A stretch of 64,000 nucleotides of DNA from an uncultured Clostridia bacterium (lineage in GTDB: Bacteria; Bacillota; Clostridia; Lachnospirales; CAG-274), in NCBI GenBank assembly GCA_944381435.1, contig CALWLD010000003.1, positions 1-64,000 on the forward strand, written 5' to 3'. The notes below the pieces were generated by a model, which saw only the letters and a list, made by a program, of their open reading frames with translations, made no database searches and was not told where the DNA came from. Made by a program: the position numbers and the translations under genes. Positions within the stretch are counted from its first letter, which is position 1, and each line of letters starts with the position of its first letter. This document shows, in pieces, positions 1 to 64,000 of the stretch.

Positions 1-95
1 ACTTAAAACAAAGTTTTAAGTTGAATCTTCGGGTTGTCTAATTCACTTATTTGATTATTTAGTTTTCAATGTTCAAGCTGTAAATTGATTACTTA
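1..95 (-). promoter_or_regulatory. Probable rRNA operon leader (operon lies off the left edge)
   Basis: Read on the minus strand, the segment at about 74-49 contains TTGAACATTGAAAACTAAAT, which resembles the conserved sequence in front of 16S and 23S genes in Firmicutes. It is followed by a short region ending in a perfect 9-bp hairpin (1-9 with 13-21, loop AAA). Two tandem promoters lie just upstream and there is no reading frame. This fits an rRNA operon running out of the window, but no rRNA gene sequence itself is visible. Confidence 0.6.
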
Positions 96-99
96 TTAT

Positions 100-126
100 A
101 TTATAACCATTTTTTACATTTGTCAA
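100..126 (-). promoter_or_regulatory. Proximal promoter of the presumed rRNA operon
   Basis: On the minus strand a perfect TTGACA (-35, 121-126) precedes TATAAT (-10, 100-105). The spacing is only 15 bp; a TAATAT at 98-103 would give 17 bp. It lies about 25 nt before the conserved leader sequence. Confidence 0.55.
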
Positions 127-195
127 TAGCTTTTTTAATTTTATTTTAAAATTGTAAAAGCTTTTAAAATATCATCACTTTTCAGTGACTTGATT

Positions 196-224
196 AGTTT
201 ATCATCTTTTTTTAAGTTTGTCAA
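196..224 (-). promoter_or_regulatory. Distal promoter of the presumed rRNA operon
   Basis: On the minus strand TTGACA (219-224) is followed after exactly 17 bp by TAAACT (196-201). With the second promoter 96 bp further down it forms the tandem arrangement typical of rRNA operons. Confidence 0.6.
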
Positions 225-273
225 TATTTTTTTAAATTTTTTTATTATTTTTTAACATTTTAAAGTTTTTAAT

Positions 274-410
274 CAATTTTTTGAACACTTTATGTTAAAA
301 ACAGGTACTCCTAAAATTTATTTAACTAAAATGTAATACAAAAATCCGTATATAAATTTTAATAATTTAGCAATTTTATAAATTGCTAAAAATTAAGTCG
401 TACCTTAATT
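274..410. repeat. Intergenic palindromic repeat, copy A
   Basis: First of three related copies in the window. It has an AACAC-TTT-ATGTT mini-hairpin, then CAGGTACTCCTAAAATTTATT, an AT-rich arm, a loop, the complementary arm and TTAAGTCGTACC. The ends GGTAC (304-308) and GTACC (400-404) are inverted repeats. This copy carries an extra perfect 11-bp hairpin (366-376 with 380-390) not present in the others. Confidence 0.75.
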
Positions 411-418
411 GTAATAAT

Positions 419-537
419 CAATTTTTTAAACGCTTTGTGTTTAAAAACAGGCACTCCTAAAATTTTTCTCCATTAAAGTTTAATAAAAAACCCTGTATAT
501 AAATTTTAATTAAATAAATTAAGTCATACCTTAATAA
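419..537. repeat. Intergenic palindromic repeat, copy B
   Basis: It shares with copies A and C the mini-hairpin, the CAGGCACTCCTAAAATTT block (449-466) and the right arm ending in TTAAGTCATACC. The left arm has diverged, so the long stem is imperfect. It lies directly beyond the terminator of the NCS2 permease gene. Confidence 0.75.
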
Positions 538-539
538 AT

Positions 540-575
540 AATTAAAGATGCTAGATAAATCTAGCATCTTTAATT
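540..575 (-). terminator. Rho-independent terminator of the NCS2 permease gene
   Basis: A perfect 15-16 bp stem (540/541-555 with 560-574/575) with loop TAAA sits 8 nt beyond the stop codon, followed by a T-rich stretch on the minus strand. Confidence 0.85.
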
Positions 576-582
576 ACAAATT

Positions 583-1917
583 TTATCCTAAAATAAGCTT
601 TATTATAAATAATATTGATAGTATATACATTACTTTACTAACATCTTTAGCTTTACCTGTTAAAACTTTAAGAAATACATAGCTTAAGAAACCAAAAACT
701 AAACCATCTGCTATGCTGTATGCAAAAGGCATCATAATTATAGTTATAAAAGCAGGTAAACCTTCTGTATAATCGCTAAAATCAATATTTACAACATTTT
801 CTATCATAAATAAACCTACAATAATAAGAGTAGGAGCAGTTGCAAAGCCTGGTATAACAACAAATATAGGTGAAAATATTAAAGCAACTAAAAATAATAA
901 ACCTGTAACTGTAGATGTTAAACCTGTTCTACCACCTTCTGCAACGCCAGATGCACTTTCTACAAATGTAGTAGTAGTTGAAGTACCAAGCATAGCACCA
1001 GCAGTTGTAGCTACAGCATCTGCTAAAAGAGCTTGTTTTAATCTAGGAAGTTTTCCGTTTTTATCTAGGAAGTTAGCCTTTTCAGAAACCCCTATAAGTG
1101 TCCCTATAGTATCAAACATATCTACAAATAAAAACGCAAAAACAATAATAATAATATCTGTTATTTTAACAATGCCAAAATCTATACTATTAAAAGCTGT
1201 AAACAAATTAATATCTTTTATAGATGGTGGCATAGATATAAATCCCTCTGGTATAAGGCTAAATTGACCTTGTTCTACATTAACCTGATATATGCCAGTT
1301 ATTTGACAAATAATACCAAGAGCCCAAGTTATTAATATACCCCAAAACAAAGCACCTTTTACTTTTTTAATAGTTAAAACAGCTGTTATTACAACCCCTA
1401 ACATAGCTAAAACAGGTGCTACAGATTTAATATCCCCAAGAGCTACAGCAGTTGAAGGGTCTTTTACAACAATACCTGCATTTTGTAAACCTATAAATGT
1501 TATAAAAACACCAAGACCTACGCTAACAGCATTTTTAAGGTTTTTAGGTACAGCATTAAAGATTGCCTCTCTAATGTTAAAAAATGAAAATAATAAAAAC
1601 ACTATACCTTCTATAAATACAGCAAAAAGAGCTAATTCCCAACCATATTCACTAGCAACAGTATAAGCAAAATAAGCATTAAGCCCCATACCAGGTGCTA
1701 ATCCAAAAGGATAATTTGCTAAAAGTGCCATCATTATACAACCTATAAAGGCTGCTAAAGCTGTTGCAGTAAATACACCACCTTTATCCATACCTGCGGC
1801 ACTTAAAATATTTGGGTTTACAACTAAAATATATGCCATTGTCATAAATGTTGTAAAACCTGCTAAAACTTCTGTTGAAACATTTGTATTGTTTTCTTTT
1901 AGCTTAAATAAGTTCAT
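583..1917 (-). CDS. NCS2-family purine permease (AzgA/PbuG-like)
   Basis: A 444-residue membrane protein of the AzgA-like branch of the nucleobase:cation symporter-2 family, which takes up hypoxanthine, guanine or adenine with protons. Family hallmarks are the N-terminal STEVLAGFTTFMTMAYI, GLGVFITFIGLQNAGI in the middle, DMFDTIGTLIGV, and GTSTTTTFVESASGVAEGGR in the substrate-site region. About a dozen hydrophobic segments are evident. The start is well placed behind TAGGAGAG. The gene has its own promoter and terminator and so is probably monocistronic. No purine riboswitch fits in the short upstream gap. The exact base transported cannot be told. A second member lies at 43.8-45.2 kb. Confidence 0.9.
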   Translation of the reverse strand: MNLFKLKENNTNVSTEVLAGFTTFMTMAYILVVNPNILSAAGMDKGGVFTATALAAFIGCIMMALLANYPFGLAPGMGLNAYFAYTVASEYGWELALFAVFIEGIVFLLFSFFNIREAIFNAVPKNLKNAVSVGLGVFITFIGLQNAGIVVKDPSTAVALGDIKSVAPVLAMLGVVITAVLTIKKVKGALFWGILITWALGIICQITGIYQVNVEQGQFSLIPEGFISMPPSIKDINLFTAFNSIDFGIVKITDIIIIVFAFLFVDMFDTIGTLIGVSEKANFLDKNGKLPRLKQALLADAVATTAGAMLGTSTTTTFVESASGVAEGGRTGLTSTVTGLLFLVALIFSPIFVVIPGFATAPTLIIVGLFMIENVVNIDFSDYTEGLPAFITIIMMPFAYSIADGLVFGFLSYVFLKVLTGKAKDVSKVMYILSILFIIKLILG

Positions 1918-1959
1918 TTTTCTACTCTCCTATAAAATTTAGTATTTATGTACTTTATA

Positions 1960-1987
1960 AATATACCAAATTTTTTAATATTGTCAA
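1960..1987 (-). promoter_or_regulatory. Promoter of the NCS2 permease gene
   Basis: TTGACA (1982-1987) and TATATT (1960-1965) on the minus strand, 16 bp apart, 43 bp before the start codon. Confidence 0.65.
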
Positions 1988-1995
1988 TATGTATA

Positions 1996-2505
1996 TTATT
2001 TTTCTATGATTTTTTCATAAGCTATCCTATCATCGTTGTTTTGTGTTTTTATTATTCCACAATATGTAAAATTATTGTTTTCTATAAGTCTAGTCATTGG
2101 TAAATTTAACCTATGTGTATCTATTCTTATACTATTAATATTGTTGTTTTTGCAATAATCTTCACTGTATTTTATAATCATATTTCCTATACCTTTTCTC
2201 TTGTAATCATTATGTATAGCAACCCTATGTATTGTAGCATATATATCATCAGTTATCCATTTTCCATCATATATTTTTTCGTAACAAACATCTTTACCAA
2301 CAGATAAAACAAATGTAGCCACAATTTTATCATTATCTAAAACTATATAACTTTCATCTTTATCTATATCGTTTTTTATATGTTCTTCAGCTGGGTATTC
2401 TTTGCACCATTGAAATATTTTTTCGTCTATAAAATACTGTTTAGCTTGGTTTATAACCTTCATTACATCTTCTATATTATTATATTTTGTTTTTTGTATT
2501 ATCAT
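1996..2505 (-). CDS. GNAT-family N-acetyltransferase
   Basis: A 169-residue single-domain GNAT protein. The acetyl-CoA binding signature is visible as VAIHNDYKRKGIGNMII (about residues 94-110), with the usual ending of Asn-rich alpha/beta elements. The substrate is unknown. The gene begins 9 bp after the glycerol dehydrogenase gene ends, behind an AGGAGG-type site, so the two are probably co-transcribed. Family assignment is firm; function is not. Confidence 0.85.
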   Translation of the reverse strand: MIIQKTKYNNIEDVMKVINQAKQYFIDEKIFQWCKEYPAEEHIKNDIDKDESYIVLDNDKIVATFVLSVGKDVCYEKIYDGKWITDDIYATIHRVAIHNDYKRKGIGNMIIKYSEDYCKNNNINSIRIDTHRLNLPMTRLIENNNFTYCGIIKTQNNDDRIAYEKIIEK

Positions 2506-2514
2506 TATTACCTC

Positions 2515-3582
2515 CTATTTAATGTTTTCCAATTTTTTAAAAGCATTAAATACATCATCAATAGTTATATCAAAATCTACATTTCTAATGGTATATTTTT
2601 CATCAAAACTTGCCTTGCAAACCTTCATTATTTCTTCATCACATATATTTTCAATGCCTAGCTCTTTAAGGTTTGTAGGTAAGCCTACTTTTTTACAAAA
2701 AGAAATAATTTCTTTTATTTCTTCAATGTCTTTATTTTCTATTATTAACTGTAAGATAGTTGCAAAAGCTACCTTTTCTCCGTGTAATGTTTTGTTACTG
2801 TCCTTAAGTATTGTAAGTCCATTATGTATAGCGTGAGCTATAGATAAGCCTCCATTTTCAAAACCTAAACCACTAAGATATATGTTAGCCTCTATTATAT
2901 CTTCCACATCTTCTGTTATTTTATTTTCTTTTAAATCACAAATAGCTTTATATCCTTTTTCTAATATAGTATCTTTACATAATTTAGATAAACATAAAAT
3001 AGGTTTTGTAACGTATGCCCCTGTTGATGCCTTTTTATTAGCCTTATAGCAAGCTTCCACCTCATAATAAGTAGATAAAGCATCGCCCATACCTGCTATT
3101 AAAAATCTAAGAGGTGCTTTTGTAATTATATTAGTATCTACAAGAACAAGTATAGGACTATTTTTTAATGTTACATAGTGTAAAAATTCACCTTTTTCTG
3201 TATATATAGCAGATAAACGGCTACAAGGTGCATCTGTAGATGCTATAGTAGGTACAATAATAACATCTGTGTTTGTGTAATAAGAAATGGCTTTAGCTAA
3301 ATCTAATGCTTTTCCTCCCCCTATACCTATTATTACTGTATTTTCTTTTAAGTTATTTTTATTTTTTTCTATTTCTTCAATGCAACATTCTCCATTAAAA
3401 ACACTTATAGTGTAATTTATATTATAATTTTCAAAGCTTTTTTCTATAATATCTTTATAATTATTATAAATAAATTCATCTATTGTAATATAAGCATTTT
3501 CTTTATTTATATATTTTCCTAAATTTTTTATTTCATCTTCACCTTGGATATATGTACTTGGCGAAAATATAACTTTTTGAAT
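2515..3582 (-). CDS. gldA: Glycerol dehydrogenase family protein, apparent ATT start
   Basis: The open frame runs 355 codons and matches the family from end to end: IFSPSTYIQG at the start, the nucleotide-binding GIGGGKALD, the TDAPCS motif, LVLVDTNIITKAP and AGMGDALSTY. Zinc-ligand candidates are the Asp of GDAL and the His of AHAIH and LHGEK. Such enzymes oxidise glycerol to dihydroxyacetone with NAD. The first ATG in frame (3088-3090) falls in the middle of the conserved domain. Between it and the upstream in-frame TAA there is no ATG, GTG or TTG. The likely start is ATT at 3580-3582, 5 nt after AGAGGG, exactly where homologues begin. Annotating from the inner ATG would give a false 191-residue fragment. 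Upstream of a GNAT gene. Confidence 0.75.
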   Translation of the reverse strand: MQKVIFSPSTYIQGEDEIKNLGKYINKENAYITIDEFIYNNYKDIIEKSFENYNINYTISVFNGECCIEEIEKNKNNLKENTVIIGIGGGKALDLAKAISYYTNTDVIIVPTIASTDAPCSRLSAIYTEKGEFLHYVTLKNSPILVLVDTNIITKAPLRFLIAGMGDALSTYYEVEACYKANKKASTGAYVTKPILCLSKLCKDTILEKGYKAICDLKENKITEDVEDIIEANIYLSGLGFENGGLSIAHAIHNGLTILKDSNKTLHGEKVAFATILQLIIENKDIEEIKEIISFCKKVGLPTNLKELGIENICDEEIMKVCKASFDEKYTIRNVDFDITIDDVFNAFKKLENIK

Positions 3583-3615
3583 ATTATCCCTCTTTTCAAA
3601 ATTTTATAAAATATA

Positions 3616-3834
3616 AAGCCACTATAATAGTGGCTTCAGACTGTAGACAAAATAATATTAAAACCTTCTACCATAAACATTTAAGTAATTAAAGGGTTCT
3701 AGGGGAAAGCCCTAGAAGAAGGGTGGTGGGCGGGAACAGATAGTTTCTATTATATTGGCTTTGTTCTAAAATATTAAAATTGCAAAAAGATTGTCGACTT
3801 TGTGGACAATCTCAAGCCACTATTATAGTGGCTT
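3616..3834. repeat. Hairpin-bounded noncoding element with GC-rich core
   Basis: Two nearly identical 21-nt hairpins, AAGCCACTATNATAGTGGCTT, bound the segment (3616-3636 and 3814-3834). Inside are an 8-bp hairpin TTCTAGGG/CCCTAGAA (3697-3717), a G-rich run (about 3694-3735) unlike the AT-rich surroundings, and an AGATTGTC/GACAATCT stem (3788-3812). No reading frame is apparent. It could be a small mobile-element remnant or a structured RNA; the outer hairpins may also act as terminators for the flanking leftward genes. Confidence 0.5.
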
Positions 3835-3848
3835 TACAATTCTTAATT

Positions 3849-5360
3849 CTAATCCGCAAAATTAACTATGTTTTCAGCATAATCTGTTTGCATATCATAT
3901 CTCATATAGTTTAACAACCTGTTTGTAATAGCAGCAGCTTCTGCTTTACTAATAAATAATTTAGGGTTAAATTTTCCATCGGCATCGCCTGCTATAATAC
4001 CTATCCTATTAGCAGCATAAACCTCTCTTTTAGCCCAACTATCTATGTATTCATCGTCTACAAAAGGTGTAATAGGAGTTGGGTCTAGCCCTAAATGTTC
4101 AAGGCCTAAAGCTCTTAAAAGAATAACTATAGCCTCTTGTCTTTCTATAGGTTCATCTATGCCAAAGCTACCATTTGTTTGCCCTGCTATAAGCCCTGAT
4201 TTATAAGCAGCCATAATATATGGGTATTCTTTTCTTTCTGGTAAAACATCAGAAAATACAATTTCTACAGGGTCTTTTTTATTTTTAGTATTTGTGCTAT
4301 CTTCAATAGGAAGCTTTATAGCTTTTACTATCATTTGGGTAAACTGTCCTCTTGTTATAGCCTCATTTGGCTTATAAAATTTAGGGTCCCCTGTTAAAAT
4401 TTGCATACTAAACATTTTTCTAATGTCTTCTTCTGCAAAATGTCCTTTTAGATAGCTTACATCTGGTGCTACAAGTTGCTCAAATGTATTAAAGCTAGGT
4501 ATAGATACATTGCCACTTGTAGGTGTTGTATAAGTAAATTGAGGTGGCAATACATAAATATTATAGCTTAAGCCACTTTTATTTTGCATTACTTCTTTAT
4601 AGTTACCTTCAAAGCTAATAGCTGTAGGTTCATTTTTAGAATATTCTAAAGTTTTATTAACAGATACACTAGGTCTTATTTGATATTCCATTTGCCAATC
4701 TTTTGTAGATATAGTGCAATTTAGCCTTTGTGTTTCTGTAGAAGACCAACCGCTAGTATAACCGTATATAACACCACTTATATCTTGTGTTATTTTATCT
4801 TCTCCTGATGTATAAACTGCTCTATGAGAAACATCTCCTTTATAGTATGTTACGCCAGGTGTTTTATCTTCTATAATACTAATAGAAGATTTTGAAGATT
4901 TATCATCTATTGTATAGTTTTTACCATCAACAGTAATTGTTTCATTCCATTTAGAAATTTCATAATCTTTTATAGTTTGGTTATCTTCTTTTCTATAATT
5001 AACATTATATTCCATATTTCTAGCAATAGATAAACCTTGAGGTGTTGTATCCCCATTTTCTACTTTATAAGTAACCTTATAGCTACCTTTATCTTCTAAA
5101 TTACCAGCTTTAGAGCTTACAGTTATATTTCCGTTATATTCTACAGGATTACCTGTTAAAAATATAGTTTCTTTGTAGGTAGATTTTAGCTCATTTTTGG
5201 TATTTTTGTTAGTGTTTAAAAGCTGTTCTGTTGTCTTTGGTAATTTTCTACCTTCGCTTATACCACCAAAAATGCCAAAATCTAGAGGTTCTGCATAAAC
5301 GTTTGTTGTAAAAATAGATAAGCCTATAGAAAAGGCTATTATTCTATTTAATATTTTCAT
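3849..5360 (-). CDS. Exported protein with three C-terminal SLH domains
   Basis: 503 residues. A signal peptide is seen at 1-24 (Lys, a hydrophobic stretch, then NVYAEP as the likely cleavage site). The central 270 residues are a beta-rich region of unknown function with many Tyr, Thr and Asn. Three S-layer homology units follow (about 305-350, 365-415, 425-480), recognisable from GDPKFYKPNEAITRGQF, GQTNGSFGIDEPIERQEA and GDADGKFNPKLFISKAEA. SLH units usually bind pyruvylated secondary wall polymer, so the protein is probably cell-wall attached. It follows the 981-residue SLH gene in the same direction. Confidence 0.85.
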   Translation of the reverse strand: MKILNRIIAFSIGLSIFTTNVYAEPLDFGIFGGISEGRKLPKTTEQLLNTNKNTKNELKSTYKETIFLTGNPVEYNGNITVSSKAGNLEDKGSYKVTYKVENGDTTPQGLSIARNMEYNVNYRKEDNQTIKDYEISKWNETITVDGKNYTIDDKSSKSSISIIEDKTPGVTYYKGDVSHRAVYTSGEDKITQDISGVIYGYTSGWSSTETQRLNCTISTKDWQMEYQIRPSVSVNKTLEYSKNEPTAISFEGNYKEVMQNKSGLSYNIYVLPPQFTYTTPTSGNVSIPSFNTFEQLVAPDVSYLKGHFAEEDIRKMFSMQILTGDPKFYKPNEAITRGQFTQMIVKAIKLPIEDSTNTKNKKDPVEIVFSDVLPERKEYPYIMAAYKSGLIAGQTNGSFGIDEPIERQEAIVILLRALGLEHLGLDPTPITPFVDDEYIDSWAKREVYAANRIGIIAGDADGKFNPKLFISKAEAAAITNRLLNYMRYDMQTDYAENIVNFAD

Positions 5361-5382
5361 TTTTATTCCTCCATATTTTTAG

Positions 5383-5419
5383 TTATAGCTAGATATTATT
5401 TATTAATATCTAGCTATAA
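5383..5419. other. Perfect 15-bp hairpin between the two SLH genes
   Basis: TTATAGCTAGATATT (5383-5397) pairs with 5405-5419 across a 7-nt loop. On the minus strand it is followed by A-rich, not T-rich, sequence, so it looks more like an mRNA processing or stability element than a terminator. Confidence 0.5.
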
Positions 5420-5450
5420 TAGTTTAATTAATTTTTTCAAAATAATTTAA

Positions 5451-8396
5451 TTAATTTTCTACAAAAATAATTTGTGCATCAACAGTCATATTACTTTCTA
5501 TTTTATTTGGTAATTTTTCTGTCATAATTTTTAATTTATCATTTTTTTGTATGCTAGCTACAGATGTTACTTTATTATCTTTAATAACAATGGTATTAGG
5601 CTTAGTTTGTATATTTATTGTAGGGTCTTTTACGCTAACACTATCCCAAGTTTTGTTATCTTTCATATATTTACCATCTTTAACTTTTATTGTTTCCCCT
5701 GTTTCGTAAGCAACACCAGAAACAAATTTTGTAGGGAATGGTGCATCTATAATGTGTGTAGCTCTATCTCCATCAAATACAATAGTAAATGCTTTATCTA
5801 TGCTTGTATTTTCTGTATAACCTATAAATTCACTAATATTTTTAATGCCTTCTTCTGTTATATAAAGTGTTTGTTCATCTATAGTGAATTTTCTTTCTAC
5901 AGGGCTGTATTCCCATTTTTCTCCGTTTAACTGGCTCATAGATTTTACAACAAACCACTTGTTATCTTCTATTTGTTTTACTCTACCTCTAGCAATAGTT
6001 ACAGAGCTTGAAACAGGAGCTTCATAAATATCAACAATGCCTGCTTTGCCGTCCCCGTTTAAAGATATTCTAACATAGTCATTAACGCTAATGTTAGTAG
6101 CCTCTACAAGCTTGCCATTTTTTCTAACAATAGTACCTGCATCTGTATATATAGTACCATTACCTGCTGTTGTAAAGTTGCCAACACCATCTATAGAGGT
6201 TACAACATCAGGAGCTAAAGGCTCATCTCTACCTGTTCTAAAGGTAATTTTGCTAATAGTATTACCTGAATAACCATTTTCTAGGGCAACATAAGCCTCT
6301 CCCTCTGCTCTTTTTAATTTTGTTTTAACAAAATCTGCAGAAACTCTATTTCCGTTGTAATAATACATAATATTTTTATTAGATGTATCTAACTTTCTTA
6401 TTTGTTGGTAATTTTCCCAACCTGTTTTTCCTAATGTATAAGAATGTTGTAAAGATAAAGTTTTTTGGATAGAGTCTATGCTACCTATTTGTCCTTTTAA
6501 TATGTCCCCTATTATATGTCCGCTATCTTCAACAACAACCTCTTTTACAGATTCCATAGTTTCACCTGGAGCTAAAATAGCTTCATTTATAAGAAGTTTT
6601 ACATAATCTCCAGGAGCAACTGTTGATAACTCTACAGGTTTTCCACTTTTAGATGTATAAACTCCGCTAGGTATGTCATACCAAGCCGTTTGCCCATTAT
6701 CAAACTGTACTAACATTTTTATTACGTCAACATTGTTAGTAACTTGTGATACTTTACCGCTTTTCATAATATAGTTAGGTGATGCACTTATTTTTTCTAT
6801 GTAAGAAGCATCTTCTTTATTGCTTGTAATAAAAACAACGTCCCCTGGCTCTATTTCATCTATAACTGTATCACGTGGGTCATATTCAAAATGAGGGAAC
6901 ATTTGATCTAAATATCCAATGTCATCACCGTTTTGATAATAAGGTTGTTTTTCTACCTCTATTTCATCTGCGTAATAGTTTTTCTTAACCTTATTCCCTT
7001 TGTCATCAATAACTACAAGATAACCATATTCTGGGTTGTTTTCTACAACAATACCTCTAAGCTCGCTAGATAAAGTTGCATCTCCAACATAAGTTATTTT
7101 TGTTACAATATTGTTTTTAAGCTCTAATTTTACCATACTTCCTATAGGTAAATCTTGCTCTTTTCTTCTTTTACCTTCCATAAAAAGATAATTTCCATTA
7201 GTATCTGTCCCTATTATGCCATCTATAGCATAATAATTATATAATTTGTTGTTATTATCTTTTATTTGTATAACACCATTTGTAAAATCTATTTTATTAA
7301 GCTTACCGTTAGCCTCTGTAGTGTTTATAGTTTTATCTTTAACGCTTACAAATTTAACAATCTTGTTAGCATCATTTACTAAATATTCTATTTGGCTACC
7401 TTCTTTAAGGCTGGCAAGCCCTGTAACTGCTCCATTGTTATAAACAACAGCATCTTTGTTTAAAGCTTGTGGAGATGAACTGCTTTCCATTACATATTTA
7501 ATAACATCAACTTTTCCATCTGCTGTTCTTATGTAAATATTTCTTTCTAGCTTAGCTTGTCCTGTTTGTGTAGTTTGTTCATCTTTTATGCCTGCAACTG
7601 TGCCTGTCTTTTTAGAAAGACCAACTGCCTCATTATATAAGCTATCCATATTGCTTAAAATCTGTGCCATTTCTGCTCTAGTTAAAGCACCTTTAGGATT
7701 TAACTTTCCGTTTTCATTACCTTTTAAAATGCCATTATCTAAGGCAATTTCCATATTGTCAATATGTTCTACCCCTGTGTTTTCCCAATCAGAATAGTTA
7801 TAAATGCTTTGTTGGCTATTAGGTGCTAAAGGTGTTGTTCTTATGCTATTTAAAGATGTAATAACCCAGCTAACAACCTGTTCTCTTGTAGCATTTGCAT
7901 CTCTTTTAAAAGCATCTTCAGGCAAATCATCTTGGTTTGGGCTTATTGCCTGTTCATATTGCTCTGTTGTTATAAGCCCTCTATTTCTTGCTAGGCTTAA
8001 ATAACCAACAGACCATATAGGTAAAGGGCTATTTTGAGAAACTGCTTGGTCTTTAAGCCTTTGACCTTCTGCTTGAGCTTGGCTTTCAAGCCCGCTAACT
8101 CTAAGTGCAAAAGCTAAAGCCTCTTGGTTAGATACATAGCTATTAGGTCTATATGTTTTTTCATATCCTTTAACCATATCTAAAGCCCCTGCTTTTGTTA
8201 TAGCTTCTTTTGCCCAATGTCCATCGTAAACATCAGAAAACTTTAAGTTAGCTATTAAAGGCTTTGCCTCTGTAGTCCCTTCATAAGTATTATAAACTTG
8301 GTCTGTAAATATGCTGTTATCTGTAACGCCATATATATTAATAACATTTACAAAGCATATTACAAATATCAAAAAAAACAAATTAAATTTTTTCAT
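5451..8396 (-). CDS. Large SLH-domain surface protein
   Basis: 981 residues if it starts at the ATG at 8394-8396, which sits behind TGTGAGG and begins a clear signal peptide (MKKFNLFFLIFVICFVNVIN). Longer frames reach further upstream but add a non-signal stretch with no ribosome site. Three N-terminal SLH units (roughly 35-95, 120-180, 195-250) include FSDVYDGHWAKEAI and GNENGKLNPKGALTRAEM. The remaining 700 residues are beta-rich repeats with many short VK, DN and GT turns and no catalytic motif I recognise. Probably an S-layer or wall-anchored structural protein. A TATAAT (8433-8438) marks the likely promoter. Here SLH is N-terminal; in the neighbour it is C-terminal. Confidence 0.85.
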   Translation of the reverse strand: MKKFNLFFLIFVICFVNVINIYGVTDNSIFTDQVYNTYEGTTEAKPLIANLKFSDVYDGHWAKEAITKAGALDMVKGYEKTYRPNSYVSNQEALAFALRVSGLESQAQAEGQRLKDQAVSQNSPLPIWSVGYLSLARNRGLITTEQYEQAISPNQDDLPEDAFKRDANATREQVVSWVITSLNSIRTTPLAPNSQQSIYNYSDWENTGVEHIDNMEIALDNGILKGNENGKLNPKGALTRAEMAQILSNMDSLYNEAVGLSKKTGTVAGIKDEQTTQTGQAKLERNIYIRTADGKVDVIKYVMESSSSPQALNKDAVVYNNGAVTGLASLKEGSQIEYLVNDANKIVKFVSVKDKTINTTEANGKLNKIDFTNGVIQIKDNNNKLYNYYAIDGIIGTDTNGNYLFMEGKRRKEQDLPIGSMVKLELKNNIVTKITYVGDATLSSELRGIVVENNPEYGYLVVIDDKGNKVKKNYYADEIEVEKQPYYQNGDDIGYLDQMFPHFEYDPRDTVIDEIEPGDVVFITSNKEDASYIEKISASPNYIMKSGKVSQVTNNVDVIKMLVQFDNGQTAWYDIPSGVYTSKSGKPVELSTVAPGDYVKLLINEAILAPGETMESVKEVVVEDSGHIIGDILKGQIGSIDSIQKTLSLQHSYTLGKTGWENYQQIRKLDTSNKNIMYYYNGNRVSADFVKTKLKRAEGEAYVALENGYSGNTISKITFRTGRDEPLAPDVVTSIDGVGNFTTAGNGTIYTDAGTIVRKNGKLVEATNISVNDYVRISLNGDGKAGIVDIYEAPVSSSVTIARGRVKQIEDNKWFVVKSMSQLNGEKWEYSPVERKFTIDEQTLYITEEGIKNISEFIGYTENTSIDKAFTIVFDGDRATHIIDAPFPTKFVSGVAYETGETIKVKDGKYMKDNKTWDSVSVKDPTINIQTKPNTIVIKDNKVTSVASIQKNDKLKIMTEKLPNKIESNMTVDAQIIFVEN

Positions 8397-8522
8397 AAAA
8401 ACCTCACATACTTGTAATAATATTTTCTTTTTATTATAACATAAAATATAGCAATAAAAAAGATTGTTTTTTATTACATTTTTGTTAAATTTTAAAAACA
8501 ACCATTTAACATATAACATTAA

Positions 8523-8570
8523 TATATATAAAAGGCAAAACCTATATCAAAGTTTCGCCTTTTATATATA
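8523..8570 (-). terminator. Terminator downstream of the YvyF-like gene
   Basis: A 19-bp stem with one mismatch (8523-8541 with 8552-8570, loop of 10 nt) containing AAAAGGC/GCCTTTT just after the stop codon. Confidence 0.65.
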
Positions 8571-8572
8571 TT

Positions 8573-8965
8573 TTATCTTTTTTTAATATGCATTTTTGCT
8601 TTTGGAGGAGCTTCATCTCTATTTTCTGGTATTAAAACAGATGATAAATTTTTAGATACTTTCTCAGCACAAGAACGACAATATTGACCACTTCTTATAG
8701 ATACACCACATTTTTCACATTTTAAAAAGTCTCCCATTCCGTCTGTTATCTCTAGTCTGCCATCTCTTAAATACTTGAGAATTTTTTTTGTAGAAACCCC
8801 TGTTTCCTCTGAAACAATATTTATATCTGCGCCTCTATTTTCTCTTAAATAATCACGAACTCTTTCAAATTCTTGTTCTTCTGCTCTTATACAATCTTTA
8901 CATATTAAGCTTCCACCAACAGGCGAAAAAATCTTTCCACATTTAGGACAATTTTTTATGTTCAT
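8573..8965 (-). CDS. YvyF-type flagellar-operon protein (TIGR03826-like)
   Basis: 130 residues with two zinc-ribbon halves: CPKCGKIF...CKDC at the N-terminus and CEKCGVSIRSGQYCRSC near residues 84-100. Between them is a helix-turn-helix-like segment (EETGVSTKKILKYLRDGRL). This arrangement is that of Bacillus YvyF, found beside flgM in flagellar operons and thought to be regulatory. No flagellar gene is in the window, so this copy stands apart from the usual operon, although CheX at 15 kb also points to chemotaxis. It has its own strong promoter, terminator and an AAGGGGG ribosome site. Confidence 0.75.
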   Translation of the reverse strand: MNIKNCPKCGKIFSPVGGSLICKDCIRAEEQEFERVRDYLRENRGADINIVSEETGVSTKKILKYLRDGRLEITDGMGDFLKCEKCGVSIRSGQYCRSCAEKVSKNLSSVLIPENRDEAPPKAKMHIKKR

Positions 8966-9011
8966 ATAGATCCCCCTTGCAAATTATAAAAATGTTAGAA
9001 AATACCAATAT

Positions 9012-9040
9012 ATTATAATATTAATACCATAATTTGTCAA
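9012..9040 (-). promoter_or_regulatory. Consensus promoter of the YvyF-like gene
   Basis: TTGACA (9035-9040), 17 bp, TATAAT (9012-9017) on the minus strand: both hexamers and the spacing are perfect for SigA. Confidence 0.8.
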
Positions 9041-9050
9041 ATAATCTTAT

Positions 9051-9857
9051 CTATTTAAGTATATATTTTTCAATAGCTTTAGCAACGCCCTCATTTTCAT
9101 TAGTATCTGTAATGTAGTCTGCTATCTTTTTAACTTCTTCTACTGCATTTTCCATAGCAATGCCAACACCTGCTATTTCTATCATAGATAAATCGTTATA
9201 GCTATCTCCTATAGCTATAATATCTTTTAAATCTATCCCTAGCTTTTCACAAAGGCGTACTATACTTTTGCTTTTATCTACATCTTTGTTCATAAATTCT
9301 AAAAAATATGGCTTTGTAATAGTCATTGTCATTTTATCTTTTATCTTAGGTTTTAACATTTCTTGGGCTTCTTTTAAATGTTCTGGAGCCTGAAGCATTA
9401 TAACTTTTACGCATTTTTCAGGTAAAGATGCTACAAAATCATCACACATTTTTATTTTCATACCTGTTATTTCGCTTTCAATATATGTATAAGGGTTATC
9501 GTGGCAAGTTAATATTTCATCTCCAACATAAGTATGTATATAATTTTCGTGTTTTATAGCTAAATCATAAAGCTCTGCTACCTGTTCTCTTGTTAAATCT
9601 ATTTCGTATAAAACTTCCTTTGTTTTATAATCAATAACTCTAGAACCGTTGTATGCAATAACATAACCGCCATATTTTTCAAGCTCTAGCTCATTTGCTA
9701 TATCTTTAATAGCAAATTCAGGTCTGCCTGATGCTAAAACAACCTTAACACCTTTTTCTTGTGCAAGTTTTAAAGCTTTTTTATTACCTTCTGGTATTTT
9801 GCCATTGTTTAATAATAAAGTATCATCTAAATCTAAGATTACCATTTTATAAGACAT
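9051..9857 (-). CDS. Cof-type HAD-superfamily phosphatase
   Basis: 268 residues. HAD motif I is DLDDTLL (residues 8-14), motif II is LASGRP, the Lys of motif III falls near VDKSKSI, and motif IV is IAIGDSYNDLSMI. The large insert between motifs II and III is the C2B cap typical of Cof/YidA enzymes that dephosphorylate sugar phosphates or flavin precursors; the actual substrate is unknown. The gene starts 12 bp after prfB ends and shares its operon. Confidence 0.9.
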   Translation of the reverse strand: MSYKMVILDLDDTLLLNNGKIPEGNKKALKLAQEKGVKVVLASGRPEFAIKDIANELELEKYGGYVIAYNGSRVIDYKTKEVLYEIDLTREQVAELYDLAIKHENYIHTYVGDEILTCHDNPYTYIESEITGMKIKMCDDFVASLPEKCVKVIMLQAPEHLKEAQEMLKPKIKDKMTMTITKPYFLEFMNKDVDKSKSIVRLCEKLGIDLKDIIAIGDSYNDLSMIEIAGVGIAMENAVEEVKKIADYITDTNENEGVAKAIEKYILK

Positions 9858-9869
9858 AATAAAACTCCT

Positions 9870-10995
9870 TTAATCAAACTTTTTATTTACAGAATTTATT
9901 TCTAAAAGATAGCTATTTATAAACCTATCTATATCTCCGTCCATAACAGCCTGTGTATTACCTGTTTCTTCGTTAGTTCTATGGTCTTTAACCATATTAT
10001 AAGGGTGAAAAACATAAGAGCGTATTTGGCTACCCCAGCTAATATCTTTAACTTCACCTCTAATGTCTGTTAGCTTTTCTTGTTGTTTTTCAAGCTCTAG
10101 CTTATAAAGTTTAGATTTTAGCATTTTCATAGCAGTATCTTTATTTTGAAATTGGGAACGCTCGCTTTGACATTGTACAACAGTATTGGTAGGTATATGA
10201 GTTATTCTTATGGCAGAAGATGTTTTGTTAACGTGTTGCCCACCAGCACCGCTTGCACGATAAGTATCTATCCTTAAATCATCAGGGTTTATTTCAAATT
10301 CTATTTCATCTGTTATTTCTGGCATTATATCGCAAGAGGCAAAAGATGTATGCCTTCTACCTGAAGAATCAAAAGGGGATATTCTAACAAGCCTATGAAT
10401 GCCCTTTTCGCTTTTTAAATATCCATAGGCATTTTCTCCATTAACCTGTATTGTTACAGATTTTATGCCTGCTTCATCTCCTGCTAAAAAATCTAGCTCT
10501 TCATATGTAAATCCTGCTTTTTCTATCCATCTAGTGTACATTCTATAAAGCATACTAACCCAATCACAAGCCTCTGTGCCACCTGCTCCTGAATGTAGTG
10601 TTAATATAGCATTGTTTTTATCATATTCTCCATTTAATAATGTAGATATCCTAATATTTTCATATTCATTTAAAAAAGCGTCTTTAAGCTCTTTAACCTC
10701 TGGTATAAGGCTTTCATCATTTTCTTCATTTCCTATTTCTATTAAGGTTTTTAAATCTTCATAGCTAGATACTAAAGCCTTATACCTTTCCACATTATTT
10801 TTTAAAGTTTTTATTTGTTGAGATATTTTTTGTGCATTTTCTAAATCTTTCCAAAAATCAGGGTCTGCTGATATTTCTTCAAGTTCTTCAATCTTTAACA
10901 TTTTGTTAGCAATGTCAAAGAGATTCCCTCATTTCCTTTAAATTTTGTTCATAGCATTCTATGCTATTGTATATTTGTTCAAGCTCAAATATCAT
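9870..10995 (-). CDS. prfB: Peptide chain release factor 2, programmed +1 frameshift
   Basis: RF2 recognises UGA and UAA and triggers peptide release. The gene is in two frames: ATG at 10993-10995 opens 26 codons ending CTT TGA (TGA at 10915-10917), then reading resumes one base later as GAC. The joined product is 374 residues, the normal RF2 length. The slip site CTTTGAC, with an internal Shine-Dalgarno-like GAGGG a few bases before it, is the classic autoregulated RF2 frameshift. Diagnostic motifs are [12 protein letters not shown] (the SPF anticodon tripeptide) and [10 protein letters not shown] (the GGQ loop). The ATG overlaps the stop of the hydrolase gene as ATGA, implying translational coupling. 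Starting at the ATG at 10899-10901 would miss the regulated N-terminus. Confidence 0.95.
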
Positions 10996-11618
10996 TTAAT
11001 CACTTCCTTTAAAAAAATATTAATTTCATTAGATAGTTCTTTTGGTTTTTTTTCATTTACTAAATGTCCTACATCTTTTAAAATAACTAACTTGGAATTT
11101 TGTATCTTTTTATATAAATCTCTGCTTGCCTTAATGTTAGCCTTATCCTTTTCTCCACATAAAACTAATGTTTTACATTTTATATTTTTTAATTGTAAAG
11201 AAAAATCAATATTTTCCATAGATTTCATTAAGGTAATAAAATCTTTTTTGCTAACTTTTAGCTCTTCAAACATTTCATTTTTCATAAACCTAAATATACC
11301 GCACTGTATTTTCATAATAAGTTTAGGTATTTTATATTGTGCGCCTATTAAAATTAAATTATTTACTTTTTCAGGGTTTTCTAAAGCATATTGAAGTGCT
11401 AAAACCCCACCTAAAGATAAGCCACATATGTTAAAGGGAGAATTTATATTTTCAACTATATCACAAAAATTTTTATATACTAAATCATAACTTAATTTTT
11501 CATATTGAAAATCAAATAATTTATGATTATATATTTTATAATCTTTTTTAATACCAAATATTACCTTTTCAAAGCTATGAGAGTCTTGCCCTAATCCGTG
11601 TAAAAATACAGTATACAT
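10992..11618 (-). CDS. Alpha/beta hydrolase
   Basis: 208 residues, a compact alpha/beta-hydrolase fold. An oxyanion HGLGQ sits at residues 5-9, the nucleophile elbow is CGLSLGG (about 65-71), the likely acid is the Asp of CGEKDKAN and the His is in DVGHLVNEKKP. The fold family includes esterases, MenH-like and lysophospholipase-like enzymes; I cannot name a substrate. Its stop codon overlaps the prfB start by 4 nt. The ribosome site AAAGGAAGG lies upstream of the ATG. Confidence 0.85.
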   Translation of the reverse strand: MYTVFLHGLGQDSHSFEKVIFGIKKDYKIYNHKLFDFQYEKLSYDLVYKNFCDIVENINSPFNICGLSLGGVLALQYALENPEKVNNLILIGAQYKIPKLIMKIQCGIFRFMKNEMFEELKVSKKDFITLMKSMENIDFSLQLKNIKCKTLVLCGEKDKANIKASRDLYKKIQNSKLVILKDVGHLVNEKKPKELSNEINIFLKEVIK

Positions 11619-11636
11619 ATAATAACCTTCCTTTAG

Positions 11637-11666
11637 AAAATGGTATCTATAAAAATATAGATACCA
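11637..11666 (-). terminator. Terminator downstream of secA
   Basis: A perfect 10-bp stem TGGTATCTAT/ATAGATACCA (11641-11650 with 11657-11666) followed by TTTT on the minus strand. It is modest in strength, so read-through into the hydrolase/prfB genes is possible. Confidence 0.6.
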
Positions 11667-11680
11667 TAAATGTAAAATTT

Positions 11681-14251
11681 TTATTTATTAAGCCCACAAC
11701 ATTGTTTATATTTTTTACCGCTACCACAAGGGCATTCATCATTACGCCCTATTTTAGGCTCAACGCGTTTTTTAGGTTGTTTTCCTAGGCTATCATCTTT
11801 ATTTGTAGATATAGGTGTAGCAACAACTTCTCTTTCCATATGTGTTTCAACTCTTAAGTTAAATAAACCTTTTATAGTATCGAATATTATGTTGTAGTTC
11901 ATTTCTTCAAACATATCATAGCTTAAGTTTTTATATTCTACAATAGGGTCTCTTTGTCCATAAGCTCTAAGGGTTATACCTTGTCTCATTTGTTCCATAT
12001 TATCTAAATGGTCAACCCATTTTTGGTCTACAACTCTAAGAAGAATTACTCTTTCAAGCTCTCTTATAGCCTCTGAACCTATTTCTTGTTCTTTTTTATC
12101 GTAAAACTCTTTAGCTCTTTCATATATACGTTCTACAAGCTTTTCTTTTGTAAGGCTATCGCTATCACCTTCTTCTAGGTAAATATGGTTTAAATGGAAA
12201 GGTGCTAAAGCCTCGTTAAGCCCTATTAAGTTCCATTGTTCAGGGTATTCGTCATCACCTATGAACATATCAACTTGCCCTTGTATAACATTTTTTATCA
12301 TAACATAGATTTTCTCGTGTATATCTTCACCTGTTAAAACTTTATGTCTTTCTTTATATATAGTTTCTCTTTGCTCGTTCATAACACGGTCATATTCTAA
12401 AAGATGTTTACGTATAGAGAAGTTGTTTCCTTCAACTTTTCTTTGAGCATTTTCTATACTTTTTGTAAGAAGCTTGCTTTCAATAGCCTCATATTCTGAA
12501 ATGTTCATTCTTTCAAAAGTTTTAATAAGGTTATCACCACCAAATAAACGCATAAGGTCATCTTCTAAGGCAATATAAAATCTAGATTCACCTCTATCAC
12601 CTTGACGTCCTGCACGCCCTCTAAGCTGGTTATCAATACGTCTAGATTCGTGTCTTTCTGTACCAATTATTTTAAGCCCACCAAGCTCTTCTACGCCTTC
12701 TCCAAGCTTAATATCTGTACCACGCCCTGCCATATTAGTAGCAATAGTAACAGCTCCTTTTTGACCTGCAAGCTCAACAATTTCTGCTTCTTTTTCGTGG
12801 TATTTAGCATTTAAAACCTGATGTTTAATGCCTTCTTTTTTAAGAAGCTTGCTTATTTCTTCAGATTTTTCAATAGTAACAGTACCAACTAATACAGGTT
12901 GACCTATTTCATAAGATTTTTTAACATCTTCTACAATAGCGTGTAATTTACCTTTTTCTGTTTTGTAAACAACATCAGGGTGGTCAATTCTTTGTACAGG
13001 CTTGTTAGTAGGTATAACAACAACGTCCATACCATAAATTTCTCTAAATTCGCTTTCTTCTGTTTGAGCAGTACCTGTCATACCTGCTTTTTTAGTATAT
13101 TTGTTAAAGAAATTTTGGAAAGTAACTGTAGCTAAAGTTTTGCTTTCTTTTTTTACAGTAACATTTTCTTTAGCTTCTATAGCTTGATGAAGGCCATCAG
13201 AATATCTTCTACCGTCCATTAAACGCCCTGTAAATTCATCTACAATAACAATTTCATCATCTTGTATAACATAATCTTTATCTAAAGCCATAGTATAATG
13301 AGCCTTTAAGGCATTGTTAATATGATGTTGTAGCTCTAGGTTATCTGGGTCTGCTAAGTTTTCTACGTTAAAAAACCTTTCTGCTTTTTGTATACCCTCT
13401 TGAGTTAAGGTAGCAGCTTTAGCCTTTTCATCTATAACAAAATCCCCTTCTTCTTTTATCTCTTCTCTTGTTAAAGGGTTTAATGCTTCTTCTTCATTTA
13501 ATATTCTACCTTTTTTAAGAGTTTTAACAAAAGAATTTGCCACTTGATAAAGGTGAGTAGATTTACCACTACTACCAGATATGATAAGAGGAGTTCTAGC
13601 CTCATCTATAAGTATAGAGTCTACCTCATCTATGATTGCATAATTAAGGCCTCTTTGAACAAGCTCTTTTTCATAAACAGCCATATTATCTCTTAAATAA
13701 TCAAAACCTAGCTCATTGTTTGTAGCATAAGTTATGTCGCAAGCATAAGCTTGTTGTCTTTCTGGTTTTTCCATATTGCTTAATATAACACCAACGCTAA
13801 GCCCTAAAAACTGGTGTATTTGTCCCATCTGCTCTGCATCACGTTTTGCAAGGTAATCATTTACAGTAACGATATGAACACCTTTACCTGCTAATGCATT
13901 AAGATAAGCAGGAGCTGTAGAAACTAACGTTTTACCTTCCCCTGTTCTCATCTCTGCAATACGCCCTTGGTGTAATATTATACCACCTATAAGCTGAACT
14001 CTGAAATGTTTCATACCAAGCACCCTTTTGCTAGTTTCTCTAACAACTGCAAAAGCCTCCGGTAAAAGGTCATCTAAAGTTTCACCGTTATTATATCTAT
14101 TTTTAAATTCTTGTGTTTTAGCCTTTAATTGTTCATCAGATAGTTTTGACATTTCATCATCAAGCTTTTCAATCTTGTCTACAATAGGCATAATTCTTTT
14201 TAATTCTTTTTCACTATAATTTCCAAATATTTTTTCTATAAGACCAAACAC
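11681..14251 (-). CDS. secA: Preprotein translocase ATPase SecA
   Basis: 856 residues; the motor that drives unfolded proteins through SecYEG. Walker A is MRTGEGKT (about 102-109), Walker B the [15 protein letters not shown] segment, followed by the preprotein cross-linking domain and the second helicase half ending in [11 protein letters not shown]. The C-terminus carries the zinc-binding [14 protein letters not shown], which in other species contacts SecB or phospholipid. The start codon is GTG, 7 nt after AAAGAGGTG. Full length and intact. Confidence 0.97.
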
Positions 14252-14289
14252 TGTAACACCTCTTTAATTTATTTTAAGTATTTCTATAT

Positions 14290-14319
14290 AGTTTAACAGA
14301 AAAATCATATTATTTGCAA
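14290..14319 (-). promoter_or_regulatory. Probable secA promoter
   Basis: TTGCAA (14314-14319) and TAAACT (14290-14295) on the minus strand, 18 bp apart and about 40 bp before the GTG start. Upstream (14368-14387) is a weak AT-only hairpin that may end the trmL transcript. Confidence 0.45.
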
Positions 14320-14417
14320 GTTTTTTTTAAATTATTTATAATTTTTTCGTATTTAGATAATGATATTATATTATTTACAAATAATATTATTTATATTAAT
14401 GTTTTTTATGTATTTTA

Positions 14418-14906
14418 TTACCAATGATTGTTATGTAGTTGCCCTTCCTTTAGTAAATTACAAAAGTTATTTTGTCTAAGCGCCTCATATAAAACTATAG
14501 CTGCTGCATTTGATAAATTTAAAGACCTATATTCTGATAACATAGGTATTCTTATACAAGTTTCTCTATATTCCATAAGGATATCTTCTGGTATACCTTT
14601 AGATTCTTTACCAAACATAATAAAACTATCTTCATCATAAGAAACTTCTGTGTAAGTTTTTTGAGCCTTTGTTGTTCCCATAAAAATTTTAGGGTAATTA
14701 TTTTTTTCTAAGAAATCTTTAAAATTTTCATAATAATATACCTGTAGTTTATCCCAGTAATCAAGGCCTGAGCGTTTTATAGCCTTATCATCTACCAAAA
14801 AACCAAGAGGCTTTATAAGATGAAGCTTTGTGCCTGTTGCAACGCAGGTTCTGCCTATATTTCCTGTGTTAGCAGGTATTTCTGGTTCTAATAACACTAT
14901 ATTCAT
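14418..14906 (-). CDS. trmL: tRNA (cytidine/uridine-34-2'-O)-methyltransferase TrmL
   Basis: 162 residues, a minimal SPOUT methyltransferase that methylates the wobble ribose of tRNA-Leu isoacceptors. Family signatures are the N-terminal MNIVLLEPEIPANTGNIGRT, the central MFGKESKGIPEDIL and the C-terminal knot RSLNLSNAAAIVLYE. The gene starts directly at the end of the cheX stop codon (TAA then ATG with no gap), so the pair is co-translated. Confidence 0.92.
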   Translation of the reverse strand: MNIVLLEPEIPANTGNIGRTCVATGTKLHLIKPLGFLVDDKAIKRSGLDYWDKLQVYYYENFKDFLEKNNYPKIFMGTTKAQKTYTEVSYDEDSFIMFGKESKGIPEDILMEYRETCIRIPMLSEYRSLNLSNAAAIVLYEALRQNNFCNLLKEGQLHNNHW

Positions 14907-15356
14907 TTATTCTTCTATCCAAACATCTATTTCAAAAATTTTACCAGGCTCAATTTCTAAAGGTATAGATATAAATTTATCAACTTCACAGTTAGCATAG
15001 TTTTCTTCTAGTTTAGGAGGTGTAATATCTATAATTTTACCACTGTTAGAAAATACAGTTGCTATAGAGCCTGATATCATATTAGCTAGCTCACATATAG
15101 CACTTTTAGATATATCATCTAAAGCAGTAACTTCCATAAACATCATTTTAGAGGCAATAAATAATGCAACATCTAGATTAAAAGCATAATTAACTTTACC
15201 TTTTATGTCACCAACAATACCTATAGTTATATTCATTTTATCCTCAAAGGGCTTAGTTTTCACAGAAACTTTGCCCATTTTACTATCAACGCCACAAACA
15301 GTTGCTAAAACTTGTTTTGTGCCCTGTATAAAAGGGTTTATAAGTTCTACATTCAT
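14907..15356 (-). CDS. cheX: CheX-type chemotaxis phosphatase
   Basis: 149 residues from the ATG at 15354-15356, which lies 11 nt behind GAGGAG; upstream codons in frame run through the ribosome site and are unlikely to be translated. The fold is a CheX/CheC-like CheY-P phosphatase, with the catalytic helix motif ELANMISG (about residues 91-98; E and N are the expected catalytic pair) and the GKVNYAFN beta strand. CheX dephosphorylates CheY-P, so the organism is probably motile or uses a CheY-like relay. Paired with trmL in a two-gene unit. Confidence 0.85.
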   Translation of the reverse strand: MNVELINPFIQGTKQVLATVCGVDSKMGKVSVKTKPFEDKMNITIGIVGDIKGKVNYAFNLDVALFIASKMMFMEVTALDDISKSAICELANMISGSIATVFSNSGKIIDITPPKLEENYANCEVDKFISIPLEIEPGKIFEIDVWIEE

Positions 15357-15409
15357 TATAATACATTCTCCTCTTATAAATATAAATAATTTTACCATTA
15401 TATATCATT

Positions 15410-15438
15410 ATTTTACTATGTTTTTTGGTTTTTTTCAA
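15410..15438 (-). promoter_or_regulatory. Promoter of the cheX-trmL unit
   Basis: TTGAAA (15433-15438), 17 bp, TAAAAT (15410-15415) on the minus strand, about 55 bp before the cheX start. Confidence 0.6.
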
Positions 15439-15452
15439 GGTTTATTTTTAAA

Positions 15453-15498
15453 TAAATAATTAAAGCTACCCCTTAAAAGGGGTAGCTTTAATTATTTA
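15453..15498. terminator. Strong terminator at the end of the fucosidase operon
   Basis: A perfect 20-bp stem (15453-15472 with 15479-15498, loop TTAAAA), including ACCCC/GGGGT. The right arm overlaps the fucosidase stop codon. T-rich sequence follows on both strands. Confidence 0.88.
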
Positions 15499-16898
15499 TT
15501 TAAACAAAATACGTGTGCTATTGTAGATATACCTATTTCCTCTTTTGGTAATTTAACAGTTATACCATCTTTATTTTTAGTATACTCTACTTCTTCGTTA
15601 GTATTTAAACATATTATATTTTTAAAATCCTCTACATAAGGTATGAAAATTTCTTCATTAGATAATGTATTTTCATCTGGGTATGTATAAATAGCATATA
15701 CTTTGCCTTCTTTTTCTTTTTGAGTAAATGCAACGCCATCTTTTTTATAAGGTGCACATACCCTTGTGCCATATATACATTCTCCAAATTTATTTAACCA
15801 CTCACCCATACCTTTCATAGTTTTTATAGCACCTTCTGGTAAACGTCCATCTGGTTGTGGTCCTACGTTAAGAGCAAGGTTTCCACCTTTTGCAACTATA
15901 TCAACTAACATACAAATTACTTCTCTTGGAGTTTTGTAAGTATCTTCGTATTTAAATGAGAAAGATGTACCCATTGTTATACAGCTTTCCCAAGGCACAT
16001 TTAAAGGTTTATCTGGTACGCATTGTTCTGGTGTAACATAGTTTTCATAAGGGCCACCTATAGTTCTATCTGCACATAGCATACCTTTTTGATATTTTCT
16101 TATTTCATCAATAACTTCTCCAAGTCTTATATCTTGGTTAATTTCTTTAGTTACCCAGCCTGCATCAAACCACATAATATCTATTTGTCCATAGTTTGTG
16201 CCTAGCTCTTTTATTTGGTTTTGAGTAAATTGAACAAATCTTTCCCATTCTTCTGGCTCTTCTAAAGGGTCATAAGATGGGCCTCTCCATTGGTATTTCC
16301 CACGAGGATATTTTTCACTCCAATAGCTATCCACGTTCCAATCTGCTTTAGAAAAATAAGCGGCAATCCCTAAGCCTTGTCTTCTAAAAGCCTCAAATAA
16401 ATGAGCACATATATCTGCATATTTATGAGTTTTGAAAGGACAATCTTTACCTGTCACCTTATAATCTGTATATTTTGTATCCCACATACAAAAACCATCG
16501 TGATGCTTTGTAGTAAATATAGTGTATTTAAAACCTGCCTCTTTTGCAAGCTCTGCCCATTTATAAGGTTGAAATCTTACAGGGTTAAAAGATTTATTTA
16601 AGTCAAAATATTGTTTTTTAAATTCTTCTGCTGATACATCCCAGTCTATACCATCTCTAGACCATTCTGCATCTGCATCACTTAAAGCCCAAGATTCTAC
16701 TATCCCTAGCTGAGAATAAGCTCCCCAGTGCATCATTAAAGCTAACTTTTGGTCTTTAAACCATTCTAGCTTTTTAAGCACTCTTTCATCTGTAGGCCAA
16801 ACATAGTCTTCTTCTTGACTATAATTATGTACGCCTTGTTGTACAACTTCTTTTTCTTCTTGTTCTTCAATTTGTTCAACTTTTAATTCTTCAGACAT
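15492..16898 (-). CDS. GH29 alpha-L-fucosidase, copy 1
   Basis: 468 residues. GH29 enzymes release alpha-linked L-fucose with retention of configuration. Recognisable are the W-F-K-DQKLALMMHWG entry, TTKHHDGFCMWDTKYTDY near the active site, and GQIDIMWFDAGW, whose Asp should be the nucleophile. The start is preceded by GAGGTAAAT. There is no signal peptide, and the first 30 residues are an acidic, Glu-rich tail, so the enzyme is probably cytoplasmic and acts on imported fucosides. It is a tandem duplicate of the next gene with long near-identical stretches. Confidence 0.9.
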   Translation of the reverse strand: MSEELKVEQIEEQEEKEVVQQGVHNYSQEEDYVWPTDERVLKKLEWFKDQKLALMMHWGAYSQLGIVESWALSDADAEWSRDGIDWDVSAEEFKKQYFDLNKSFNPVRFQPYKWAELAKEAGFKYTIFTTKHHDGFCMWDTKYTDYKVTGKDCPFKTHKYADICAHLFEAFRRQGLGIAAYFSKADWNVDSYWSEKYPRGKYQWRGPSYDPLEEPEEWERFVQFTQNQIKELGTNYGQIDIMWFDAGWVTKEINQDIRLGEVIDEIRKYQKGMLCADRTIGGPYENYVTPEQCVPDKPLNVPWESCITMGTSFSFKYEDTYKTPREVICMLVDIVAKGGNLALNVGPQPDGRLPEGAIKTMKGMGEWLNKFGECIYGTRVCAPYKKDGVAFTQKEKEGKVYAIYTYPDENTLSNEEIFIPYVEDFKNIICLNTNEEVEYTKNKDGITVKLPKEEIGISTIAHVFCLNK

Positions 16899-16971
16899 AA
16901 TATTTACCTCTTTTTTATTAAAAATTTTTTATATAATATCTTAAATTTTAAATTTAAGGATATTTTAGAAG

Positions 16972-18378
16972 TTATTTGTTAATACAAAATACGTGTGCTA
17001 TTAAAGGAATATCCATTTCTTCTTTAGGTAATTTAACTGTTATCCCTTTTTCGCTTTTTGCATATGTTATATCTTTATCACTATTTAAATAAACTATATT
17101 TTTAAAGCTTTCTGTATATGGTATAAAAATTTCTTCTTTCAAAGGTTCATTTTCATCAGGGTATGTATAAATAGCATATACTTTGTTTTCTTTTTCTTTT
17201 TGAGTAAATGCAACACCATCTTTTTTATAAGGTGCACATACCCTTGTGCCATATATACATTCACCAAACTTATTTAACCAATCTCCCATACCTTTCATAG
17301 TTTTTATAGCACCTTCTGGTAAACGTCCATCTGGTTGTGGGCTTACATTTATAGCAAGGTTACCCCCTTTTGCTACTATGTCTATTAATGTACATATTAC
17401 TTCACGAGGCGTTTTGTATATATCCTCATACATATAAGCAAAATCTATTCCCATTGTTAAGCAACTTTCCCAAGGCACATTTAAAGGTCTATCTGGTACA
17501 CATTGTTCTGGAGTTACAAAATTTTCATATTTTCCACCTATAGTTCTATCTGCACATAACATAACTTTTTGGTATTTTCGTACTTCATCTATAATTTCAC
17601 CTATTCTTATATCTTCACCATATTTTTTATCAACCCAACCAGCATCAAGCCACATAATGTCTATTTGTCCATAGTTAGTAGTTAGCTCTCTTATTTGATT
17701 ATGGGTAAATTGTACAAATTTTTCCCATTCTTCTGGCTCTTCTAAAGGGTCATAAGATGCCCCTCTCCATTGATATTTACCACGTGGATATTTTTCACTC
17801 CAATAGCTATCCACGTTCCAATCTGCCTTAGAAAAATAGGTAGCGATTCCTAAGCCTTGTCTTCTAAAAGTCTCAAATAAGTGAGCACATATATCTGCAT
17901 ATTTATGGTTTTTAAAAGGGCAATCTTTTCCTGTTATTTTATAATCTGTATATTTTGTATCCCACATACAAAAACCATCGTGATGCTTTGTAGTGAATAA
18001 TAAATATTTAAAACCAGCTTCTTTTGCAATTTTAGCCCATTTTTCTGGTTCAAACCTAATAGGGTTAAAGGATTTATTTAAATCAAAATATTGTTTTTTA
18101 AATTCTTCACCTGTTACATTCCAATCTATTTGATGCCTAGACCAATTTGCATCTTCATCGCTTAAAGCCCAAGATGTAACTATCCCTAGTTGAGAAGACG
18201 GCCCCCAATGTATCATTAAGGCTAACTTTTGGTCTTTAAACCATTCCAGTTTTTTAAGAACCTTTTCATCTGTAGGCCAAACATAGCTTTCTTCTTGGCT
18301 ATAGTTATGTACCCCTTGTTCTACAACTTCTTTTTCTTCTTGTTCTTTAATTTCTCCAATTTTTAAATCTTCAGACAT
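16972..18378 (-). CDS. GH29 alpha-L-fucosidase, copy 2
   Basis: 468 residues, the same length as copy 1 and alignable throughout without gaps that I can see. It has the same acidic N-terminal tail, KHHDGFCMWDTKYTDY and GQIDIMWLDAGW with the candidate nucleophile. Differences cluster near the active site (for example MIHWGPSSQ against MMHWGAYSQ, FAYMYED against FSFKYED), suggesting different linkage or aglycone preference. No signal peptide. Located between the binding-protein gene and copy 1, separated from the former by a hairpin. Confidence 0.9.
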   Translation of the reverse strand: MSEDLKIGEIKEQEEKEVVEQGVHNYSQEESYVWPTDEKVLKKLEWFKDQKLALMIHWGPSSQLGIVTSWALSDEDANWSRHQIDWNVTGEEFKKQYFDLNKSFNPIRFEPEKWAKIAKEAGFKYLLFTTKHHDGFCMWDTKYTDYKITGKDCPFKNHKYADICAHLFETFRRQGLGIATYFSKADWNVDSYWSEKYPRGKYQWRGASYDPLEEPEEWEKFVQFTHNQIRELTTNYGQIDIMWLDAGWVDKKYGEDIRIGEIIDEVRKYQKVMLCADRTIGGKYENFVTPEQCVPDRPLNVPWESCLTMGIDFAYMYEDIYKTPREVICTLIDIVAKGGNLAINVSPQPDGRLPEGAIKTMKGMGDWLNKFGECIYGTRVCAPYKKDGVAFTQKEKENKVYAIYTYPDENEPLKEEIFIPYTESFKNIVYLNSDKDITYAKSEKGITVKLPKEEMDIPLIAHVFCINK

Positions 18379-18491
18379 AATATTTACCTCTTAGTTATCA
18401 AAATTTTTTTATAACATTTTATTTTTTGATTTAAATAAATTACCACTGTCTAAACTTTTATGTAGATTTTTATTTATAAACTATAGATTTA

Positions 18492-18574
18492 AAAAGGCCT
18501 TTTCTTATTTCAGATTTCAAAAATTTATATGTTTAATATTTATTTTGATTTATAGAAATAAGAAAAAGCCTTTT
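18492..18574 (-). other. Intra-operon stem-loop downstream of the binding-protein gene
   Basis: AAAAGGCCTTTTCTTATTTC (18492-18511) pairs with 18555-18574 over 20 bp with one mismatch, enclosing a 43-nt loop. It sits between the solute-binding lipoprotein and fucosidase genes. Such elements commonly stabilise or partly terminate the binding-protein message. Confidence 0.6.
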
Positions 18575-18619
18575 ATAACTTAAAATATATTTTTATTTTA
18601 ATTAATTTTTAATTAATAA

Positions 18620-20281
18620 TTATTGACCAATAGCTTCTTGACGGATTTTAATAAAATCTTGTAAGCCTAATTTGTCTAATTGTTCACAATATGCGTCCCA
18701 TTCTGCTTCAACATCTGCTTGACCGCTAATCCAAGCTGCTGTTTTTTCTTCAATATAGTTTGGTATAGAAACGCTATATTCTGATAATTTAGAAGCATAT
18801 TCAGCCTCTACCCAATATGATGGTATTAAATCATAGTTACCGTTTCCATCGTTACCTAAGAAATATGGCTCATAAGCTTCGTCTGTGTAATCATTTTCTG
18901 GATAACCAGGGTTAAGCACTTCTACATTTTCTTTTTTAACCATATTTTTTGGTAAAGATTGACACCACATATTAGCCCAGCTATATTTTTCATCATCTTC
19001 TGGTGATAATTGAGTTCTATCCCAAACTTTATATTGTCCTTCTCCTACTTTTTCACAAGTAACTCCAAAAGGTCCATTTAAGATTTGGAAAGAGTTATCT
19101 AATTCATAAACATTATCCCACCATCTAACAATTACCTCAGGATTTTTAGCTTTATCTGTAATTACTACTTGGTTTTTAAGAGTAGAAACACCGTTTGTAT
19201 CTGCTAACCATTTAGGGTCACTACAAGTTGGGCTTGATAATACAGGAAGAGGTCTATAGTCTGGCTCTGTACCTGCTAAAAATTGTTTAAAGTCACCACT
19301 GTTATATGCTATAGAAACACCATATAAATCTTGGTTACCTTTACCTTTCCAAGTTGCTAAGTCTTGTGTAAATAACTCTGGGTCTAATAAACCTTCAGCA
19401 TTTAAGCTAGCCATATATTTTATCATTTCTTTATATTCTTCTGTGTTAGCACCAAATTCTAGTTTGCCATCTATCATAGTAAAGCCATAAGGATCTACAG
19501 GCATACCAAACCAACCAGCAAGATAACCTATGTTTTTATTGTTAGGGTCTGCAGAAAATGGAATCTCATCTGCTTTGCCGTTACCGTTAGGGTCTTGTGT
19601 TTTAAATGCTTTTAATACTTCTCTAAATTCTTCTGTATTAGTCGGCATTTGTAAACCTAGCGTATCTAACCATTTTTGATTGATATATGGTGCAAAGTCT
19701 ACTTTAGGAGCTTCCGTAACATAAGGTATAGAATAAATATGTCCATCTGGAGCAGTCATTGTTTCTCTAACACCTGGTATTTCTAAAAGTTCCATAATGT
19801 TAGGTGCGTATTCTTCAAAATATCCTTCTAAAGGTATAAATACACCCATATCAACACCATAAGTTAAGATATCGTTAGATTTTAAGCACCAACCAGCAAT
19901 AACATCTGTATAATCACCAGAGCTTAAAGCTAAACCATATTTTTCTTGTGCTATTTCATAAGCATATTGTTTAACATCTACAGTAACGTTAGTTTGTTCT
20001 TCTAACATAGGCCAAACATATTGTCCTTCTAAAGGTGTAGAGTTATCTACAAATAAAGAAAAGCTGTAATCTCCTTTGTTATCAACAATAGGTAAACCTT
20101 CTGGGTTCATTATTCCGTTTACTTTGCCGTTTTCATCAACTTCTAATATAGGTTTTCCGTTTTCATCAAAGTTAGCTTGGCCGCCACCGCCACCGCTATT
20201 TCCACAACCTGTTAATAAAGCTTGTGTCATAAGAAGTGTTGATAAAAACACTGATATTCTCTTAATAAACTTTCTTTTCAT
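18620..20281 (-). CDS. Extracellular solute-binding lipoprotein (LplA-like)
   Basis: 553 residues, the substrate receptor of a type-I carbohydrate ABC importer. The N-terminal signal ends in the lipobox LLTGC (Cys about residue 26), followed by a Gly-rich linker GNSGGGGG. Length and features such as WLDTLGLQMPTNTEEF and DPNGNGKADEIPFSA, a Ca-binding-like loop, match the LplA/YtcQ group that binds oligosaccharides. Given the two fucosidases downstream, the ligand is likely a fucosylated glycan. It follows the two permease genes in one operon. Confidence 0.88.
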   Translation of the reverse strand: MKRKFIKRISVFLSTLLMTQALLTGCGNSGGGGGQANFDENGKPILEVDENGKVNGIMNPEGLPIVDNKGDYSFSLFVDNSTPLEGQYVWPMLEEQTNVTVDVKQYAYEIAQEKYGLALSSGDYTDVIAGWCLKSNDILTYGVDMGVFIPLEGYFEEYAPNIMELLEIPGVRETMTAPDGHIYSIPYVTEAPKVDFAPYINQKWLDTLGLQMPTNTEEFREVLKAFKTQDPNGNGKADEIPFSADPNNKNIGYLAGWFGMPVDPYGFTMIDGKLEFGANTEEYKEMIKYMASLNAEGLLDPELFTQDLATWKGKGNQDLYGVSIAYNSGDFKQFLAGTEPDYRPLPVLSSPTCSDPKWLADTNGVSTLKNQVVITDKAKNPEVIVRWWDNVYELDNSFQILNGPFGVTCEKVGEGQYKVWDRTQLSPEDDEKYSWANMWCQSLPKNMVKKENVEVLNPGYPENDYTDEAYEPYFLGNDGNGNYDLIPSYWVEAEYASKLSEYSVSIPNYIEEKTAAWISGQADVEAEWDAYCEQLDKLGLQDFIKIRQEAIGQ

Positions 20282-20362
20282 AGTTAGTTCTCTCCTTTTA
20301 AATAATATTTATAATATTTAAAAATATATATTAATATAAAATTCAAAATTTTATATTAAGCA

Positions 20363-21280
20363 TCAACCTTTAACCGAACCAATCATTACACCTTTTGTAA
20401 AGTGTTTTTGTATGAATGGATATAAAATTAATACAGGTATACTTGATATGATAATAAGTGAGTATTTCATAAGCTCTACAGCCTCTTGTTGTTTTCTCAT
20501 TGCTTCTTGCTGAGCTGCTGATGTTATTGTTTGTGATAACTGAGCAGAGTTTTGTACTAATATAGAACGTAAAACTAACTGTAAAGGATATTTGTCTTCT
20601 GTTTGCATATATAATAATGCACTAAAGTAAGAGTTCCAATGTCCTACACCATAGTATAAAACCATAATAGCTATAATAGCTTTAGAAAGAGGCAGTGCTA
20701 TGCTAAAGAAGAATCTACCGTGTCCACAGCCATCTAGCTCTGCTGCTTCATAAAGTTCTTCTGATATGTTTTGTTGGAAGAAAGTTCTTGCAACAATCAT
20801 ATTGTAAACACTTAAAGAACCTGGTAATATTAAAGCCCACATACTATCTAATAAGCCTAACTTTTGAACAACTAAGTAAGTTGGTATCATACCACCGCTT
20901 ATAAACATTGTTATCATATAAAATATAGTAACAAATTTTCTACCTTGAAACTTTCTTCTAGATAAAGCATATGCTGTAGGTATTGTAAGAAGTAAGTTTA
21001 CACAGGTACCAACTGTTGTATATATTAAAGAATTTATAAAACCTGTTATAACCTGTTTATTTTCAAAAACTTTTTTATAACCTTCTAATGTAAAGCCTAT
21101 AGGATAAAAAATAACTTTACCTGCAGAAACTTGGTCTGGGCTACTAAAAGAAGATATTATTATAAAGTATAAAGGATATGCAACTATAAGTAATATAAAT
21201 GTTAATATAACAAAAATTACACCATCGAATACAACATCACTTTTTGCTCTTTTTATTGTTTTCTTTTTCTCTCTTGCCAT
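20363..21280 (-). CDS. Carbohydrate ABC transporter permease (LplC/YtcP-like)
   Basis: 305 residues with six predicted membrane spans. The permease EAA loop that contacts the ATPase is EAAELDGCGHGRFFFSIALP (about 187-206). Its ending, HFTKGVMIGSVKG, is typical of the YtcP group. The gene lies 13 bp behind the partner permease. No ATPase gene is present, so a shared MsmX-type ATPase encoded elsewhere is likely. Confidence 0.92.
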   Translation of the reverse strand: MAREKKKTIKRAKSDVVFDGVIFVILTFILLIVAYPLYFIIISSFSSPDQVSAGKVIFYPIGFTLEGYKKVFENKQVITGFINSLIYTTVGTCVNLLLTIPTAYALSRRKFQGRKFVTIFYMITMFISGGMIPTYLVVQKLGLLDSMWALILPGSLSVYNMIVARTFFQQNISEELYEAAELDGCGHGRFFFSIALPLSKAIIAIMVLYYGVGHWNSYFSALLYMQTEDKYPLQLVLRSILVQNSAQLSQTITSAAQQEAMRKQQEAVELMKYSLIIISSIPVLILYPFIQKHFTKGVMIGSVKG

Positions 21281-21293
21281 AATAACCCTCCTA

Positions 21294-22229
21294 TTACCAT
21301 AATCCGTGACCAGATAATTTATTGCTTATTGTATTTACCCCTATTAAGAATACAGCGTTAACCAAGGAGTTAAATAAGCCAATAGCAGATGAATAAGACT
21401 GGTCTCTATCTATTAAACCTACTTGGTATGTATAAGTAGATATAACCTCAGAAACAGATTTATTTAAGTCGTTTTGTAATAAGAATACTTTTTCAAAACC
21501 AACAGATAAAAGACTACCACAGCTTAATATTAAAAGTATAGTTGCCGTTGGCAAAATACTAGGAAAATCTATATATTTTATAATTTGAAACTTGGTAGCT
21601 CCATCTACAATAGCGGCTTCGTGAAGTTCAGGGCTAACCCCAGATAAAGCAGCAAAATAAATAACTGAACCCCAGCCCATACCTTGCCAAACACCAGACC
21701 ATACATATATATGTCTCCAGTATTCTTTATGAGCCATAAAGTTTACAGGTTCACCACCAAAGCTACGTATAACGTGGTTTACTATACCAGATGTAGGAGA
21801 TAAGAATAATATAATCATACCACACATAACAACTACTGATATAAAGTTTGGTGCATAAGTAACACCTTGTATTACTCTTCTATATTTTTTATGTCTAAAA
21901 GCATTTAGCATAAGAGCTAATATGATAGGTATAGGAAACCCTGCTAATAAAGAGTAAAAACTTAATATGAATGTATTTTTCAGTGTTATTTCAAAATAAG
22001 GTGATTCAAAAAACCTTATAAAGTTATCCATACCAACCCAAGGGCTACCAGAAAAACCACCTTTGAAATTATATTTCCTAAAAGCTATTTGCACACCATA
22101 CATAGGTATATAACTAAAAATAAATGTAATTATAATACCTGGGATAACAAATAACCATAAAGTAATATCTCTTTTCAAATTTTTAGCAAAGTTCTTCTTT
22201 GGTTTAGTTTTTGTTGCTAAATTTTCCAT
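21294..22229 (-). CDS. Carbohydrate ABC transporter permease (LplB/YtcO-like)
   Basis: 311 residues from the ATG at 22227-22229, which is 11 nt behind AAGGAG; an in-frame TTG seven codons earlier would place the ribosome site inside the gene. Six spans are visible, with ITLWLFVIPGIIITFIFSYI as the first and the EAA loop HEAAIVDGATKFQIIKYIDF near residues 210-229. First gene of the fucoside operon: LplB-, LplC-like permeases, receptor, then two GH29 enzymes. Confidence 0.92.
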   Translation of the reverse strand: MENLATKTKPKKNFAKNLKRDITLWLFVIPGIIITFIFSYIPMYGVQIAFRKYNFKGGFSGSPWVGMDNFIRFFESPYFEITLKNTFILSFYSLLAGFPIPIILALMLNAFRHKKYRRVIQGVTYAPNFISVVVMCGMIILFLSPTSGIVNHVIRSFGGEPVNFMAHKEYWRHIYVWSGVWQGMGWGSVIYFAALSGVSPELHEAAIVDGATKFQIIKYIDFPSILPTATILLILSCGSLLSVGFEKVFLLQNDLNKSVSEVISTYTYQVGLIDRDQSYSSAIGLFNSLVNAVFLIGVNTISNKLSGHGLW

Positions 22230-22307
22230 CAAGAAAGCCACTCCTTCCAAAAAAATAATTTGTAAAAAATTTTTTAACTTTTTGTTAACTAAATTTTTTC
22301 TAAAGTT

Positions 22308-22367
22308 AGGATAACAAATTTTAAGTTTTTAGGCAATACCAATATTATACAACAATTCAATTTGTTG
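22308..22367 (-). promoter_or_regulatory. Promoter and candidate operator of the fucoside operon
   Basis: A dyad CAACAA-N6-TTGTTG (22350-22367, nested with ATTCAA-N4-TTGAAT) touches TATAAT (22344-22349) on the minus strand. Further down, TTGCCT (22331-22336) and TATCCT (22308-22313) are 17 bp apart. Which start is used is unclear; the dyad is a good candidate site for a sugar-responsive regulator. Confidence 0.45.
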
Positions 22368-22660
22368 AATTTATATATATTTTAAAATCAAATTCTGGTT
22401 ATTTTTGTAAATTTATCATATATTTATTTTTAGTTTATAAAAAACTATATTATATAATTTTTAAATCCATATGATAGCTTTGTATCTTTTTTATCAGTAA
22501 TTTTAACATTTTTTATATATTATCAACAAAAATGTATAAATTTTACATATTTTTTTATATACTTATAATATTCATTAAATTATAAAATAAAATCAAACTA
22601 TACTTTAAAAGTATACTTTATTTTTATGCATATTTACCAATATATTTATGTTTTAAATCT

Positions 22661-22684
22661 TATAATATAAAGCTTTATATTATA
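22661..22684 (-). terminator. Palindrome downstream of the M23 gene
   Basis: A perfect 24-nt palindrome, TATAATATAAAG then its complement, 36 bp beyond the stop codon. It is AT-rich and would form a hairpin with an AGCT tip; a weak terminator at best. Confidence 0.4.
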
Positions 22685-22720
22685 TTTTTAATCTTTTTTT
22701 AATTGATTTTTTTACTTTTT

Positions 22721-23605
22721 TTAATTAATTTTATTTTCATTTATATTTTTATTTTCTATAATAGTTAAAAATGGATAAGGATTTATCCATATTTCATTAT
22801 TAGTAAGAGTTGTTTCTAGCTCTATACCTATATGTAAATGTACTGGAAATTTTCCCTTTGTACCTTCTACCTTGCTATAACCTGTACTACCCATATATCC
22901 AAGCTTATCTCCTGCTAATACTTTTGTACCTTTTTGCATATTTTCTTCAAAACTATCTAAATGAGCATAATAATAATAATTTCCGGTTTTAGATTTTATT
23001 CCTATTCTATACCCCCCTTTTTCATTCCAGCCTATATTTTCTACTATTCCATCTGTCATACTAACTACAGGTATTCTCCCTTCTATGTTTTCTCTATCCA
23101 TAATATCTGTACCTTTATGCTCTCTTTTTCCTCCATAATTTCTTTCTGCACCATAGCTATCTGAATATACATAGTCTTTTTCATATCCTGATGGTATAGG
23201 AAATACCTTTATATCTTCAATTAAATTTTTAACTATATTAATATAAGGTTCTATATCTTTCTTTTTATACTTACTTTTAATATTTTTATAATTAATAATA
23301 AATTCTTTTTCTATGTCATCTATATTTAATTCTTTGTCATCAAAAAAATTATTTTCTATAGCATAATATGCAAGCATTTCATAAAATATTAAATTGTATT
23401 TGTTAGCTATATCTTCTAATTTTATAATATTTTGTGATGATATTTTAAAACTTTCTAAATTACTTAAAGAAATGTTTAGTTTATTTTTATTGTTGCTATC
23501 AAAAATTAAAAATATAATTATTAACAAAATAATAACAAAGATTAAATATTTAAATTTTAATTTATTACTATTTTTATATTTTTTATAATATGTATATTTT
23601 TTCAT
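22721..23605 (-). CDS. Membrane-anchored M23 (LytM) peptidase
   Basis: 294 residues. A short basic N-terminus precedes one membrane span (about 20-36, Ile/Leu-rich), then an alpha-helical stalk and a LytM domain from about 150. The zinc motifs are both intact: REHKGTDIMD (His and Asp ligands) and FPVHLHIGIE (HxH). Such enzymes cleave peptidoglycan cross-bridges outside the membrane. The pattern SYGAERNYGGKREHKGTD is that of clostridial DD-endopeptidases related to germination or division enzymes. Monocistronic by position. Confidence 0.85.
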   Translation of the reverse strand: MKKYTYYKKYKNSNKLKFKYLIFVIILLIIIFLIFDSNNKNKLNISLSNLESFKISSQNIIKLEDIANKYNLIFYEMLAYYAIENNFFDDKELNIDDIEKEFIINYKNIKSKYKKKDIEPYINIVKNLIEDIKVFPIPSGYEKDYVYSDSYGAERNYGGKREHKGTDIMDRENIEGRIPVVSMTDGIVENIGWNEKGGYRIGIKSKTGNYYYYAHLDSFEENMQKGTKVLAGDKLGYMGSTGYSKVEGTKGKFPVHLHIGIELETTLTNNEIWINPYPFLTIIENKNINENKIN

Positions 23606-23799
23606 TTAGCACCTACTACAATGAGATTGTATATTATATGATAAAATATTTTTAAATATTATAAAATATTTCAATAGCTTTTTATTCTAATGTATATATT
23701 AGTAATATTTGTATTTAATTATTATATTTAGCGTTAAACTTATATTTTTATATTTTATAACCAATTTTAAATCTTTTATAAAATTTTAAAATTTAATAA

Positions 23800-23828
23800 T
23801 TGACAAATTTAATCCATTTACTTAATAT
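23800..23828 (+). promoter_or_regulatory. Promoter of the plus-strand GNAT gene
   Basis: TTGACA (23800-23805), 17 bp, TAATAT (23823-23828), 21 bp before the start codon. Confidence 0.75.
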
Positions 23829-23849
23829 AAATAACAGGTGGTGATATTT

Positions 23850-24338
23850 ATGTTTATAGAAAAAGCTAGTATAAAAGATTTAGATGAAATATTTAATATA
23901 GAAAAAATATGTTTTCCTAAAGATGAAGCTGCAACATATGAGCAGTTAAAAGAAAGAATATCTACATTTAAAAATCATTTTTTTGTTTTTAAAAAAGATA
24001 ACAAGATAATAGGCTTTATAAATGGTATGGTTACAAACGATAAAGATTTATCTGATTGTATGTATAGCAATGCAAATTTACATAACGAAAATGGTTTATG
24101 GCAAATGGTATTTGGTATAGACGTTTTGCCTGATTATCAAAAAAATGGATATGCTGGTATGTTAATGCGTCATTTAATAGAAGTTTCTAAAGATGAAAAA
24201 AGAAAAGGCGTTGTATTAACTTGTAAAAAAAAGCTAATACCTTTTTATGAGCATTTTGGATTTGTATGTGAAGGTATATCATCATCTAATCACGGTGGTG
24301 TTATGTGGTATCAAATGAGGTTATTATTTGATAATTAA
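23850..24338 (+). CDS. GNAT-family N-acetyltransferase (AANAT-like)
   Basis: 162 residues from the ATG at 23850, which sits 8 nt behind AGGTGG; an in-frame GTG at 23838 would lie within the ribosome site. The acetyl-CoA motif is VLPDYQKNGYAGMLMRHLI (about 94-112), followed by VVLTCKKKLIPFYEHFGF, typical of the arylalkylamine N-acetyltransferase-like GNAT group found widely in Firmicutes. One of only two plus-strand genes here, with its own promoter and a terminator shared with the converging operon. Confidence 0.88.
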   Translation: MFIEKASIKDLDEIFNIEKICFPKDEAATYEQLKERISTFKNHFFVFKKDNKIIGFINGMVTNDKDLSDCMYSNANLHNENGLWQMVFGIDVLPDYQKNGYAGMLMRHLIEVSKDEKRKGVVLTCKKKLIPFYEHFGFVCEGISSSNHGGVMWYQMRLLFDN

Positions 24339-24353
24339 CTCATTTTAAAAATT

Positions 24354-24400
24354 TTAAGATAAAAATACCATCTATTTAATAGACGGTATTTTTATCTTAA
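24354..24400. terminator. Bidirectional terminator between converging genes
   Basis: A 22-bp stem with one mismatch (24354-24375 with 24379-24400) flanked by A and T runs. It serves the plus-strand GNAT and the minus-strand sensor paralogue, whose stop codon it overlaps. Confidence 0.85.
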
Positions 24401-25497
24401 TCATATAATTTATAGCTAAAATCTCCTTTTTGTTTTGAAATAACATTTTCAAAATCTTTAGCATATTCTGCTCTTATTTCATCAAGGTTTTTTTGTTTTT
24501 TACTATCTAAATCTATATCTATATTTTTTTCATTATTTTCTCTACGTATTTCACCTTGAAGTTTTTCTATTTTTAAGTAATCTGATTTTAAAGAAGATGG
24601 CACTATATCTACTTTATAACTTTTAGCTTTTGTTTTAGTTAAAGTTTCTTTAAAATCTGTATTAGCTTTTATTTCATATTCTTTAACCATAGCTTGGTCA
24701 TAACTCATAGTTTTATTATCAAAAACATCAGTTGATATGTCATATACAAATAAAGTATAATCTTCGTTACTTTTATTATTAAACATTAAATCTAAGTTGT
24801 TATGATTTCCTGCATCTATACGGAAAGTTCTTTGCCCTTCTATTTGTGTTTTAACATTATCTTTTTCTTTTAACGCAACAGGATAAGTAAATTCTTTTGG
24901 TATATTTGTTATGCTATCAACCCCTAATTTTTCAAGGTCATAAGCAGATGTAACTGTTATATCAAAAGATATAGGTATATTTTTATCACCATTATAAAAA
25001 TCTAAATAATATAAACAGCCAGGTTTTAAAACTTCAAAAACATAAGTAGTTGTTTTGCTAGGCTCTATTGTAAAAGTATCTAAATATACTCTTTGCATAT
25101 CGTCATTTATATTAAAATATACACTATATAGTTGACAAGTTAATTTGCCTCCCTCTAAATTTTCTTTAATGGTATTTGTTACCTCTATTTTAGCAAAATT
25201 GTTGGCACTTCCATACATATTTCCAGAATTATCTAAATAAAATTCTAAATTTAATTTGTTACCAACAGATGATATTTCTCTTACAAATGAACCTTTTAGC
25301 TCTACTTGTGATGTTTGATTTTCTTTAGATACTGGTTCTCTTTCAATCACTTTTCCTTCTACATAAAAGTTTGCCCCTTCTTCAAAACTTCTTTTAATTG
25401 GAGTTTTTGCAAAAACTGTATAATATAAAGTTAGTGATAAAATACAAATAATAAATACAGCAAGGCTAGTAATAAAACATATATTTTTCCTTTTCAT
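24397..25497 (-). CDS. Membrane-anchored paralogue of the adjacent BlaR1-like sensor domain
   Basis: 366 residues. One N-terminal span (about 7-29), then a wholly extracytoplasmic region. No family I know matches, but it aligns along its length with residues 360-725 of the neighbouring receptor: FAK after the span, VELKGSFVRE against VQLKGTFIKE, TTYVFE against VTYVFE, LGVDSITN against LGVDSISN, NKSNEDYTLFVYD against NKSNDEYSIFVYD, and the C-terminal KQKGDFSYK against RQEGSIYYK. It is therefore the same two-part domain without the peptidase. Third gene of the operon, 14 bp after the receptor gene; a decoy, co-sensor or ligand-binding partner are possible roles. Confidence 0.75.
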   Translation of the reverse strand: MKRKNICFITSLAVFIICILSLTLYYTVFAKTPIKRSFEEGANFYVEGKVIEREPVSKENQTSQVELKGSFVREISSVGNKLNLEFYLDNSGNMYGSANNFAKIEVTNTIKENLEGGKLTCQLYSVYFNINDDMQRVYLDTFTIEPSKTTTYVFEVLKPGCLYYLDFYNGDKNIPISFDITVTSAYDLEKLGVDSITNIPKEFTYPVALKEKDNVKTQIEGQRTFRIDAGNHNNLDLMFNNKSNEDYTLFVYDISTDVFDNKTMSYDQAMVKEYEIKANTDFKETLTKTKAKSYKVDIVPSSLKSDYLKIEKLQGEIRRENNEKNIDIDLDSKKQKNLDEIRAEYAKDFENVISKQKGDFSYKLYD

Positions 25498-25511
25498 ATT
25501 TTTCTCTCCTT

Positions 25512-27689
25512 CTAGTTAAAGAATTTATAATATATACTACCTTCTTGTCTTAATAAAATTTCTTCGTATTTATCATAATATGCTCTACCTAATTTTTCAT
25601 ATTCTTCTTTCGTTTTAGACTTAAGCTCATCTATATCTACGTCTTGTTCTTCACATTCTTTGAATAACTGTTCTTGTAAATCTTGTAATTTCAAATAATC
25701 TTCTCTTAAAGCTTTAGGCACAATACGTACATTATATTCTTTACATAATGTATTTGTTATATTTTCATCAAAAACAGAATTAGCTTTTACTGTATATTCC
25801 TTATAAATAGTGCTATTTACAGATGATTTGTAATCATAAACATCTCTAGATTCATCATATACAAAGATAGAGTATTCGTCATTTGATTTATTATCTAATT
25901 TTAAATTTAGATTTTTATAAAATCCCATACTTAAGTCAAATGTTCTTTTGCCTCCACCATTTTTCTCTTCGTATGTAGAGTCTGGTCTGTTAGGTATATC
26001 ATTAAGACGCTCACCGTCTGTATATTTTAAAAATTCTGTTTTTTCAGTATATAAGTTTGATATGCTATCAACACCTAAAGATTCTAATGTATATCCTGTA
26101 GTTACTTCTATATTAAAAGATGGTGCGTATCCATTTTTATGAGAAAATTCTAATTCATATCTGTTAAACTGTGGTATGTTTTCAAAAACATAGGTAACTT
26201 TTTTATTTTTAGGAACATAAAACTTTCCTAAATATACACCTTCTTCCATACCTGTAGCATTATTATAATATCTTCCATATATATTACATTTTAAATCAAA
26301 TGTATTATTTTTATCATCTTTATGTTTTCCTATATTTTCAAGCTCTATTTTTACATATTTATCTGTACTACCCTCTGTAGCATTAAAATATTTTCTAGGG
26401 CTAAAATCTAAATACATATTACCTACAGATGGTTCTTCTTTTATAAAAGTACCTTTTAGCTGTACATCTGGTGTAAGCTGTTCTTTCTCAAACTCTGGTA
26501 AGATATTTGTTTTTATTTCTACCTCTTTACCATCTATAAGTCTAGCATTGCTATCTTTTATTTTCATAGGCTCATCAAATGTTCTATCAATAGTAAATTT
26601 TTCTTTTGCAAAAACATCAAATTTATTATTAGAATAATATATACTAAATATTAAAATAAATATAATACAAGCAAAAGTAAAAAAACTACTAGCCAAAGTT
26701 ATTTTTAATTTGTTTTTTGGCTTATCTTTTATCATAATATTTTCAAGCCTCCTTTTAAGGTTATTTTTGTTACAAGCAAATGTTGTAGAAAAATATATAT
26801 TTGTATTTTTGTTAGGATTTAAGCTATTTAATATAGCTAAACAGTAATCTTTTTCCTTATTTTCATTATGTATTTTTATAAGTTTTTCATCACAAGAATA
26901 TTCACAATATTTGTCTATATCTTTTATTAAAAAATATATTAATGGGTTAAAGAAATTTAATGTGTTAATAAATAATAACACTAACTTTGTTATTAAATCT
27001 TTTCTTTTAAAATGTATAAGCTCGTGGGTTAATATTAGTTCTAAATCGTCTATACTAATACTTTTTTTAGGTAAAATTATTTTTGGTTTTATTATTCCTA
27101 CAAGCATAGGAGAAGATACATTGTTATTTTCTAATAATAAAATATTTCTATGTATATTTAATTTTTCTTTAGTTTTATTTAAAATTTCACTGTATTCATC
27201 ATTTAATATGTAAATGCTTTTTCTAATATTAAGCTTAAATTTTATAAAAAACACTAAATTTATAAACACAAATAATATAATACCTATTATATATAAATTT
27301 TTAATATAATTTATATTAAATTGCATTTTTTCTTTAGAATTATCTTCTACAAGGCTTGTACCTTCAATTTTATTTTCATTTTCCACCTTATTATATATAA
27401 CATTGTCTACATTAGAAGATATAGGTGTAACCTCTTGTGCTATAACATTTAACTCTTTGCTATCTTGTATGCTTTGTGTTATTTCTATAGGAGTATATGG
27501 TTTAAGCTCTATGTTTGGTATATATAAAGATAAAATATAGCTTATAGGTATTATAAAAGCAAGGGCAATAATTTTTGATATATTATAATAGGATTTAGAT
27601 TTTAAGTTATTTTTTAAAAACTTTTCTAAAATCTTAAATAATATATAAAATATAGACCCTAGCAGACTAATACTTAAGATTAAATACAT
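25512..27689 (-). CDS. BlaR1/MecR1-like M56 receptor peptidase with novel sensor domain
   Basis: 725 residues. Membrane spans occur near 2-20, 38-57, 129-149, possibly 233-255, and 331-351. The M56 zinc-protease signature is LTHELIHFKRKDL (HELIH at 222-226), with CEYSCDEKL as the further ligand region. In classical BlaR1 the outer domain is a penicillin-binding fold; here residues 352-725 show no SxxK/KTG signature and instead carry a domain duplicated in the next gene. Known relatives cleave a BlaI-type repressor when their outer domain senses a signal, and the adjacent BlaI gene fits. The signal is unknown. Confidence 0.82.
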   Translation of the reverse strand: MYLILSISLLGSIFYILFKILEKFLKNNLKSKSYYNISKIIALAFIIPISYILSLYIPNIELKPYTPIEITQSIQDSKELNVIAQEVTPISSNVDNVIYNKVENENKIEGTSLVEDNSKEKMQFNINYIKNLYIIGIILFVFINLVFFIKFKLNIRKSIYILNDEYSEILNKTKEKLNIHRNILLLENNNVSSPMLVGIIKPKIILPKKSISIDDLELILTHELIHFKRKDLITKLVLLFINTLNFFNPLIYFLIKDIDKYCEYSCDEKLIKIHNENKEKDYCLAILNSLNPNKNTNIYFSTTFACNKNNLKRRLENIMIKDKPKNKLKITLASSFFTFACIIFILIFSIYYSNNKFDVFAKEKFTIDRTFDEPMKIKDSNARLIDGKEVEIKTNILPEFEKEQLTPDVQLKGTFIKEEPSVGNMYLDFSPRKYFNATEGSTDKYVKIELENIGKHKDDKNNTFDLKCNIYGRYYNNATGMEEGVYLGKFYVPKNKKVTYVFENIPQFNRYELEFSHKNGYAPSFNIEVTTGYTLESLGVDSISNLYTEKTEFLKYTDGERLNDIPNRPDSTYEEKNGGGKRTFDLSMGFYKNLNLKLDNKSNDEYSIFVYDESRDVYDYKSSVNSTIYKEYTVKANSVFDENITNTLCKEYNVRIVPKALREDYLKLQDLQEQLFKECEEQDVDIDELKSKTKEEYEKLGRAYYDKYEEILLRQEGSIYYKFFN

Positions 27690-27702
27690 AAGGTTACACC
27701 TC

Positions 27703-28074
27703 CTATAGTTTATTTATCCAGTCTTTAAGCTCATCAATATCCTCTTTTTCTATTTGTTCATTATATAATGCAGATAAAAAGTTTTTAATAGAACCATTGT
27801 ACATATTGTTTAAAAAGTTTTTAGCTTGCAAACTTTTATACTGTTTAAAGTTTATTTTGGGGCTGTAAAAATATGTTCTTCCTTGTTGGCTAGACTGTAA
27901 AAGACCTTTTTCTACCAACCTTTTTAAAAATGTAGAAAGAGTTTGTACTTTCCAATCTTTACCTTGGCTATTAAAGTATATTAACAAATCACCTGAAGAT
28001 ATAGGCTCATTTAAAGACCAAATATAATCCATTATTTCTTTTTCTGTTTCGGACATATTTTTTGCAACATTCAT
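27703..28074 (-). CDS. BlaI/MecI/CopY-family repressor
   Basis: 123 residues from the ATG at 28072-28074, well placed behind GGAGG; longer frames run back through the operators. The winged-helix domain is clear: SETEKEIMDYIWSLNEPIS, then LSTFLKRLVEKGLLQSSQQG and the wing RTYFYSP. The C-terminal half forms the dimerisation and cleavage region. It should repress its own operon by binding the two TACTACA-type dyads upstream and be inactivated through the M56 receptor encoded next. Confidence 0.92.
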   Translation of the reverse strand: MNVAKNMSETEKEIMDYIWSLNEPISSGDLLIYFNSQGKDWKVQTLSTFLKRLVEKGLLQSSQQGRTYFYSPKINFKQYKSLQAKNFLNNMYNGSIKNFLSALYNEQIEKEDIDELKDWINKL

Positions 28075-28092
28075 TTTCTTACCTCCTTTTAT

Positions 28093-28146
28093 TACTACAA
28101 CATTGTAGTATGATGTTATTGTACTACATCTATGTAGTAATGTCAA
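28093..28146 (-). promoter_or_regulatory. Promoter and two BlaI-type operators
   Basis: TTGACA (28141-28146), 17 bp, TACAAT (28118-28123) on the minus strand. Two dyads overlap it: TACTACAT-N2-ATGTAGTA (28122-28139), filling the -35/-10 spacer, and TACTACAA-N2-TTGTAGTA (28093-28110), near the start of transcription. Their centres are 29 bp apart. The arms match the known TACA/TGTA recognition of BlaI/MecI/CopY repressors, so autorepression is strongly suggested. Confidence 0.88.
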
Positions 28147-28184
28147 TGCATATTTAAAAAACTTTCTATAAATATTTTGGTTGC

Positions 28185-28240
28185 AATATATAAAGCTAGC
28201 CTCCACCTTATAAAATAAAGGGAAACTAGCTTTATATATT
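28185..28240 (-). terminator. Terminator of the branched-chain amino acid operon
   Basis: A perfect 15-bp stem (28185-28199 with 28226-28240) around a 26-nt loop, lying between the amidase stop codon and the BlaI promoter. It is AT-rich apart from GCTAG/CTAGC. Confidence 0.6.
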
Positions 28241-28255
28241 TATTATATTATTTAA

Positions 28256-29083
28256 TTAATACCTAATAAAAGGCTCTTTTATTTCTCTTGATAACAAACC
28301 TTCATAAGCATCTACTTTTCTAAAAGTATTGCCCATCATTTCGCTATTTCTATAAGCTCTAAGCTCTTCTATGTTATAATCTGCTATATATATTTTTTCG
28401 CTTAGCTCATCTGCTATAAAAAGCTCCATATTGGCACAATTTCCATCATCGTCCCAAGCAATAGGGCTAAATGCACAAGAATTGCCTGCATTTTCATAAG
28501 GCGGGTTAGCCATAACAACGCCAACCATATTTTCATAAGCTCTTGTTTGAAGAGCATTTAACCTTGGTTTCATACCTTGGCAGTTATTAGGTACAAGCAC
28601 AATTTCTGCGCCTTTTAGCATAAGCATTCTAGCACTTTCAGGGTATTCTCTATCATAGCAAATCATAATACCAATTTTTACACCTTCAAAATTACAAACT
28701 TTAAACTCTGTACCATTTTCGAGGCATTTCTCATCGGCAAAATCACAAGTATGTACCTTGTCGTATTTCATTATTATATTACCCTTTTTATCTATTAAAA
28801 AGGCACTATTTCTAGGTTTTTTAACTCCTTTTGTAAAAGCAGTTATTACAACCCCTATTTTTAAATCTTTTGCTATATTGCAAACTTCCTTAATATAATA
28901 ACTATCCTCTGCTATAGCTTTTTCATTATCAATAGGCAATGTATAGCTAGTTATAAAACATTCAGGAAATAAAACAATGTCTGCATTTAATTTTTTTGCT
29001 TCTTTAATCGTATCTATAGCTAAAGCTAGGTTTTTATCATAACCTAGCTTATAACTGTTTTTTTGTACCACTGCTATTTTCAT
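28256..29083 (-). CDS. Carbon-nitrogen hydrolase (nitrilase superfamily)
   Basis: 275 residues from the ATG at 29081-29083, 5 nt after AGGTGG. The catalytic triad of the superfamily is visible: Glu in LFPECF, Lys in KYDKVHT, Cys in MICYDREYPES. These enzymes hydrolyse amides, nitriles or carbamoyl groups (for example omega-amidase or N-carbamoyl amino acid hydrolase); the substrate here is not clear. The gene starts one base after the livF stop, so it belongs to the branched-chain amino acid transport operon and may process an imported amide. Confidence 0.88.
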   Translation of the reverse strand: MKIAVVQKNSYKLGYDKNLALAIDTIKEAKKLNADIVLFPECFITSYTLPIDNEKAIAEDSYYIKEVCNIAKDLKIGVVITAFTKGVKKPRNSAFLIDKKGNIIMKYDKVHTCDFADEKCLENGTEFKVCNFEGVKIGIMICYDREYPESARMLMLKGAEIVLVPNNCQGMKPRLNALQTRAYENMVGVVMANPPYENAGNSCAFSPIAWDDDGNCANMELFIADELSEKIYIADYNIEELRAYRNSEMMGNTFRKVDAYEGLLSREIKEPFIRY

Positions 29084-29084
29084 A

Positions 29085-29789
29085 TTAGCCACCTAAATAA
29101 GCTTTTTTAACTTCCTCGTTGCCTAAAAGGTTTTTAGCATCATCTGCCATAACAATCTTACCTGTTTCTAAAACATAAGCTCTATGTGATATATTAAGAG
29201 CCATTTTTGCATTTTGCTCTACCAATAAAATTGTCATACCTTGTTTATTACATTCTTTTATAATTTCAAATATTTCTTTAACAAGGATAGGTGCAAGCCC
29301 CATAGATGGTTCGTCCATTAAAAGCATTTTAGGGTTGCTCATTAAGGCTCTACCTATAGCAAGCATTTGTTGCTCACCACCAGATAGCGTACCTGCTGTT
29401 TGTTTTAACCTTTCTTTAAGCCTTGGAAAAAGTGTTAAAACTCTTTCATATTCGTTTTTTATAAAGTTTTTATCTTTTACTAAAAATGCACCAAGCTCTA
29501 AATTTTCCTGTACAGATAACTGAGCAAAAACACGTCTTCCTTCAGGCACGTGAGCAATACCTTTTTTAACTATTTTATCTGCTGATAAATTATCTATCTT
29601 GCTAGATAAAAAGCTTACCTCACCACTTGTAGCCTTTAAAAGTCCAGAAACTGCGTGTAAGGTTGTAGTTTTACCTGCTCCGTTTGCACCTATTAAAGAT
29701 ACTATCTCTCCTTCATTAACCTCAAATGTTATACCTTTAATAGCGTGTATCGCTCCATAATACACTTGTAAATCATTTACTTTTAACAT
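29085..29789 (-). CDS. livF: Branched-chain amino acid ABC transporter ATPase LivF
   Basis: 234 residues. Walker A GANGAGKTT, signature LSGGEQQML, Walker B LLMDEPSMGL and the switch His (LLVEQN region) are intact. The short length and ending YLGG are typical of LivF. It pairs with LivG to power the importer, in the order J-H-M-G-F. Confidence 0.95.
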   Translation of the reverse strand: MLKVNDLQVYYGAIHAIKGITFEVNEGEIVSLIGANGAGKTTTLHAVSGLLKATSGEVSFLSSKIDNLSADKIVKKGIAHVPEGRRVFAQLSVQENLELGAFLVKDKNFIKNEYERVLTLFPRLKERLKQTAGTLSGGEQQMLAIGRALMSNPKMLLMDEPSMGLAPILVKEIFEIIKECNKQGMTILLVEQNAKMALNISHRAYVLETGKIVMADDAKNLLGNEEVKKAYLGG

Positions 29790-29800
29790 AATCTGCCCCC

Positions 29801-30559
29801 TTAATCTCCTAAATATGCCGCTATAACTTTAGGGTTATTTATAACATCTTGTGGTTTACCGCTAGCTATTAACATACCATATTCTAAAACAAATAAACGT
29901 TCGCATATACCCATAACAAGCCCCATATCGTGCTCTATAAGTAAAATTGCTGTGTTAAAGTTTTTTCTAATGATAGCTATTGTTTCCATAAGCTCTGCCG
30001 TTTCGCTTGGGTTCATACCTGCTGCTGGCTCATCTAAAAGAAGTAATTTAGGGTTACTAGCTAAAGCTCTTGCTATCTCTAGCTTTCTTTGTTTACCATA
30101 AGGAAGGTTAGACGCTTTTTCGTGTATAAGATTTTCTAAGTTAAAAACTTTCAAAAGCTCAATAGCTCTTTCATTTGCTTGTTTTTCTTCTTTAAAATAT
30201 TTAGGAAGCCTAAATATACCTGTAAATGCATTGTATTTCATACTAGAGTTATAAGCTATCTTTACATTATCTAATACAGATAAATCTTTAAAAAGTCTTA
30301 TATTTTGAAAAGTTCTTGCAATACCTAAATTATTAATTTGATAAGGCTTATTACCTAATATGCTTTTACCGTCAAATTCTATTTCACCTTCTGTAGGTTG
30401 ATATACACCTGTTAAAAGATTAAAAAATGTAGTTTTCCCTGCACCGTTTGGACCTATAAGCCCAACAAGCTCTCCTTCTTTTATATCAAAATCTACATCT
30501 GATACAGCTTTAAGCCCTCCAAATGTTATGCCTAAACCTGTTGCTTTTAATAAAGACAT
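29801..30559 (-). CDS. livG: Branched-chain amino acid ABC transporter ATPase LivG
   Basis: 252 residues with Walker [10 protein letters not shown], the degenerate signature [14 protein letters not shown] normal for LivG, and Walker [31 protein letters not shown] marks the Q-loop region. It sits 11 bp before livF. Confidence 0.95.
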
Positions 30560-30574
30560 ATTTATTCCTCCTTC

Positions 30575-31531
30575 CTATTTATTTTTATTAAAAATTTTAT
30601 TTATTAACCTAGTCATAGAAAATTCGTATCTACCAAATAAACCAGATGGTTTAAATATCATAATTATTATTAATAATAAAGAATATATAAGCATTCTATA
30701 TTGTGCAAAATCAATTAATATTTGAGGTATTGCAACTAAAACTATTGTAGCTATTATAGAACCTGTCATACTACCCATACCACCAAGAACAACCATTATT
30801 AAAATTTCTATAGAGTAGTTATAGTTAAATTTAATAGGGTCTAATACCATTTGATAGTGAGCAAATAAGCTACCTGCAATACCAGCAAAAAAGGCAGATA
30901 TAGAAAATGCAAATATTTTATAATAAACTGTATTTATACCTGATGCCTCTGCTGCTATTTCATCTTCTCTAATAGATAAAATAGCTCTTCCGTGTCTTGA
31001 ATTTATAAGAGCATTTAATATGTATATAGTTAAAACTGTTATTATAAAAACAACTGTAAAGTTAGAATAATAATCTATACCTATAAAACCTTTAGAGCCT
31101 CCTGTTAAATCTGAAAAATAAATAATAAGCCCTCTTATCATTTCACCAAAGCCAAGGGTTAAAATAGCTATATAATCCCCTCTTAACCTTAAAGCAGGTA
31201 TACCTATTATTATACCAAAAACCATTGCTAAAAGCCCTGATAATATAAGAGCTAATATAAACTCTACCCCAGATGGTAAATTAACATATTTTGTAAATAT
31301 AGCAGATGTATAAGCTCCAACTGCCATAAAACCTGCGTGGCCAAGGGTAAGTTGCCCTAGAAACCCTGTAACAAGGTTTAAACTAACAGATAATATTATA
31401 CTAATCATTATAAGCACTATTATACCTTCATAATAGCTATTAAGTATACCTGTGCTTATTAAAGAAAACATTATGCCATATAAAGCTAAAATACAAATAA
31501 TATTTATTATATAATTACTAAATTTCTTCAA
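30575..31531 (-). CDS. livM: Branched-chain amino acid ABC transporter permease LivM
   Basis: 318 residues, about eight to nine spans. [19 protein letters not shown] near the N-terminus and the cytoplasmic [19 protein letters not shown] loop are LivM hallmarks; [16 protein letters not shown] contacts the ATPase. It is separated from livH by 9 bp. Confidence 0.93.
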
Positions 31532-31540
31532 TTAACACAC

Positions 31541-32410
31541 CTACACTTTCTCTTTAACATTTTTACCAAGTAAACCTGCTGGCTTAACAATAAGTATAAT
31601 TATTAAAACTGCAAAAACTATTACATCTGTAAGATTTGTTGATATGTAAGCTTTTGTAAAAGTTTCTACAAGCCCCATAATTAAGCCACCAATAACAGCT
31701 CCAGGTATTGTACCTATACCACCTATTACTGCTGCAATAAAAGCTTTAAGCCCAAACACTGAGCCTATTGTTGGTTCAATAAGCTTATATGTAACCCCAT
31801 ATAAACCACCACCAACAGCTGCAAGGGCAGAACCTATTGCAAATGTTAAAGCTATAGTATTATTTACGTTAATACCCATTAATGTAGATGCACCTTCATC
31901 TTCAGAAACGGCACGCATAGCCTTACCTGCTTTTGTATGTTTAATAAATAAATTTAAAACTATCATTAAAATAAAAGATATTAAAATAGTAATGATATTT
32001 ACATAGCCTATATCAATACCTAAAAATCTAACGCTTCCGGCTAAGGCATTAGGAAAAGGCATAGGGTCTGGCTTTATTAAAGTTACTATATTTTGTAATA
32101 ATATGCTAACGCCTATAGCTGTTATAAGTGCTGATATACGTGGTGCTTTTCTAAGAGGTTTATAAGCTATTTTTTCTATTAAAACCCCAAAGATTGCACA
32201 AAATAGCATAGATGCTATAACAGATAACCAAAAAGGCATACCCATACTTTTTGTAAGTATTAATATAAAATATGAGCCAAGCATTATTATATCCCCGTGT
32301 GCAAAGTTAATAAGCTTTACTATCCCATAAACCATAGTGTAGCCAAGAGCAACAAGAGCATAAACACTTCCTATACTTATACCATTTATTAATTGATTTA
32401 AAAAATCCAT
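31541..32410 (-). CDS. livH: Branched-chain amino acid ABC transporter permease LivH
   Basis: 289 residues, about eight spans, beginning NGISIGSVYALVALGYTMVY and KLINFAHGDIIMLG as in all LivH proteins. RAVSEDEGASTLMGINVNNT is the ATPase-contact loop. First of the four core transporter genes downstream of the receptor. Confidence 0.93.
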   Translation of the reverse strand: MDFLNQLINGISIGSVYALVALGYTMVYGIVKLINFAHGDIIMLGSYFILILTKSMGMPFWLSVIASMLFCAIFGVLIEKIAYKPLRKAPRISALITAIGVSILLQNIVTLIKPDPMPFPNALAGSVRFLGIDIGYVNIITILISFILMIVLNLFIKHTKAGKAMRAVSEDEGASTLMGINVNNTIALTFAIGSALAAVGGGLYGVTYKLIEPTIGSVFGLKAFIAAVIGGIGTIPGAVIGGLIMGLVETFTKAYISTNLTDVIVFAVLIIILIVKPAGLLGKNVKEKV

Positions 32411-32438
32411 ACTCCAACTCCTTACTTAAAAATATAAA

Positions 32439-32463
32439 TTAAGGGAGAATAAATCTCCCTTAA
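32439..32463 (-). terminator. Partial terminator between livJ and livH
   Basis: A perfect 10-bp stem TTAAGGGAGA/TCTCCCTTAA (32439-32448 with 32454-32463), then a T-rich stretch on the minus strand. Probably lowers transcription of the membrane genes relative to the abundant binding protein. Confidence 0.6.
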
Positions 32464-32466
32464 ATA

Positions 32467-33612
32467 TTATTTTTCAATTTTATCAAATAATTTATATTCA
32501 CCATTTTCTATTTGAACTATAGAAACACCTTTTATAGGGTCACCGTTTTCATCAAATTTAATGTTACCAGTAACACCTTTGTGCTCTGTATTTTTAATAG
32601 CTTCAACAATAGCTTTAGAATCTGTGCTACCTGCAGTTTCTATAGCATTCATCATAATGTTTGCAGCATCATAGCCTAAAGCAGAAAAAGCTGTAGGGTC
32701 TTCGCCATATTTAGCTTTGTATGCACTAACAAATTCTTGTACAACAGGGTCTTCATCTTGTAAAGAGAAGTGAGTACAGAAATAAGAATTTTCTACAACA
32801 GATGCATCTTCTGCAATAGTATGCATACCGTCCCAACCGTCGCCACCTAATAATGCTATATCGCTAAGCCCGCTATCTTTAGCTTGGCTAGCTATTAAAT
32901 ATGCTTTTGTATAATAATCTGGCACAAACAAAGCTTCTGGGCTTGCTTTTGCTATTTTAAGAAGCTGTGCTTTAAAGTCATTATCTGTATCTTTGTAACC
33001 TTCAACTGCTACAACACTACCGCCTAGCTCTTCAAATTTAGTAACAAAGCTATTTTTTAAACCTTCAGAATAAGAAGAGTCTAAGTTTTCCATAATAGCT
33101 ACATTTTTAAGCCCTAAACTTTCAAATGCAAACTGAGCCATTATTTCACCTTGAAACGGGTCTGTATAACAAGCTCTAAATACATTTTCACCAGATGTTG
33201 TAATCTCTGGCACAGTACCTGTTGGTGTTAATATAGGTGTTTGATATTTTTGTGATTGTATAGCAACGCTTAATGCCGCACCGCTTGTAGTTGCACCTAC
33301 GATACCTACAACACCGTCATTATTTACAAATTTATTATAAACATTAACAGCTTCTGTTTGGTCTGCCTTATCATCAGCAGATATTAGCTCTACAGGTTTT
33401 CCCAAAACAGTTCCTTTTTGTTCAGTAGCTAAAAGTATACCATTAGCAGTGCTAATACCATATATAGCGTTACTACCTGTAAGAGGACCCATTGTACCAA
33501 GCACTATTTTATCGGGATTATTTCCTTCTGTTTTTGTTTGATTACCACAAGCAACCATAGATAAACTCATAACAGTTGCTGTAGCTAAAGCTATAAATCT
33601 CTTTAGTTTCAT
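32467..33612 (-). CDS. livJ: Branched-chain amino acid binding lipoprotein
   Basis: 381 residues from the ATG at 33610-33612, directly behind AGGAGGGG; longer frames lack a ribosome site and disrupt the signal peptide. The signal MKLKRFIALATATVMSLSM ends in the lipobox MVACG. The mature part is a type-I periplasmic-binding fold: LGTMGPLTGSNAIYG at the N-terminus, VGIVGATTSGAALSVA and GYDAANIMMNAIE. It delivers Leu, Ile, Val or a related amino acid to LivHMGF. Confidence 0.93.
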   Translation of the reverse strand: MKLKRFIALATATVMSLSMVACGNQTKTEGNNPDKIVLGTMGPLTGSNAIYGISTANGILLATEQKGTVLGKPVELISADDKADQTEAVNVYNKFVNNDGVVGIVGATTSGAALSVAIQSQKYQTPILTPTGTVPEITTSGENVFRACYTDPFQGEIMAQFAFESLGLKNVAIMENLDSSYSEGLKNSFVTKFEELGGSVVAVEGYKDTDNDFKAQLLKIAKASPEALFVPDYYTKAYLIASQAKDSGLSDIALLGGDGWDGMHTIAEDASVVENSYFCTHFSLQDEDPVVQEFVSAYKAKYGEDPTAFSALGYDAANIMMNAIETAGSTDSKAIVEAIKNTEHKGVTGNIKFDENGDPIKGVSIVQIENGEYKLFDKIEK

Positions 33613-33655
33613 AAAACCCCTCCTAATTTTAATCTTTAAATATAACTTATATGTA

Positions 33656-33684
33656 ATTATATATATAAAACAAAATAATTTCAA
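33656..33684 (-). promoter_or_regulatory. Promoter of the liv operon
   Basis: TTGAAA (33679-33684), 17 bp, TATAAT (33656-33661) on the minus strand, 43 bp before the livJ start. Confidence 0.65.
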
Positions 33685-33819
33685 TAAATTTTTTATAAAG
33701 TTATATTTATTGTAAAAAATAGTTATATTTATATGTAAATAAAATGTTTATTTTAAATATATAATATTTAACAAAAAATTCACATTTATATTTATGTAAT
33801 ATTTTTACAAAATATAAAT

Positions 33820-33861
33820 AAAACTTGTATATAATTTCATTAAAAATTATATACAAGTTTT
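33820..33861 (-). terminator. Terminator of the oxidoreductase fusion gene
   Basis: A perfect 18-bp AT-rich stem, AAAACTTGTATATAATTT and its complement (33820-33837 with 33844-33861), loop of 6 nt, about 60 bp beyond the stop. Confidence 0.65.
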
Positions 33862-33923
33862 TTACTATGTTTTCTAGTTTAATTGTACTTTTTTTATATT
33901 ATGTGAAAAAAATATAGTATTTT

Positions 33924-36311
33924 TTAATTCCCCATTGCTTTTTTAGGGTAAACAAAAGATATTATTCCACCTATTAAACTTAAAAGATATACTATGCTTC
34001 CTAATGGGTTACCAACAAATATTAGCTTTGCTATAACAAACTGTAAAATAAATATAATACCCCACATAATAGCTAAATTTTTATTTATTTTATTAAATAA
34101 CTTTGTTTTAGATACACTTTCTATAAATCCAAGCTTTGTATATTGAGATAATACATTTTCACCTTTAAATGCAAATATTATTAAAGAAATAGGCAAAATA
34201 AGCTCAGAATATATATAAACTTCACCTCCAAATATTTCTTGTATAAAGAACATTAAAGAAAATGTTATAATATTTATTTTTTCTAGTGTAGTTATTTGAT
34301 TTCTTGTATATTTAGGTTTTAAAATAGGTATTATTAAAATAGTATAAAAACTAGCAAATGAAGCATATATAGATATATCTATACTTAATATATGTATATT
34401 AGATGTAGCCCAATAAAAAATAAATGGCACTAAAGCTAACGGAAATATAATATCTCCTCTTACTAATTTTCTTTCCGGTTTATCCTCTTTTATCTCTGAA
34501 GGTTCAAATATTTTTGTTAATGCTCTAAATTTTTCTATGTTACCTTTAAGCTCTAGGCTACCTTCTCTAAAAGCTGTTTCTCCTGTTATTTTTTTATTAG
34601 ATATATTACACCATATTTTATAATCACATATAATTTCTGTGTCTATATCATTGTTATCTTTATCTAAATAAATTTTACCATTTTCAATTTTAATTACATA
34701 TGCTTTATTTATATCTTTAAAATTAAATTTATATTTTGCTATTAAATTTTTTGCATTTTCTTTATTTCCCTCTTCTATCATACCAGCTATAAACATATTA
34801 GGTTCTAAAAGAGTATCGTTATTTTCTATTTTTTCATCTTTGTATTTATCCTTTACTATCCTAGAACAAAATACACCAGATAAAATGGCACCTTGATATC
34901 CTCCTCCTGGTTGTGTCCAAGCACTAGATAAATATAGGTTTTCAAAAGGTGTTTTCGTTTTTAATCTATCAAATCCACCATTTTCTATATCTTGTGCAAA
35001 TCCATAAACTGCACCTTTTTTATTATTTGTGTATCTTTCCATAGTTCTTGGTGTACCAAGCTCTGTTATTACAACGTGACCTTTTGTTTTAGGGAAATGT
35101 TTATATAATCTTTCTAAAAGTATATTAGTAACTTCTTCTTTTTTGGTTTTATACATTTCCGTTTCTCTTTCAGGCCAATTTTCTTCAAAATCTGCAAGAG
35201 TAATACATATAAATCCTGTATCTTTATTTAAGTTAGGGTCTAGCAAGTTATAGTTTACAAGGCCAAAATGTACTTTTTCATAGTTAGCTTGTTTTGCATA
35301 CTCGTATCCTGTTTGAGATGTTTCTTCATAGTCAAAAAAGAAATCTGCCTTATCAAGCCCTAGCTCTGTTGGGTCGCAATCTGTACCTATGTATAATTGT
35401 GTTAGGCTACAACCTATATCTTTATCTTTTATATTTTTTATATATTCATTTGCTACTTGTTTATTATCCATACAGTTAAAGAGTTTTTCTGTACAACCAT
35501 TTAGTATAAAAATATCTGCTTTAAATTTTCTTCCTTTATCTGTTATAACAGATACAACCTTGCCGTCTTTAGTTTCTATATTTACAACTTCTTCTTTTAA
35601 TACAATATGCCCACCGTTTTCTTCTATTATGTCTGTAAAAGCTTTGCTTAAGGCACCAGAGCCTCCTTCTATATAATATGTTCCTCCTATATGGTAACCA
35701 AGCCAAGCCACTAAATAATAATATGCATTTATTTTTTTTGCAGGTAAGCCATAATATAGCCATAAAAATGAAAATAAATCTATACACTTATCATCATTTA
35801 TATATTGTTTTAAAAAATCATAAAGGGTAATACTTTGTAATTGATGTATGTATTTAGGTAGTTCTCTATTTACCCAAACATTTTTTTCCATATCTTCATC
35901 AAATGTTTTTAAAAAATCAAATAATTTTTCTAAGCCTTCTTTTTCGTTAGGGAATTTATTTATTATATCCTGCTTATATTTTTCAAAACTATCAGGAACA
36001 TCAAAAAAATCACCATTGTTAAACATTACTGTTGCTGTTTCTTTTTTCCTAAGAGGCTTAACCTTTTCAAAGATACCTAAATCATCTAAAGATTTATAAA
36101 AACTTCTATCTTTATTTAAATCTCCTATGCCGTGTAAAGATACATCAAAAATAACTTTTTCTCCTGTTTTTGCCTTTCTCGTAAAGTTTGTAGCATATCC
36201 TCCTGCTACAAAGTGCTTTTCTATAACTGTAACGTTATATCCAGCTTTTGCAAGACTTGCTCCTGCAGTTAACCCTCCCATACCTGAGCCAATAATTACA
36301 ACATTTTTCAT
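33924..36311 (-). CDS. FAD oxidoreductase - SCP-2 - membrane domain fusion
   Basis: 795 residues in three parts. Residues 1-495 are a phytoene desaturase/carotenoid isomerase/retinol saturase-type oxidoreductase: VVIIGSGMGGLTAGASLAKA with the FAD-binding GxGxxG, ITELGTPRTMERYTNN and the C-terminal WTQPGGGYQGAILSG. Residues about 505-605 look like an SCP-2 sterol/lipid-carrier domain (AYVIKIENGKIYL, CDYKIWCNISNKKITGETAF, REGSLELKG). Residues 620-790 hold about six membrane spans ending ISFVYPKK. I infer oxidation, reduction or isomerisation of a polyisoprenoid or other lipid at the membrane, with the SCP-2 part presenting the substrate. The frame is uninterrupted, so the fusion is real. Its start lies 12 bp after the HAD gene stop. 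Confidence 0.8.
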   Translation of the reverse strand: MKNVVIIGSGMGGLTAGASLAKAGYNVTVIEKHFVAGGYATNFTRKAKTGEKVIFDVSLHGIGDLNKDRSFYKSLDDLGIFEKVKPLRKKETATVMFNNGDFFDVPDSFEKYKQDIINKFPNEKEGLEKLFDFLKTFDEDMEKNVWVNRELPKYIHQLQSITLYDFLKQYINDDKCIDLFSFLWLYYGLPAKKINAYYYLVAWLGYHIGGTYYIEGGSGALSKAFTDIIEENGGHIVLKEEVVNIETKDGKVVSVITDKGRKFKADIFILNGCTEKLFNCMDNKQVANEYIKNIKDKDIGCSLTQLYIGTDCDPTELGLDKADFFFDYEETSQTGYEYAKQANYEKVHFGLVNYNLLDPNLNKDTGFICITLADFEENWPERETEMYKTKKEEVTNILLERLYKHFPKTKGHVVITELGTPRTMERYTNNKKGAVYGFAQDIENGGFDRLKTKTPFENLYLSSAWTQPGGGYQGAILSGVFCSRIVKDKYKDEKIENNDTLLEPNMFIAGMIEEGNKENAKNLIAKYKFNFKDINKAYVIKIENGKIYLDKDNNDIDTEIICDYKIWCNISNKKITGETAFREGSLELKGNIEKFRALTKIFEPSEIKEDKPERKLVRGDIIFPLALVPFIFYWATSNIHILSIDISIYASFASFYTILIIPILKPKYTRNQITTLEKINIITFSLMFFIQEIFGGEVYIYSELILPISLIIFAFKGENVLSQYTKLGFIESVSKTKLFNKINKNLAIMWGIIFILQFVIAKLIFVGNPLGSIVYLLSLIGGIISFVYPKKAMGN

Positions 36312-36323
36312 ATTTTCACCTTC

Positions 36324-36974
36324 CTAAAAATAATTTAATAAGTCTAATACATTATTTACAATAGCGTCTGCCTTGTTATCTGTAAGTTCCTTTTCATCTC
36401 TAAATCCCCAAGTAACACCTATTGTATACATATTAGCATTTTTACCTGTTTTAATATCTGTGTCTGTATCTCCTATATAAGCACAATCTTTAACATCAAT
36501 ATTAAGCTTACTTGCAATTAATAATGCACCATAAGGATTAGGCTTTTTGGTTTCTTCATTTTTATAACCTAAAACCATATCAAAAATATTATTTCCAAAT
36601 ATTTTATCTACCACATCAAGAGTTCTTTCGTGAGGTTTATTAGATAAAACTGCTAGCTTAACCCCTTTTTCTTTAAGCTCTTTTAAAACTTTATCTATAT
36701 CTTTAAAAGGTACAACCCCTTTAGTGCAATCTTTTACAAATATGTTTTTATAAATTTGATAAACCCTATCTAGCTTTTCATAGTTTGTATCACCACTTGC
36801 ATAAACTGCTCTTTTTACAAGCTCTAAAGCACCATCACCTGCAAAGTATTTATATTCTTCAATCGTTCTTTCTTGAAGGTTATTTTCTTTTAAAGCCTCA
36901 TTACAAGCATTAGCTATTGAGCCGATAGAATCTACTAACGTACCATCTAAATCAAAAATTGCTAACTTTCTCAT
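36324..36974 (-). CDS. HAD-superfamily phosphatase (phosphoglycolate phosphatase-like)
   Basis: 216 residues. Motif I is FDLDGTLVDS (7-16), motif II VLSNKP, Lys of motif III in KKPNPYGALL, motif IV YIGDTDTDIKTG. The small helical cap places it with Gph/PpaX enzymes. The substrate cannot be fixed: 2-phosphoglycolate, pyrophosphate and others are possible. Directly upstream of the oxidoreductase fusion, 12 bp apart. Confidence 0.85.
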   Translation of the reverse strand: MRKLAIFDLDGTLVDSIGSIANACNEALKENNLQERTIEEYKYFAGDGALELVKRAVYASGDTNYEKLDRVYQIYKNIFVKDCTKGVVPFKDIDKVLKELKEKGVKLAVLSNKPHERTLDVVDKIFGNNIFDMVLGYKNEETKKPNPYGALLIASKLNIDVKDCAYIGDTDTDIKTGKNANMYTIGVTWGFRDEKELTDNKADAIVNNVLDLLNYF

Positions 36975-37026
36975 AAAAACACCCCTTTATATCTAACTGT
37001 TTTAGTATACTTTTGTTTGTAAAAAT

Positions 37027-37102
37027 AAACACTACCATTATTTTTATTCTAAAATTAATACAATATGGTATATAATCTTGTTTAAAAACAATAGTAGTGT
37101 TT
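37027..37102 (-). terminator. Terminator of the RNase Y gene
   Basis: A 19-bp stem with two G-U pairs in the minus-strand RNA (37027-37045 with 37084-37102), a 38-nt loop, then ATTTTT. Located 24 bp beyond the rny stop. Confidence 0.7.
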
Positions 37103-37125
37103 AAATGTATTAATATTTTAAATAA

Positions 37126-38685
37126 TTATTTTGCATACTCTATAGCTCTAGTTTCTCTAATAAGATTTACTTTTATTTGCCCTGGATATTCTAGCTCTTC
37201 TTCTATCTTTTTAGATATTTCTCTAGCTAAAAGCACAAGACCATCATCGTCTACAACCTCTGGTGTAATCATTATCCTAAGCTCACGCCCTGCTTGCATA
37301 GCAAATGATTTTTCAACACCTTCAAAGCTATCTGCAATGTTTTCAAGGTTTTGTAATCTTTTAATGTAAGTTTCTAAAGTTTCTCTTCTAGCTCCTGGCC
37401 TTGCTGCAGATATGGCATCTGCTGCTTGTACAAGAACAGATATTAATGAAGTAGGCTCTACATCTCCGTGATGAGATTCTACAGCATTTATAACTACAGC
37501 ATTTTCTTTATATTTTTTACAAAGAGCAGAGCCAAGCTCAATGTGTGAACCTTCTTCATCATAGTCGATAGCCTTACCTATATCGTGTAATAAACCTGCT
37601 CTTTTAGCAAGGGTAACATCTAGCCCAAGCTCACCAGCCATAATTCCTGTAAGATAAGAAACCTCTAAAGAATGCTTTAAAACGTTTTGCCCATAGCTTG
37701 TTCTAAATTTCATTTTACCAAGAAGCCTGATAAGCTCTGGGTGTATACCGTGTACACCTGCTTCAAAACAAGCACTTTCTCCTTCTTCTCTAATCATAGC
37801 TTCAACTTCTTTTTTAGCTTTATCAACCATTTCTTCTATTTTAGCAGGGTGTACCCTACCATCTAAAATAAGCTTTTCTAAAGCAATACGAGCTATTTCT
37901 CTTTTCATAGGGTCAAAACCTGATAATATAACTGCCTCTGGCGTATCATCTATTATGATATCAATGCCTGTAAGAGACTCTATGGTTCTAATGTTTCTAC
38001 CTTCACGTCCTATTATCCTACCTTTCATTTCATCGTTAGGTAAAGATACAACAGAAACTGTGCTTTCTGCCACGTGGTCAACAGCACAACGTTGGATAGC
38101 AAGTCCTATTATTTGTTTTGCCTTTTTATCTGCCTCTTGTTTAACGCTAGCTTCCATCTCTCTTATACGCATAGCCTTTTCGTGAGTAAGCTCTAAATCT
38201 AAGTTAGATAAAAGATATTCTTTAGCTTGCTCTGTTGTAAAGCCTGATATTTTCTCAAGCTCTTCTCTTTTTTGGTTAGATATTTTTTCAATATTTTCTC
38301 TTTCTTCTTCAAGCTTAGCTAATTTTTCTTGTTGAAGTTCTTCTTTTTTCTCAAGGTTTTGAGCCTTTTTATCAAGAGCTTCTTCTTTTTGTATAAGCCT
38401 TTTTTCAAATTTTTGAATTTCTTGTTTTCTTTCTCTGCTTTCGTTTTCTATTTCATTTTTTACTTTTAAGCTTTCTTCTTTAGCCTCAAGTAAAATTTCT
38501 TTCTTTTTAGCCTCGGCTTCTTTTTTAGCGTTTATTAAGATATTATCTGCCTCTTTTTCTGCAGAACCGATAGTTGCTTCGGCAATTTTCTTACGCATAA
38601 AAAAGCCAACCAAACCACCTATAATAACTGATAAAATACAAACTATTATAGTGATTATTATGTATTTACCGTCCAGAAAGAGCAC
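37126..38685 (-). CDS. rny: Ribonuclease Y
   Basis: 519 residues, the membrane-bound endonuclease that starts mRNA decay in Firmicutes. An N-terminal span (about 7-27) is followed by a long coiled coil (30-200, Lys/Glu-rich), a KH domain ([20 protein letters not shown]) and an HD domain with [19 protein letters not shown]. The length is normal. Start behind AAGGAGGTG. It has a strong promoter and its own terminator. Confidence 0.96.
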
Positions 38686-38753
38686 CTCCTTGCTAGTTTA
38701 TTATATATATATTAAGATATTATTAAAGATTATTAAAACATACCTTAGCTTAT

Positions 38754-38782
38754 ATTTTATCTTTTTTATATAAAATTGTCAA
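38754..38782 (-). promoter_or_regulatory. Promoter of the RNase Y gene
   Basis: TTGACA (38777-38782), 17 bp, TAAAAT (38754-38759) on the minus strand, about 70 bp before the start; the long leader may contribute to autoregulation. Confidence 0.75.
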
Positions 38783-38818
38783 GATATACACTTATCTATT
38801 TATTATTTTAACTAAGTG

Positions 38819-40228
38819 TTAATCTTTAAACTTTTCTATATTAAAATAGTCAAATCTAGCAGGATATATAACGTTAAACTCTATCTTTTTATCTTGAAAA
38901 CTATTTATATTTATACATTTTAGCTTATTTATAATATGGCTGTTAGCAGATATTACAAGCCTGTTATAAATGGTATTAGAAAAGATAGATAAAATTTCAT
39001 TTGTTATAGTATTAGCTATGTAAGTTTCATTTTTTATTTTACCTATACCATTGCACATAGGACAAGGCTTAGATATAACATCATAAAGAGGGCTTAATGT
39101 TTTTTTCCTTGTAATCTGCATTATGTAAAGCTCATTTATAGGATATACAGTTATAGGCATTCTATCTTCTTTAGAAAGGCTTTTCATAAAGGTTTCTAGC
39201 TGTTTTTTATGCTCATCTTCTTTCATATCTATCAAATCTATTAATATAATACCAGATATGTTTCTAAGCCTTATTTCCTTTGCTATTTGCTCTATAGCCT
39301 CTTTGTTAGTTTTTAAAGCTATCTCTTCAAAAGATTTTCTAGTTATGTCTTTTCCTGTGTTTACATCAATGATAGTCATAGCCTCTACAGTGTCTATCAT
39401 TAAAAAGCCACCGCTTTTAAGCCAAATTTTGTTATGAAAGCATTTTTCTATTTTACTTTCTATGCTATAAGCTTTAAATATAGGCAAGCTATCATTATAA
39501 AGTTCTACATTTTTAAATATTTCCTTTAAAGCCTCAAAGCTTTCATCTGTATTGGTTACTATTTTATCATCATCTTTTAAAATGTCTGTTATTATTTTTT
39601 CTATTTCAGTTTTAGCTAAAAATAACCTTGTAGGAGGTTTTATATAATTACCTTTTTCCATTAAATCTTTAGCTTTTTTAATAAGGCTTAATATTTCTTT
39701 TTGTATATCTTCTATGTTAGCGTCTATACAGTTTGTCCTAAAAATAATGCCATAGCCTTTAGGTAGATTTTCACTAGCAAATTTTTTAAGAAAATCTCTT
39801 TTTTCTTTATCGTCTATTTTTTTAGATATAGCAATATTTTCTTCTTTTAATAACAAAACTATGTATTTTCCTGTTAATGTTAGGTTAGTTGTAACGCTTG
39901 CCCCTTTTAAGTCTGTGCCTTTTTTATCTATTTGTACTAAAATATCTTGTCCTTCTTTTAAATTTAAGTTATATTTGTTAGTTTTTTCGTTAAATACAAA
40001 TAAATCTTTTTGTTTTTTATCTGTTATACCTAGAAAAGCATTTTTTTCAAAGCCTAAATCTATAAAGGCAAACTTTTTAGGCACTATTTTTTTAACCTTA
40101 CCTATAAATATATCTCCTATCCTAAAATCTTCTTTTTCTTCTATTATAACTTCTTTAAGCTCATTATTTTGTAATAAAGCTGCCCTTTCATAGTTAAAAA
40201 GGGCATCTATAACTAATGTTTTTTCCAT
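38819..40228 (-). CDS. rng: Ribonuclease E/G family protein
   Basis: 469 residues. An S1-like RNA-binding domain (GDIFIGKVKKIVPKKFAFID, about 37-56) is followed by the RNase E/G catalytic core: MTIIDVNTGKD and IILIDLIDMK supply the metal-binding Asp residues, and KPCPMCNGIGK is the zinc-link CxxC used for dimerisation. Members process rRNA and decay mRNA. It ends a conserved clostridial series with the TIGR03936 and TIGR03960 genes; the ribosomal rplU-rpmA genes that normally follow are absent here. Confidence 0.9.
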   Translation of the reverse strand: MEKTLVIDALFNYERAALLQNNELKEVIIEEKEDFRIGDIFIGKVKKIVPKKFAFIDLGFEKNAFLGITDKKQKDLFVFNEKTNKYNLNLKEGQDILVQIDKKGTDLKGASVTTNLTLTGKYIVLLLKEENIAISKKIDDKEKRDFLKKFASENLPKGYGIIFRTNCIDANIEDIQKEILSLIKKAKDLMEKGNYIKPPTRLFLAKTEIEKIITDILKDDDKIVTNTDESFEALKEIFKNVELYNDSLPIFKAYSIESKIEKCFHNKIWLKSGGFLMIDTVEAMTIIDVNTGKDITRKSFEEIALKTNKEAIEQIAKEIRLRNISGIILIDLIDMKEDEHKKQLETFMKSLSKEDRMPITVYPINELYIMQITRKKTLSPLYDVISKPCPMCNGIGKIKNETYIANTITNEILSIFSNTIYNRLVISANSHIINKLKCININSFQDKKIEFNVIYPARFDYFNIEKFKD

Positions 40229-40240
40229 TTTAGCACCTAC

Positions 40241-40912
40241 TTATAAAAAATCTAACTGTGTTTTATTTTCATCAAAAAGACCTGTTCTTTTATAATGTAT
40301 TTTATATTTTTCATAAGGTAGATTTAAAAATTTATATAAAGTTTCTATTAAAGCATCAGGCTTTAAGTTTTTAGCACTTCCTGTTGAAATTATAGCTTTT
40401 ATTTTGTTTTCTTCTAAATATTCTATGTTTAAAATGTCTTCTTTTATATTAACTGTTTTAACAATTTCTTTACCTCTTTTTTTGATAACTCTTTCTATGT
40501 TTATTTCTTCATTTTGTAAAAATCTATCTATATCTTCTTTTTTTATGTTGCAATCTAAGCTTATTTCATATTCACCTATACAAACGATAGATGGAGCAGA
40601 TTTTTGCCCTTCTTTTAGCTTAACTACATTTAATATTTCCATACCTATAGGCATATTTTTACTTAATGTTTCTTTTATAAAATCTGGCTCTAAATCTTTG
40701 TCAAATTGCATATCTATATATTCTGCTATACTTTCCATACCAAGAGGAAGAGGTATAGCAAAGCTCATTATTTGATGAGGGTTAAAGCCCATAGAATAAG
40801 ATATAGGTAGGTTTGCTCTTTTTATAGCACGTTGAAATATTTTTAATAAATCTAAATGTCCTGTATATTTTATTTTACCTAGCTTAGAAAATTTAAGTCT
40901 ATATTTATTCAA
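40241..40912 (-). CDS. TIGR03936/DUF2344 radical-SAM-associated protein
   Basis: 223 residues if translation starts at the TTG at 40910-40912, 7 nt behind AGGAGGTG; this overlaps the end of the radical SAM gene by 8 nt. KYRLKFSKLGKIKYTGHLDL and RAIKRANLPISYSMGFNPHQ are the family signatures. The family is always found beside, or fused to, TIGR03960 radical SAM proteins, but its function is not established. Confidence 0.85.
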   Translation of the reverse strand: MNKYRLKFSKLGKIKYTGHLDLLKIFQRAIKRANLPISYSMGFNPHQIMSFAIPLPLGMESIAEYIDMQFDKDLEPDFIKETLSKNMPIGMEILNVVKLKEGQKSAPSIVCIGEYEISLDCNIKKEDIDRFLQNEEINIERVIKKRGKEIVKTVNIKEDILNIEYLEENKIKAIISTGSAKNLKPDALIETLYKFLNLPYEKYKIHYKRTGLFDENKTQLDFL

Positions 40913-42734
40913 AGCAAACACCTCCTCCAAAAACTTTAGCACCACACATACTACAATCTTGTCTGCAGTTTGGCGTTATGGTTTGGCTTTTTGCCTTTTC
41001 CATTTCTTCTATGAAAAATCTTTTTGATACACCTATAGATATATGGTCCCAAGGAAGTATCTCATCATAGCTACGTTCTCTGTTAGCATAAAATTCTCTG
41101 CTTAAGCCTGTTTGCTCTAAAGCTTTAAGCCAAGCATCGTATTTAAAGCTTTCTGTCCAACCGTCAAATTTTGCACCGTTTTCCCAAGCTTTAACAATAA
41201 GCCTTGCAACCTTTCTATCTCCACGAGCAAGTATACCTTCTATAGAGCTTACTGTAGGCTCGTGATAATTAACTTTTACTTGCTTTCTTTCATTGCTATC
41301 TTTTAAAAGATATTGCTTTCTTAAAAACTCATCACAGCTATCTTGAGCAGACCATTGAAAAGGTGTAAAAGCTTTAGGTACAAAACAAGATGAGCTAACT
41401 GTAACAGATACCCCTCTGTTTCTTTTTTCTTTAGGCAGTTCATAAAATTTATCAACTATGTCTGAGGCTAGCTTTGCAATACCTTTTACATCTTCATCTG
41501 TTTCTGTAGGTAAGCCAACCATAAAATATAGCTTAACTCTGTCCCAACCACCTTCAAAAGCAAGGGAGCTTCCTCTTAAAATTTCTTCTTCTGTTATCCC
41601 TTTGTTTATAACATCTCTAAGCCTTTGCGTGCCTGCCTCTGGTGCAAATGTTAAGCTAGATTTTCTAACACCTTGTACTTTTTGCATTAAATCTAATGAA
41701 AAAGCATCTATCCTTAAAGAAGGAAGAGCTATGTTTACCTTATCATCTTTAAATTGCTCCAATAAGCCTTCTGCAAGCTTTCTAAACTCTCTGTAATCGG
41801 CAGTGCTAAGACTTGTTAAAGATACTTCTTCGTGGCCTGATGTTTCTACAAGCTTTTTAGATTTTTCTAAAATAGCATCGGCAGTTTTTTCTCTTACAGG
41901 GCGATATACATAGCCTGCTTGGCAAAACCTACAACCACGTATACAGCCTCTAAATACCTCTAAATTTACCCTATCGTGTACTATATCTATTAAAGGCACA
42001 AGCTGTTTATCTGGATAAAAAGCTTTATCCATATCTTTTACTATAACTTTTTTAATTTTTTTAGGTGCATCTTTATGGATAGGTTTAAACTCTTTTATTT
42101 CTCCATTTTCTTTATATTCTACATCATAAAATTTAGGTATATAAATACCCTCCATTTTTAATAACTGTAAATAAAAATCTTCTTTTGTTCCACCTTGTTT
42201 TTTAATTTCTTTGTATAAATCAAAAAACTCATCGTATTTAACCTCGCCCTCACCTATATAAAATATATCTATTATATCTGCTAAAGGCTCAGGATTATAT
42301 GCACAAGGTCCACCTGCTATAATTATAGGGTCATCTTCTGTTCTATCCTTGCTCCATATAGGGATATTACCTAAATTAAGCATATTTATAATATTTGTGT
42401 AAGTCATTTCATATTGTAGCGTAAAGCCTACAAAATCAAATTCTTTAACCCTTGTGCCTGTTTCTAGGGTAAAAAGCTCTATGTTGTTTTCTCTCATTTT
42501 TTGTTCCATATCGTGCCAAGGAGCAAAGACTCTTTCACAATATAAATCATCTCGTCTGTTCATAAAAAAGTAAAGTATTTGCATACCAACATAGCTCATA
42601 CCAACCTCATAACTATCTGGAAAGCAAAATGCAAAACGTATGTCCACATCTTTTGGGTCTTTAACAACCATATTTATTTCGTTACCTATATATCTTGCTG
42701 GCTTTTCAACCTGCATTAATATTTCATCTATCAT
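40905..42734 (-). CDS. TIGR03960-family B12-binding-domain radical SAM protein
   Basis: 609 residues. An N-terminal cobalamin-binding-like domain (FCFPDSYEVGMSYVGMQILY) precedes a radical SAM barrel whose iron-sulfur cluster ligands are in FRGCIRGCRFCQAGY (CxxxCxxC). SAM-binding Gly-rich and C-terminal segments follow, and the tail CRQDCSMCGAKVFGGGVC could bind a further metal or cluster. Conserved in clostridia as a pair with TIGR03936; the reaction is unknown, though tRNA or translation roles have been suggested from its neighbours. Confidence 0.9.
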   Translation of the reverse strand: MIDEILMQVEKPARYIGNEINMVVKDPKDVDIRFAFCFPDSYEVGMSYVGMQILYFFMNRRDDLYCERVFAPWHDMEQKMRENNIELFTLETGTRVKEFDFVGFTLQYEMTYTNIINMLNLGNIPIWSKDRTEDDPIIIAGGPCAYNPEPLADIIDIFYIGEGEVKYDEFFDLYKEIKKQGGTKEDFYLQLLKMEGIYIPKFYDVEYKENGEIKEFKPIHKDAPKKIKKVIVKDMDKAFYPDKQLVPLIDIVHDRVNLEVFRGCIRGCRFCQAGYVYRPVREKTADAILEKSKKLVETSGHEEVSLTSLSTADYREFRKLAEGLLEQFKDDKVNIALPSLRIDAFSLDLMQKVQGVRKSSLTFAPEAGTQRLRDVINKGITEEEILRGSSLAFEGGWDRVKLYFMVGLPTETDEDVKGIAKLASDIVDKFYELPKEKRNRGVSVTVSSSCFVPKAFTPFQWSAQDSCDEFLRKQYLLKDSNERKQVKVNYHEPTVSSIEGILARGDRKVARLIVKAWENGAKFDGWTESFKYDAWLKALEQTGLSREFYANRERSYDEILPWDHISIGVSKRFFIEEMEKAKSQTITPNCRQDCSMCGAKVFGGGVCFE

Positions 42735-42758
42735 AAAAGCCTCCGTCTTTTGTAAATT

Positions 42759-42817
42759 TTAGTTTTATTATTTATAAATTTTTAATTTTATTATTTATAA
42801 ATTTTAATTTTATTATA
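42759..42817. repeat. Short AT-rich tandem repeat
   Basis: About two and a half copies of a 23-nt unit, TTARTTTTATTATTTATAAAT plus TT (42759-42781, 42782-42804, partial to 42817), in the gap between the radical SAM gene and the split M23 gene. Confidence 0.65.
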
Positions 42818-42858
42818 TTGTACCATTATACTATACTTTTGTATATACCCTAATTAAA

Positions 42859-43730
42859 CTATTTTAAATAACTAGCTTTTTCAAAAGCTACTACATTTAT
42901 TGGGTCTATGTATTCATCTCCTTTTTTTATTGTATAATGTAAATGATAGCCTGTTGAAAGCCCTGTACTTCCAACTAGCCCAACCTTATCATTAGCCTTT
43001 ATTTTATCCCCTTCTTTTACCAAAGCTTTGTTTAAATGGGCATACATTATTTCGTAGTTATCATAAGTTTTATATTTTATGTATATACCATAAGTATTAG
43101 ATGTAGAAACCTCTGTTACAACACCATCTTTAACTGCATAAACATTGGTGTTTTCATCTGCTCCTATATCTAGGCCGTTATGAAACTCTTGCTTTTTTAA
43201 AATAGAGTTTTCTCTTTCTCCAAAATATCCTGTTATTATCCCCTTATCTAAAGGGTTTATCCAACTATTTTCTGCCCCAAAGGCAGATTTTGTAAATGCT
43301 TTGGGGCTATCTATTTTTTTGTATCTTCTATTTCTTGTTCCATTTCTTCTAAAACCTTATCATCTATGCTAACTCCGTCTTTTTTGTTATTTCCTTTAAA
43401 AGTATAAATAATCTTGTCCATATTAAATTCGCTATTTATTATATTTTTAGTTTTTTCTATAAAATCATTTACCCTAGGGTTATTGCTATTAGTTAGATAA
43501 TAAAAAATACCTATTATTAAAATACATATTATACACTGGGTAAAAAATGAAGAACTTTTTTTCTCATTATCCTTTACATCTAACTTTATCATACCATTTC
43601 TAGTAGTATAATCATTATTTTTTGGTGTTGTTCTAGCTGTTTTTAAGGTTCTTTTTGTCTTTACATCTTTTAAAGAATCTTCTGCTAATCTTTTATAAAA
43701 TTCTCTTTTATCATTTACCAAAAAAATCAC
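42859..43730 (-). pseudogene. M23 peptidase gene (SpoIVFA/SpoIIQ-like), split by an A7 tract
   Basis: The upstream part (43311-43730, 139 residues) has a basic cytoplasmic tail, one span (about 64-82) and a stalk, and ends EDTKK then TAG. The -1 frame continues without a stop to 42859, encoding a complete LytM domain: GYFGERE, HNGLDIGADE (zinc His and Asp), MYAHLNK and YHLHYTIK (HxH). The joint is ACAAAAAAATAG on the minus strand, A7 at 43314-43320: one extra A, or a -1 slip on A-AAA-AAA, joins the frames into about 290 residues. The ATG at 43045-43047 is inside the domain and cannot be a real start. Clostridia often keep such a gene with spoIVFB before TIGR03960. It may be a broken gene, a slippage-controlled gene or a sequencing error. 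Confidence 0.7.
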
Positions 43731-43810
43731 CTGCCTTTGTAGTTTTTTTTAAATATATTAAAAACAAAGACAGGTTATGACTATTTTAATTTATATAAAT
43801 AAATTAATAT

Positions 43811-45247
43811 TTATCTAGGTAGATAAACTAAGCTTATTATTAAAAGAAAAGATAAAACATACAATATTTTGCTTACTTTATAAGCCTTGCCTAAAAATAT
43901 ATGGATAGCTACATAAGATATAACGCCAAATGCAATACCAACTAATATACTGTTAGTAAGAGGCATTAAAATTAAGGCAAAAAAAGCAGGAACAGCCTCA
44001 TCTATATTTTCAAAATCTATAAATTTCATTATGTTCATCATTAAAACCCCTGCAACTATAAGCGTTGTTGCGGTAGCAGCAGATGGTACCAAAGCAACAA
44101 GAGGAGATAAAAAGGTAGATAATAAAAATAATATACCTGTTACAATAGCGGTTACCCCTGTTCTACCACCTTCTATAATCCCTGCTGTGCTTTCTACATA
44201 GGTAGATACAGTAACGCTACCTATGGTAGAACCTACAGATGTTGTTATAGCATCTATTTCTAAAATTTGAGGTATCCTTTTATTAGCAAACCTTTCCTTG
44301 CTCATTTCTACAAAATTATCGGCAACAATAAGCATAGCCATTGTTTCAAAAATATCCATTATACAAATAGAAAATAATACAACAAGCAAGGTTATTGTTG
44401 TTTTTAGCATAATACCACTGTTAGAAAAATCTATAAGGTTTGTAAAATCTAGCTTAAAAAAAACTTCATTCAAATTTAAAGGTGTAAAAAAATCAAAGTT
44501 ATTTATGCTAATAAGCCCTAAAGGAAAAGCTAATATTATACAAGCTATTTTACCTATAAATATAGATCCATATATATGCTTTTTATGTAATATAGTTATT
44601 AAAATTACACCTGCTAAAGCTAATATAGCTGTTTTTGTATCACTGCTTGTTATGTTGGCAAAGTCAAAAAGGTTAGTATTTATTGAGCTTTGCTCTATAA
44701 TATGAGCCTTTAAAAGCCCTTGATATGCAATAAATAAACCTATACCACAAGTAACTGCATATTTTATATTTTTAGGTATAGCTTTATGAATTTTTTTCTC
44801 CATACCAAATAAAGCAAGAACAAAAAATATTAAACCAGATATAAAAACAATAGCTAAAGCTTGATAATAGCTATATCCAAAGCTTATGCAAACAGTATAC
44901 GTTATAAATGTACCAACAGCAAGGCTAGGCCCTTGCACAAAAGGTAAGTTTGTCAAATATCCCATTATGATGGAGCTAAGCCCTGAACATATAAAAGATG
45001 AGGCTGTTAAAGCTATAAACATTTCATTTGCTGTTAAGCCATTTTTAAGTATAAAATCACCTATTAAGGTTCCATCTTCTGCCATAGCTCCTGTAAATAC
45101 ATTCATTAATATTTCTGGCACAAGCATAACTAAATATATAAGGGTAAAATAATTTGTAACACCTGCCAATATTTCTGTTCTAAGGTTAGAATTATGCTCT
45201 AAAATATGAAATTTTTTATATAAATATTTTTTTATATTATTTACCAA
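43811..45247 (-). CDS. NCS2-family permease (AzgA-like), second copy
   Basis: 478 residues. The AzgA-type motifs are present: LRTEILAGVTNYFTLIYLVM, GIGLFIAYQGLLKAH, IMDIFETMAMLIVADN and TVSTYVESTAGIIEGGRTG. It differs from the first copy by a longer loop near residues 60-80 and less conserved substrate-site residues (VSTY in place of TTTTF), so the substrate may differ. It starts one base after the CbiK-like gene, which suggests co-expression. Confidence 0.9.
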   Translation of the reverse strand: MVNNIKKYLYKKFHILEHNSNLRTEILAGVTNYFTLIYLVMLVPEILMNVFTGAMAEDGTLIGDFILKNGLTANEMFIALTASSFICSGLSSIIMGYLTNLPFVQGPSLAVGTFITYTVCISFGYSYYQALAIVFISGLIFFVLALFGMEKKIHKAIPKNIKYAVTCGIGLFIAYQGLLKAHIIEQSSINTNLFDFANITSSDTKTAILALAGVILITILHKKHIYGSIFIGKIACIILAFPLGLISINNFDFFTPLNLNEVFFKLDFTNLIDFSNSGIMLKTTITLLVVLFSICIMDIFETMAMLIVADNFVEMSKERFANKRIPQILEIDAITTSVGSTIGSVTVSTYVESTAGIIEGGRTGVTAIVTGILFLLSTFLSPLVALVPSAATATTLIVAGVLMMNIMKFIDFENIDEAVPAFFALILMPLTNSILVGIAFGVISYVAIHIFLGKAYKVSKILYVLSFLLIISLVYLPR

Positions 45248-45248
45248 T

Positions 45249-45947
45249 TTACATCTCCTTACTATCTGTTAATTTTTTTATAAATATATCTATTATTTCA
45301 TCATATTGTAAAAGTGGCATTAAGCTTTCCTTAACGTTTATATTATTAAGTATTAATTTATTTTTTATGGTACATTTTATGTCTTTTTCTATATGCTTTC
45401 CGTTAAATAATAAAAAAGGTATTAGCATTATTTCTTGTATATTTTTATCTTTTAATATTTTGATAGTATCTTCTATATAAGGCTTACTTTCTATGTTAGC
45501 AAAAAATATGTTTTTATCTTTAAACATAGAAAATAACTTTTTATATTTATCATTAGATTTATCATCTGTGCCGTGGCATATAAAAAGTAAGTTGTTGGTA
45601 TATAATTTTTTTATAAAATTACATACTTCTTGTGTGTTTTCGCTTATTAAAGCATCTGTTACTTTTATGTTTTTAAATTTTTCTTTATATTTACTTATAT
45701 AACAGATAGCTTTTTCATATTCTAAACCATCTATTACAAAAAGTGGCATACATATTAGCTCTTCATAATTTTTATCATATAACTTATCTAAAACTTGTTC
45801 TATATCATAACCATATTTTTTTATAAAAAAACTACTTGTAAAAGCATAATATACATCATATTTATGATTTAACTTACTTTTTAATTTATCAAGTTGTATT
45901 TCTATATCTTTTCCACCAAAACATATTATTAAAATTACCTTTTTCAT
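45249..45947 (-). CDS. cbiK: CbiK-like sirohydrochlorin cobaltochelatase
   Basis: 232 residues. Features of the anaerobic chelatase CbiK are in order: ILIICFGG near the N-terminus, YYAFTSSFFIKK, MPLFVIDGLEYEK (Glu), LLFICHGTDD with the metal-binding His, NIESKPYIEDTI and IPFLLFNGKHIEKDI with the second His. CbiK inserts cobalt into sirohydrochlorin in early cobalamin synthesis, or iron for siroheme in some species. No other cobalamin gene is nearby. Immediately upstream of the second NCS2 permease. Confidence 0.8.
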   Translation of the reverse strand: MKKVILIICFGGKDIEIQLDKLKSKLNHKYDVYYAFTSSFFIKKYGYDIEQVLDKLYDKNYEELICMPLFVIDGLEYEKAICYISKYKEKFKNIKVTDALISENTQEVCNFIKKLYTNNLLFICHGTDDKSNDKYKKLFSMFKDKNIFFANIESKPYIEDTIKILKDKNIQEIMLIPFLLFNGKHIEKDIKCTIKNKLILNNINVKESLMPLLQYDEIIDIFIKKLTDSKEM

Positions 45948-46130
45948 ATAATCACCTACTAGATGTTTATATTATCATTTTTTTTAATATTTTTCAATAT
46001 TTTATGTTAATTTTGTATATTTATATATTAAAATGTATTAATTTTTTTAACATAATTTTAGTTTTTCAATAATAAAATTTTTAAGACTACAAAGTTAAAA
46101 TTTTTAAGTTACTGAAGGGAGAAATTTTTA

Positions 46131-46781
46131 ATGAAAACAGATTTAAGAGAAAATAACATAGTAACACTTATAGGTAAAATAGTATCAGACTATAGCTTTT
46201 CGCACGAAATGTATGGCGAGGCATTTTATACGTTTAATATAGAAACATCAAGGCTAAGCGAAGCAACAGATACACTGCCTGTAACTATATCTGAAAGGCT
46301 TATAGATAAAAACCTTTTTAAAATAGGTGCTTTAATAGAAATTAATGGGCAAATACGCTCTTATAACAACATTGTTGATAACAAAAACCATCTTATTTTA
46401 ACAGTTTTTGTAAAAGAAATAAGCTTTAATTTAGATTTAAACAAAAACCCAAATCAAGTTTTATTAAATGGCTATGTATGTAAAATGCCTGTATATAGAA
46501 AAACACCTTTTGGACGTGAAATAGCTGATGTTTTACTAGCAGTAAACCGTTCTTATAACAAATCTGACTACATACCTTGTATTATATGGGGAAGAAATGC
46601 AAAGTTTGCAAGCGGGCTAGAAGTAGGAGATAACATAAAAATATACGGACGTATGCAAAGTAGAAATTATCAGAAAAAACTAGAAAATGGAGATATTTTA
46701 GAGAAAACAGCATATGAAATAAGCGTATCTAAGCTGGAAGTTTTACAAAGTAATACAGATAAAAATGAGGAAATATGTTAG
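46131..46781 (+). CDS. Single-stranded-DNA-binding-like protein with two OB folds
   Basis: 216 residues with two OB-type halves. The first (1-110) includes IVTLIGKIVSD and ALIEINGQIRSYN; the second (115-205) includes VLLNGYVCKMPVYRKTPFGREIADVLLAVNR, an SSB-type strand pattern, and GDNIKIYGRMQSR. The ordinary SSB acidic DDDIPF-like tail is missing. It is behind GAAGGGAG. Its stop codon lies in an 11-bp hairpin (46779-46789 with 46808-46818) whose loop is C/T-rich. Solitary and on the opposite strand to nearly everything else. A replication-linked or competence role is possible. Confidence 0.75.
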   Translation: MKTDLRENNIVTLIGKIVSDYSFSHEMYGEAFYTFNIETSRLSEATDTLPVTISERLIDKNLFKIGALIEINGQIRSYNNIVDNKNHLILTVFVKEISFNLDLNKNPNQVLLNGYVCKMPVYRKTPFGREIADVLLAVNRSYNKSDYIPCIIWGRNAKFASGLEVGDNIKIYGRMQSRNYQKKLENGDILEKTAYEISVSKLEVLQSNTDKNEEIC

Positions 46782-46860
46782 TTTAAAAGCTGTTCCCTCT
46801 CATCACCCTTTTAAACTACATTTACCTTTATTTTTATAATTTAATATTTCTTATTGTTTT

Positions 46861-46907
46861 ATAAAAAGGTTAAGGTTGTAGAAAATCTACAACCTTAACC
46901 TTTTTAT
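46861..46907. terminator. Strong bidirectional terminator
   Basis: A perfect 22-bp stem (46861-46882 with 46886-46907), loop AAA, with A and T runs at the base. It serves the plus-strand SSB-like gene and the minus-strand TauE/SafE gene. Confidence 0.92.
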
Positions 46908-46913
46908 ATTTTA

Positions 46914-47687
46914 TTAAACAAACTTTATAATATTAAAAATGTTTAAAAATATTAAACCAATAAGCACAAAAATAAAAAATATATGTACTTTATAATCATT
47001 TAATTTTTTAGAAATGTTGCTTCCTGTTAAAGCTCCACATACCCCTCCAAAGCACATAAGGATAAGATAAATATAATTATATTCAGGTAATCCTATATAA
47101 AAAGTAAAAATCAAGCTAGATAACTGGGAAAAAAACACAACAATCAAAGAAGAATAAGCAGTTTCTTTAGGTTGTAATGAATAAAAATAATAAATAACTG
47201 CAATATTTAAAGGTCCACCGCCTATGCCTAAAAATGAAGATATAATGCCAAGCAAACCACCTAATAATATAGTAATTATCCTAGATTTTATATTTTTAGT
47301 TTTTATTTTATTTTTTATAAACATAAATATTAAAATAAAAATATTTATAGCAAATAACAAAATAGATTGTATAAGCCCAACTTTATTATTATTAAATCTT
47401 ATAGCTATAATATCAAACAATTGTTTACCAACTATGCCACCTAGGCTTGCCCCTATGCCAAGAAAAATAGGTATAGAAACATTTATTTTTATATTTTTGC
47501 CTTTTATTTTAAATAAAGATACAATAGACATAACAAAAACAGTACAGCCAGATAAAAAACTTAAAGAAGATATGCTCATAATACCTAAGCTATCTATAAC
47601 AGGCTTTATTATTATTCCGCCACCTATGCCACTAATAGAGCCTATCATACAAGCTAACAAACATACAAAAAATAATACAATCTGCAT
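46914..47687 (-). CDS. TauE/SafE-family membrane exporter
   Basis: 257 residues with about eight spans. Two halves each begin with a Gly-rich loop: GSISGIGGGIIIKPVID (about 17-33) and ISSFLGIGGGPLNIAVIYYF. This internal duplication defines the TauE/SafE (DUF81) family, proposed to export sulfite, sulfoacetate or other anions. The gene begins 9 bp after the CdaR-type regulator and may be controlled by it. Confidence 0.88.
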   Translation of the reverse strand: MQIVLFFVCLLACMIGSISGIGGGIIIKPVIDSLGIMSISSLSFLSGCTVFVMSIVSLFKIKGKNIKINVSIPIFLGIGASLGGIVGKQLFDIIAIRFNNNKVGLIQSILLFAINIFILIFMFIKNKIKTKNIKSRIITILLGGLLGIISSFLGIGGGPLNIAVIYYFYSLQPKETAYSSLIVVFFSQLSSLIFTFYIGLPEYNYIYLILMCFGGVCGALTGSNISKKLNDYKVHIFFIFVLIGLIFLNIFNIIKFV

Positions 47688-47695
47688 AATATCAA

Positions 47696-48778
47696 CTATT
47701 TGTTGTTCATATATTTCATATAGTTAGAAACCATAAGAGCAAGCTTAAATGTTAATGCATCATCAAATAACCTTATGTCAAGCCCTGTTTCTTTTTCTAG
47801 TTTTTCAAGCTTATATACAAGAGTATTTCTGTGTATATATAGCTTTCTTGCTGTTTCTGATATGTTTAAGTTATTTTCAAAAAATTTATGTATGGTAGTT
47901 ATAGTTTCTTCATCAAAGGTAGCAGGTAAATTATCTTCAAAAACTTCATTTATAAACATTTTGCAAAGATTAACAGGTAATTGATATATTAACCTTCCTA
48001 TGCCAAGTGTGTTATAGCCTATAATGTTTTTTCCTTCATAAAATATATCTCCTACCTCCATAGACATTTTAGCTTCTTTATAAGATTTAGATATATATTT
48101 TAAGTCATTTATAATAGTACCATAGGCAACTTTAGCTTTAACCATAATTTCAGTGTTAAACATATCTACTAAAATGTTAGCAACTTTTTCTACCTCTTTA
48201 TAACAAACATCTTGCCCTATATCTTTTATTATTATTATGCTTTTTTCATCAATAGCTGTTATATAATCTCTTTCGTTTTCTGCAAATATATTTTTTATCA
48301 TTTCTAAAGAACTGCTTTCTTTATCATCATAAGGTTTTACAATCATAACAACCCTGTTTGCATTATTTTCAATTTCTAGCTTTTTGGCACGGTTATATAT
48401 ATCTACCAAAAGCATATTATCTAATAATAAATTTTGTATAAAGCTATTTTCATCAAGTCTTTCTCTGTATGCTACAATCAAGTTTTTAAGCTCGCTTACA
48501 CATATTTTACCTATCATATAGCAATCTTCTGTTGTTCCTTTTGTTATAACAACATAGTTAGAAGATATGTCATCTTTAACTTTAAAAAAATTACAGTTTA
48601 ATATAGATTGCATCTCTGCCATTGAGTTAAAAAAATCTATAATATAATCTTTTGATATGTTATCTATGTTAAATGTAGTAGCACATATTTCACCTTTTGA
48701 ATTAGCTATGCATAAGTCTATTTTACTTATAGCCTTTAAATCGTCTATAACTTTTTTAATAACTTTGTTACTAATCAT
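47696..48778 (-). CDS. CdaR/PucR-family transcriptional regulator
   Basis: 360 residues. The N-terminal half matches the sugar-diacid-recognition type region (IDLCIANSKGEICATTF). The C-terminal helix-turn-helix of the PucR/CdaR family is FFENNLNISETARKLYIHRN followed by TLVYKLEKLEKETGLDI. Such regulators usually activate organic-acid or purine use. The TauE/SafE-like exporter downstream is the obvious target. A TATAAT (48805-48810) lies in the promoter region, next to repeat copy C. Confidence 0.87.
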   Translation of the reverse strand: MISNKVIKKVIDDLKAISKIDLCIANSKGEICATTFNIDNISKDYIIDFFNSMAEMQSILNCNFFKVKDDISSNYVVITKGTTEDCYMIGKICVSELKNLIVAYRERLDENSFIQNLLLDNMLLVDIYNRAKKLEIENNANRVVMIVKPYDDKESSSLEMIKNIFAENERDYITAIDEKSIIIIKDIGQDVCYKEVEKVANILVDMFNTEIMVKAKVAYGTIINDLKYISKSYKEAKMSMEVGDIFYEGKNIIGYNTLGIGRLIYQLPVNLCKMFINEVFEDNLPATFDEETITTIHKFFENNLNISETARKLYIHRNTLVYKLEKLEKETGLDIRLFDDALTFKLALMVSNYMKYMNNK

Positions 48779-48818
48779 TTTAAACCTCCCTATAAAATAA
48801 CATTATTATAGCATCATT

Positions 48819-48930
48819 TTTCAACACTTTGTGTTCAAAAACAGGCACTCCTAAAATTTATTTAATTAAAATTTAATACAAAAAACCGTTTATAAATTTT
48901 AATTAAATAAATTAAGTCGTACCTTAATTA
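48819..48930. repeat. Intergenic palindromic repeat, copy C
   Basis: Best-preserved copy of the family at 274-537. A perfect 21-bp stem (48855-48875 with 48893-48913, loop of 17 nt) lies inside the GGCAC/GTACC ends (48844-48848 and 48919-48923), with the AACAC-TTT-GTGTT mini-hairpin alongside (48823-48835). As with copy B, it lies just beyond a terminator of a leftward gene. Confidence 0.8.
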
Positions 48931-48935
48931 TAATT

Positions 48936-48974
48936 AAAAATATGGTTATATAAGCTAAAACTAATATAACCATA
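48936..48974 (-). terminator. Terminator of the cyclophilin gene
   Basis: An 11-bp stem TATGGTTATAT/ATATAACCATA (48941-48951 with 48964-48974) followed by TTTTT on the minus strand, 12 bp beyond the stop codon. Confidence 0.75.
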
Positions 48975-48986
48975 TAAATATAAATG

Positions 48987-49517
48987 TTATCTCATATTGT
49001 TAGTTTTAGGCTCATCATATTCTACACCAAATGTTTCTACGCTAACTTTAGCCATTTTTTGTTCTTCTCTAGGTCTATCTGAAAAATCTGTAGAAACAGA
49101 TGCAATTTTATCTACATTTTCAATACCTTCTATAACTTGACCAAAGCTAGCATAAGAACCATCTAAATGAGGTGCATCTTGGTGCATAATAAAAAACTGA
49201 GAGCCTGCAGAATTAGGGTGTTGAGCACGTGCCATAGATATAACGCCTCTTTTATGTTTTAAATTGTTATCAAATCTGTTTAAGGCAAATTCACCATCTA
49301 TGCCATAACCTGGACCGCCCATACCATTTTTATCAGGACACCCTCCTTGTATCATAAATCCTTCTATAACTCTATGGAAAATAAGCCCATCATAAAAACC
49401 TTTGTTTATAAGGCTTATAAAGTTGTTTACCGTGTTAGGTGCAACCTCTGGCATAAGCTCTATTTTTATAATATCGCCGTTTTCCATTTCTATAGTAACA
49501 ATAGGGTTTTTGCTCAT
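48987..49517 (-). CDS. Cyclophilin-type peptidylprolyl isomerase
   Basis: 176 residues from the ATG at 49515-49517, 7 nt behind GGAGG; a slightly earlier ATG would sit on the ribosome site. The active-site signature is FHRVIEGFMIQGGCPDKNG, with the Arg in HRVI, and FFIMHQDAPHLDGSYASFG completes the fold. No signal peptide is present, so it is cytoplasmic. It assists proline isomerisation in protein folding. It directly follows sigH with no intergenic gap. Confidence 0.93.
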   Translation of the reverse strand: MSKNPIVTIEMENGDIIKIELMPEVAPNTVNNFISLINKGFYDGLIFHRVIEGFMIQGGCPDKNGMGGPGYGIDGEFALNRFDNNLKHKRGVISMARAQHPNSAGSQFFIMHQDAPHLDGSYASFGQVIEGIENVDKIASVSTDFSDRPREEQKMAKVSVETFGVEYDEPKTNNMR

Positions 49518-49532
49518 TTTTATATCCTCCAT

Positions 49533-50138
49533 TTAGCAGTTGTTAAACTGTATTTTTTCTATTTTTTTTCTAATACGTTGTATAGCATTATCTATGGCTT
49601 TTTCATCTTTTTCTAGCTTTTTAGCTATTGTTGCATAGCTTCTTCCCTTTAGATAAAGCATTAAAACTCTTTTTTCTAAAATGCTTAAATTTTCATTTAT
49701 TTTTTGTTGTAAAGTTTTAACGTTTTCTTTGTCTATTACAATTTCTTCAGGGTTTAAAACCTTGCTTTCTTCTAGTTTATCAATATATGTAGTATCGCTA
49801 TCCTCTTCATATGCAAGCATATTTAAAGATAGGTAAGAATTAAGAGGAAGGTGTTTTTTTCTGTTAGCAGTTTTGATAGCCGTCATCACTTGTCTATCTA
49901 TACAAACTTTAGCAAATGTTTGAAAGCTAGCATCTGTCTTTTTATAATCTCTAATAGCTTTATAAAGCCCAATCATTCCTTCTTGTATAATATCTTCTGT
50001 GTCAGCACCTATTATAAAATATGCCCTTGCTCTTATTTTAACAAGATTTTTATATTTAGCCATTAAATAATCTATAGCCTTGTCATCTCCATTTTTTATA
50101 ATATCTAAAAGTTGTTCATCTGTATATTTTTCATACAT
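49533..50138 (-). CDS. sigH: RNA polymerase sigma-H factor (sporulation/transition)
   Basis: 201 residues, the length and pattern of SigH. Region 2 is DTEDIIQEGMIGLYKAIRDY and FQTFAKVCIDRQVMTAIKTA; region 4 is LSILEKRVLMLYLKGRSYAT followed by KAIDNAIQRIRKK. SigH starts the endospore programme and controls spo0A and competence-type genes in Firmicutes. It begins only about 33 nt after the mature end of rnpB with no terminator between, so its message may come in part from the rnpB promoter. Confidence 0.92.
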   Translation of the reverse strand: MYEKYTDEQLLDIIKNGDDKAIDYLMAKYKNLVKIRARAYFIIGADTEDIIQEGMIGLYKAIRDYKKTDASFQTFAKVCIDRQVMTAIKTANRKKHLPLNSYLSLNMLAYEEDSDTTYIDKLEESKVLNPEEIVIDKENVKTLQQKINENLSILEKRVLMLYLKGRSYATIAKKLEKDEKAIDNAIQRIRKKIEKIQFNNC

Positions 50139-50170
50139 ATTTTTTATCCTTTAATAAATATTTATAATAA

Positions 50171-50498
50171 ATAAGCAAGCCTATAAGCCGAGTTCTGTAT
50201 TTGATGGTCATCTATCTAGTGCTACTGTCACCAGTAGCATCTTGCGAACTTTTATGAAACAGGCGAGCAACCTTATATGTTTCAATGTTCTTGCACCAGG
50301 TGGGGTTTACAGAGCCTTCTTTGTCGCCAAAGAAGCGGTAAGCTCTTACCTTACCTTTCCATCCTTACCTAAAATAGGCGGTTTATTTCTGTTGCACTAT
50401 CCTTAGAGTCGCCTCCACTAGACGTTATCTAGCACCCTGCTCTATGGAGCTCGGACTTTCCTCATACAAAAAGTATGCGACCATCTGGCTTACTTATT
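50171..50498 (-). ncRNA. rnpB: RNase P RNA
   Basis: The minus-strand sequence holds the universally conserved GAGGAAAGTCCGAGCTC near its 5' part and ACAGAACTCGGCTTATAGGC near its 3' end, with AAGTAAGCC and GGCTTGCTT as the closing P1 helix. The GC content is well above the surroundings. It looks like bacterial class A, about 328 nt. RNase P cuts the 5' leader from tRNA precursors. Confidence 0.96.
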
Positions 50499-50508
50499 TA
50501 TCATCTAA

Positions 50509-50537
50509 TGATAACATAAAATCTAGGTATTAGTCAA
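50509..50537 (-). promoter_or_regulatory. Promoter of rnpB
   Basis: TTGACT (50532-50537), 17 bp, TTATCA (50509-50514) on the minus strand. The -35 hexamer is within the last codons of the FUSC-type gene, and the -10 is about 10 bp before the P1 helix. Confidence 0.65.
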
Positions 50538-51521
50538 TACATCTTCATCATCTGAATATTCTTTAACATTTTTATCAAGTATCTTTTCTATAAAAACAAC
50601 AAATAAAACAATTAATATCCCCAAAAGTATGAAAGATATTCTATAAGCTCCAGATTTATAAGATGTGTCAAATATACCTTGTGCCGAATTTAAAGAGTTT
50701 ATAGTTACAAAAATAATTTGTATATAGTAACTTTGTATAAATGTATAAATATAAGATAAAATAGCAATTACAAAACCTAAATATTGTTCTGGTACAAGCC
50801 CGTTAAACATAATCAAAAAACATATAACTCCTATAACTGTTCCTAAAAACCTATGCTTTATCCTTTCTTTAGTCATATGAAAATGAGGTTGCGTTAAAGA
50901 CATTACAGTCACGCTAATCCACATACCTTTTTCTATAGTAAAAAAATCAGTTAAAAACATAGATATTGTTAAACCTAAGGCCATTTTTATGTTAAAGACT
51001 GTTGTTTCTTTAGATATGCTAACGCTATTATAAATATCTTTTATAGTTTTTCCATTTTCAAGCTTTCTGTGTTTTATAGCATATAATAATGCTAAAGCTA
51101 CACCAGATACTACAAAAGCTAACGTTCTTTTTAATATTTGACCTTCATTTATAGGCATACCTTGTGCAAAAACATAAATTAACGCAAAAGGTATATATGT
51201 TTTATAGGCTAAATGTACTGTAGATAGGCTCATAAATAAATATATAGTAACAGCATTAAATAATATAGCTAAATATACATTATAAAATGATACTATATTA
51301 GCTATAGCCATCAAAAAACATATCCCAAAAATAATAAATGGTGCTTGTTTTCTATCAAGCCCTAAATCTATGTTATAAAACATTATAAGACCTGTTATAA
51401 GCCCAACTGCTATAAGTTGGTTTTCGCTACCAAATAAGGCAGAAAACAATAATACAAAAGCCACTATAAATAATAATAACAATAATTTTTTTATTGCTAG
51501 CTTAATAAAGTCTTTGTTCAA
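50523..51521 (-). CDS. FUSC/aromatic-acid-exporter-type membrane protein
   Basis: 332 residues in a typical FUSC layout: six or so spans in the first 145 residues, a cytoplasmic loop (about 146-170, KHRKLENGKTIKDI), then another set beginning MALGLTISMFLTDFFTIEKG and WISVTVMSLTQPHFHMTKER. The latter, with HRFLGTVIGV, is the family signature. Members are thought to export aromatic acids or toxins. No partner protein is near. Its 3' end overlaps the rnpB promoter. Confidence 0.83.
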   Translation of the reverse strand: MNKDFIKLAIKKLLLLLFIVAFVLLFSALFGSENQLIAVGLITGLIMFYNIDLGLDRKQAPFIIFGICFLMAIANIVSFYNVYLAILFNAVTIYLFMSLSTVHLAYKTYIPFALIYVFAQGMPINEGQILKRTLAFVVSGVALALLYAIKHRKLENGKTIKDIYNSVSISKETTVFNIKMALGLTISMFLTDFFTIEKGMWISVTVMSLTQPHFHMTKERIKHRFLGTVIGVICFLIMFNGLVPEQYLGFVIAILSYIYTFIQSYYIQIIFVTINSLNSAQGIFDTSYKSGAYRISFILLGILIVLFVVFIEKILDKNVKEYSDDEDVLTNT

Positions 51522-51556
51522 TTAAATTACTTCCTTTTTATCTTAAAATATAGTAA

Positions 51557-52816
51557 TTATCTTTTACCAATATCTTTTCTATAAAAACTATCTTTAAAGC
51601 TTACTATATTAAGGGCATTATAAGATTTTTCTAAAGCTTTATCTAGGTTTTCACCTTTAGCCATAACGCCTAACACCCTGCCACCGTTATTAACTATTTT
51701 TTCATCTTTAAGGGCAGTTCCTGCGTGGTAAATAAAAACATCTTCTAAATTGCTAGCCTCATCAAGCCCTGTTATTTCATAGCCTTTTTCATAGCTATCA
51801 GGATATCCTCCAGATGCTAATATTACACAAGATGTAGCAAAATCTTCCCATTCTATATTTAGGCTATCAAGTTTTTTGTTAAGGCAAGCATCTATTATAT
51901 CAATTAAATCTGTTTTAAGCCTTGGAAGAACAACCTGTGTTTCTGGGTCTCCAAATCTTGCATTATATTCTATAACTTTAGGGCCATCTTCTGTAATCAT
52001 AAGCCCAAAAAATAAAACACCAACAAATTCTCTGCCCTCTTTAGCTAAAGCATCTATTGTAGGTTTAAAAATAGTCTCCATAGCATTTTTAGCTATATCC
52101 TCTGTGTAATATTTGCTAGGAGATATAGTTCCCATACCGCCTGTGTTAGGGCCTTTGTCATCATCAAAAGCTCTTTTATGGTCCATAGCAGAAACCATAG
52201 GTTTTATAGTTTTTCCATCACAAAAAGCTAAGATAGATACCTCTTTGCCTGTCATAAATTCTTCTATAACTACGTTTTCTCCAGATTTGCCAAATTTATT
52301 ATTAAGCATAATTTCTTTAAGGTTTTCTTTAGCTTCTTCTAAAGTATTGCATATTAAAACACCTTTTCCTAAAGCAAGCCCGTCAGCTTTTATAACAATA
52401 GGTAATTTTGCATTTTCTATATATTTAAGAGCATCATCATAATTTGAAAAGTTTTCATAGCTAGCAGTAGGTATGTTGTATTTTTTCATTAAATCTTTAG
52501 AAAAAGCCTTGCTACCTTCTATGATAGCTGCTTTTTTGTTAGGTCCAAATATTTTAAGGTTATTTTTTTCAAATTCATCTACAATCCCTGCAACAAGGGT
52601 ATCGTCCATACTAGCTATTGTTAAATCTATGTTATTATCCTTTGCAAATTTTATAAGTAAATCAAATTCCATAGGAGATATATCAACATTTTTAGCAAGC
52701 TTGCCAATACCAGGATTACCTGGAGCACAATATATTTCTTTAACTTTATTAGATTTAGATAATTTATGTACGATAGCGTGTTCTCTACCGCCACCACCAA
52801 CAACAAGCACTTTCAT
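51557..52816 (-). CDS. purD: Phosphoribosylamine-glycine ligase
   Basis: 419 residues. Starts at the ATG at 52814-52816, overlapping the purN stop as TAATG and 8 nt behind AGGAGG; an ATG two codons earlier is too close to the ribosome site. N-terminal [19 protein letters not shown], the ATP-grasp segment LPIVIKADGLALGKGV and EYNARFGDPETQVVLPRL are diagnostic. It joins glycine to phosphoribosylamine in purine synthesis. Confidence 0.96.
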   Translation of the reverse strand: MKVLVVGGGGREHAIVHKLSKSNKVKEIYCAPGNPGIGKLAKNVDISPMEFDLLIKFAKDNNIDLTIASMDDTLVAGIVDEFEKNNLKIFGPNKKAAIIEGSKAFSKDLMKKYNIPTASYENFSNYDDALKYIENAKLPIVIKADGLALGKGVLICNTLEEAKENLKEIMLNNKFGKSGENVVIEEFMTGKEVSILAFCDGKTIKPMVSAMDHKRAFDDDKGPNTGGMGTISPSKYYTEDIAKNAMETIFKPTIDALAKEGREFVGVLFFGLMITEDGPKVIEYNARFGDPETQVVLPRLKTDLIDIIDACLNKKLDSLNIEWEDFATSCVILASGGYPDSYEKGYEITGLDEASNLEDVFIYHAGTALKDEKIVNNGGRVLGVMAKGENLDKALEKSYNALNIVSFKDSFYRKDIGKR

Positions 52817-53442
52817 TAACATATCCTCCTAACAACATTGTTTACTATTTCTATTTCTTTATTTAAAATAAGGTTAATAGCCTGTGGAAGTATCTTCCAT
52901 TCCGCCTCTTCCATTACGCGTTTTTGTAAGCTTTCATCTGTGTCATCATCTTTTACAAAAACCTCTTTTTGTATAATAATAGGGCCACCATCTGCCTCTT
53001 CTGTTACAAAATGCACTGTGGCTCCTGTTATTTTACAACCACGAGCTAAAACACCTTGATGCACTTTTAAGCCATAATACCCTGCTCCAGAAAAAGCTGG
53101 TATTAAAGAAGGGTGTATATTAATTATTTTATTTTTAAAGTTATTTACAAAATTTTCAGATAATATAACCATAAACCCTGCTAAAACAATTAAATCTAAT
53201 TCTTTAGATTTTAAATAATCAATTAAAGCGTTTTCATATAGCTCTTTATTTTCAAAATCTTTTATTTTAATAACTTTTGTATCTATATTGTTATTTTTAG
53301 CACGAACAAGAGCAAAAGCCTCTTCTTTATTGCTAACTACAGTTTCTATTTTAGCATTTTTTATAACACCTGTGTTTATGCTATCAATGATAGCTTGTAA
53401 GTTTGTTCCTCCACCAGAAACTAAAACACCTATTTTAAACAT
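52816..53442 (-). CDS. purN: Phosphoribosylglycinamide formyltransferase
   Basis: 208 residues. [17 protein letters not shown]-type start (here [15 protein letters not shown]), the catalytic [12 protein letters not shown] with Asn and His, and the folate-site Asp in [16 protein letters not shown] are intact. It transfers formyl from 10-formyl-tetrahydrofolate. Overlaps purM by 13 nt and purD by one. Confidence 0.96.
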
Positions 53443-54455
53443 ATTTCGATACCTTCTCCTTTTGTAACATTACCTATAACAAAAGCATCTTCATTAAGCT
53501 CTTTTAATAAAGCTATAGTTTTATCTACATCATCTTTATCAACTGCTAAAACAAGCCCTATGCCCATATTAAATGTTTTATACATATCCATTTTAGCAAC
53601 GTTGCCTTTTTTCATAATAAGCTGAAAAATAGGTAAAACAGGAAAAGAGCCGTCTTCTATATTAACTTTAAGACCTTCAGGCATCATACGAGGTATGTTT
53701 TCTACAAAGCCACCACCTGTTATATGGCTTATACCTTTTATATCAACCTTTTTGATAAGTTCTAAAACAGTTTTTACATATATTTTAGTCGGAGTAAGAA
53801 GAGCCTCACCTAAAGTTTGTCCAAGCTCCTCTATATATTCGTTTACATTTTCTTTATTAGGATTAAATATTTTTCTTACAAGAGAATATCCGTTAGAATG
53901 TATACCGCTAGAGGCAACACCTATTAAAATATCCCCTTCTTTTATGTTTTTACCATCAATAACGTTAGCATTATCTAATATACCAACAGTAAAACCAGCA
54001 AGGTCATATTCATCTTCTGGGTAAAAACCTGGCATTTCTGCTGTTTCTCCACCTATAAGAGAGCAATTAGCCATTTTGCAACCTGTAGCAACACCTTCTA
54101 CAATTTTTGCAATTTTTTCAGGGTAGTTTTTACCACAAGCAATGTAATCTAAAAAGAATAAAGGCTCTGCACCGCTACAAACAATGTCATTAACGCACAT
54201 AGCAACAGCATCTATACCTATAGTATCGTGTTTATCTGTTAAAAAAGCTAGCTTTAGCTTTGTACCAACGCCGTCTGTGCCAGATACTAAAACTGGCTCT
54301 TTCATATCTTTAGCCTTTTCTATAGAAAATAAACCGCCAAAACCACCAATGTCTGTTAAAACCTCTTTTCTAAAAGTAGATTTTACCGCATCTTTCATAA
54401 GCTCTACAGATTTGTAACCTGCTTCTACATCAACACCTGCTGATTTGTAATCCAT
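53430..54455 (-). CDS. purM: Phosphoribosylformylglycinamidine cyclo-ligase
   Basis: 341 residues. [19 protein letters not shown] at the N-terminus, [13 protein letters not shown] for ATP binding, [11 protein letters not shown] and [13 protein letters not shown] are family signatures. It closes the imidazole ring. First gene of the purM-purN-purD unit; purH, which often follows purN, is absent. Confidence 0.97.
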
Positions 54456-54493
54456 TTTTTTATCCTCCTAAAAAATAGTATAAATACAAAGTA

Positions 54494-54522
54494 ATAATAA
54501 CATATATTAACATTTTTTTCAA
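54494..54522 (-). promoter_or_regulatory. Promoter of the purMND unit
   Basis: TTGAAA (54517-54522), 17 bp, TATTAT (54494-54499) on the minus strand, 39 bp before the purM start. No PurR box or riboswitch was recognised in this short gap. Confidence 0.5.
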
Positions 54523-54525
54523 ATA

Positions 54526-57288
54526 TTAATTAATTTTTTTTACACTATAAAATATATCTTCACATAAGCTTATATCATCTTTGTTACCTATAGTACAAAT
54601 AGCACCTTTTTTTAAGCCACCTTTTATAATTTGAGAGTATTTTTTTATATCATCTAATGTGGCATTTAAAACTTGTTGTTTTCTAATATATAATTCATTT
54701 TCATCTGTTTGTTTAAAATATCTTACCATTGCAAGCTGGTTTATTTCATAATTTTTTATAGGCTTATCTATCACATTTATAGTGCCTATTTTATACATTA
54801 AAAGTTCTTCTTCTGTAATGTCTAAATTTTCTATGTAAGAATAAATTTCATCAAAGCTATTATATGTTTTTAAAATATTAGGGTCGCTATAAGATGTTAA
54901 AGCCATAAGCCCTGTATCTGTTATAGATATATCTCCTCCATAAGCTCCACCTTCTGTTCTTATTTTATACCACATATAGTCGCTTTGTATTATCCTTTTT
55001 AAAATGTTTAAATAGCCTGTATTTTTTGTATTTAATAAAGCTACTTTTGTGTTATAATTAACATCTGTGTTTATATAAAAAGCTTCATTTTTTATTTCTA
55101 AATTTTCATCTAAGGTTATATTTTCTATTTTGTTATTGTTAAAAAATGTTAGGTTTTCTATATTTTTAATACATTTATTTTTAATACTATCATTGCAAGC
55201 TAACCCAAAATATGTACCATTTATGTTTAAAATATTATCTTTTATATATAACAATTTTTCTATAATATCATCTAAATTTTTATCTATATCTTTGCATAAA
55301 TTTTTAAGCCAGTTGTAATATTCTATACCTTCTATACTTTCTAAATATAAGCTTTTTTTGCAAATATAGCTTTTAGCTCTTTTTATGCTATATTGTTTAG
55401 GCTCTTTTAAAATATCAAGGGAACATTTATATAAAAATTCTAAAATAAAACTTTTAACTTTTTCTTTGTTATCAAAAATAGTATTTTTAAATATTTCGTT
55501 TATCAAAGAAAAAGCTTTATCTATGTTTTTATCTAAAATCCTAACGTTAAAACCTAAGGTTTTAAAATATTCATCATCTTTTAAGCTAGTTACACCATTA
55601 TATGTGCTAGCTCCTCCTATTAATATATTCATATTTTCTTCTAGCTTTTTGCTAGTGTAATTTTTAGTATCAAGCTTACCTAAAAGATAAATATAAATAT
55701 TTATATATTTGCTATAATCTTGTAAACTATCAATATTTACAATCATATTAAAATAGCATATTTCAGAATCTATGCTGTTAAATATTAAATCTCTGTTTTT
55801 AACATTTAATATTTTTGTATTTAATTTAAGTATGTCTTTTTCTATATCCTCTATATTAAGAGGTGGTATTTTTTTAATATCTTCTATTTTATCTGTTTCT
55901 TGTTGATATTTTATTAAATTTTCAGTATTTTCTATATATTTTTTATTGTCTACTTTTTCTTTATTTGTAGGCTTTAATATACAATAAACTGCATTGTTAT
56001 TATTTAATAAATTATCTATTAAAAGCTCTTTATAGTCTATATTTTTAATTTCTTCTATAAGATTATCAAATTTTAAAGTTTCAAAATCATATTTTTCATA
56101 AAGCATATTTTTAAGTAAGGTTATGTTATAAAATAACCCTGGTGGTTTATAGCCAAAATCTTTTTCTTTAAAATAAAATTCATTTGTAGCTATGCCACCT
56201 TCTATTAATTTTTCATCTATATTTATATTTTTTATTGTATTTTCTAATATATTTTTAAAGTTTTCTATGTTATCTTCTTTAGTACCTTCTATCAATATAG
56301 TATAAACAGGCTCTAGCATATCATCGTCTATATAGCTTGTAACATCGGTGCATATACCATTGTCTACCAAAGCTTTTTTAAGTATACCTTCTTGGTTTTC
56401 TGTTAATATATCTGATAAAATATCAAAAGCTATGTTTTTAGCCTCATCTGTACTAAATTTTAACTTAAAGCTTGCTTGTATATAGTTTTTTTCTTCTTCT
56501 AAATCTTCTGTAGTATAATAAAAATCTTCAAAAATTATTTCTTTTTCTAAATCTTTGCTTTTTGTAATAAAACAAGGTGTAGTTTTTTCAAATTTTGATA
56601 AATATTCTTTATCTAAATAATCTAAATACCAATCTATATCTAAATCACCATAAAAATAAATTATACTATTAGACGGGTTATAATAATCTTTATAAGTTTT
56701 TATAAAATCATTATAAGTAAGGTTTGTAATATAACTTGGCTCTCCTCCCGAATCATATTTATAACCATTGTTAAATAACTTTTCTTTAACTTTAAAATCT
56801 ATTATAGCATCTGGTGTAGAATAAGCACCTTTCATTTCATTATATACAACACCATTTACATTTTCACCATTAAAATGCCAACCTTCTTGCAAAAATATCC
56901 CTTCTTTTTCTTCTATCAAAGGGAAAAACACCGCATCTAAATAAACATCTAATAGTTTAAAATAATCTTTATCGTTAGTGCTTGCTATAGGATATAAAGT
57001 TTTATCTGCAAAAGTTATAGCATTTAGGTATGTATTTATTGTGCATTTATCTAGCTGGTTAAAAGGTTCTTTTAAAGGATATTTTAAAGAGCCACAAAGT
57101 ACACAATGTTCTAAAATGTGAAATACCCCTGTGTTATCTTTAGGTAAAGTTTTAAAAGCTATAGAAAAAACTTTGTTTTTATCATTATTTTTTATATATA
57201 CAATTTTAGCTCCTGTTTTTATATGTTCATATAAAAAGCTATCACCTATATTTTTTATATTTTCATTTTTTAATAATTTATATGTCAT
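54526..57288 (-). CDS. M16C-family insulinase-type peptidase
   Basis: 920 residues, the size of presequence protease/falcilysin relatives. The inverted zinc site is FHILEHCVLCGS (HxxEH), with a third Glu in VVYNEMKGAYS, and the C-terminal half carries the Arg/Gly-rich RTEGGAYGG substrate loop. Two halves of about 460 residues form the clamshell that degrades short peptides. No signal peptide, so cytoplasmic. It sits between the TPR gene and purMND, in the same direction. Confidence 0.92.
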   Translation of the reverse strand: MTYKLLKNENIKNIGDSFLYEHIKTGAKIVYIKNNDKNKVFSIAFKTLPKDNTGVFHILEHCVLCGSLKYPLKEPFNQLDKCTINTYLNAITFADKTLYPIASTNDKDYFKLLDVYLDAVFFPLIEEKEGIFLQEGWHFNGENVNGVVYNEMKGAYSTPDAIIDFKVKEKLFNNGYKYDSGGEPSYITNLTYNDFIKTYKDYYNPSNSIIYFYGDLDIDWYLDYLDKEYLSKFEKTTPCFITKSKDLEKEIIFEDFYYTTEDLEEEKNYIQASFKLKFSTDEAKNIAFDILSDILTENQEGILKKALVDNGICTDVTSYIDDDMLEPVYTILIEGTKEDNIENFKNILENTIKNINIDEKLIEGGIATNEFYFKEKDFGYKPPGLFYNITLLKNMLYEKYDFETLKFDNLIEEIKNIDYKELLIDNLLNNNNAVYCILKPTNKEKVDNKKYIENTENLIKYQQETDKIEDIKKIPPLNIEDIEKDILKLNTKILNVKNRDLIFNSIDSEICYFNMIVNIDSLQDYSKYINIYIYLLGKLDTKNYTSKKLEENMNILIGGASTYNGVTSLKDDEYFKTLGFNVRILDKNIDKAFSLINEIFKNTIFDNKEKVKSFILEFLYKCSLDILKEPKQYSIKRAKSYICKKSLYLESIEGIEYYNWLKNLCKDIDKNLDDIIEKLLYIKDNILNINGTYFGLACNDSIKNKCIKNIENLTFFNNNKIENITLDENLEIKNEAFYINTDVNYNTKVALLNTKNTGYLNILKRIIQSDYMWYKIRTEGGAYGGDISITDTGLMALTSYSDPNILKTYNSFDEIYSYIENLDITEEELLMYKIGTINVIDKPIKNYEINQLAMVRYFKQTDENELYIRKQQVLNATLDDIKKYSQIIKGGLKKGAICTIGNKDDISLCEDIFYSVKKIN

Positions 57289-57305
57289 ATTTTCTCCTAT
57301 TTTTA

Positions 57306-57329
57306 AAGCTACCGATAAATCGGTAGCTT
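57306..57329 (-). terminator. Hairpin downstream of the TPR protein gene
   Basis: A perfect 10-bp stem AAGCTACCGA/TCGGTAGCTT (57306-57315 with 57320-57329). The following minus-strand bases are TTTAAAAA, so termination may be partial and read into the M16C gene. Confidence 0.6.
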
Positions 57330-57330
57330 A

Positions 57331-58452
57331 TTAATTAATTTTATTTTTTGCATCATTAAATTCTTTTAGTTGTTGCTCAGTAAAACCATTAGTAACTATA
57401 CTGTTTATAACATTTTTAGCATCTGTTTTTTGTCCCTTTTGGTATAGCCCTAAAGCTTGTTCTATCTTACCATAATTATAGTTTATATTTTCTTTGTCAA
57501 TGTAGATTTGTAATTGTTTTTTTATATTTTCATTTTCTTGTTGTAATGCATTTATATCTTCATCTTTTTTAGCAACAAGCATATCGTTTTCTTGTTTAAT
57601 GGTTGTTATGTTATTGTTTAGGCTTTCTATTTCTGCATTTTTTCTGTCTATGTAATCTGGTATAAATAAGAAATACATACATAAACCACATAACAATAAA
57701 CCAAACCCAAAGGAAAATGTAGCAATAAGCCCTGTGCTTTTTGTGTTTACCTTGCTATAATCTTCGTCTTCATCAACAGTTTTAACCATACCATTATATG
57801 TATATTCTTCTTCTAAAACATCTTCTTTATTTTTCTTTCTTTTGCTTTCTATTTCGTCTATGTATCTTATAGCTGTTTCATTGTTTTTATCTAAAAGTAA
57901 TACATTTTGTAAAACTTTTAATGATTTTTTATATTTTCGTTGCACTATATAGCAAAAGGCTAGCAAGTTCATAGCATCAATAAAATTAGGGTTTATATCT
58001 AATACTTTTTTAAGCCTAATAACCGCTAAGTCGTCGTTTTTATCTTTTAAGTATCTAATGGCTTGGTTATATAGCCTAACTGCATCATCTTGCTTTTCAA
58101 AGCTACGTATATCATTGTTAAATATATTAAGGTAATAAAACGCTTTATTTGTTTTGCTTTCATTAATGTTTGAGCTTAAAACCCACTGTTTAACAGCATC
58201 GCCTAGCCTGCCTGTATGATAATATAATAAACCTAATAAATTTCTAGCCTCTGGGTTATTTTTATTAAAATATAAACTTCTATTTAATAAAACTATGGCA
58301 TTAGAAAAGTCTTTATTTTTAGCTTTTTGTAAGGCTTCATTATAAAGCCTTACAGATATATTAAAAATTTTGTTTAGAACATATGCATTTTCATTACAAT
58401 TAGCACATATATGTCCATTTTCTACAAGCAATCCACATATAGGACATTTCAT
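57331..58452 (-). CDS. Zinc-ribbon, TPR and coiled-coil membrane protein
   Basis: 373 residues. An N-terminal CPICGLLVENGHICANC zinc ribbon (3-19) precedes at least four TPR units (about 38-185; NNPEARNLLGLLYYHTG is one, FIDAMNLLAFCYIVQRKY another). After an acidic linker comes one membrane span (about 238-258), then a coiled coil (265-315) and a C-terminal TPR-like ending. TPRs face the cytoplasm if the ribbon does, leaving the coiled coil outside. No function is known to me; a scaffold for cell-envelope assembly is one possibility. Confidence 0.7.
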   Translation of the reverse strand: MKCPICGLLVENGHICANCNENAYVLNKIFNISVRLYNEALQKAKNKDFSNAIVLLNRSLYFNKNNPEARNLLGLLYYHTGRLGDAVKQWVLSSNINESKTNKAFYYLNIFNNDIRSFEKQDDAVRLYNQAIRYLKDKNDDLAVIRLKKVLDINPNFIDAMNLLAFCYIVQRKYKKSLKVLQNVLLLDKNNETAIRYIDEIESKRKKNKEDVLEEEYTYNGMVKTVDEDEDYSKVNTKSTGLIATFSFGFGLLLCGLCMYFLFIPDYIDRKNAEIESLNNNITTIKQENDMLVAKKDEDINALQQENENIKKQLQIYIDKENINYNYGKIEQALGLYQKGQKTDAKNVINSIVTNGFTEQQLKEFNDAKNKIN

Positions 58453-58458
58453 TTTAAG

Positions 58459-58593
58459 CTAACCCCTATCTTTTGTTATTTCTTTAATAATGTCTATTAT
58501 ATCATATATTTCATCATTTATTACAGAGTCTTCTATATCGTCTATTTCAACAATTGGTTTAAACTTTGAAAGTTCTTCATTAAAATTAATCAT
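58459..58593 (-). CDS. Small acidic protein of unknown function
   Basis: 44 residues from the ATG at 58591-58593, 5 nt behind AAGGAG; earlier in-frame codons pass over the promoter. It is strongly acidic and rich in Asp, Glu and Ile (IDDIEDSVINDEIYDIIDI), with no Cys, signal or membrane segment. It lies 6 bp upstream of the TPR-protein gene, so the two are co-transcribed. I recognise no family. Confidence 0.6.
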   Translation of the reverse strand: MINFNEELSKFKPIVEIDDIEDSVINDEIYDIIDIIKEITKDRG

Positions 58594-58627
58594 AAAAACT
58601 CCTTTATATAAAATTGTATTAATTATA

Positions 58628-58656
58628 ATTTTAACATTAAAATTATACAATATCAA
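58628..58656 (-). promoter_or_regulatory. Promoter of the small-protein/TPR unit
   Basis: TTGATA (58651-58656), 17 bp, TAAAAT (58628-58633) on the minus strand, 34 bp before the start of the 44-residue gene. Confidence 0.6.
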
Positions 58657-58664
58657 TTACTAAT

Positions 58665-60110
58665 TTAATTTTTTACTAATTTTTCCTTAAAATTTTTATT
58701 TATTTTTTTAGTTGTAATAATAAATAAAGTTATAGTTGTTGTAGCTGCTATAAAGTCTGAAATAGGCTCTGCTAAAAATATAGCAAAAACTTTATTTTCT
58801 ATGCTCATAGGAAATACCTCCTGTTGAAAGCTAGTTATAAAGCTATCTGGTAAAATAGCAGGTAATATATAAATAAGAGGTATTAAAAGTATAATCTTTC
58901 TAAGAAGAGCTAAAAATAAAGATACTTTAGCTTGGTTAAGAGCAACAAAGGCTTGCTGACAAGCAAACTGTGCCCCCATCATAAATACTGAAAACATATA
59001 TATCCTTAAAGCAACGCTTGCATATTCAAGCATTTCTTTATCATCTTTTGCAAATATAGAAACAAACATTTCTGGTTTTATAATAGAAATCAGCCACATT
59101 GTAGTTGTAAATATTACAGATACAGTTATCGTAAGCTTATATGTTTTTTTAACTCTATCAAGCCTACCTGCACCGTAGTTAAAGCTTATTATAGGTTGAG
59201 AGCCTTGCCCTATACCTGTAGATATTAAATTTACACATTGCATAATAGTAGCAATTATTGTCATACTACCTACCGCTATATCTCCACCATATTTTTTTAA
59301 AGAAGAGTTAAATGCAATATTTAATAAACTTTCTGTACTTTGCATAATAAAAGGTGATATACCAAGGGCTAATATAGGTAGCATTATAGATTTTTTTAGC
59401 TTAAAATATTTTTTCTTTATTCTTATTTTAGTAAGCTTAGATATACTTAAAAATCTTAAAACCCATATAGCAGATACTGCTTGAGAAATAACCGTTGCAA
59501 AAGCTGCACCTTTTACTCCCATATTAAATATTTTAATAAATACAAAATCAAAAAATATATTTAAAATTGCACCTATTAAAACAGTTTTCATACCAATATT
59601 TACAAAGCCTTGACAGTTTATAAAAGGGTTTAAACCTAAAGCTATTTGCACAAATATAGTCCCTATAACATATATATTTACATATTCTTTAGCATAAGGT
59701 ATGGTTTGCTCACTAGCTCCAAAAATTAATAACAGCTTTTCGTTAAAAATCAAGAAAAAGCCAGTAAGAATAATAGATATGAAAACAAGGCTAACAAAAG
59801 AGTTAGAAAGAATATGCTCTGCCTCTTCATAGTCGTTTTGTCCCATTTTAATGGCAGCACGAGGTGAACCTCCCATACCTATTAAAGATGCAAAAGCAGA
59901 TATTAAGATAATAATAGGGAAAGTAACCCCAACCCCTGTTAAAGCAATTGTACCTATGTTAGGTATACCTGCTATAAACATTCTATCTACAATGTTATAA
60001 AGTAAATTTACTATTTGTGCAACAACAGATGGTATAACCATTTTAAGCAATAGCTTTCCTATGCTTTCTGTTGCTAAAGGATTGTTTTTATTATTATCTA
60101 AATTACTCAA
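58665..60110 (-). CDS. MATE-family efflux transporter
   Basis: 481 residues, twelve predicted spans in two six-span halves. The family is seen from KMVIPSVVAQIVNLLYNIVD at the start of half one, SLIGMGGSPRAAIKMGQ, and the matching GIGQGSQPIISFNYGAGRLD in half two. MATE proteins exchange drugs or metabolites for sodium or protons; this branch (VmrA/MepA-like) often exports cationic compounds. It overlaps the HAD gene by 8 nt. Confidence 0.92.
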   Translation of the reverse strand: MSNLDNNKNNPLATESIGKLLLKMVIPSVVAQIVNLLYNIVDRMFIAGIPNIGTIALTGVGVTFPIIILISAFASLIGMGGSPRAAIKMGQNDYEEAEHILSNSFVSLVFISIILTGFFLIFNEKLLLIFGASEQTIPYAKEYVNIYVIGTIFVQIALGLNPFINCQGFVNIGMKTVLIGAILNIFFDFVFIKIFNMGVKGAAFATVISQAVSAIWVLRFLSISKLTKIRIKKKYFKLKKSIMLPILALGISPFIMQSTESLLNIAFNSSLKKYGGDIAVGSMTIIATIMQCVNLISTGIGQGSQPIISFNYGAGRLDRVKKTYKLTITVSVIFTTTMWLISIIKPEMFVSIFAKDDKEMLEYASVALRIYMFSVFMMGAQFACQQAFVALNQAKVSLFLALLRKIILLIPLIYILPAILPDSFITSFQQEVFPMSIENKVFAIFLAEPISDFIAATTTITLFIITTKKINKNFKEKLVKN

Positions 60111-60771
60111 TGTTTAACGCTCCTTTTTCTTTTAAAAAATTTATAGCTTTTTCATAATTATCTACTTTAAAAACAATTTTATCTTCTGTGTCTTCGTAAG
60201 TATCATCTATATCTATAACCATTATCACATCGCAACCAGCACTATGCCCTGCTATTATCCCGTTTCTAGAATCTTCAAAAACTAAAGCATCTTTAGGCTC
60301 TACATCAAGCCTTTTTAAAGCCTCTAAATAAATATCTGGTGCTGGTTTTCCATTTTCTATCATATTGCCACAAACTACAACATCAAAATATTTGTATAAA
60401 TCTACCTCTTTTAAATATTTTATAGCAATATCTTCTATTGTAGATGTTGCAAGGGCAATTTTCATATTATTTTCTTTAATAAATTTAAATAAATCTTCTA
60501 TACCTTCTTTAACAGGTATACCATCTTTTAATATATATTCATCTTTTATAGCTTCTCTGCGTTCTCTTAGCTTATAAAAATCTATATCTGTGCCAAACAT
60601 TTGTTCAAAAATATTTTTTATAACATTTATAGTTCCGCCACGCATTTTAGCTATATGTTTATTTTCTATATTTAAATTTACCTCACGACCTGCCTGTTGC
60701 CAGCATTTCATAAGTAGCTTTTCTGTATCTAATATGACCCCGTCCATATCAAAAATAATAGCCTTATACAT
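60103..60771 (-). CDS. HAD hydrolase, beta-phosphoglucomutase-like
   Basis: 222 residues. Motif I IFDMDGVILDTEK, motif II ALATST, Lys of motif III in GKPAPDIYLEA, motif IV VFEDSRNGIIAG. The helical cap and the DMDGV beginning match the PgmB/YcjU-like group, which act as sugar phosphomutases or phosphatases. A specific substrate cannot be chosen. Between the Lon-like gene and MATE in one operon. Confidence 0.88.
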   Translation of the reverse strand: MYKAIIFDMDGVILDTEKLLMKCWQQAGREVNLNIENKHIAKMRGGTINVIKNIFEQMFGTDIDFYKLRERREAIKDEYILKDGIPVKEGIEDLFKFIKENNMKIALATSTIEDIAIKYLKEVDLYKYFDVVVCGNMIENGKPAPDIYLEALKRLDVEPKDALVFEDSRNGIIAGHSAGCDVIMVIDIDDTYEDTEDKIVFKVDNYEKAINFLKEKGALNIE

Positions 60772-60783
60772 AATTATTTCCTC

Positions 60784-63171
60784 CTATTGTTCATTGCCTT
60801 TTTTATAAAAGTATTCTAGTTTTTTCATAGCTTTAAAATGTATGCTATCTTTTGTAAATGTGTTGTTTTTGTTTTTATTCCCAGCTTTTTCCCCCATCAA
60901 AACATATATACCTTCATCTATATTTTTTATAGGATATATATGAAATTTACCTTCTTTAACTGCATTTACAACTTCATCTTTTAAGCATAAATCTTTAACA
61001 TTTTGGATAGGTATCAAAACGCCTTGGCTACCTGTTAAGCCTCGTTTGTTGCATATATCAAAAAAACCTTCTATTTTTTCGTTAACACCACCTATAGGCT
61101 GTATCTCTCCCATTTGGTTTACGCTTCCTGTAACAGCAATGCTTTGCTTTATAGGCATATTAGATAAACTTGATATTATAGCATATAGCTCTGTGCTAGA
61201 TGCACTATCTCCATCTACCCCGTTGTAGTTTTGTTCAAAGCATATCCTGCAAGATAAAGAAAGCGGAAATAAATTTGCATAAGTTTTTCCAAGATAACCA
61301 GCTATAACTTGCACCCCTTTATTATGTATGTTACCGCTCATATCTGCCTCTTTTTCAATGTTTACAATGCCAGCTTTTCCAACATAAGTTGTAGCAGTTA
61401 TTTTTGTAGGCTTTCCAAAGCTATAGCTTCCATAGTCTAAAACAGCAAGGCCGTTTATTTGACCTATTTCCTCACCATCTGTTTTTATCATTATGTCATC
61501 TTCTAATATCATATTTTCATATTTCTTTTCATAAAGGTTAATAAAATCTATTTTTTTATCTATAGCCTTTTTTATATATTTATCACATACAATGTTAGCA
61601 TTATCAAGGTTAGCCCAAGTATTTGCCTCTATTAAAATTTCTGTTATAGCGTTAAATTTTGTGCTAAATTTATCTTTTCTTCCAGCTAAACGTATAATAT
61701 ACTCTATTATAGATTTTATAGCAGTTTTATCAAATTTTAGGGTGTTTTCTTTTTCTTCAAAATTTCTTATAAATTTTATTATATCTTTTATATTTTCTTC
61801 ATTGTTATCCATTTCATAGTCAAAGATAGAATGAATTTTAAAAAACTTTAAAAAATCTTCCTCATATTCAGATAATACGTCGTAATAATAGCTAGAACCT
61901 ATAAGTATTATTTTAAAATTAACTTTTGTAGGTTCAGGCTTTATAGTTGTAATAGATATAGCTCCTAGCTGGTATTCTTTTAAAGGCTCAATAGAAATTT
62001 CCCCTGTTTTTAAAACTCTTATAATAGTTTCTAAAGAATAAGGATTTTTTAAAACATCATCTATATGTAAAATTAAATAACCACCATTAGCTTTATGTAA
62101 TATACCTGCTTTTATCTTGGTATAATCTGTTGTAAAATTGCCAAGTTCGTTTTCAAATTCAACTTCGCCTACAAGGTTTGTATAGCTAGGATTATAGTTT
62201 ATTACAACAGGTGCTCCTTGTAGGTTGCTGTTATCAACAATAAGGTTTACTTTATATTTTGCAAAAAGCTCCTCATCGCTTTTTTTGCTTAACATAGGTA
62301 AAATAGGCATATTTTCATCTTCTTCTATGTCTTCTTCTAAAAAGTTATCTATATTTTCTATGATATCTTCTTTTAATTGAGTTAAATATTCTGTAACCTG
62401 TTTGTTGTTTTTATATTTAGCTTGTATAGGGTTTATATAATGGCCTACTGTAAAAAGGCTTAAGTTATATTCCATATTGTCTATTTCTTTTTTAGCCTCT
62501 TTTTCTAAATCTCTTATAAGCTTCATTGTTTTTGTAGTATCTTCTTGTAATTTATCTGATTTTTGGCTTATAATTTCTTTTTCTTCTTCGTCTAAATCTT
62601 CATATTCTTCTTCAGATATGGTAACCCCGTCTATAATAGGCATAAAATAAATACCTGTGTTAGAATTTTTTATGCCAAAATCTTGTTCTTTTGCTATTTC
62701 TGTTATTTGTTTTATAATTTCTTCCCTTTTTATGTCATATTCTTTTATTATTTTTGCCTTTTCTTCTTCTTGTTCTTTACAAGAAAAAGCTTTTGGTATT
62801 TCAACGCTAAGGGTATATATTAAATCTTCTATTTCCTCTTTAAATTCTTTGCCAAGCCCTGCTGTTAAAAACAATGCTTTAGGGCATTTAGGGTTTTCAA
62901 AATTATAAACATAAGCTAAATCATCTGGAGTTTTTTCATTAATAGCATATTTTTTTGCATATTTTTCAGAAAATGTAGTTTTGCCAGAGCCAACAGGACC
63001 ACTAACATATACATTATATCCTTTGTTTTTTATGTTAAGAGCAAATTCTAAAGCTTCTATAGCCTTTTTTTGCCCTATAACATTATCATCTGCCTGTATA
63101 TCTTGTAGTTTTTCTATTAGTTTTATATCACATACACTTTTTAAATCTTTATATTTAAGCTCTTTAATCAT
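60784..63171 (-). CDS. Lon-like ATP-dependent protease (AAA_32/Lon_C)
   Basis: 795 residues from the ATG at 63169-63171, 8 nt behind AAGGAG. The P-loop YVSGPVGSGKTTFSE falls at about 56-70, followed by a long coiled-coil insert (130-270). The C-terminal protease domain has the catalytic Ser in NGVDGDSASSTEL and the Lys in IGGVNEKIEGF. This is the AAA_32-containing Lon-like family of bacteria, not canonical LonA: no N-terminal LonN domain is present. Probably degrades unfolded or regulatory proteins in the cytoplasm. Confidence 0.9.
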   Translation of the reverse strand: MIKELKYKDLKSVCDIKLIEKLQDIQADDNVIGQKKAIEALEFALNIKNKGYNVYVSGPVGSGKTTFSEKYAKKYAINEKTPDDLAYVYNFENPKCPKALFLTAGLGKEFKEEIEDLIYTLSVEIPKAFSCKEQEEEKAKIIKEYDIKREEIIKQITEIAKEQDFGIKNSNTGIYFMPIIDGVTISEEEYEDLDEEEKEIISQKSDKLQEDTTKTMKLIRDLEKEAKKEIDNMEYNLSLFTVGHYINPIQAKYKNNKQVTEYLTQLKEDIIENIDNFLEEDIEEDENMPILPMLSKKSDEELFAKYKVNLIVDNSNLQGAPVVINYNPSYTNLVGEVEFENELGNFTTDYTKIKAGILHKANGGYLILHIDDVLKNPYSLETIIRVLKTGEISIEPLKEYQLGAISITTIKPEPTKVNFKIILIGSSYYYDVLSEYEEDFLKFFKIHSIFDYEMDNNEENIKDIIKFIRNFEEKENTLKFDKTAIKSIIEYIIRLAGRKDKFSTKFNAITEILIEANTWANLDNANIVCDKYIKKAIDKKIDFINLYEKKYENMILEDDIMIKTDGEEIGQINGLAVLDYGSYSFGKPTKITATTYVGKAGIVNIEKEADMSGNIHNKGVQVIAGYLGKTYANLFPLSLSCRICFEQNYNGVDGDSASSTELYAIISSLSNMPIKQSIAVTGSVNQMGEIQPIGGVNEKIEGFFDICNKRGLTGSQGVLIPIQNVKDLCLKDEVVNAVKEGKFHIYPIKNIDEGIYVLMGEKAGNKNKNNTFTKDSIHFKAMKKLEYFYKKGNEQ

Positions 63172-63191
63172 CAAAACCACTCCTTCTTAGC

Positions 63192-63632
63192 TTATAAATG
63201 CCTCCACATTAAGATAGCATCTTCCTTGTTATCATCATAATATTCTTTTCTTATTCCTTCTATAATAAAGCCATTTTTCTTATAAAGACTTTGAGCTTTT
63301 ATGTTGCTTGTTCTAACTTCTAATGTAATGCCTATCATTTCTTTTTCTTTAGCAATGTTTATAAGCTCATTTATAATTTTATTACCTATCCCTTTGCCTC
63401 TGTGCTCCTTTTTAACAGCTACATTTGTTATATGCCCTTCGTTTATAACGTGCCACATACCACCATAGGCTATTATATCATCACCATCTTTAGCTATTAT
63501 ATATATAGCCATTTTGTTTTTTGTAAGCTCATCATAAAAAGATTTTTCGCTCCAAGGGATAGAAAAGCAATCTTCTTCTATTTTATGTACATCTTTTATA
63601 TGCTCTGTTGTCATTGGTAAAATCTCTATCAT
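63192..63632 (-). CDS. rimI: Ribosomal protein S18 alanine N-acetyltransferase
   Basis: 146 residues, a short GNAT. The acetyl-CoA site is VAVKKEHRGKGIGNKII, followed by LEVRTSNIKAQSLYKKNGF with the characteristic EVR-N-A-LY-K-GF signature of RimI. It acetylates the N-terminal alanine of S18. Its ATG overlaps the tsaB stop (ATGA), and this tsaB-rimI pairing is the usual one, which raises confidence. Confidence 0.93.
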   Translation of the reverse strand: MIEILPMTTEHIKDVHKIEEDCFSIPWSEKSFYDELTKNKMAIYIIAKDGDDIIAYGGMWHVINEGHITNVAVKKEHRGKGIGNKIINELINIAKEKEMIGITLEVRTSNIKAQSLYKKNGFIIEGIRKEYYDDNKEDAILMWRHL

Positions 63633-64000
63633 TGTTTACCTTCCCTTTCTTCAAGCTCTCTTTGTGCCTGTGGCTTTCTTAAATATTCTATTTCTACGTT
63701 GTTATAGCCTACGTATTTTTCGTCTTTTATATATTGTAAAGAAAGAGCTAAAAGAGAGCTTGCCTTTTGCATATTTAAAGACATAGGAGCAAAATTTTCT
63801 TCTTTAAAATGTTTGTTAATAATATCTTTGTAAGCTATAGAACCATCGCCTAAAAATATAGGTTCTATGTCATTATCTAATATATAGGTTAAAAGCTCGT
63901 TTATATCTGTTGCATAATCTTCTACAACAGGCTCAAGCTTGCCATTTTCATTTTTATAAATCCCAGCAAAAACACGCTCTGCCTTTGCATCTATGATAGG
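63629..64000 (-). CDS. tsaB: TsaB, tRNA threonylcarbamoyladenosine synthesis (3' part)
   Basis: The last 123 residues of the gene, running off the right edge. PIIDAKAERVFAGIYK matches the conserved PMIDARR-VF-Y strand of TsaB, IFLGDGSIAYKDII the GxGA-like region, and EIEYLRKPQA the C-terminal YLR motif. TsaB is the inactive ASKHA partner that, with TsaD and TsaE, makes t6A at position 37 of ANN-decoding tRNAs. The frame is open from base 64000 to the stop at 63629-63631. Confidence 0.92.
   Translation of the reverse strand, partial: PIIDAKAERVFAGIYKNENGKLEPVVEDYATDINELLTYILDNDIEPIFLGDGSIAYKDIINKHFKEENFAPMSLNMQKASSLLALSLQYIKDEKYVGYNNVEIEYLRKPQAQRELEEREGKQ

Follow-up and report, generated by a model that had tools for sequence, protein, structure and literature searches.

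A BlaI/BlaR1-type operon that pairs a receptor carrying an undescribed sensor domain with a free exported copy of that domain

What can a BlaI/BlaR1-type receptor sense when its outer domain has none of the marks of a penicillin-binding protein, and why should the same operon encode that domain a second time? Both questions are raised by three genes of the window, by which we mean the whole analysed stretch of 64,000 nucleotides from an uncultured Clostridia bacterium. An earlier note, made from the sequence alone, had placed a BlaI/M56 operon at 24397-28146. All three genes are indeed there, on the minus strand, together with two perfect dyads. Read from the promoter, the features are:

28118..28146, minus strand: sigma-70-type promoter TTGACA-17-TACAAT, with 11 of 12 consensus positions
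28123..28138: operator 1, perfect dyad ACTACA-N4-TGTAGT, between the -35 and -10 elements
28094..28109: operator 2, perfect dyad ACTACA-N4-TGTAGT, just downstream of the -10 element, 29 bp from operator 1
27703..28074, minus strand: blaI, a BlaI/MecI-family winged-helix repressor of 123 amino acids (profile and structure-sequence matches)
25512..27689, minus strand: M56 metalloprotease receptor with outer domain X, 725 amino acids (Peptidase_M56 profile, match to BlaR1 8exp)
26736..27680, minus strand: M56 membrane and protease part of the receptor, with HELIH (222-226), E263xxxD267, autocleavage-site equivalent Phe304 and RR 313-314
25515..26636, minus strand: domain X on the receptor, residues 352-725, with a signal-peptidase-like VFA motif at residues 359-361
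25515..25961, minus strand: C-terminal beta-sandwich of receptor X with an inserted helical hairpin (model pLDDT 83)
24397..25497, minus strand: free exported copy of X, 366 amino acids, with an N-terminal hydrophobic segment followed by VFA (residues 28-30)
24354..24400, minus strand: intrinsic terminator with a 20-bp stem, right behind the free X gene, which closes the operon

The order is thus a promoter with two BlaI-type operators, blaI, the M56 receptor, free X and a terminator, and the three genes are separated by gaps of only 13-14 bp. The promoter has the joint best promoter-like score in the region; the other site with 11 of 12 positions lies on the plus strand, within the free X gene.

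The regulatory half of the system is conventional. The repressor scores 93.9 bits for Penicillinase_R (PF03965, cut-off 22.6) and its residues 6-122 match the BlaI structure 1sd4 (E 1e-11); for the CopY/TcrY copper repressor equivalog TIGR02698 it reaches 69.6 bits, below the cut-off of 121.95. The position of the P1' Phe of S. aureus BlaI is occupied here by Leu, a frequent residue in clostridial relatives, where a pattern match finds it in 31 of 100 scored. The receptor scores 152.5 bits for Peptidase_M56 (PF05569, cut-off 31). All signatures of BlaR1 catalysis and autocleavage that were checked against the published description (PMC9834060) are preserved in it: the HExxH zinc motif and its ExxxD companion, the autocleavage Phe and the RR pair. 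The claims that the protease, its BlaI partner and the operators are retained are borne out, with HELIH at its place and both dyads perfect. The BlaR1/MecR1 equivalog NF000326 gives 123.1 bits, below its cut-off of 400, and the match is confined to residues 11-357; the final transmembrane helix stops close to residue 348.

Beyond that helix the resemblance stops. Domain X is about 370 residues long, and receptor residues 342-725 align with residues 16-366 of the third protein at 36% identity (E 3e-56), a value at which the repeat is not due to chance. The end-to-end reappearance of the outer domain in the third protein, proposed earlier, is thus confirmed, and so is its lack of penicillin-binding signatures: KTG is absent from both copies, the S..K strings are scattered without an ordered SxxK/SxN/KTG set, and the PF00905 profile finds no match in X. 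Neither copy matches Pfam or NCBIfam above chance, or any PDB sequence. The earlier note had named two findings that would speak against it. A profile check of the outer domain gave no match to a known beta-lactam sensor or another described BlaR1 sensor, and a lack of structural likeness between the two outer regions did not appear either. The parts for proteolysis and DNA binding are intact, and the outer domain shows no sequence relation to the sensor that binds penicillin. A BlaI/BlaR1-type circuit that answers to something other than a beta-lactam is therefore well supported.

In models, X is predicted to form two beta-sandwiches, the second carrying the inserted helical hairpin; hhalign detects no relation between the two halves. 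The best structural matches reach Z scores of 8.1 for the N-terminal domain, whose model is of low confidence, and 6.4 for the C-terminal domain, and are tied among unrelated beta-sandwiches. They are generic folds (XepA, PirA, Ena, GOLD, CBM22), none of which stands out. A match of the whole model to XepA (E 3e-5, TM 0.22) was not accepted as a relationship, since the model of the whole of X is poor (pLDDT 52.6). The three X members share 84 identical residues, among them no His and a single Cys. This absence of a conserved catalytic set favours binding over catalysis and, as far as sequence can tell, free X is most likely not an enzyme.

The third protein had been described as membrane-anchored: its hydrophobic N-terminal segment is present, but the anchoring is uncertain, because the signal-peptidase-like VFA motif follows. 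The receptor, too, has a VFA motif behind its last transmembrane helix, and the congener described below shares it, which suggests that signal peptidase could shed receptor X as well, as has been shown for BlaR1 (PMC9834060). Among M56 receptors at large, such motifs follow the last transmembrane helix in 40 of 124 cases, versus 24.7 in shuffles; with so mild an enrichment, shedding of receptor X is a suggestion only.

If the receptor responds to a ligand, what does the circuit control? A pattern search finds the perfect operator at this promoter only in the genome. Three sites with one mismatch, within rplD, atpA and an ABC-transporter gene, all lie inside coding genes, and none was kept as a candidate secondary operator; two operator-like sites in genome G004 fall within phage-type gene clusters and were likewise set aside. 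In 257 Gb of sequence, the tandem operator with its 29-bp phase occurs in ten places, all of them BlaI-M56 operons. Since the perfect operator is restricted to this operon, the products of the operon, including free X, are the likely output of the system. In Clostridium thermocellum, experiments have shown that BlaI regulons can be small, comprising one to three operons, and that two dyads serve four protomers (PMC8457756); there too, the authors suspect that a hypothetical protein of the regulon is the response. That system is clostridial and autoregulated like ours, with two inverted-repeat pairs per promoter. It differs in its half-sites, GTCTAT/GACTAT rather than ACTACA, and in that the paper interprets what it describes as beta-lactam responses; the relevant section mentions no sensor duplication.

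The bla and mec systems of staphylococci and bacilli (BlaI-BlaR1-BlaZ, MecI-MecR1-MecA) also combine a repressor with an M56 receptor bearing an outer sensor domain, and share the promoter-overlapping dyads, the autocleavage Phe and the zinc motifs. Since class D beta-lactamases and the BlaR1 sensor resemble each other (PMC5957439, PMC7593790), the folds of a sensor and of its output can be related. The X operon departs from them in that its sensor has no penicillin-binding domain, its third gene specifies a sensor copy that does not look enzymatic, in place of a beta-lactamase or PBP2a, and its genes all lie in one co-directional operon.

Within the genomes searched, X is found only here and in one congener, G003; viral contigs, plasmids, a genome-contig scan, 391 genomes of the class and 392 of the order hold no further homologue, an extra match among the class genomes (G341) sitting in unrelated genes. 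In the congener, blaI is intact, the receptor reading frame is broken by a frameshift or misassembled, and free X is a decayed relic of about 230 bp between the operator and blaI. Free X can thus be lost beside an intact blaI, in a genome where the receptor frame is also damaged or misassembled. Free X of the window is an intact and old paralogue. It has roughly the same identity (38-42%) to each receptor copy, while the two receptor copies share more (47-52%), and the duplication seems to predate the separation from the congener.

A survey of 160 M56 loci, with 142 outer domains, shows how far the arrangement recurs. No penicillin-binding motif pair is present in 127 of the 142. Homology between sensor and output is frequent in these related bacteria: among the 15 penicillin-binding sensors, 10 have a homologous beta-lactamase-like neighbour gene. 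The pair at L091, a genuine BlaR1 with a beta-lactamase of the same family, scores strongly for PF00905. Two other non-beta-lactam sensor domains have a free secreted copy adjoining the receptor: Y, at locus L076, and Z, at loci L217 and L219. The apparent free copies of L183 and L206 resemble M56 tails that have been truncated or split, and all that L079 shares is a stalk-like domain; none of these was counted. In the Z operons (genomes G110 and G331), blaI is followed by an M56 receptor whose outer domain is undescribed, and then by a secreted protein that bears this domain too. However, Z has about 110 residues and no detectable relation to X (hhalign probabilities 0.3-6.5%), a secreted protein with WG repeats and an S-layer homology (SLH) domain comes next, and L217 has a 200-bp gap before the free copy. 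At both Z loci, no perfect 6-bp dyad of the scanned type is common to the blaI promoter and the gap before free Z. The Y operon (genome G027) likewise has blaI, an M56-Y receptor and a secreted protein carrying Y, but there Y is joined to Cu_amine_oxidN1, which a second M56 receptor bears too. A literature search found no paper that names a ligand for an M56 receptor with a non-penicillin outer domain.

It is thus tempting to propose, though tentatively, that the operon is a self-contained circuit for a signal other than a beta-lactam, with free X as its induced, ligand-binding output. For the second copy, the earlier note had offered the roles of co-receptor, decoy or target; the evidence leans towards this fourth one, the place that a beta-lactamase takes in the bla systems. 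At rest, BlaI would sit on the two operators that overlap the operon's only promoter. An extracellular ligand or a change of the envelope would act on receptor X and activate the cytosol-facing M56 protease, which would cut BlaI and derepress the operon, so that BlaI, the receptor and free exported X are made. Outside the cell, free X would bind the ligand of the receptor, a trap-like or immunity-like response, and would also damp the signal, as a putative non-enzymatic counterpart of the beta-lactamase of bla systems. Four considerations count against this proposal: a trap is effective only when in excess over its ligand, free X has decayed in the congener, BlaI may bind weaker operators that a pattern search misses, and free copies are rare, with three loci among those holding the 127 non-beta-lactam outer domains.

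Free X could instead be a feedback decoy only, competing with the receptor for the ligand and giving a fast switch-off without protection. One promoter and one operon for two proteins homologous over their full length are compatible with this, and the possible shedding of receptor X hints that soluble X may be a normal product of damping. This reading is rather unlikely, however: since the genome has no second perfect operator, the only output of the system would be its own damping. The full-length homology also suits a co-receptor or homotypic partner, in which the receptor would sense through X-X assembly and free X would present the ligand, or report its own state at the surface, to receptor X. 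Homotypic contacts are frequent among beta-sandwich folds of this type, and the WG-repeat and S-layer homology protein of the Z systems suggests that such operons may manage surface proteins. Against it stands the divergence of the two copies to about 40% identity, and we consider such a partnership somewhat improbable. That free X is a leftover of duplication without a separate role, heading for loss as in the congener, where merely the relic remains, is quite improbable: an unselected copy at 40% identity is expected to be broken, whereas the gene of the window is intact, close to the receptor gene and followed by its own terminator, though the duplication seems older than the split. Finally, a degenerate beta-lactam sensor with a diverged beta-lactamase or penicillin-binding protein as free X, suggested by the bla-like BlaI and M56 parts, is highly implausible and already contradicted by the missing ordered motifs, by the lack of a PF00905 match where the L091 pair scores strongly, and by predicted beta-sandwiches in place of the alpha/beta penicillin-binding fold.

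An undescribed sensor domain is here paired with a free exported copy of itself in an otherwise BlaI/BlaR1-type operon. Under the reading of free X as an induced trap, one may go further, in a conjecture that we hold to be doubtful: BlaI-M56 operons in which the one repressor also governs a free exported version of the receptor's outer sensor domain would form a wider design, with X, Y and Z as inducible non-enzymatic ligand traps against envelope-active compounds and the induction of beta-lactamase as one case. The cell would then release the ligand-binding part around itself in large amounts. In clostridia, outer domains of the non-penicillin kind are common among M56 receptors, and an operon with a soluble sensor copy as its sole apparent output offers a direct handle on the ligand. 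If the design recurs with unrelated domains, the bla system would no longer be a special case, but one example of a general inducible strategy.

The three genes lie where the earlier note had placed them; they almost abut, and all are read from the minus strand. The first encodes a BlaI-family protein (Pfam score 93.9 bits, cut-off 22.6), and the second a receptor whose residues 4-318 form a Peptidase_M56 domain (152.5 bits, cut-off 31). Searches of Pfam, NCBIfam and, by sequence, the Protein Data Bank gave no credible match to the outer part of the receptor or to the entire third protein; the two resemble each other from end to end, as the note had claimed, with 36% identity and an E value of 3e-56. 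We call the shared domain X, and the third protein free X. The signals of the operon are the following:

28146-28118, minus strand: promoter-like site TTGACA-17-TACAAT, agreeing at 11/12 positions, joint best of the region
directly 3' of the third gene: terminator with a 20-bp stem

The other site reaching 11/12 lies inside the free-X gene, on the opposite strand.

Aligned to the cryo-EM BlaR1 entry 8exp, the receptor has the zinc motif HELIH at 222-226 and E263xxxD267, and its Phe304 falls on the BlaR1 autocleavage residue Phe284, followed by the same Arg pair; the roles of these features in BlaR1 are described in PMC9834060. Since all these are kept, the cytosolic machinery looks functional. 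The cleavage position of BlaI holds Leu instead of the nearly invariant Phe; by pattern match, Leu is frequent there among clostridial BlaI relatives. Against the BlaR1 equivalog the receptor scores 123 bits for a cut-off of 400, because its outer part differs: it appears to work like BlaR1, but falls outside the family of beta-lactam sensors.

Two perfect dyads, ACTACA-N4-TGTAGT, are spaced by 29 bp, one between the promoter hexamers and one just downstream of the promoter. A pattern search of the whole genome, which weak operators may escape, finds only these two perfect copies; three dyads with one mismatch fall within rplD, atpA and an ABC-transporter gene, names that we assigned by reading translations. 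In a 257-Gb genome collection the tandem pattern has ten matches, from Clostridium, Oscillibacter, Dysosmobacter and other genera, and all ten are BlaI-M56 operons. From these results we are highly confident that the dyads are operators of BlaI, and take the operon itself as the likely regulon. In Clostridium thermocellum, experiments have shown BlaI regulons that are small, regulate themselves and have dyads in pairs (PMC8457756). Locus L229:1195-1237 and nine further loci (L227-L236) carry a tandem BlaI operator with a constant 29-bp phase, across Clostridium and Oscillospiraceae.

Neither copy of X has a KTG or an ordered set of penicillin-binding motifs, so that the note's reading of X as lacking these signatures stands. 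With two sequences as input, the whole domain gives a poor model (pLDDT 52.6) that consists largely of beta structure and has a helical hairpin at the C-terminal end; the C-terminal half alone models well (pLDDT 83, pTM 0.76), as a beta-sandwich into which a hairpin of two helices is inserted ahead of the last strand. Structural searches returned only generic beta-sandwiches with middling Z, and X is therefore assigned to no family. In the only three X sequences found, from draft assemblies with possible errors, 84 residues are identical, with no His and a single Cys; to judge from these three, this speaks for a binding role and disfavours most catalytic mechanisms. In both X copies, and in the receptor of the congener G003, the residues VFA follow closely on the hydrophobic segment, which fits signal peptidase cleavage. 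X may be anchored, released, or both; BlaR1 of S. aureus sheds its sensor via signal peptidase (PMC9834060).

By analogy with BlaR1, a ligand binding X would activate the M56 protease, leading to removal of BlaI and switching on the operon. Since no perfect operator was found outside this operon, no candidate output other than free X is in sight, and from this we tentatively favour an induced ligand-binding protein, which would neutralise the signal compound and damp the response. That free X is a pure decoy seems rather unlikely, and we consider a co-receptor or homotypic partner to be just as doubtful. A useless duplicate is the least probable of these four readings; free X is kept intact in the window's genome.

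Among 61 relatives and 391 class and 392 order genomes, X is present only in the window's genome and in G003, a metagenome bin, in a search that may miss very distant relatives. In G003, blaI is intact (78% identical), the operator pair is the same, a remnant of an X gene, about 230 bp long, lies between operator and blaI, and the receptor gene is divided over two contigs, its X domain broken by frameshifts, either real or assembly errors. The two receptor copies of X are 52% and 47% identical in their two halves, versus 38-42% with free X; because they are closer to each other, the duplication seems older than the split of the two genomes. The operon is patchy, and found at different sites: the nitrilase gene that adjoins it in the window is followed by an ABC-F-like gene in G003, G005 and G006, and by another gene in G001, while the operon of G003 lies between an amidase and a permease. 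G005, of the same genus, has a short M56 receptor with hardly any outer domain, followed by a secreted-looking protein of 74 amino acids (L118:917-2869).

We then turn to 160 loci around M56 genes of the same family and class, comparing each outer domain with its neighbours. Penicillin-binding motifs are found in 15 of the 142 outer domains that are 100 residues or longer, and 10 of these 15 have a homologous beta-lactamase-like neighbour. Among the other 127, three loci have a complete exported neighbour with the same domain:

L217:3532-8446 and L219:3544-8896 (genomes G110 and G331), domain Z: in a row, blaI, M56-Z, secreted Z, and a large secreted WG-repeat/SLH protein
L076:4110-9096 (genome G027), domain Y: blaI, M56-Y, a secreted Y-Cu_amine_oxidN1 fusion, and a second M56 with Cu_amine_oxidN1

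The free protein of L076 unites the sensor domains of two receptors. X has no detectable relation to Z, and its profile gave no credible match to the Y proteins. Per comparison, homologous non-M56 neighbours turn up about 18 times as often within a locus (7 in about 127 x 25) as between different loci (61 in about 127 x 3990), counted before exclusions by eye. Elsewhere, a free secreted protein of 329 amino acids (L106:4167-5156) is like an M56 outer domain of another locus and Y-like by eye; its gene lies about 2 kb away from that of an M56 protein whose own tail is short. Tandem M56 receptors with homologous outer domains within one locus (L104, L114, L180, L163) suggest that receptor duplication is frequent, and at L183:128-4442 a receptor with a DUF6034 outer domain has a further homologous fragment upstream of blaI, where the contig ends.

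The open-licence papers that we searched describe no duplicated sensor in a BlaI-M56 operon, which is no proof of novelty. Counting the operon of the window, at least three non-beta-lactam cases, with different sensor domains, show the same arrangement. The fixed-phase tandem operator marks BlaI-M56 operons, and can be used to find them.

Follow-up and report, generated by a model that had tools for sequence, protein, structure and literature searches.

A CrtI-type flavoprotein joined to an SCP2 domain and a six-helix membrane module in one genus of Clostridia

Introduction

What might an anaerobic bacterium do with a single protein that joins a carotenoid-type oxidoreductase, a lipid carrier, and a membrane domain? 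The question is raised by a stretch of 64,000 nucleotides from an uncultured Clostridia bacterium of the family CAG-274 (GenBank contig CALWLD010000003.1, positions 1 to 64,000; hereafter the window). There, a first-pass annotation had described a continuous frame of 795 codons with this domain order and proposed in-membrane modification of a polyisoprenoid, sterol-like, or fatty lipid. The frame is indeed continuous and lies on the minus strand, which that annotation had left unspecified. Its three-domain reading was also correct: Pfam and NCBIfam matches together with predicted structure confirm the oxidoreductase, the SCP2 domain, and the six membrane helices (Table 1).

Table 1. Position of the fusion gene, its encoded domains, and adjacent features in the window
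Feature	Coordinates	Strand	Basis or remark
Three-part protein CDS	33924..36311	minus	795 aa, ATG start; orthologs in 8/8 genus genomes; purifying selection
CrtI/CrtISO-type FAD oxidoreductase (Amino_oxidase superfamily), residues 1-490	34842..36311	minus	Pfam/NCBIfam/PDB matches and motifs
SCP2 lipid-carrier domain, residues 515-602	34506..34769	minus	Pfam and predicted fold
Six-helix membrane module (TM6), residues 606-795	33927..34496	minus	Model, homologs, inner-loop charge
Shine-Dalgarno AGGAAGGTG	36317..36325	minus	Overlaps HAD gene stop codon
HAD-superfamily phosphatase gene, phosphoglycolate-phosphatase-like	36324..36974	minus	12 nt upstream of fusion CDS

Results

The fusion is a conserved gene

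The fusion frame is a real gene, neither a chance frame nor an assembly artifact, since full-length orthologs occur in seven of the eight genomes of the genus (the eighth is split by a contig end) and dN/dS lies within 0.12–0.35 in all three parts (FAD part 0.12–0.25, SCP2 0.16–0.35, membrane part 0.24–0.33; four genome pairs). The orthologs are 61–78% identical to the window protein. On the plus strand the same interval contains many stops and is closed. A tblastn search against plasmids returned 191 records, none with at least 80% query coverage. The HAD gene lies directly 5′ of the fusion gene in 8/8 genus genomes (in G006 at a contig end), with a gap of at most 40 nt in the seven that carry both genes on one contig, and the two are probably cotranscribed. 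Its product matches HAD_2 (3.9e-38, Pfam), the closest NCBIfam models being those of phosphoglycolate phosphatase (PGP), below their cut-offs; it looks like a soluble housekeeping phosphatase and gives no hint of a lipid. Judged by similarity to the window genes and named by eye, a ribonuclease-Y-type gene farther upstream is kept in 7/8 genus genomes and branched-chain ABC genes downstream in 6/8.

Domain composition and predicted topology

The N-terminal part belongs with CrtI-type flavoproteins at some distance from every named member. Pfam reports Amino_oxidase (3.5e-17, residues 11-266) and NAD_binding_8 (4.6e-11), and the best NCBIfam models are CrtD (5e-38), carotenoid isomerase (2.5e-37), and CrtI (2.6e-35), the last aligning over residues 4-493 and so across the whole FAD domain. 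The amino-oxidase/CrtI relationship first proposed for this region is therefore borne out, at scores far below the curated cut-offs: the CrtD and CrtISO models give 129–131 bits (cut-offs 550–587) and the CrtI model gives 122 (cut-off 238). No named CrtI, CrtD, CrtISO, or CrtO model reaches its cut-off (best 131 bits vs. 549.7). The closest solved sequence is 4rep, named gamma-carotene desaturase (1.2e-20). The FAD-binding motifs GxGxxG...E and, C-terminally, GGGYxGAxLxG are intact and conserved in 7/7 aligned orthologs.

SCP2 (PF02036) is matched at 6.8e-9, with 36.4 bits against a gathering cut-off of 21.3. Structure prediction for the whole chain (7 sequences) was too poor (57.6) to reveal whether the parts touch or to serve in fold searches, but residues 488-795, modeled apart from a 32-sequence alignment (A4, the window plus 31 loci), gave a mean pLDDT of 84.2 and a pTM of 0.58, with an SCP2 fold (pLDDT about 80–94 over most of its length) followed by six long helices. 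Against solved SCP2-like domains the modeled SCP2 part scores Z of about 10–16, with Foldseek concordant. It most closely matches the C-terminal domains of alkylsulfatases (Z up to 15.9), while human SCP-2L gives 13.1–13.2 (1ikt, 13.1) and UbiJ (6h6p) 11.6. Profile and fold thus agree on the SCP2 assignment. SCP2 domains are described as lipid-binding, and that of UbiJ is reported, in the available text of PMC6747719, to bind quinone intermediates.

The six-span membrane domain is likewise present in the model, with helices at about 619-637 (kinked), 646-664, 675-694, 698-714, 737-764, and 769-793. No Pfam family matched this module, here called TM6, and its profile found a chance-level match alone among PDB sequences (0.31). 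Among 32 sequences, net positive charge occurs in the segment before helix 1 in 24, in loop 2-3 in all 32, and in the C-terminal tail in 31, whereas the outer loops are net positive in 0, 5, and 5; loop 4-5 is mixed (17 positive, 11 negative). Because loop 2-3 and the C-terminal tail are positive and the outer loops seldom so, both ends of TM6 are probably cytosolic, in which case a redox domain could occupy either end.

The SCP2-TM6 half is shared with a second flavin enzyme

We surveyed samples of genomes rather than all existing ones. Profile A2 represents SCP2-TM6 and profile A3 represents TM6 alone, the latter built from 12 sequences of four architectures (three from the genus, nine of other forms). 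These rows match A3 by construction; finds independent of its building include G706, G738, G651, G768, G680, G588, G763, and G823. Surveys with A3 scored up to 8 candidates per genome; in the class survey with profile A1 just 2 were scored, so that its misses mean little. The order FAD-SCP2-TM6 is fixed in 8/8 genus genomes, and none of the other genomes examined showed it; among 48 genomes of the family it occurs only in those 8, and six others gave short FAD-region matches. Across Clostridia, the full architecture is confined to one genus, whereas the SCP2-TM6 half is widespread.

In the phylum sample, A3 found TM6 homologs in 26/398 genomes, the window's among them. Twelve genomes encode TM6-CrtI proteins, with the membrane part first (G513, G618, G689, G706, G717, G656, G763, G570, G742, G589, G799, and G823), and nine encode FMN-reductase-SCP2-TM6 proteins (G585, G490, G753, G738, G651, G768, G680, G588, and G656, the last carrying both forms). 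The FMN-reductase-SCP2-TM6 protein of G585 reads as two frames, probably through a frameshift. TM6 stands alone in four genomes (G792, G452, G555, and G552); G717 has an additional short copy, and G579 has one TM6 fragment. In the class sample, TM6 homologs occur in 16/391 genomes, window included: FMN-reductase-SCP2-TM6 in 12 (G332 also has a short SCP2-TM6), SCP2-SCP2-TM6 in G268, and truncated frames in G061 and G187. Searching 196 genomes of the order with A2 added G960 and G859; the latter encodes a permuted TM-SCP2-FMN-reductase protein (L109 901-2646), and A3 recognizes its TM part at 1.8e-6. Domains of representative relatives were checked with Pfam; the SCP2 of L143 is unreported there and was placed by alignment alone.

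In the FMN-reductase-SCP2-TM6 proteins, the N terminus is an NADPH-dependent FMN reductase of flavodoxin-like type, where the window protein has its CrtI-type domain. The SCP2-TM6 halves of the two are homologous, as profile matches and the alignment of 32 sequences indicate, and the TM6 tree does not speak against one clade (AU 0.39). Our main new result is that the SCP2-TM6 base also carries another flavin domain, unrelated to the CrtI type; TM6 itself is a common module reused in several architectures. Three standalone TM6 relatives (G452, G555, and G552; loci L156-L158; A3 E 2e-9 to 3e-13) score above the cut-off of NF041646, the model of the VC0807 family/septation protein A; the window TM6 has no match to it, and the intermediate L099 matches at 1.5e-9, below the cut-off. 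We found no paper on VC0807 in the open-licence PMC literature.

Several neighboring genes are recorded here as observations; neighbors lacking a Pfam or NCBIfam call were named by eye. In 3/5 loci with wider flanks (L127 5697-6248, L129 6285-6842, L130 6493-7095), the FMN-reductase-SCP2-TM6 gene directly adjoins a gene for a PadR-type regulator, which suggests small-molecule induction of this form. A nitroreductase-like gene (L124 10071-10880; weak NCBIfam Acg-family match, below cut-off) follows the TM6-CrtI gene of G689 at a distance of no more than about 10 nt, and none was seen at the other TM6-CrtI loci compared, several of them short. The window genome itself encodes, on another contig (C16, about 4700; L104 1498-2883), a 462-residue FMN-reductase-like protein that ends in SCP2 and has no membrane part. 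Its gene adjoins one read by eye as dapF, and two other genus genomes have a similar SCP2 match. That this protein donates electrons to the window enzyme is speculation.

CrtI-type domains and TM6 were likely joined twice

The FAD tree comprised 45 FAD domains, after leaving out those with E >1e-20 or <380 profile positions covered and one duplicate genus locus. In it the window clade and the TM6-CrtI clade, as labelled groups, each receive 100/100 support and are not sisters. Their union as one clade was rejected (p-AU 0.013; the group was named after the tree had been seen, and branches are long). A single origin of both CrtI-TM6 architectures was accordingly discarded, and the separate FAD clades together with the AU result make two separate joinings likely. 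In the TM6 tree, from which two short TM6 frames were left out, the window genus groups with G268 (100/99), and placing every form with a C-terminal SCP2-TM6 in a single clade is not rejected (p-AU 0.39).

The FAD group closest to the window clade comes from seven class genomes (L079, L183-L188), with fork support of 89/90, below the starred level and with long branches. In 7/7 of them a gene resembling FNR/2Fe-2S NAD(P)H:ferredoxin reductases adjoins the CrtI gene (called by Pfam in G297, by similarity at E ≤3e-79 in the remaining six, and by NCBIfam for two). An acyl-CoA-ligase-like gene also lies beside the CrtI gene in G297, confirmed in 1/7 of the group. If these neighbors are partners, electrons would be fed into the flavoenzyme and an acyl substrate is plausible. 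No FNR-like gene was found in the stretches taken around the fusion gene in the window genus.

Three further observations rest at least partly on genes named by eye. A TetR-like gene precedes the CrtI-like/FNR pair in four of the seven loci of the closest group. At L077 (5980-14114), a CrtI-like gene directly precedes a gene for a 2180-aa polyketide synthase; by profile A1 in the class survey this CrtI-like gene is the best FAD-domain match outside the genus (1.9e-69). At L080 and L081, two CrtN-like genes are lined up with a glycosyltransferase-like and an acyltransferase-like gene, an arrangement that recalls clusters for C30 carotenoid glycolipids; the longer CrtI-like protein there has a cysteine-containing tail.

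Missing pathways narrow the substrate

The genus lacks the genes expected for several candidate lipids. SQS_PSY (PF00494, phytoene/squalene synthase) was found in 0/33 genomes (those bearing TM6 plus G402), including none of the eight of the genus, compared with 7/14 controls, and on this basis an endogenous carotenoid, squalene, or sterol precursor was rejected as the substrate. The UbiA prenyltransferase (PF01040) was found in 0/8 genus genomes but in 14/14 controls (25/51 genomes overall), which removes a prenylquinone. Since UbiA is also absent from six further TM6 genomes (G738, G651, G960, G403, G859, and G268), a prenylquinone is not the substrate common to the TM6 family either. PF09989 (DUF2229/PlsA-type), which we take to be a marker of PlsA and which is also present in other activases, was found in 23/32 genomes: it is missing from all eight of the genus and from G268, and present in 23 of the other 24. 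A plasmalogen substrate was rejected in turn. The genus genomes are 81–99% complete, so one absence may be a gap, but hardly eight. Because the genus is without SQS_PSY, UbiA, and PlsA-type genes, it is unlikely to supply the enzyme with a carotenoid, squalene, quinone, or plasmalogen of its own, and the candidate substrates left are fatty-acyl lipids, lipids of the undecaprenyl kind, and lipids acquired externally. The original idea of a lipid-modifying membrane enzyme is still the best one, with a fatty-acyl or polyisoprenoid (undecaprenyl) lipid possible, while its sterol-like option, like any endogenous carotenoid, is disfavored (SQS_PSY and UbiA both 0/8).

Proposed mechanism and alternatives

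Our tentative reading, which we hold with slightly less than even confidence, is a membrane-anchored, cytosol-facing flavoenzyme that reduces or isomerizes a C=C bond in a lipid chain, with SCP2 presenting the lipid. TM6 would serve as the anchor in the cytoplasmic membrane, leaving both protein ends cytosolic, and may open a lateral path that lets a lipid leave the bilayer. SCP2 would hold the hydrocarbon chain of that lipid and present it, the shuttling role first suggested for this domain being compatible with its fold, and the CrtI/CrtISO-type FAD domain on the cytosolic side would reduce or isomerize a C=C bond in the chain. In the genus a membrane fatty-acyl lipid would rank first as substrate and an undecaprenyl-type polyprenyl lipid second. 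The data establish the domain identities, the SCP2 fold, the constant order, selection on the gene, the modular nature of TM6, and the absent pathways, whereas we infer topology, substrate class, reaction direction, and the role of SCP2 as carrier. We prefer reduction or isomerization for three reasons: an NAD(P)H reductase is the partner in the sister group, FMN reductase domains occur in the remaining SCP2-TM6 proteins, and reduced FAD is required by carotenoid isomerase, one of the named relatives that match best.

One possibility, which we regard as unlikely, is a detoxification reductase: hydrophobic electrophiles in the membrane (quinone-like or xenobiotic) would be collected by SCP2 and reduced, and the cell's own lipids would not be the substrate. 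Quinone and azo reductases belong to the FMN reductase superfamily represented in the sister architecture, there are weak matches to KefF and azoreductase profiles, and the PadR-type gene beside that form in 3/5 wider-flank loci fits the same idea. The window gene, however, has a HAD gene as its neighbor and no adjacent regulator, quinone pathways are absent from the genus, and the usual targets of CrtI-type enzymes are double bonds between carbons in long chains. Distinctly improbable, in our judgment, is a lipid taken from the surroundings (a polyunsaturated fatty acid, retinoid, carotenoid, or sterol of dietary or host origin), by analogy with biohydrogenation. This would explain why the FAD domain resembles carotenoid isomerase and desaturase profiles in a genus with no endogenous C30/C40 isoprenoid pathway, but no lipid-uptake gene was identified beside the fusion gene, and retention of the gene in 8/8 genus genomes suggests a constant substrate.

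We give very little credence to a noncatalytic lipid escort, in which a fold of the FAD/GDI type would take up a prenyl chain and hand it over between SCP2 and the membrane with no redox step; Rab GDI has the same fold and relatives show weak GDI profile matches, yet the FAD-binding motifs are retained in 7/7 aligned orthologs and the other architectures join the module to flavin domains. A true, membrane-tethered carotenoid enzyme (a phytoene/diapophytoene desaturase or carotenoid isomerase) is the least probable reading and already disfavored, since the named profiles and solved relative that it would rest on (CrtD, CrtISO, CrtI; 4rep) are countered by bit scores far under the CrtD, CrtISO, and CrtI cut-offs and by SQS_PSY in 0/8 genus genomes vs. 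7/14 controls.

Discussion

Each domain of the window protein is known, or remotely so, and the combination appears to be undescribed: the open-licence PMC literature yielded no account of a FAD-SCP2-TM6 protein or of one that joins SCP2 to an FMN reductase, and no well-characterized family of the same domain order was found there. Several systems share one feature with it. CrtI, CrtISO, and CrtD enzymes align with the FAD domain over its full length, but the window protein scores far below their cut-offs, adds SCP2 and six helices, and is encoded in a genome without phytoene/squalene synthase. The TM6-CrtI proteins, from 12 genomes of other lineages of the phylum, combine the same two kinds of domain in reversed order, lack SCP2, and fall in a separate FAD clade. 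The FMN-reductase-SCP2-TM6 proteins have the same C-terminal half, with a flavodoxin-like FMN reductase replacing the CrtI-type domain. The alkylsulfatases SdsA1 and Pisa1 share an SCP2-like C-terminal domain (Z 15.9), but they are sulfatases and have neither a flavin domain nor a membrane part.

Two comparisons bear on function. UbiJ and UbiT of ubiquinone synthesis are bacterial SCP2 proteins that serve redox enzymes acting on a membrane lipid, and UbiJ is reported to bind hydrophobic intermediates of that pathway; according to the available text (PMC6747719) they are separate proteins, unfused in Escherichia coli, and their quinone pathway (UbiA) is absent from the window genus. The ladderane clusters of anammox bacteria contain CrtI-like proteins, likewise in anaerobes, that are proposed to act on fatty acyl chains, and two that were tested made no lycopene (PMC2649909, PMC4790861). 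The available portions of these papers mention neither SCP2 nor a membrane domain, and acyl activity is a proposal there. As a precedent, the ladderane case concerns CrtI-like proteins other than carotenoid desaturases; it is no proof of acyl activity.

The occurrence of TM6 on two unrelated flavin enzymes points to an undescribed mode of membrane-lipid redox chemistry. A broader proposal, which we consider possible though on balance doubtful, is that SCP2-TM6 is a general membrane chassis for such chemistry in anaerobic Bacillota: a six-helix lipid-extracting domain plus a carrier, to which at least two unrelated flavin folds would have been fitted separately, allowing lipids to be reduced or isomerized in place without oxygen or quinones. 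Because the SCP2-TM6 half is common to two flavin enzymes, a function for several unnamed families could be assigned together from a single series of lipid assays. If the flavoenzyme reading holds, it would provide a testable function for a membrane module without a Pfam family and would give anaerobes a route for altering the double bonds of membrane lipids after their synthesis.
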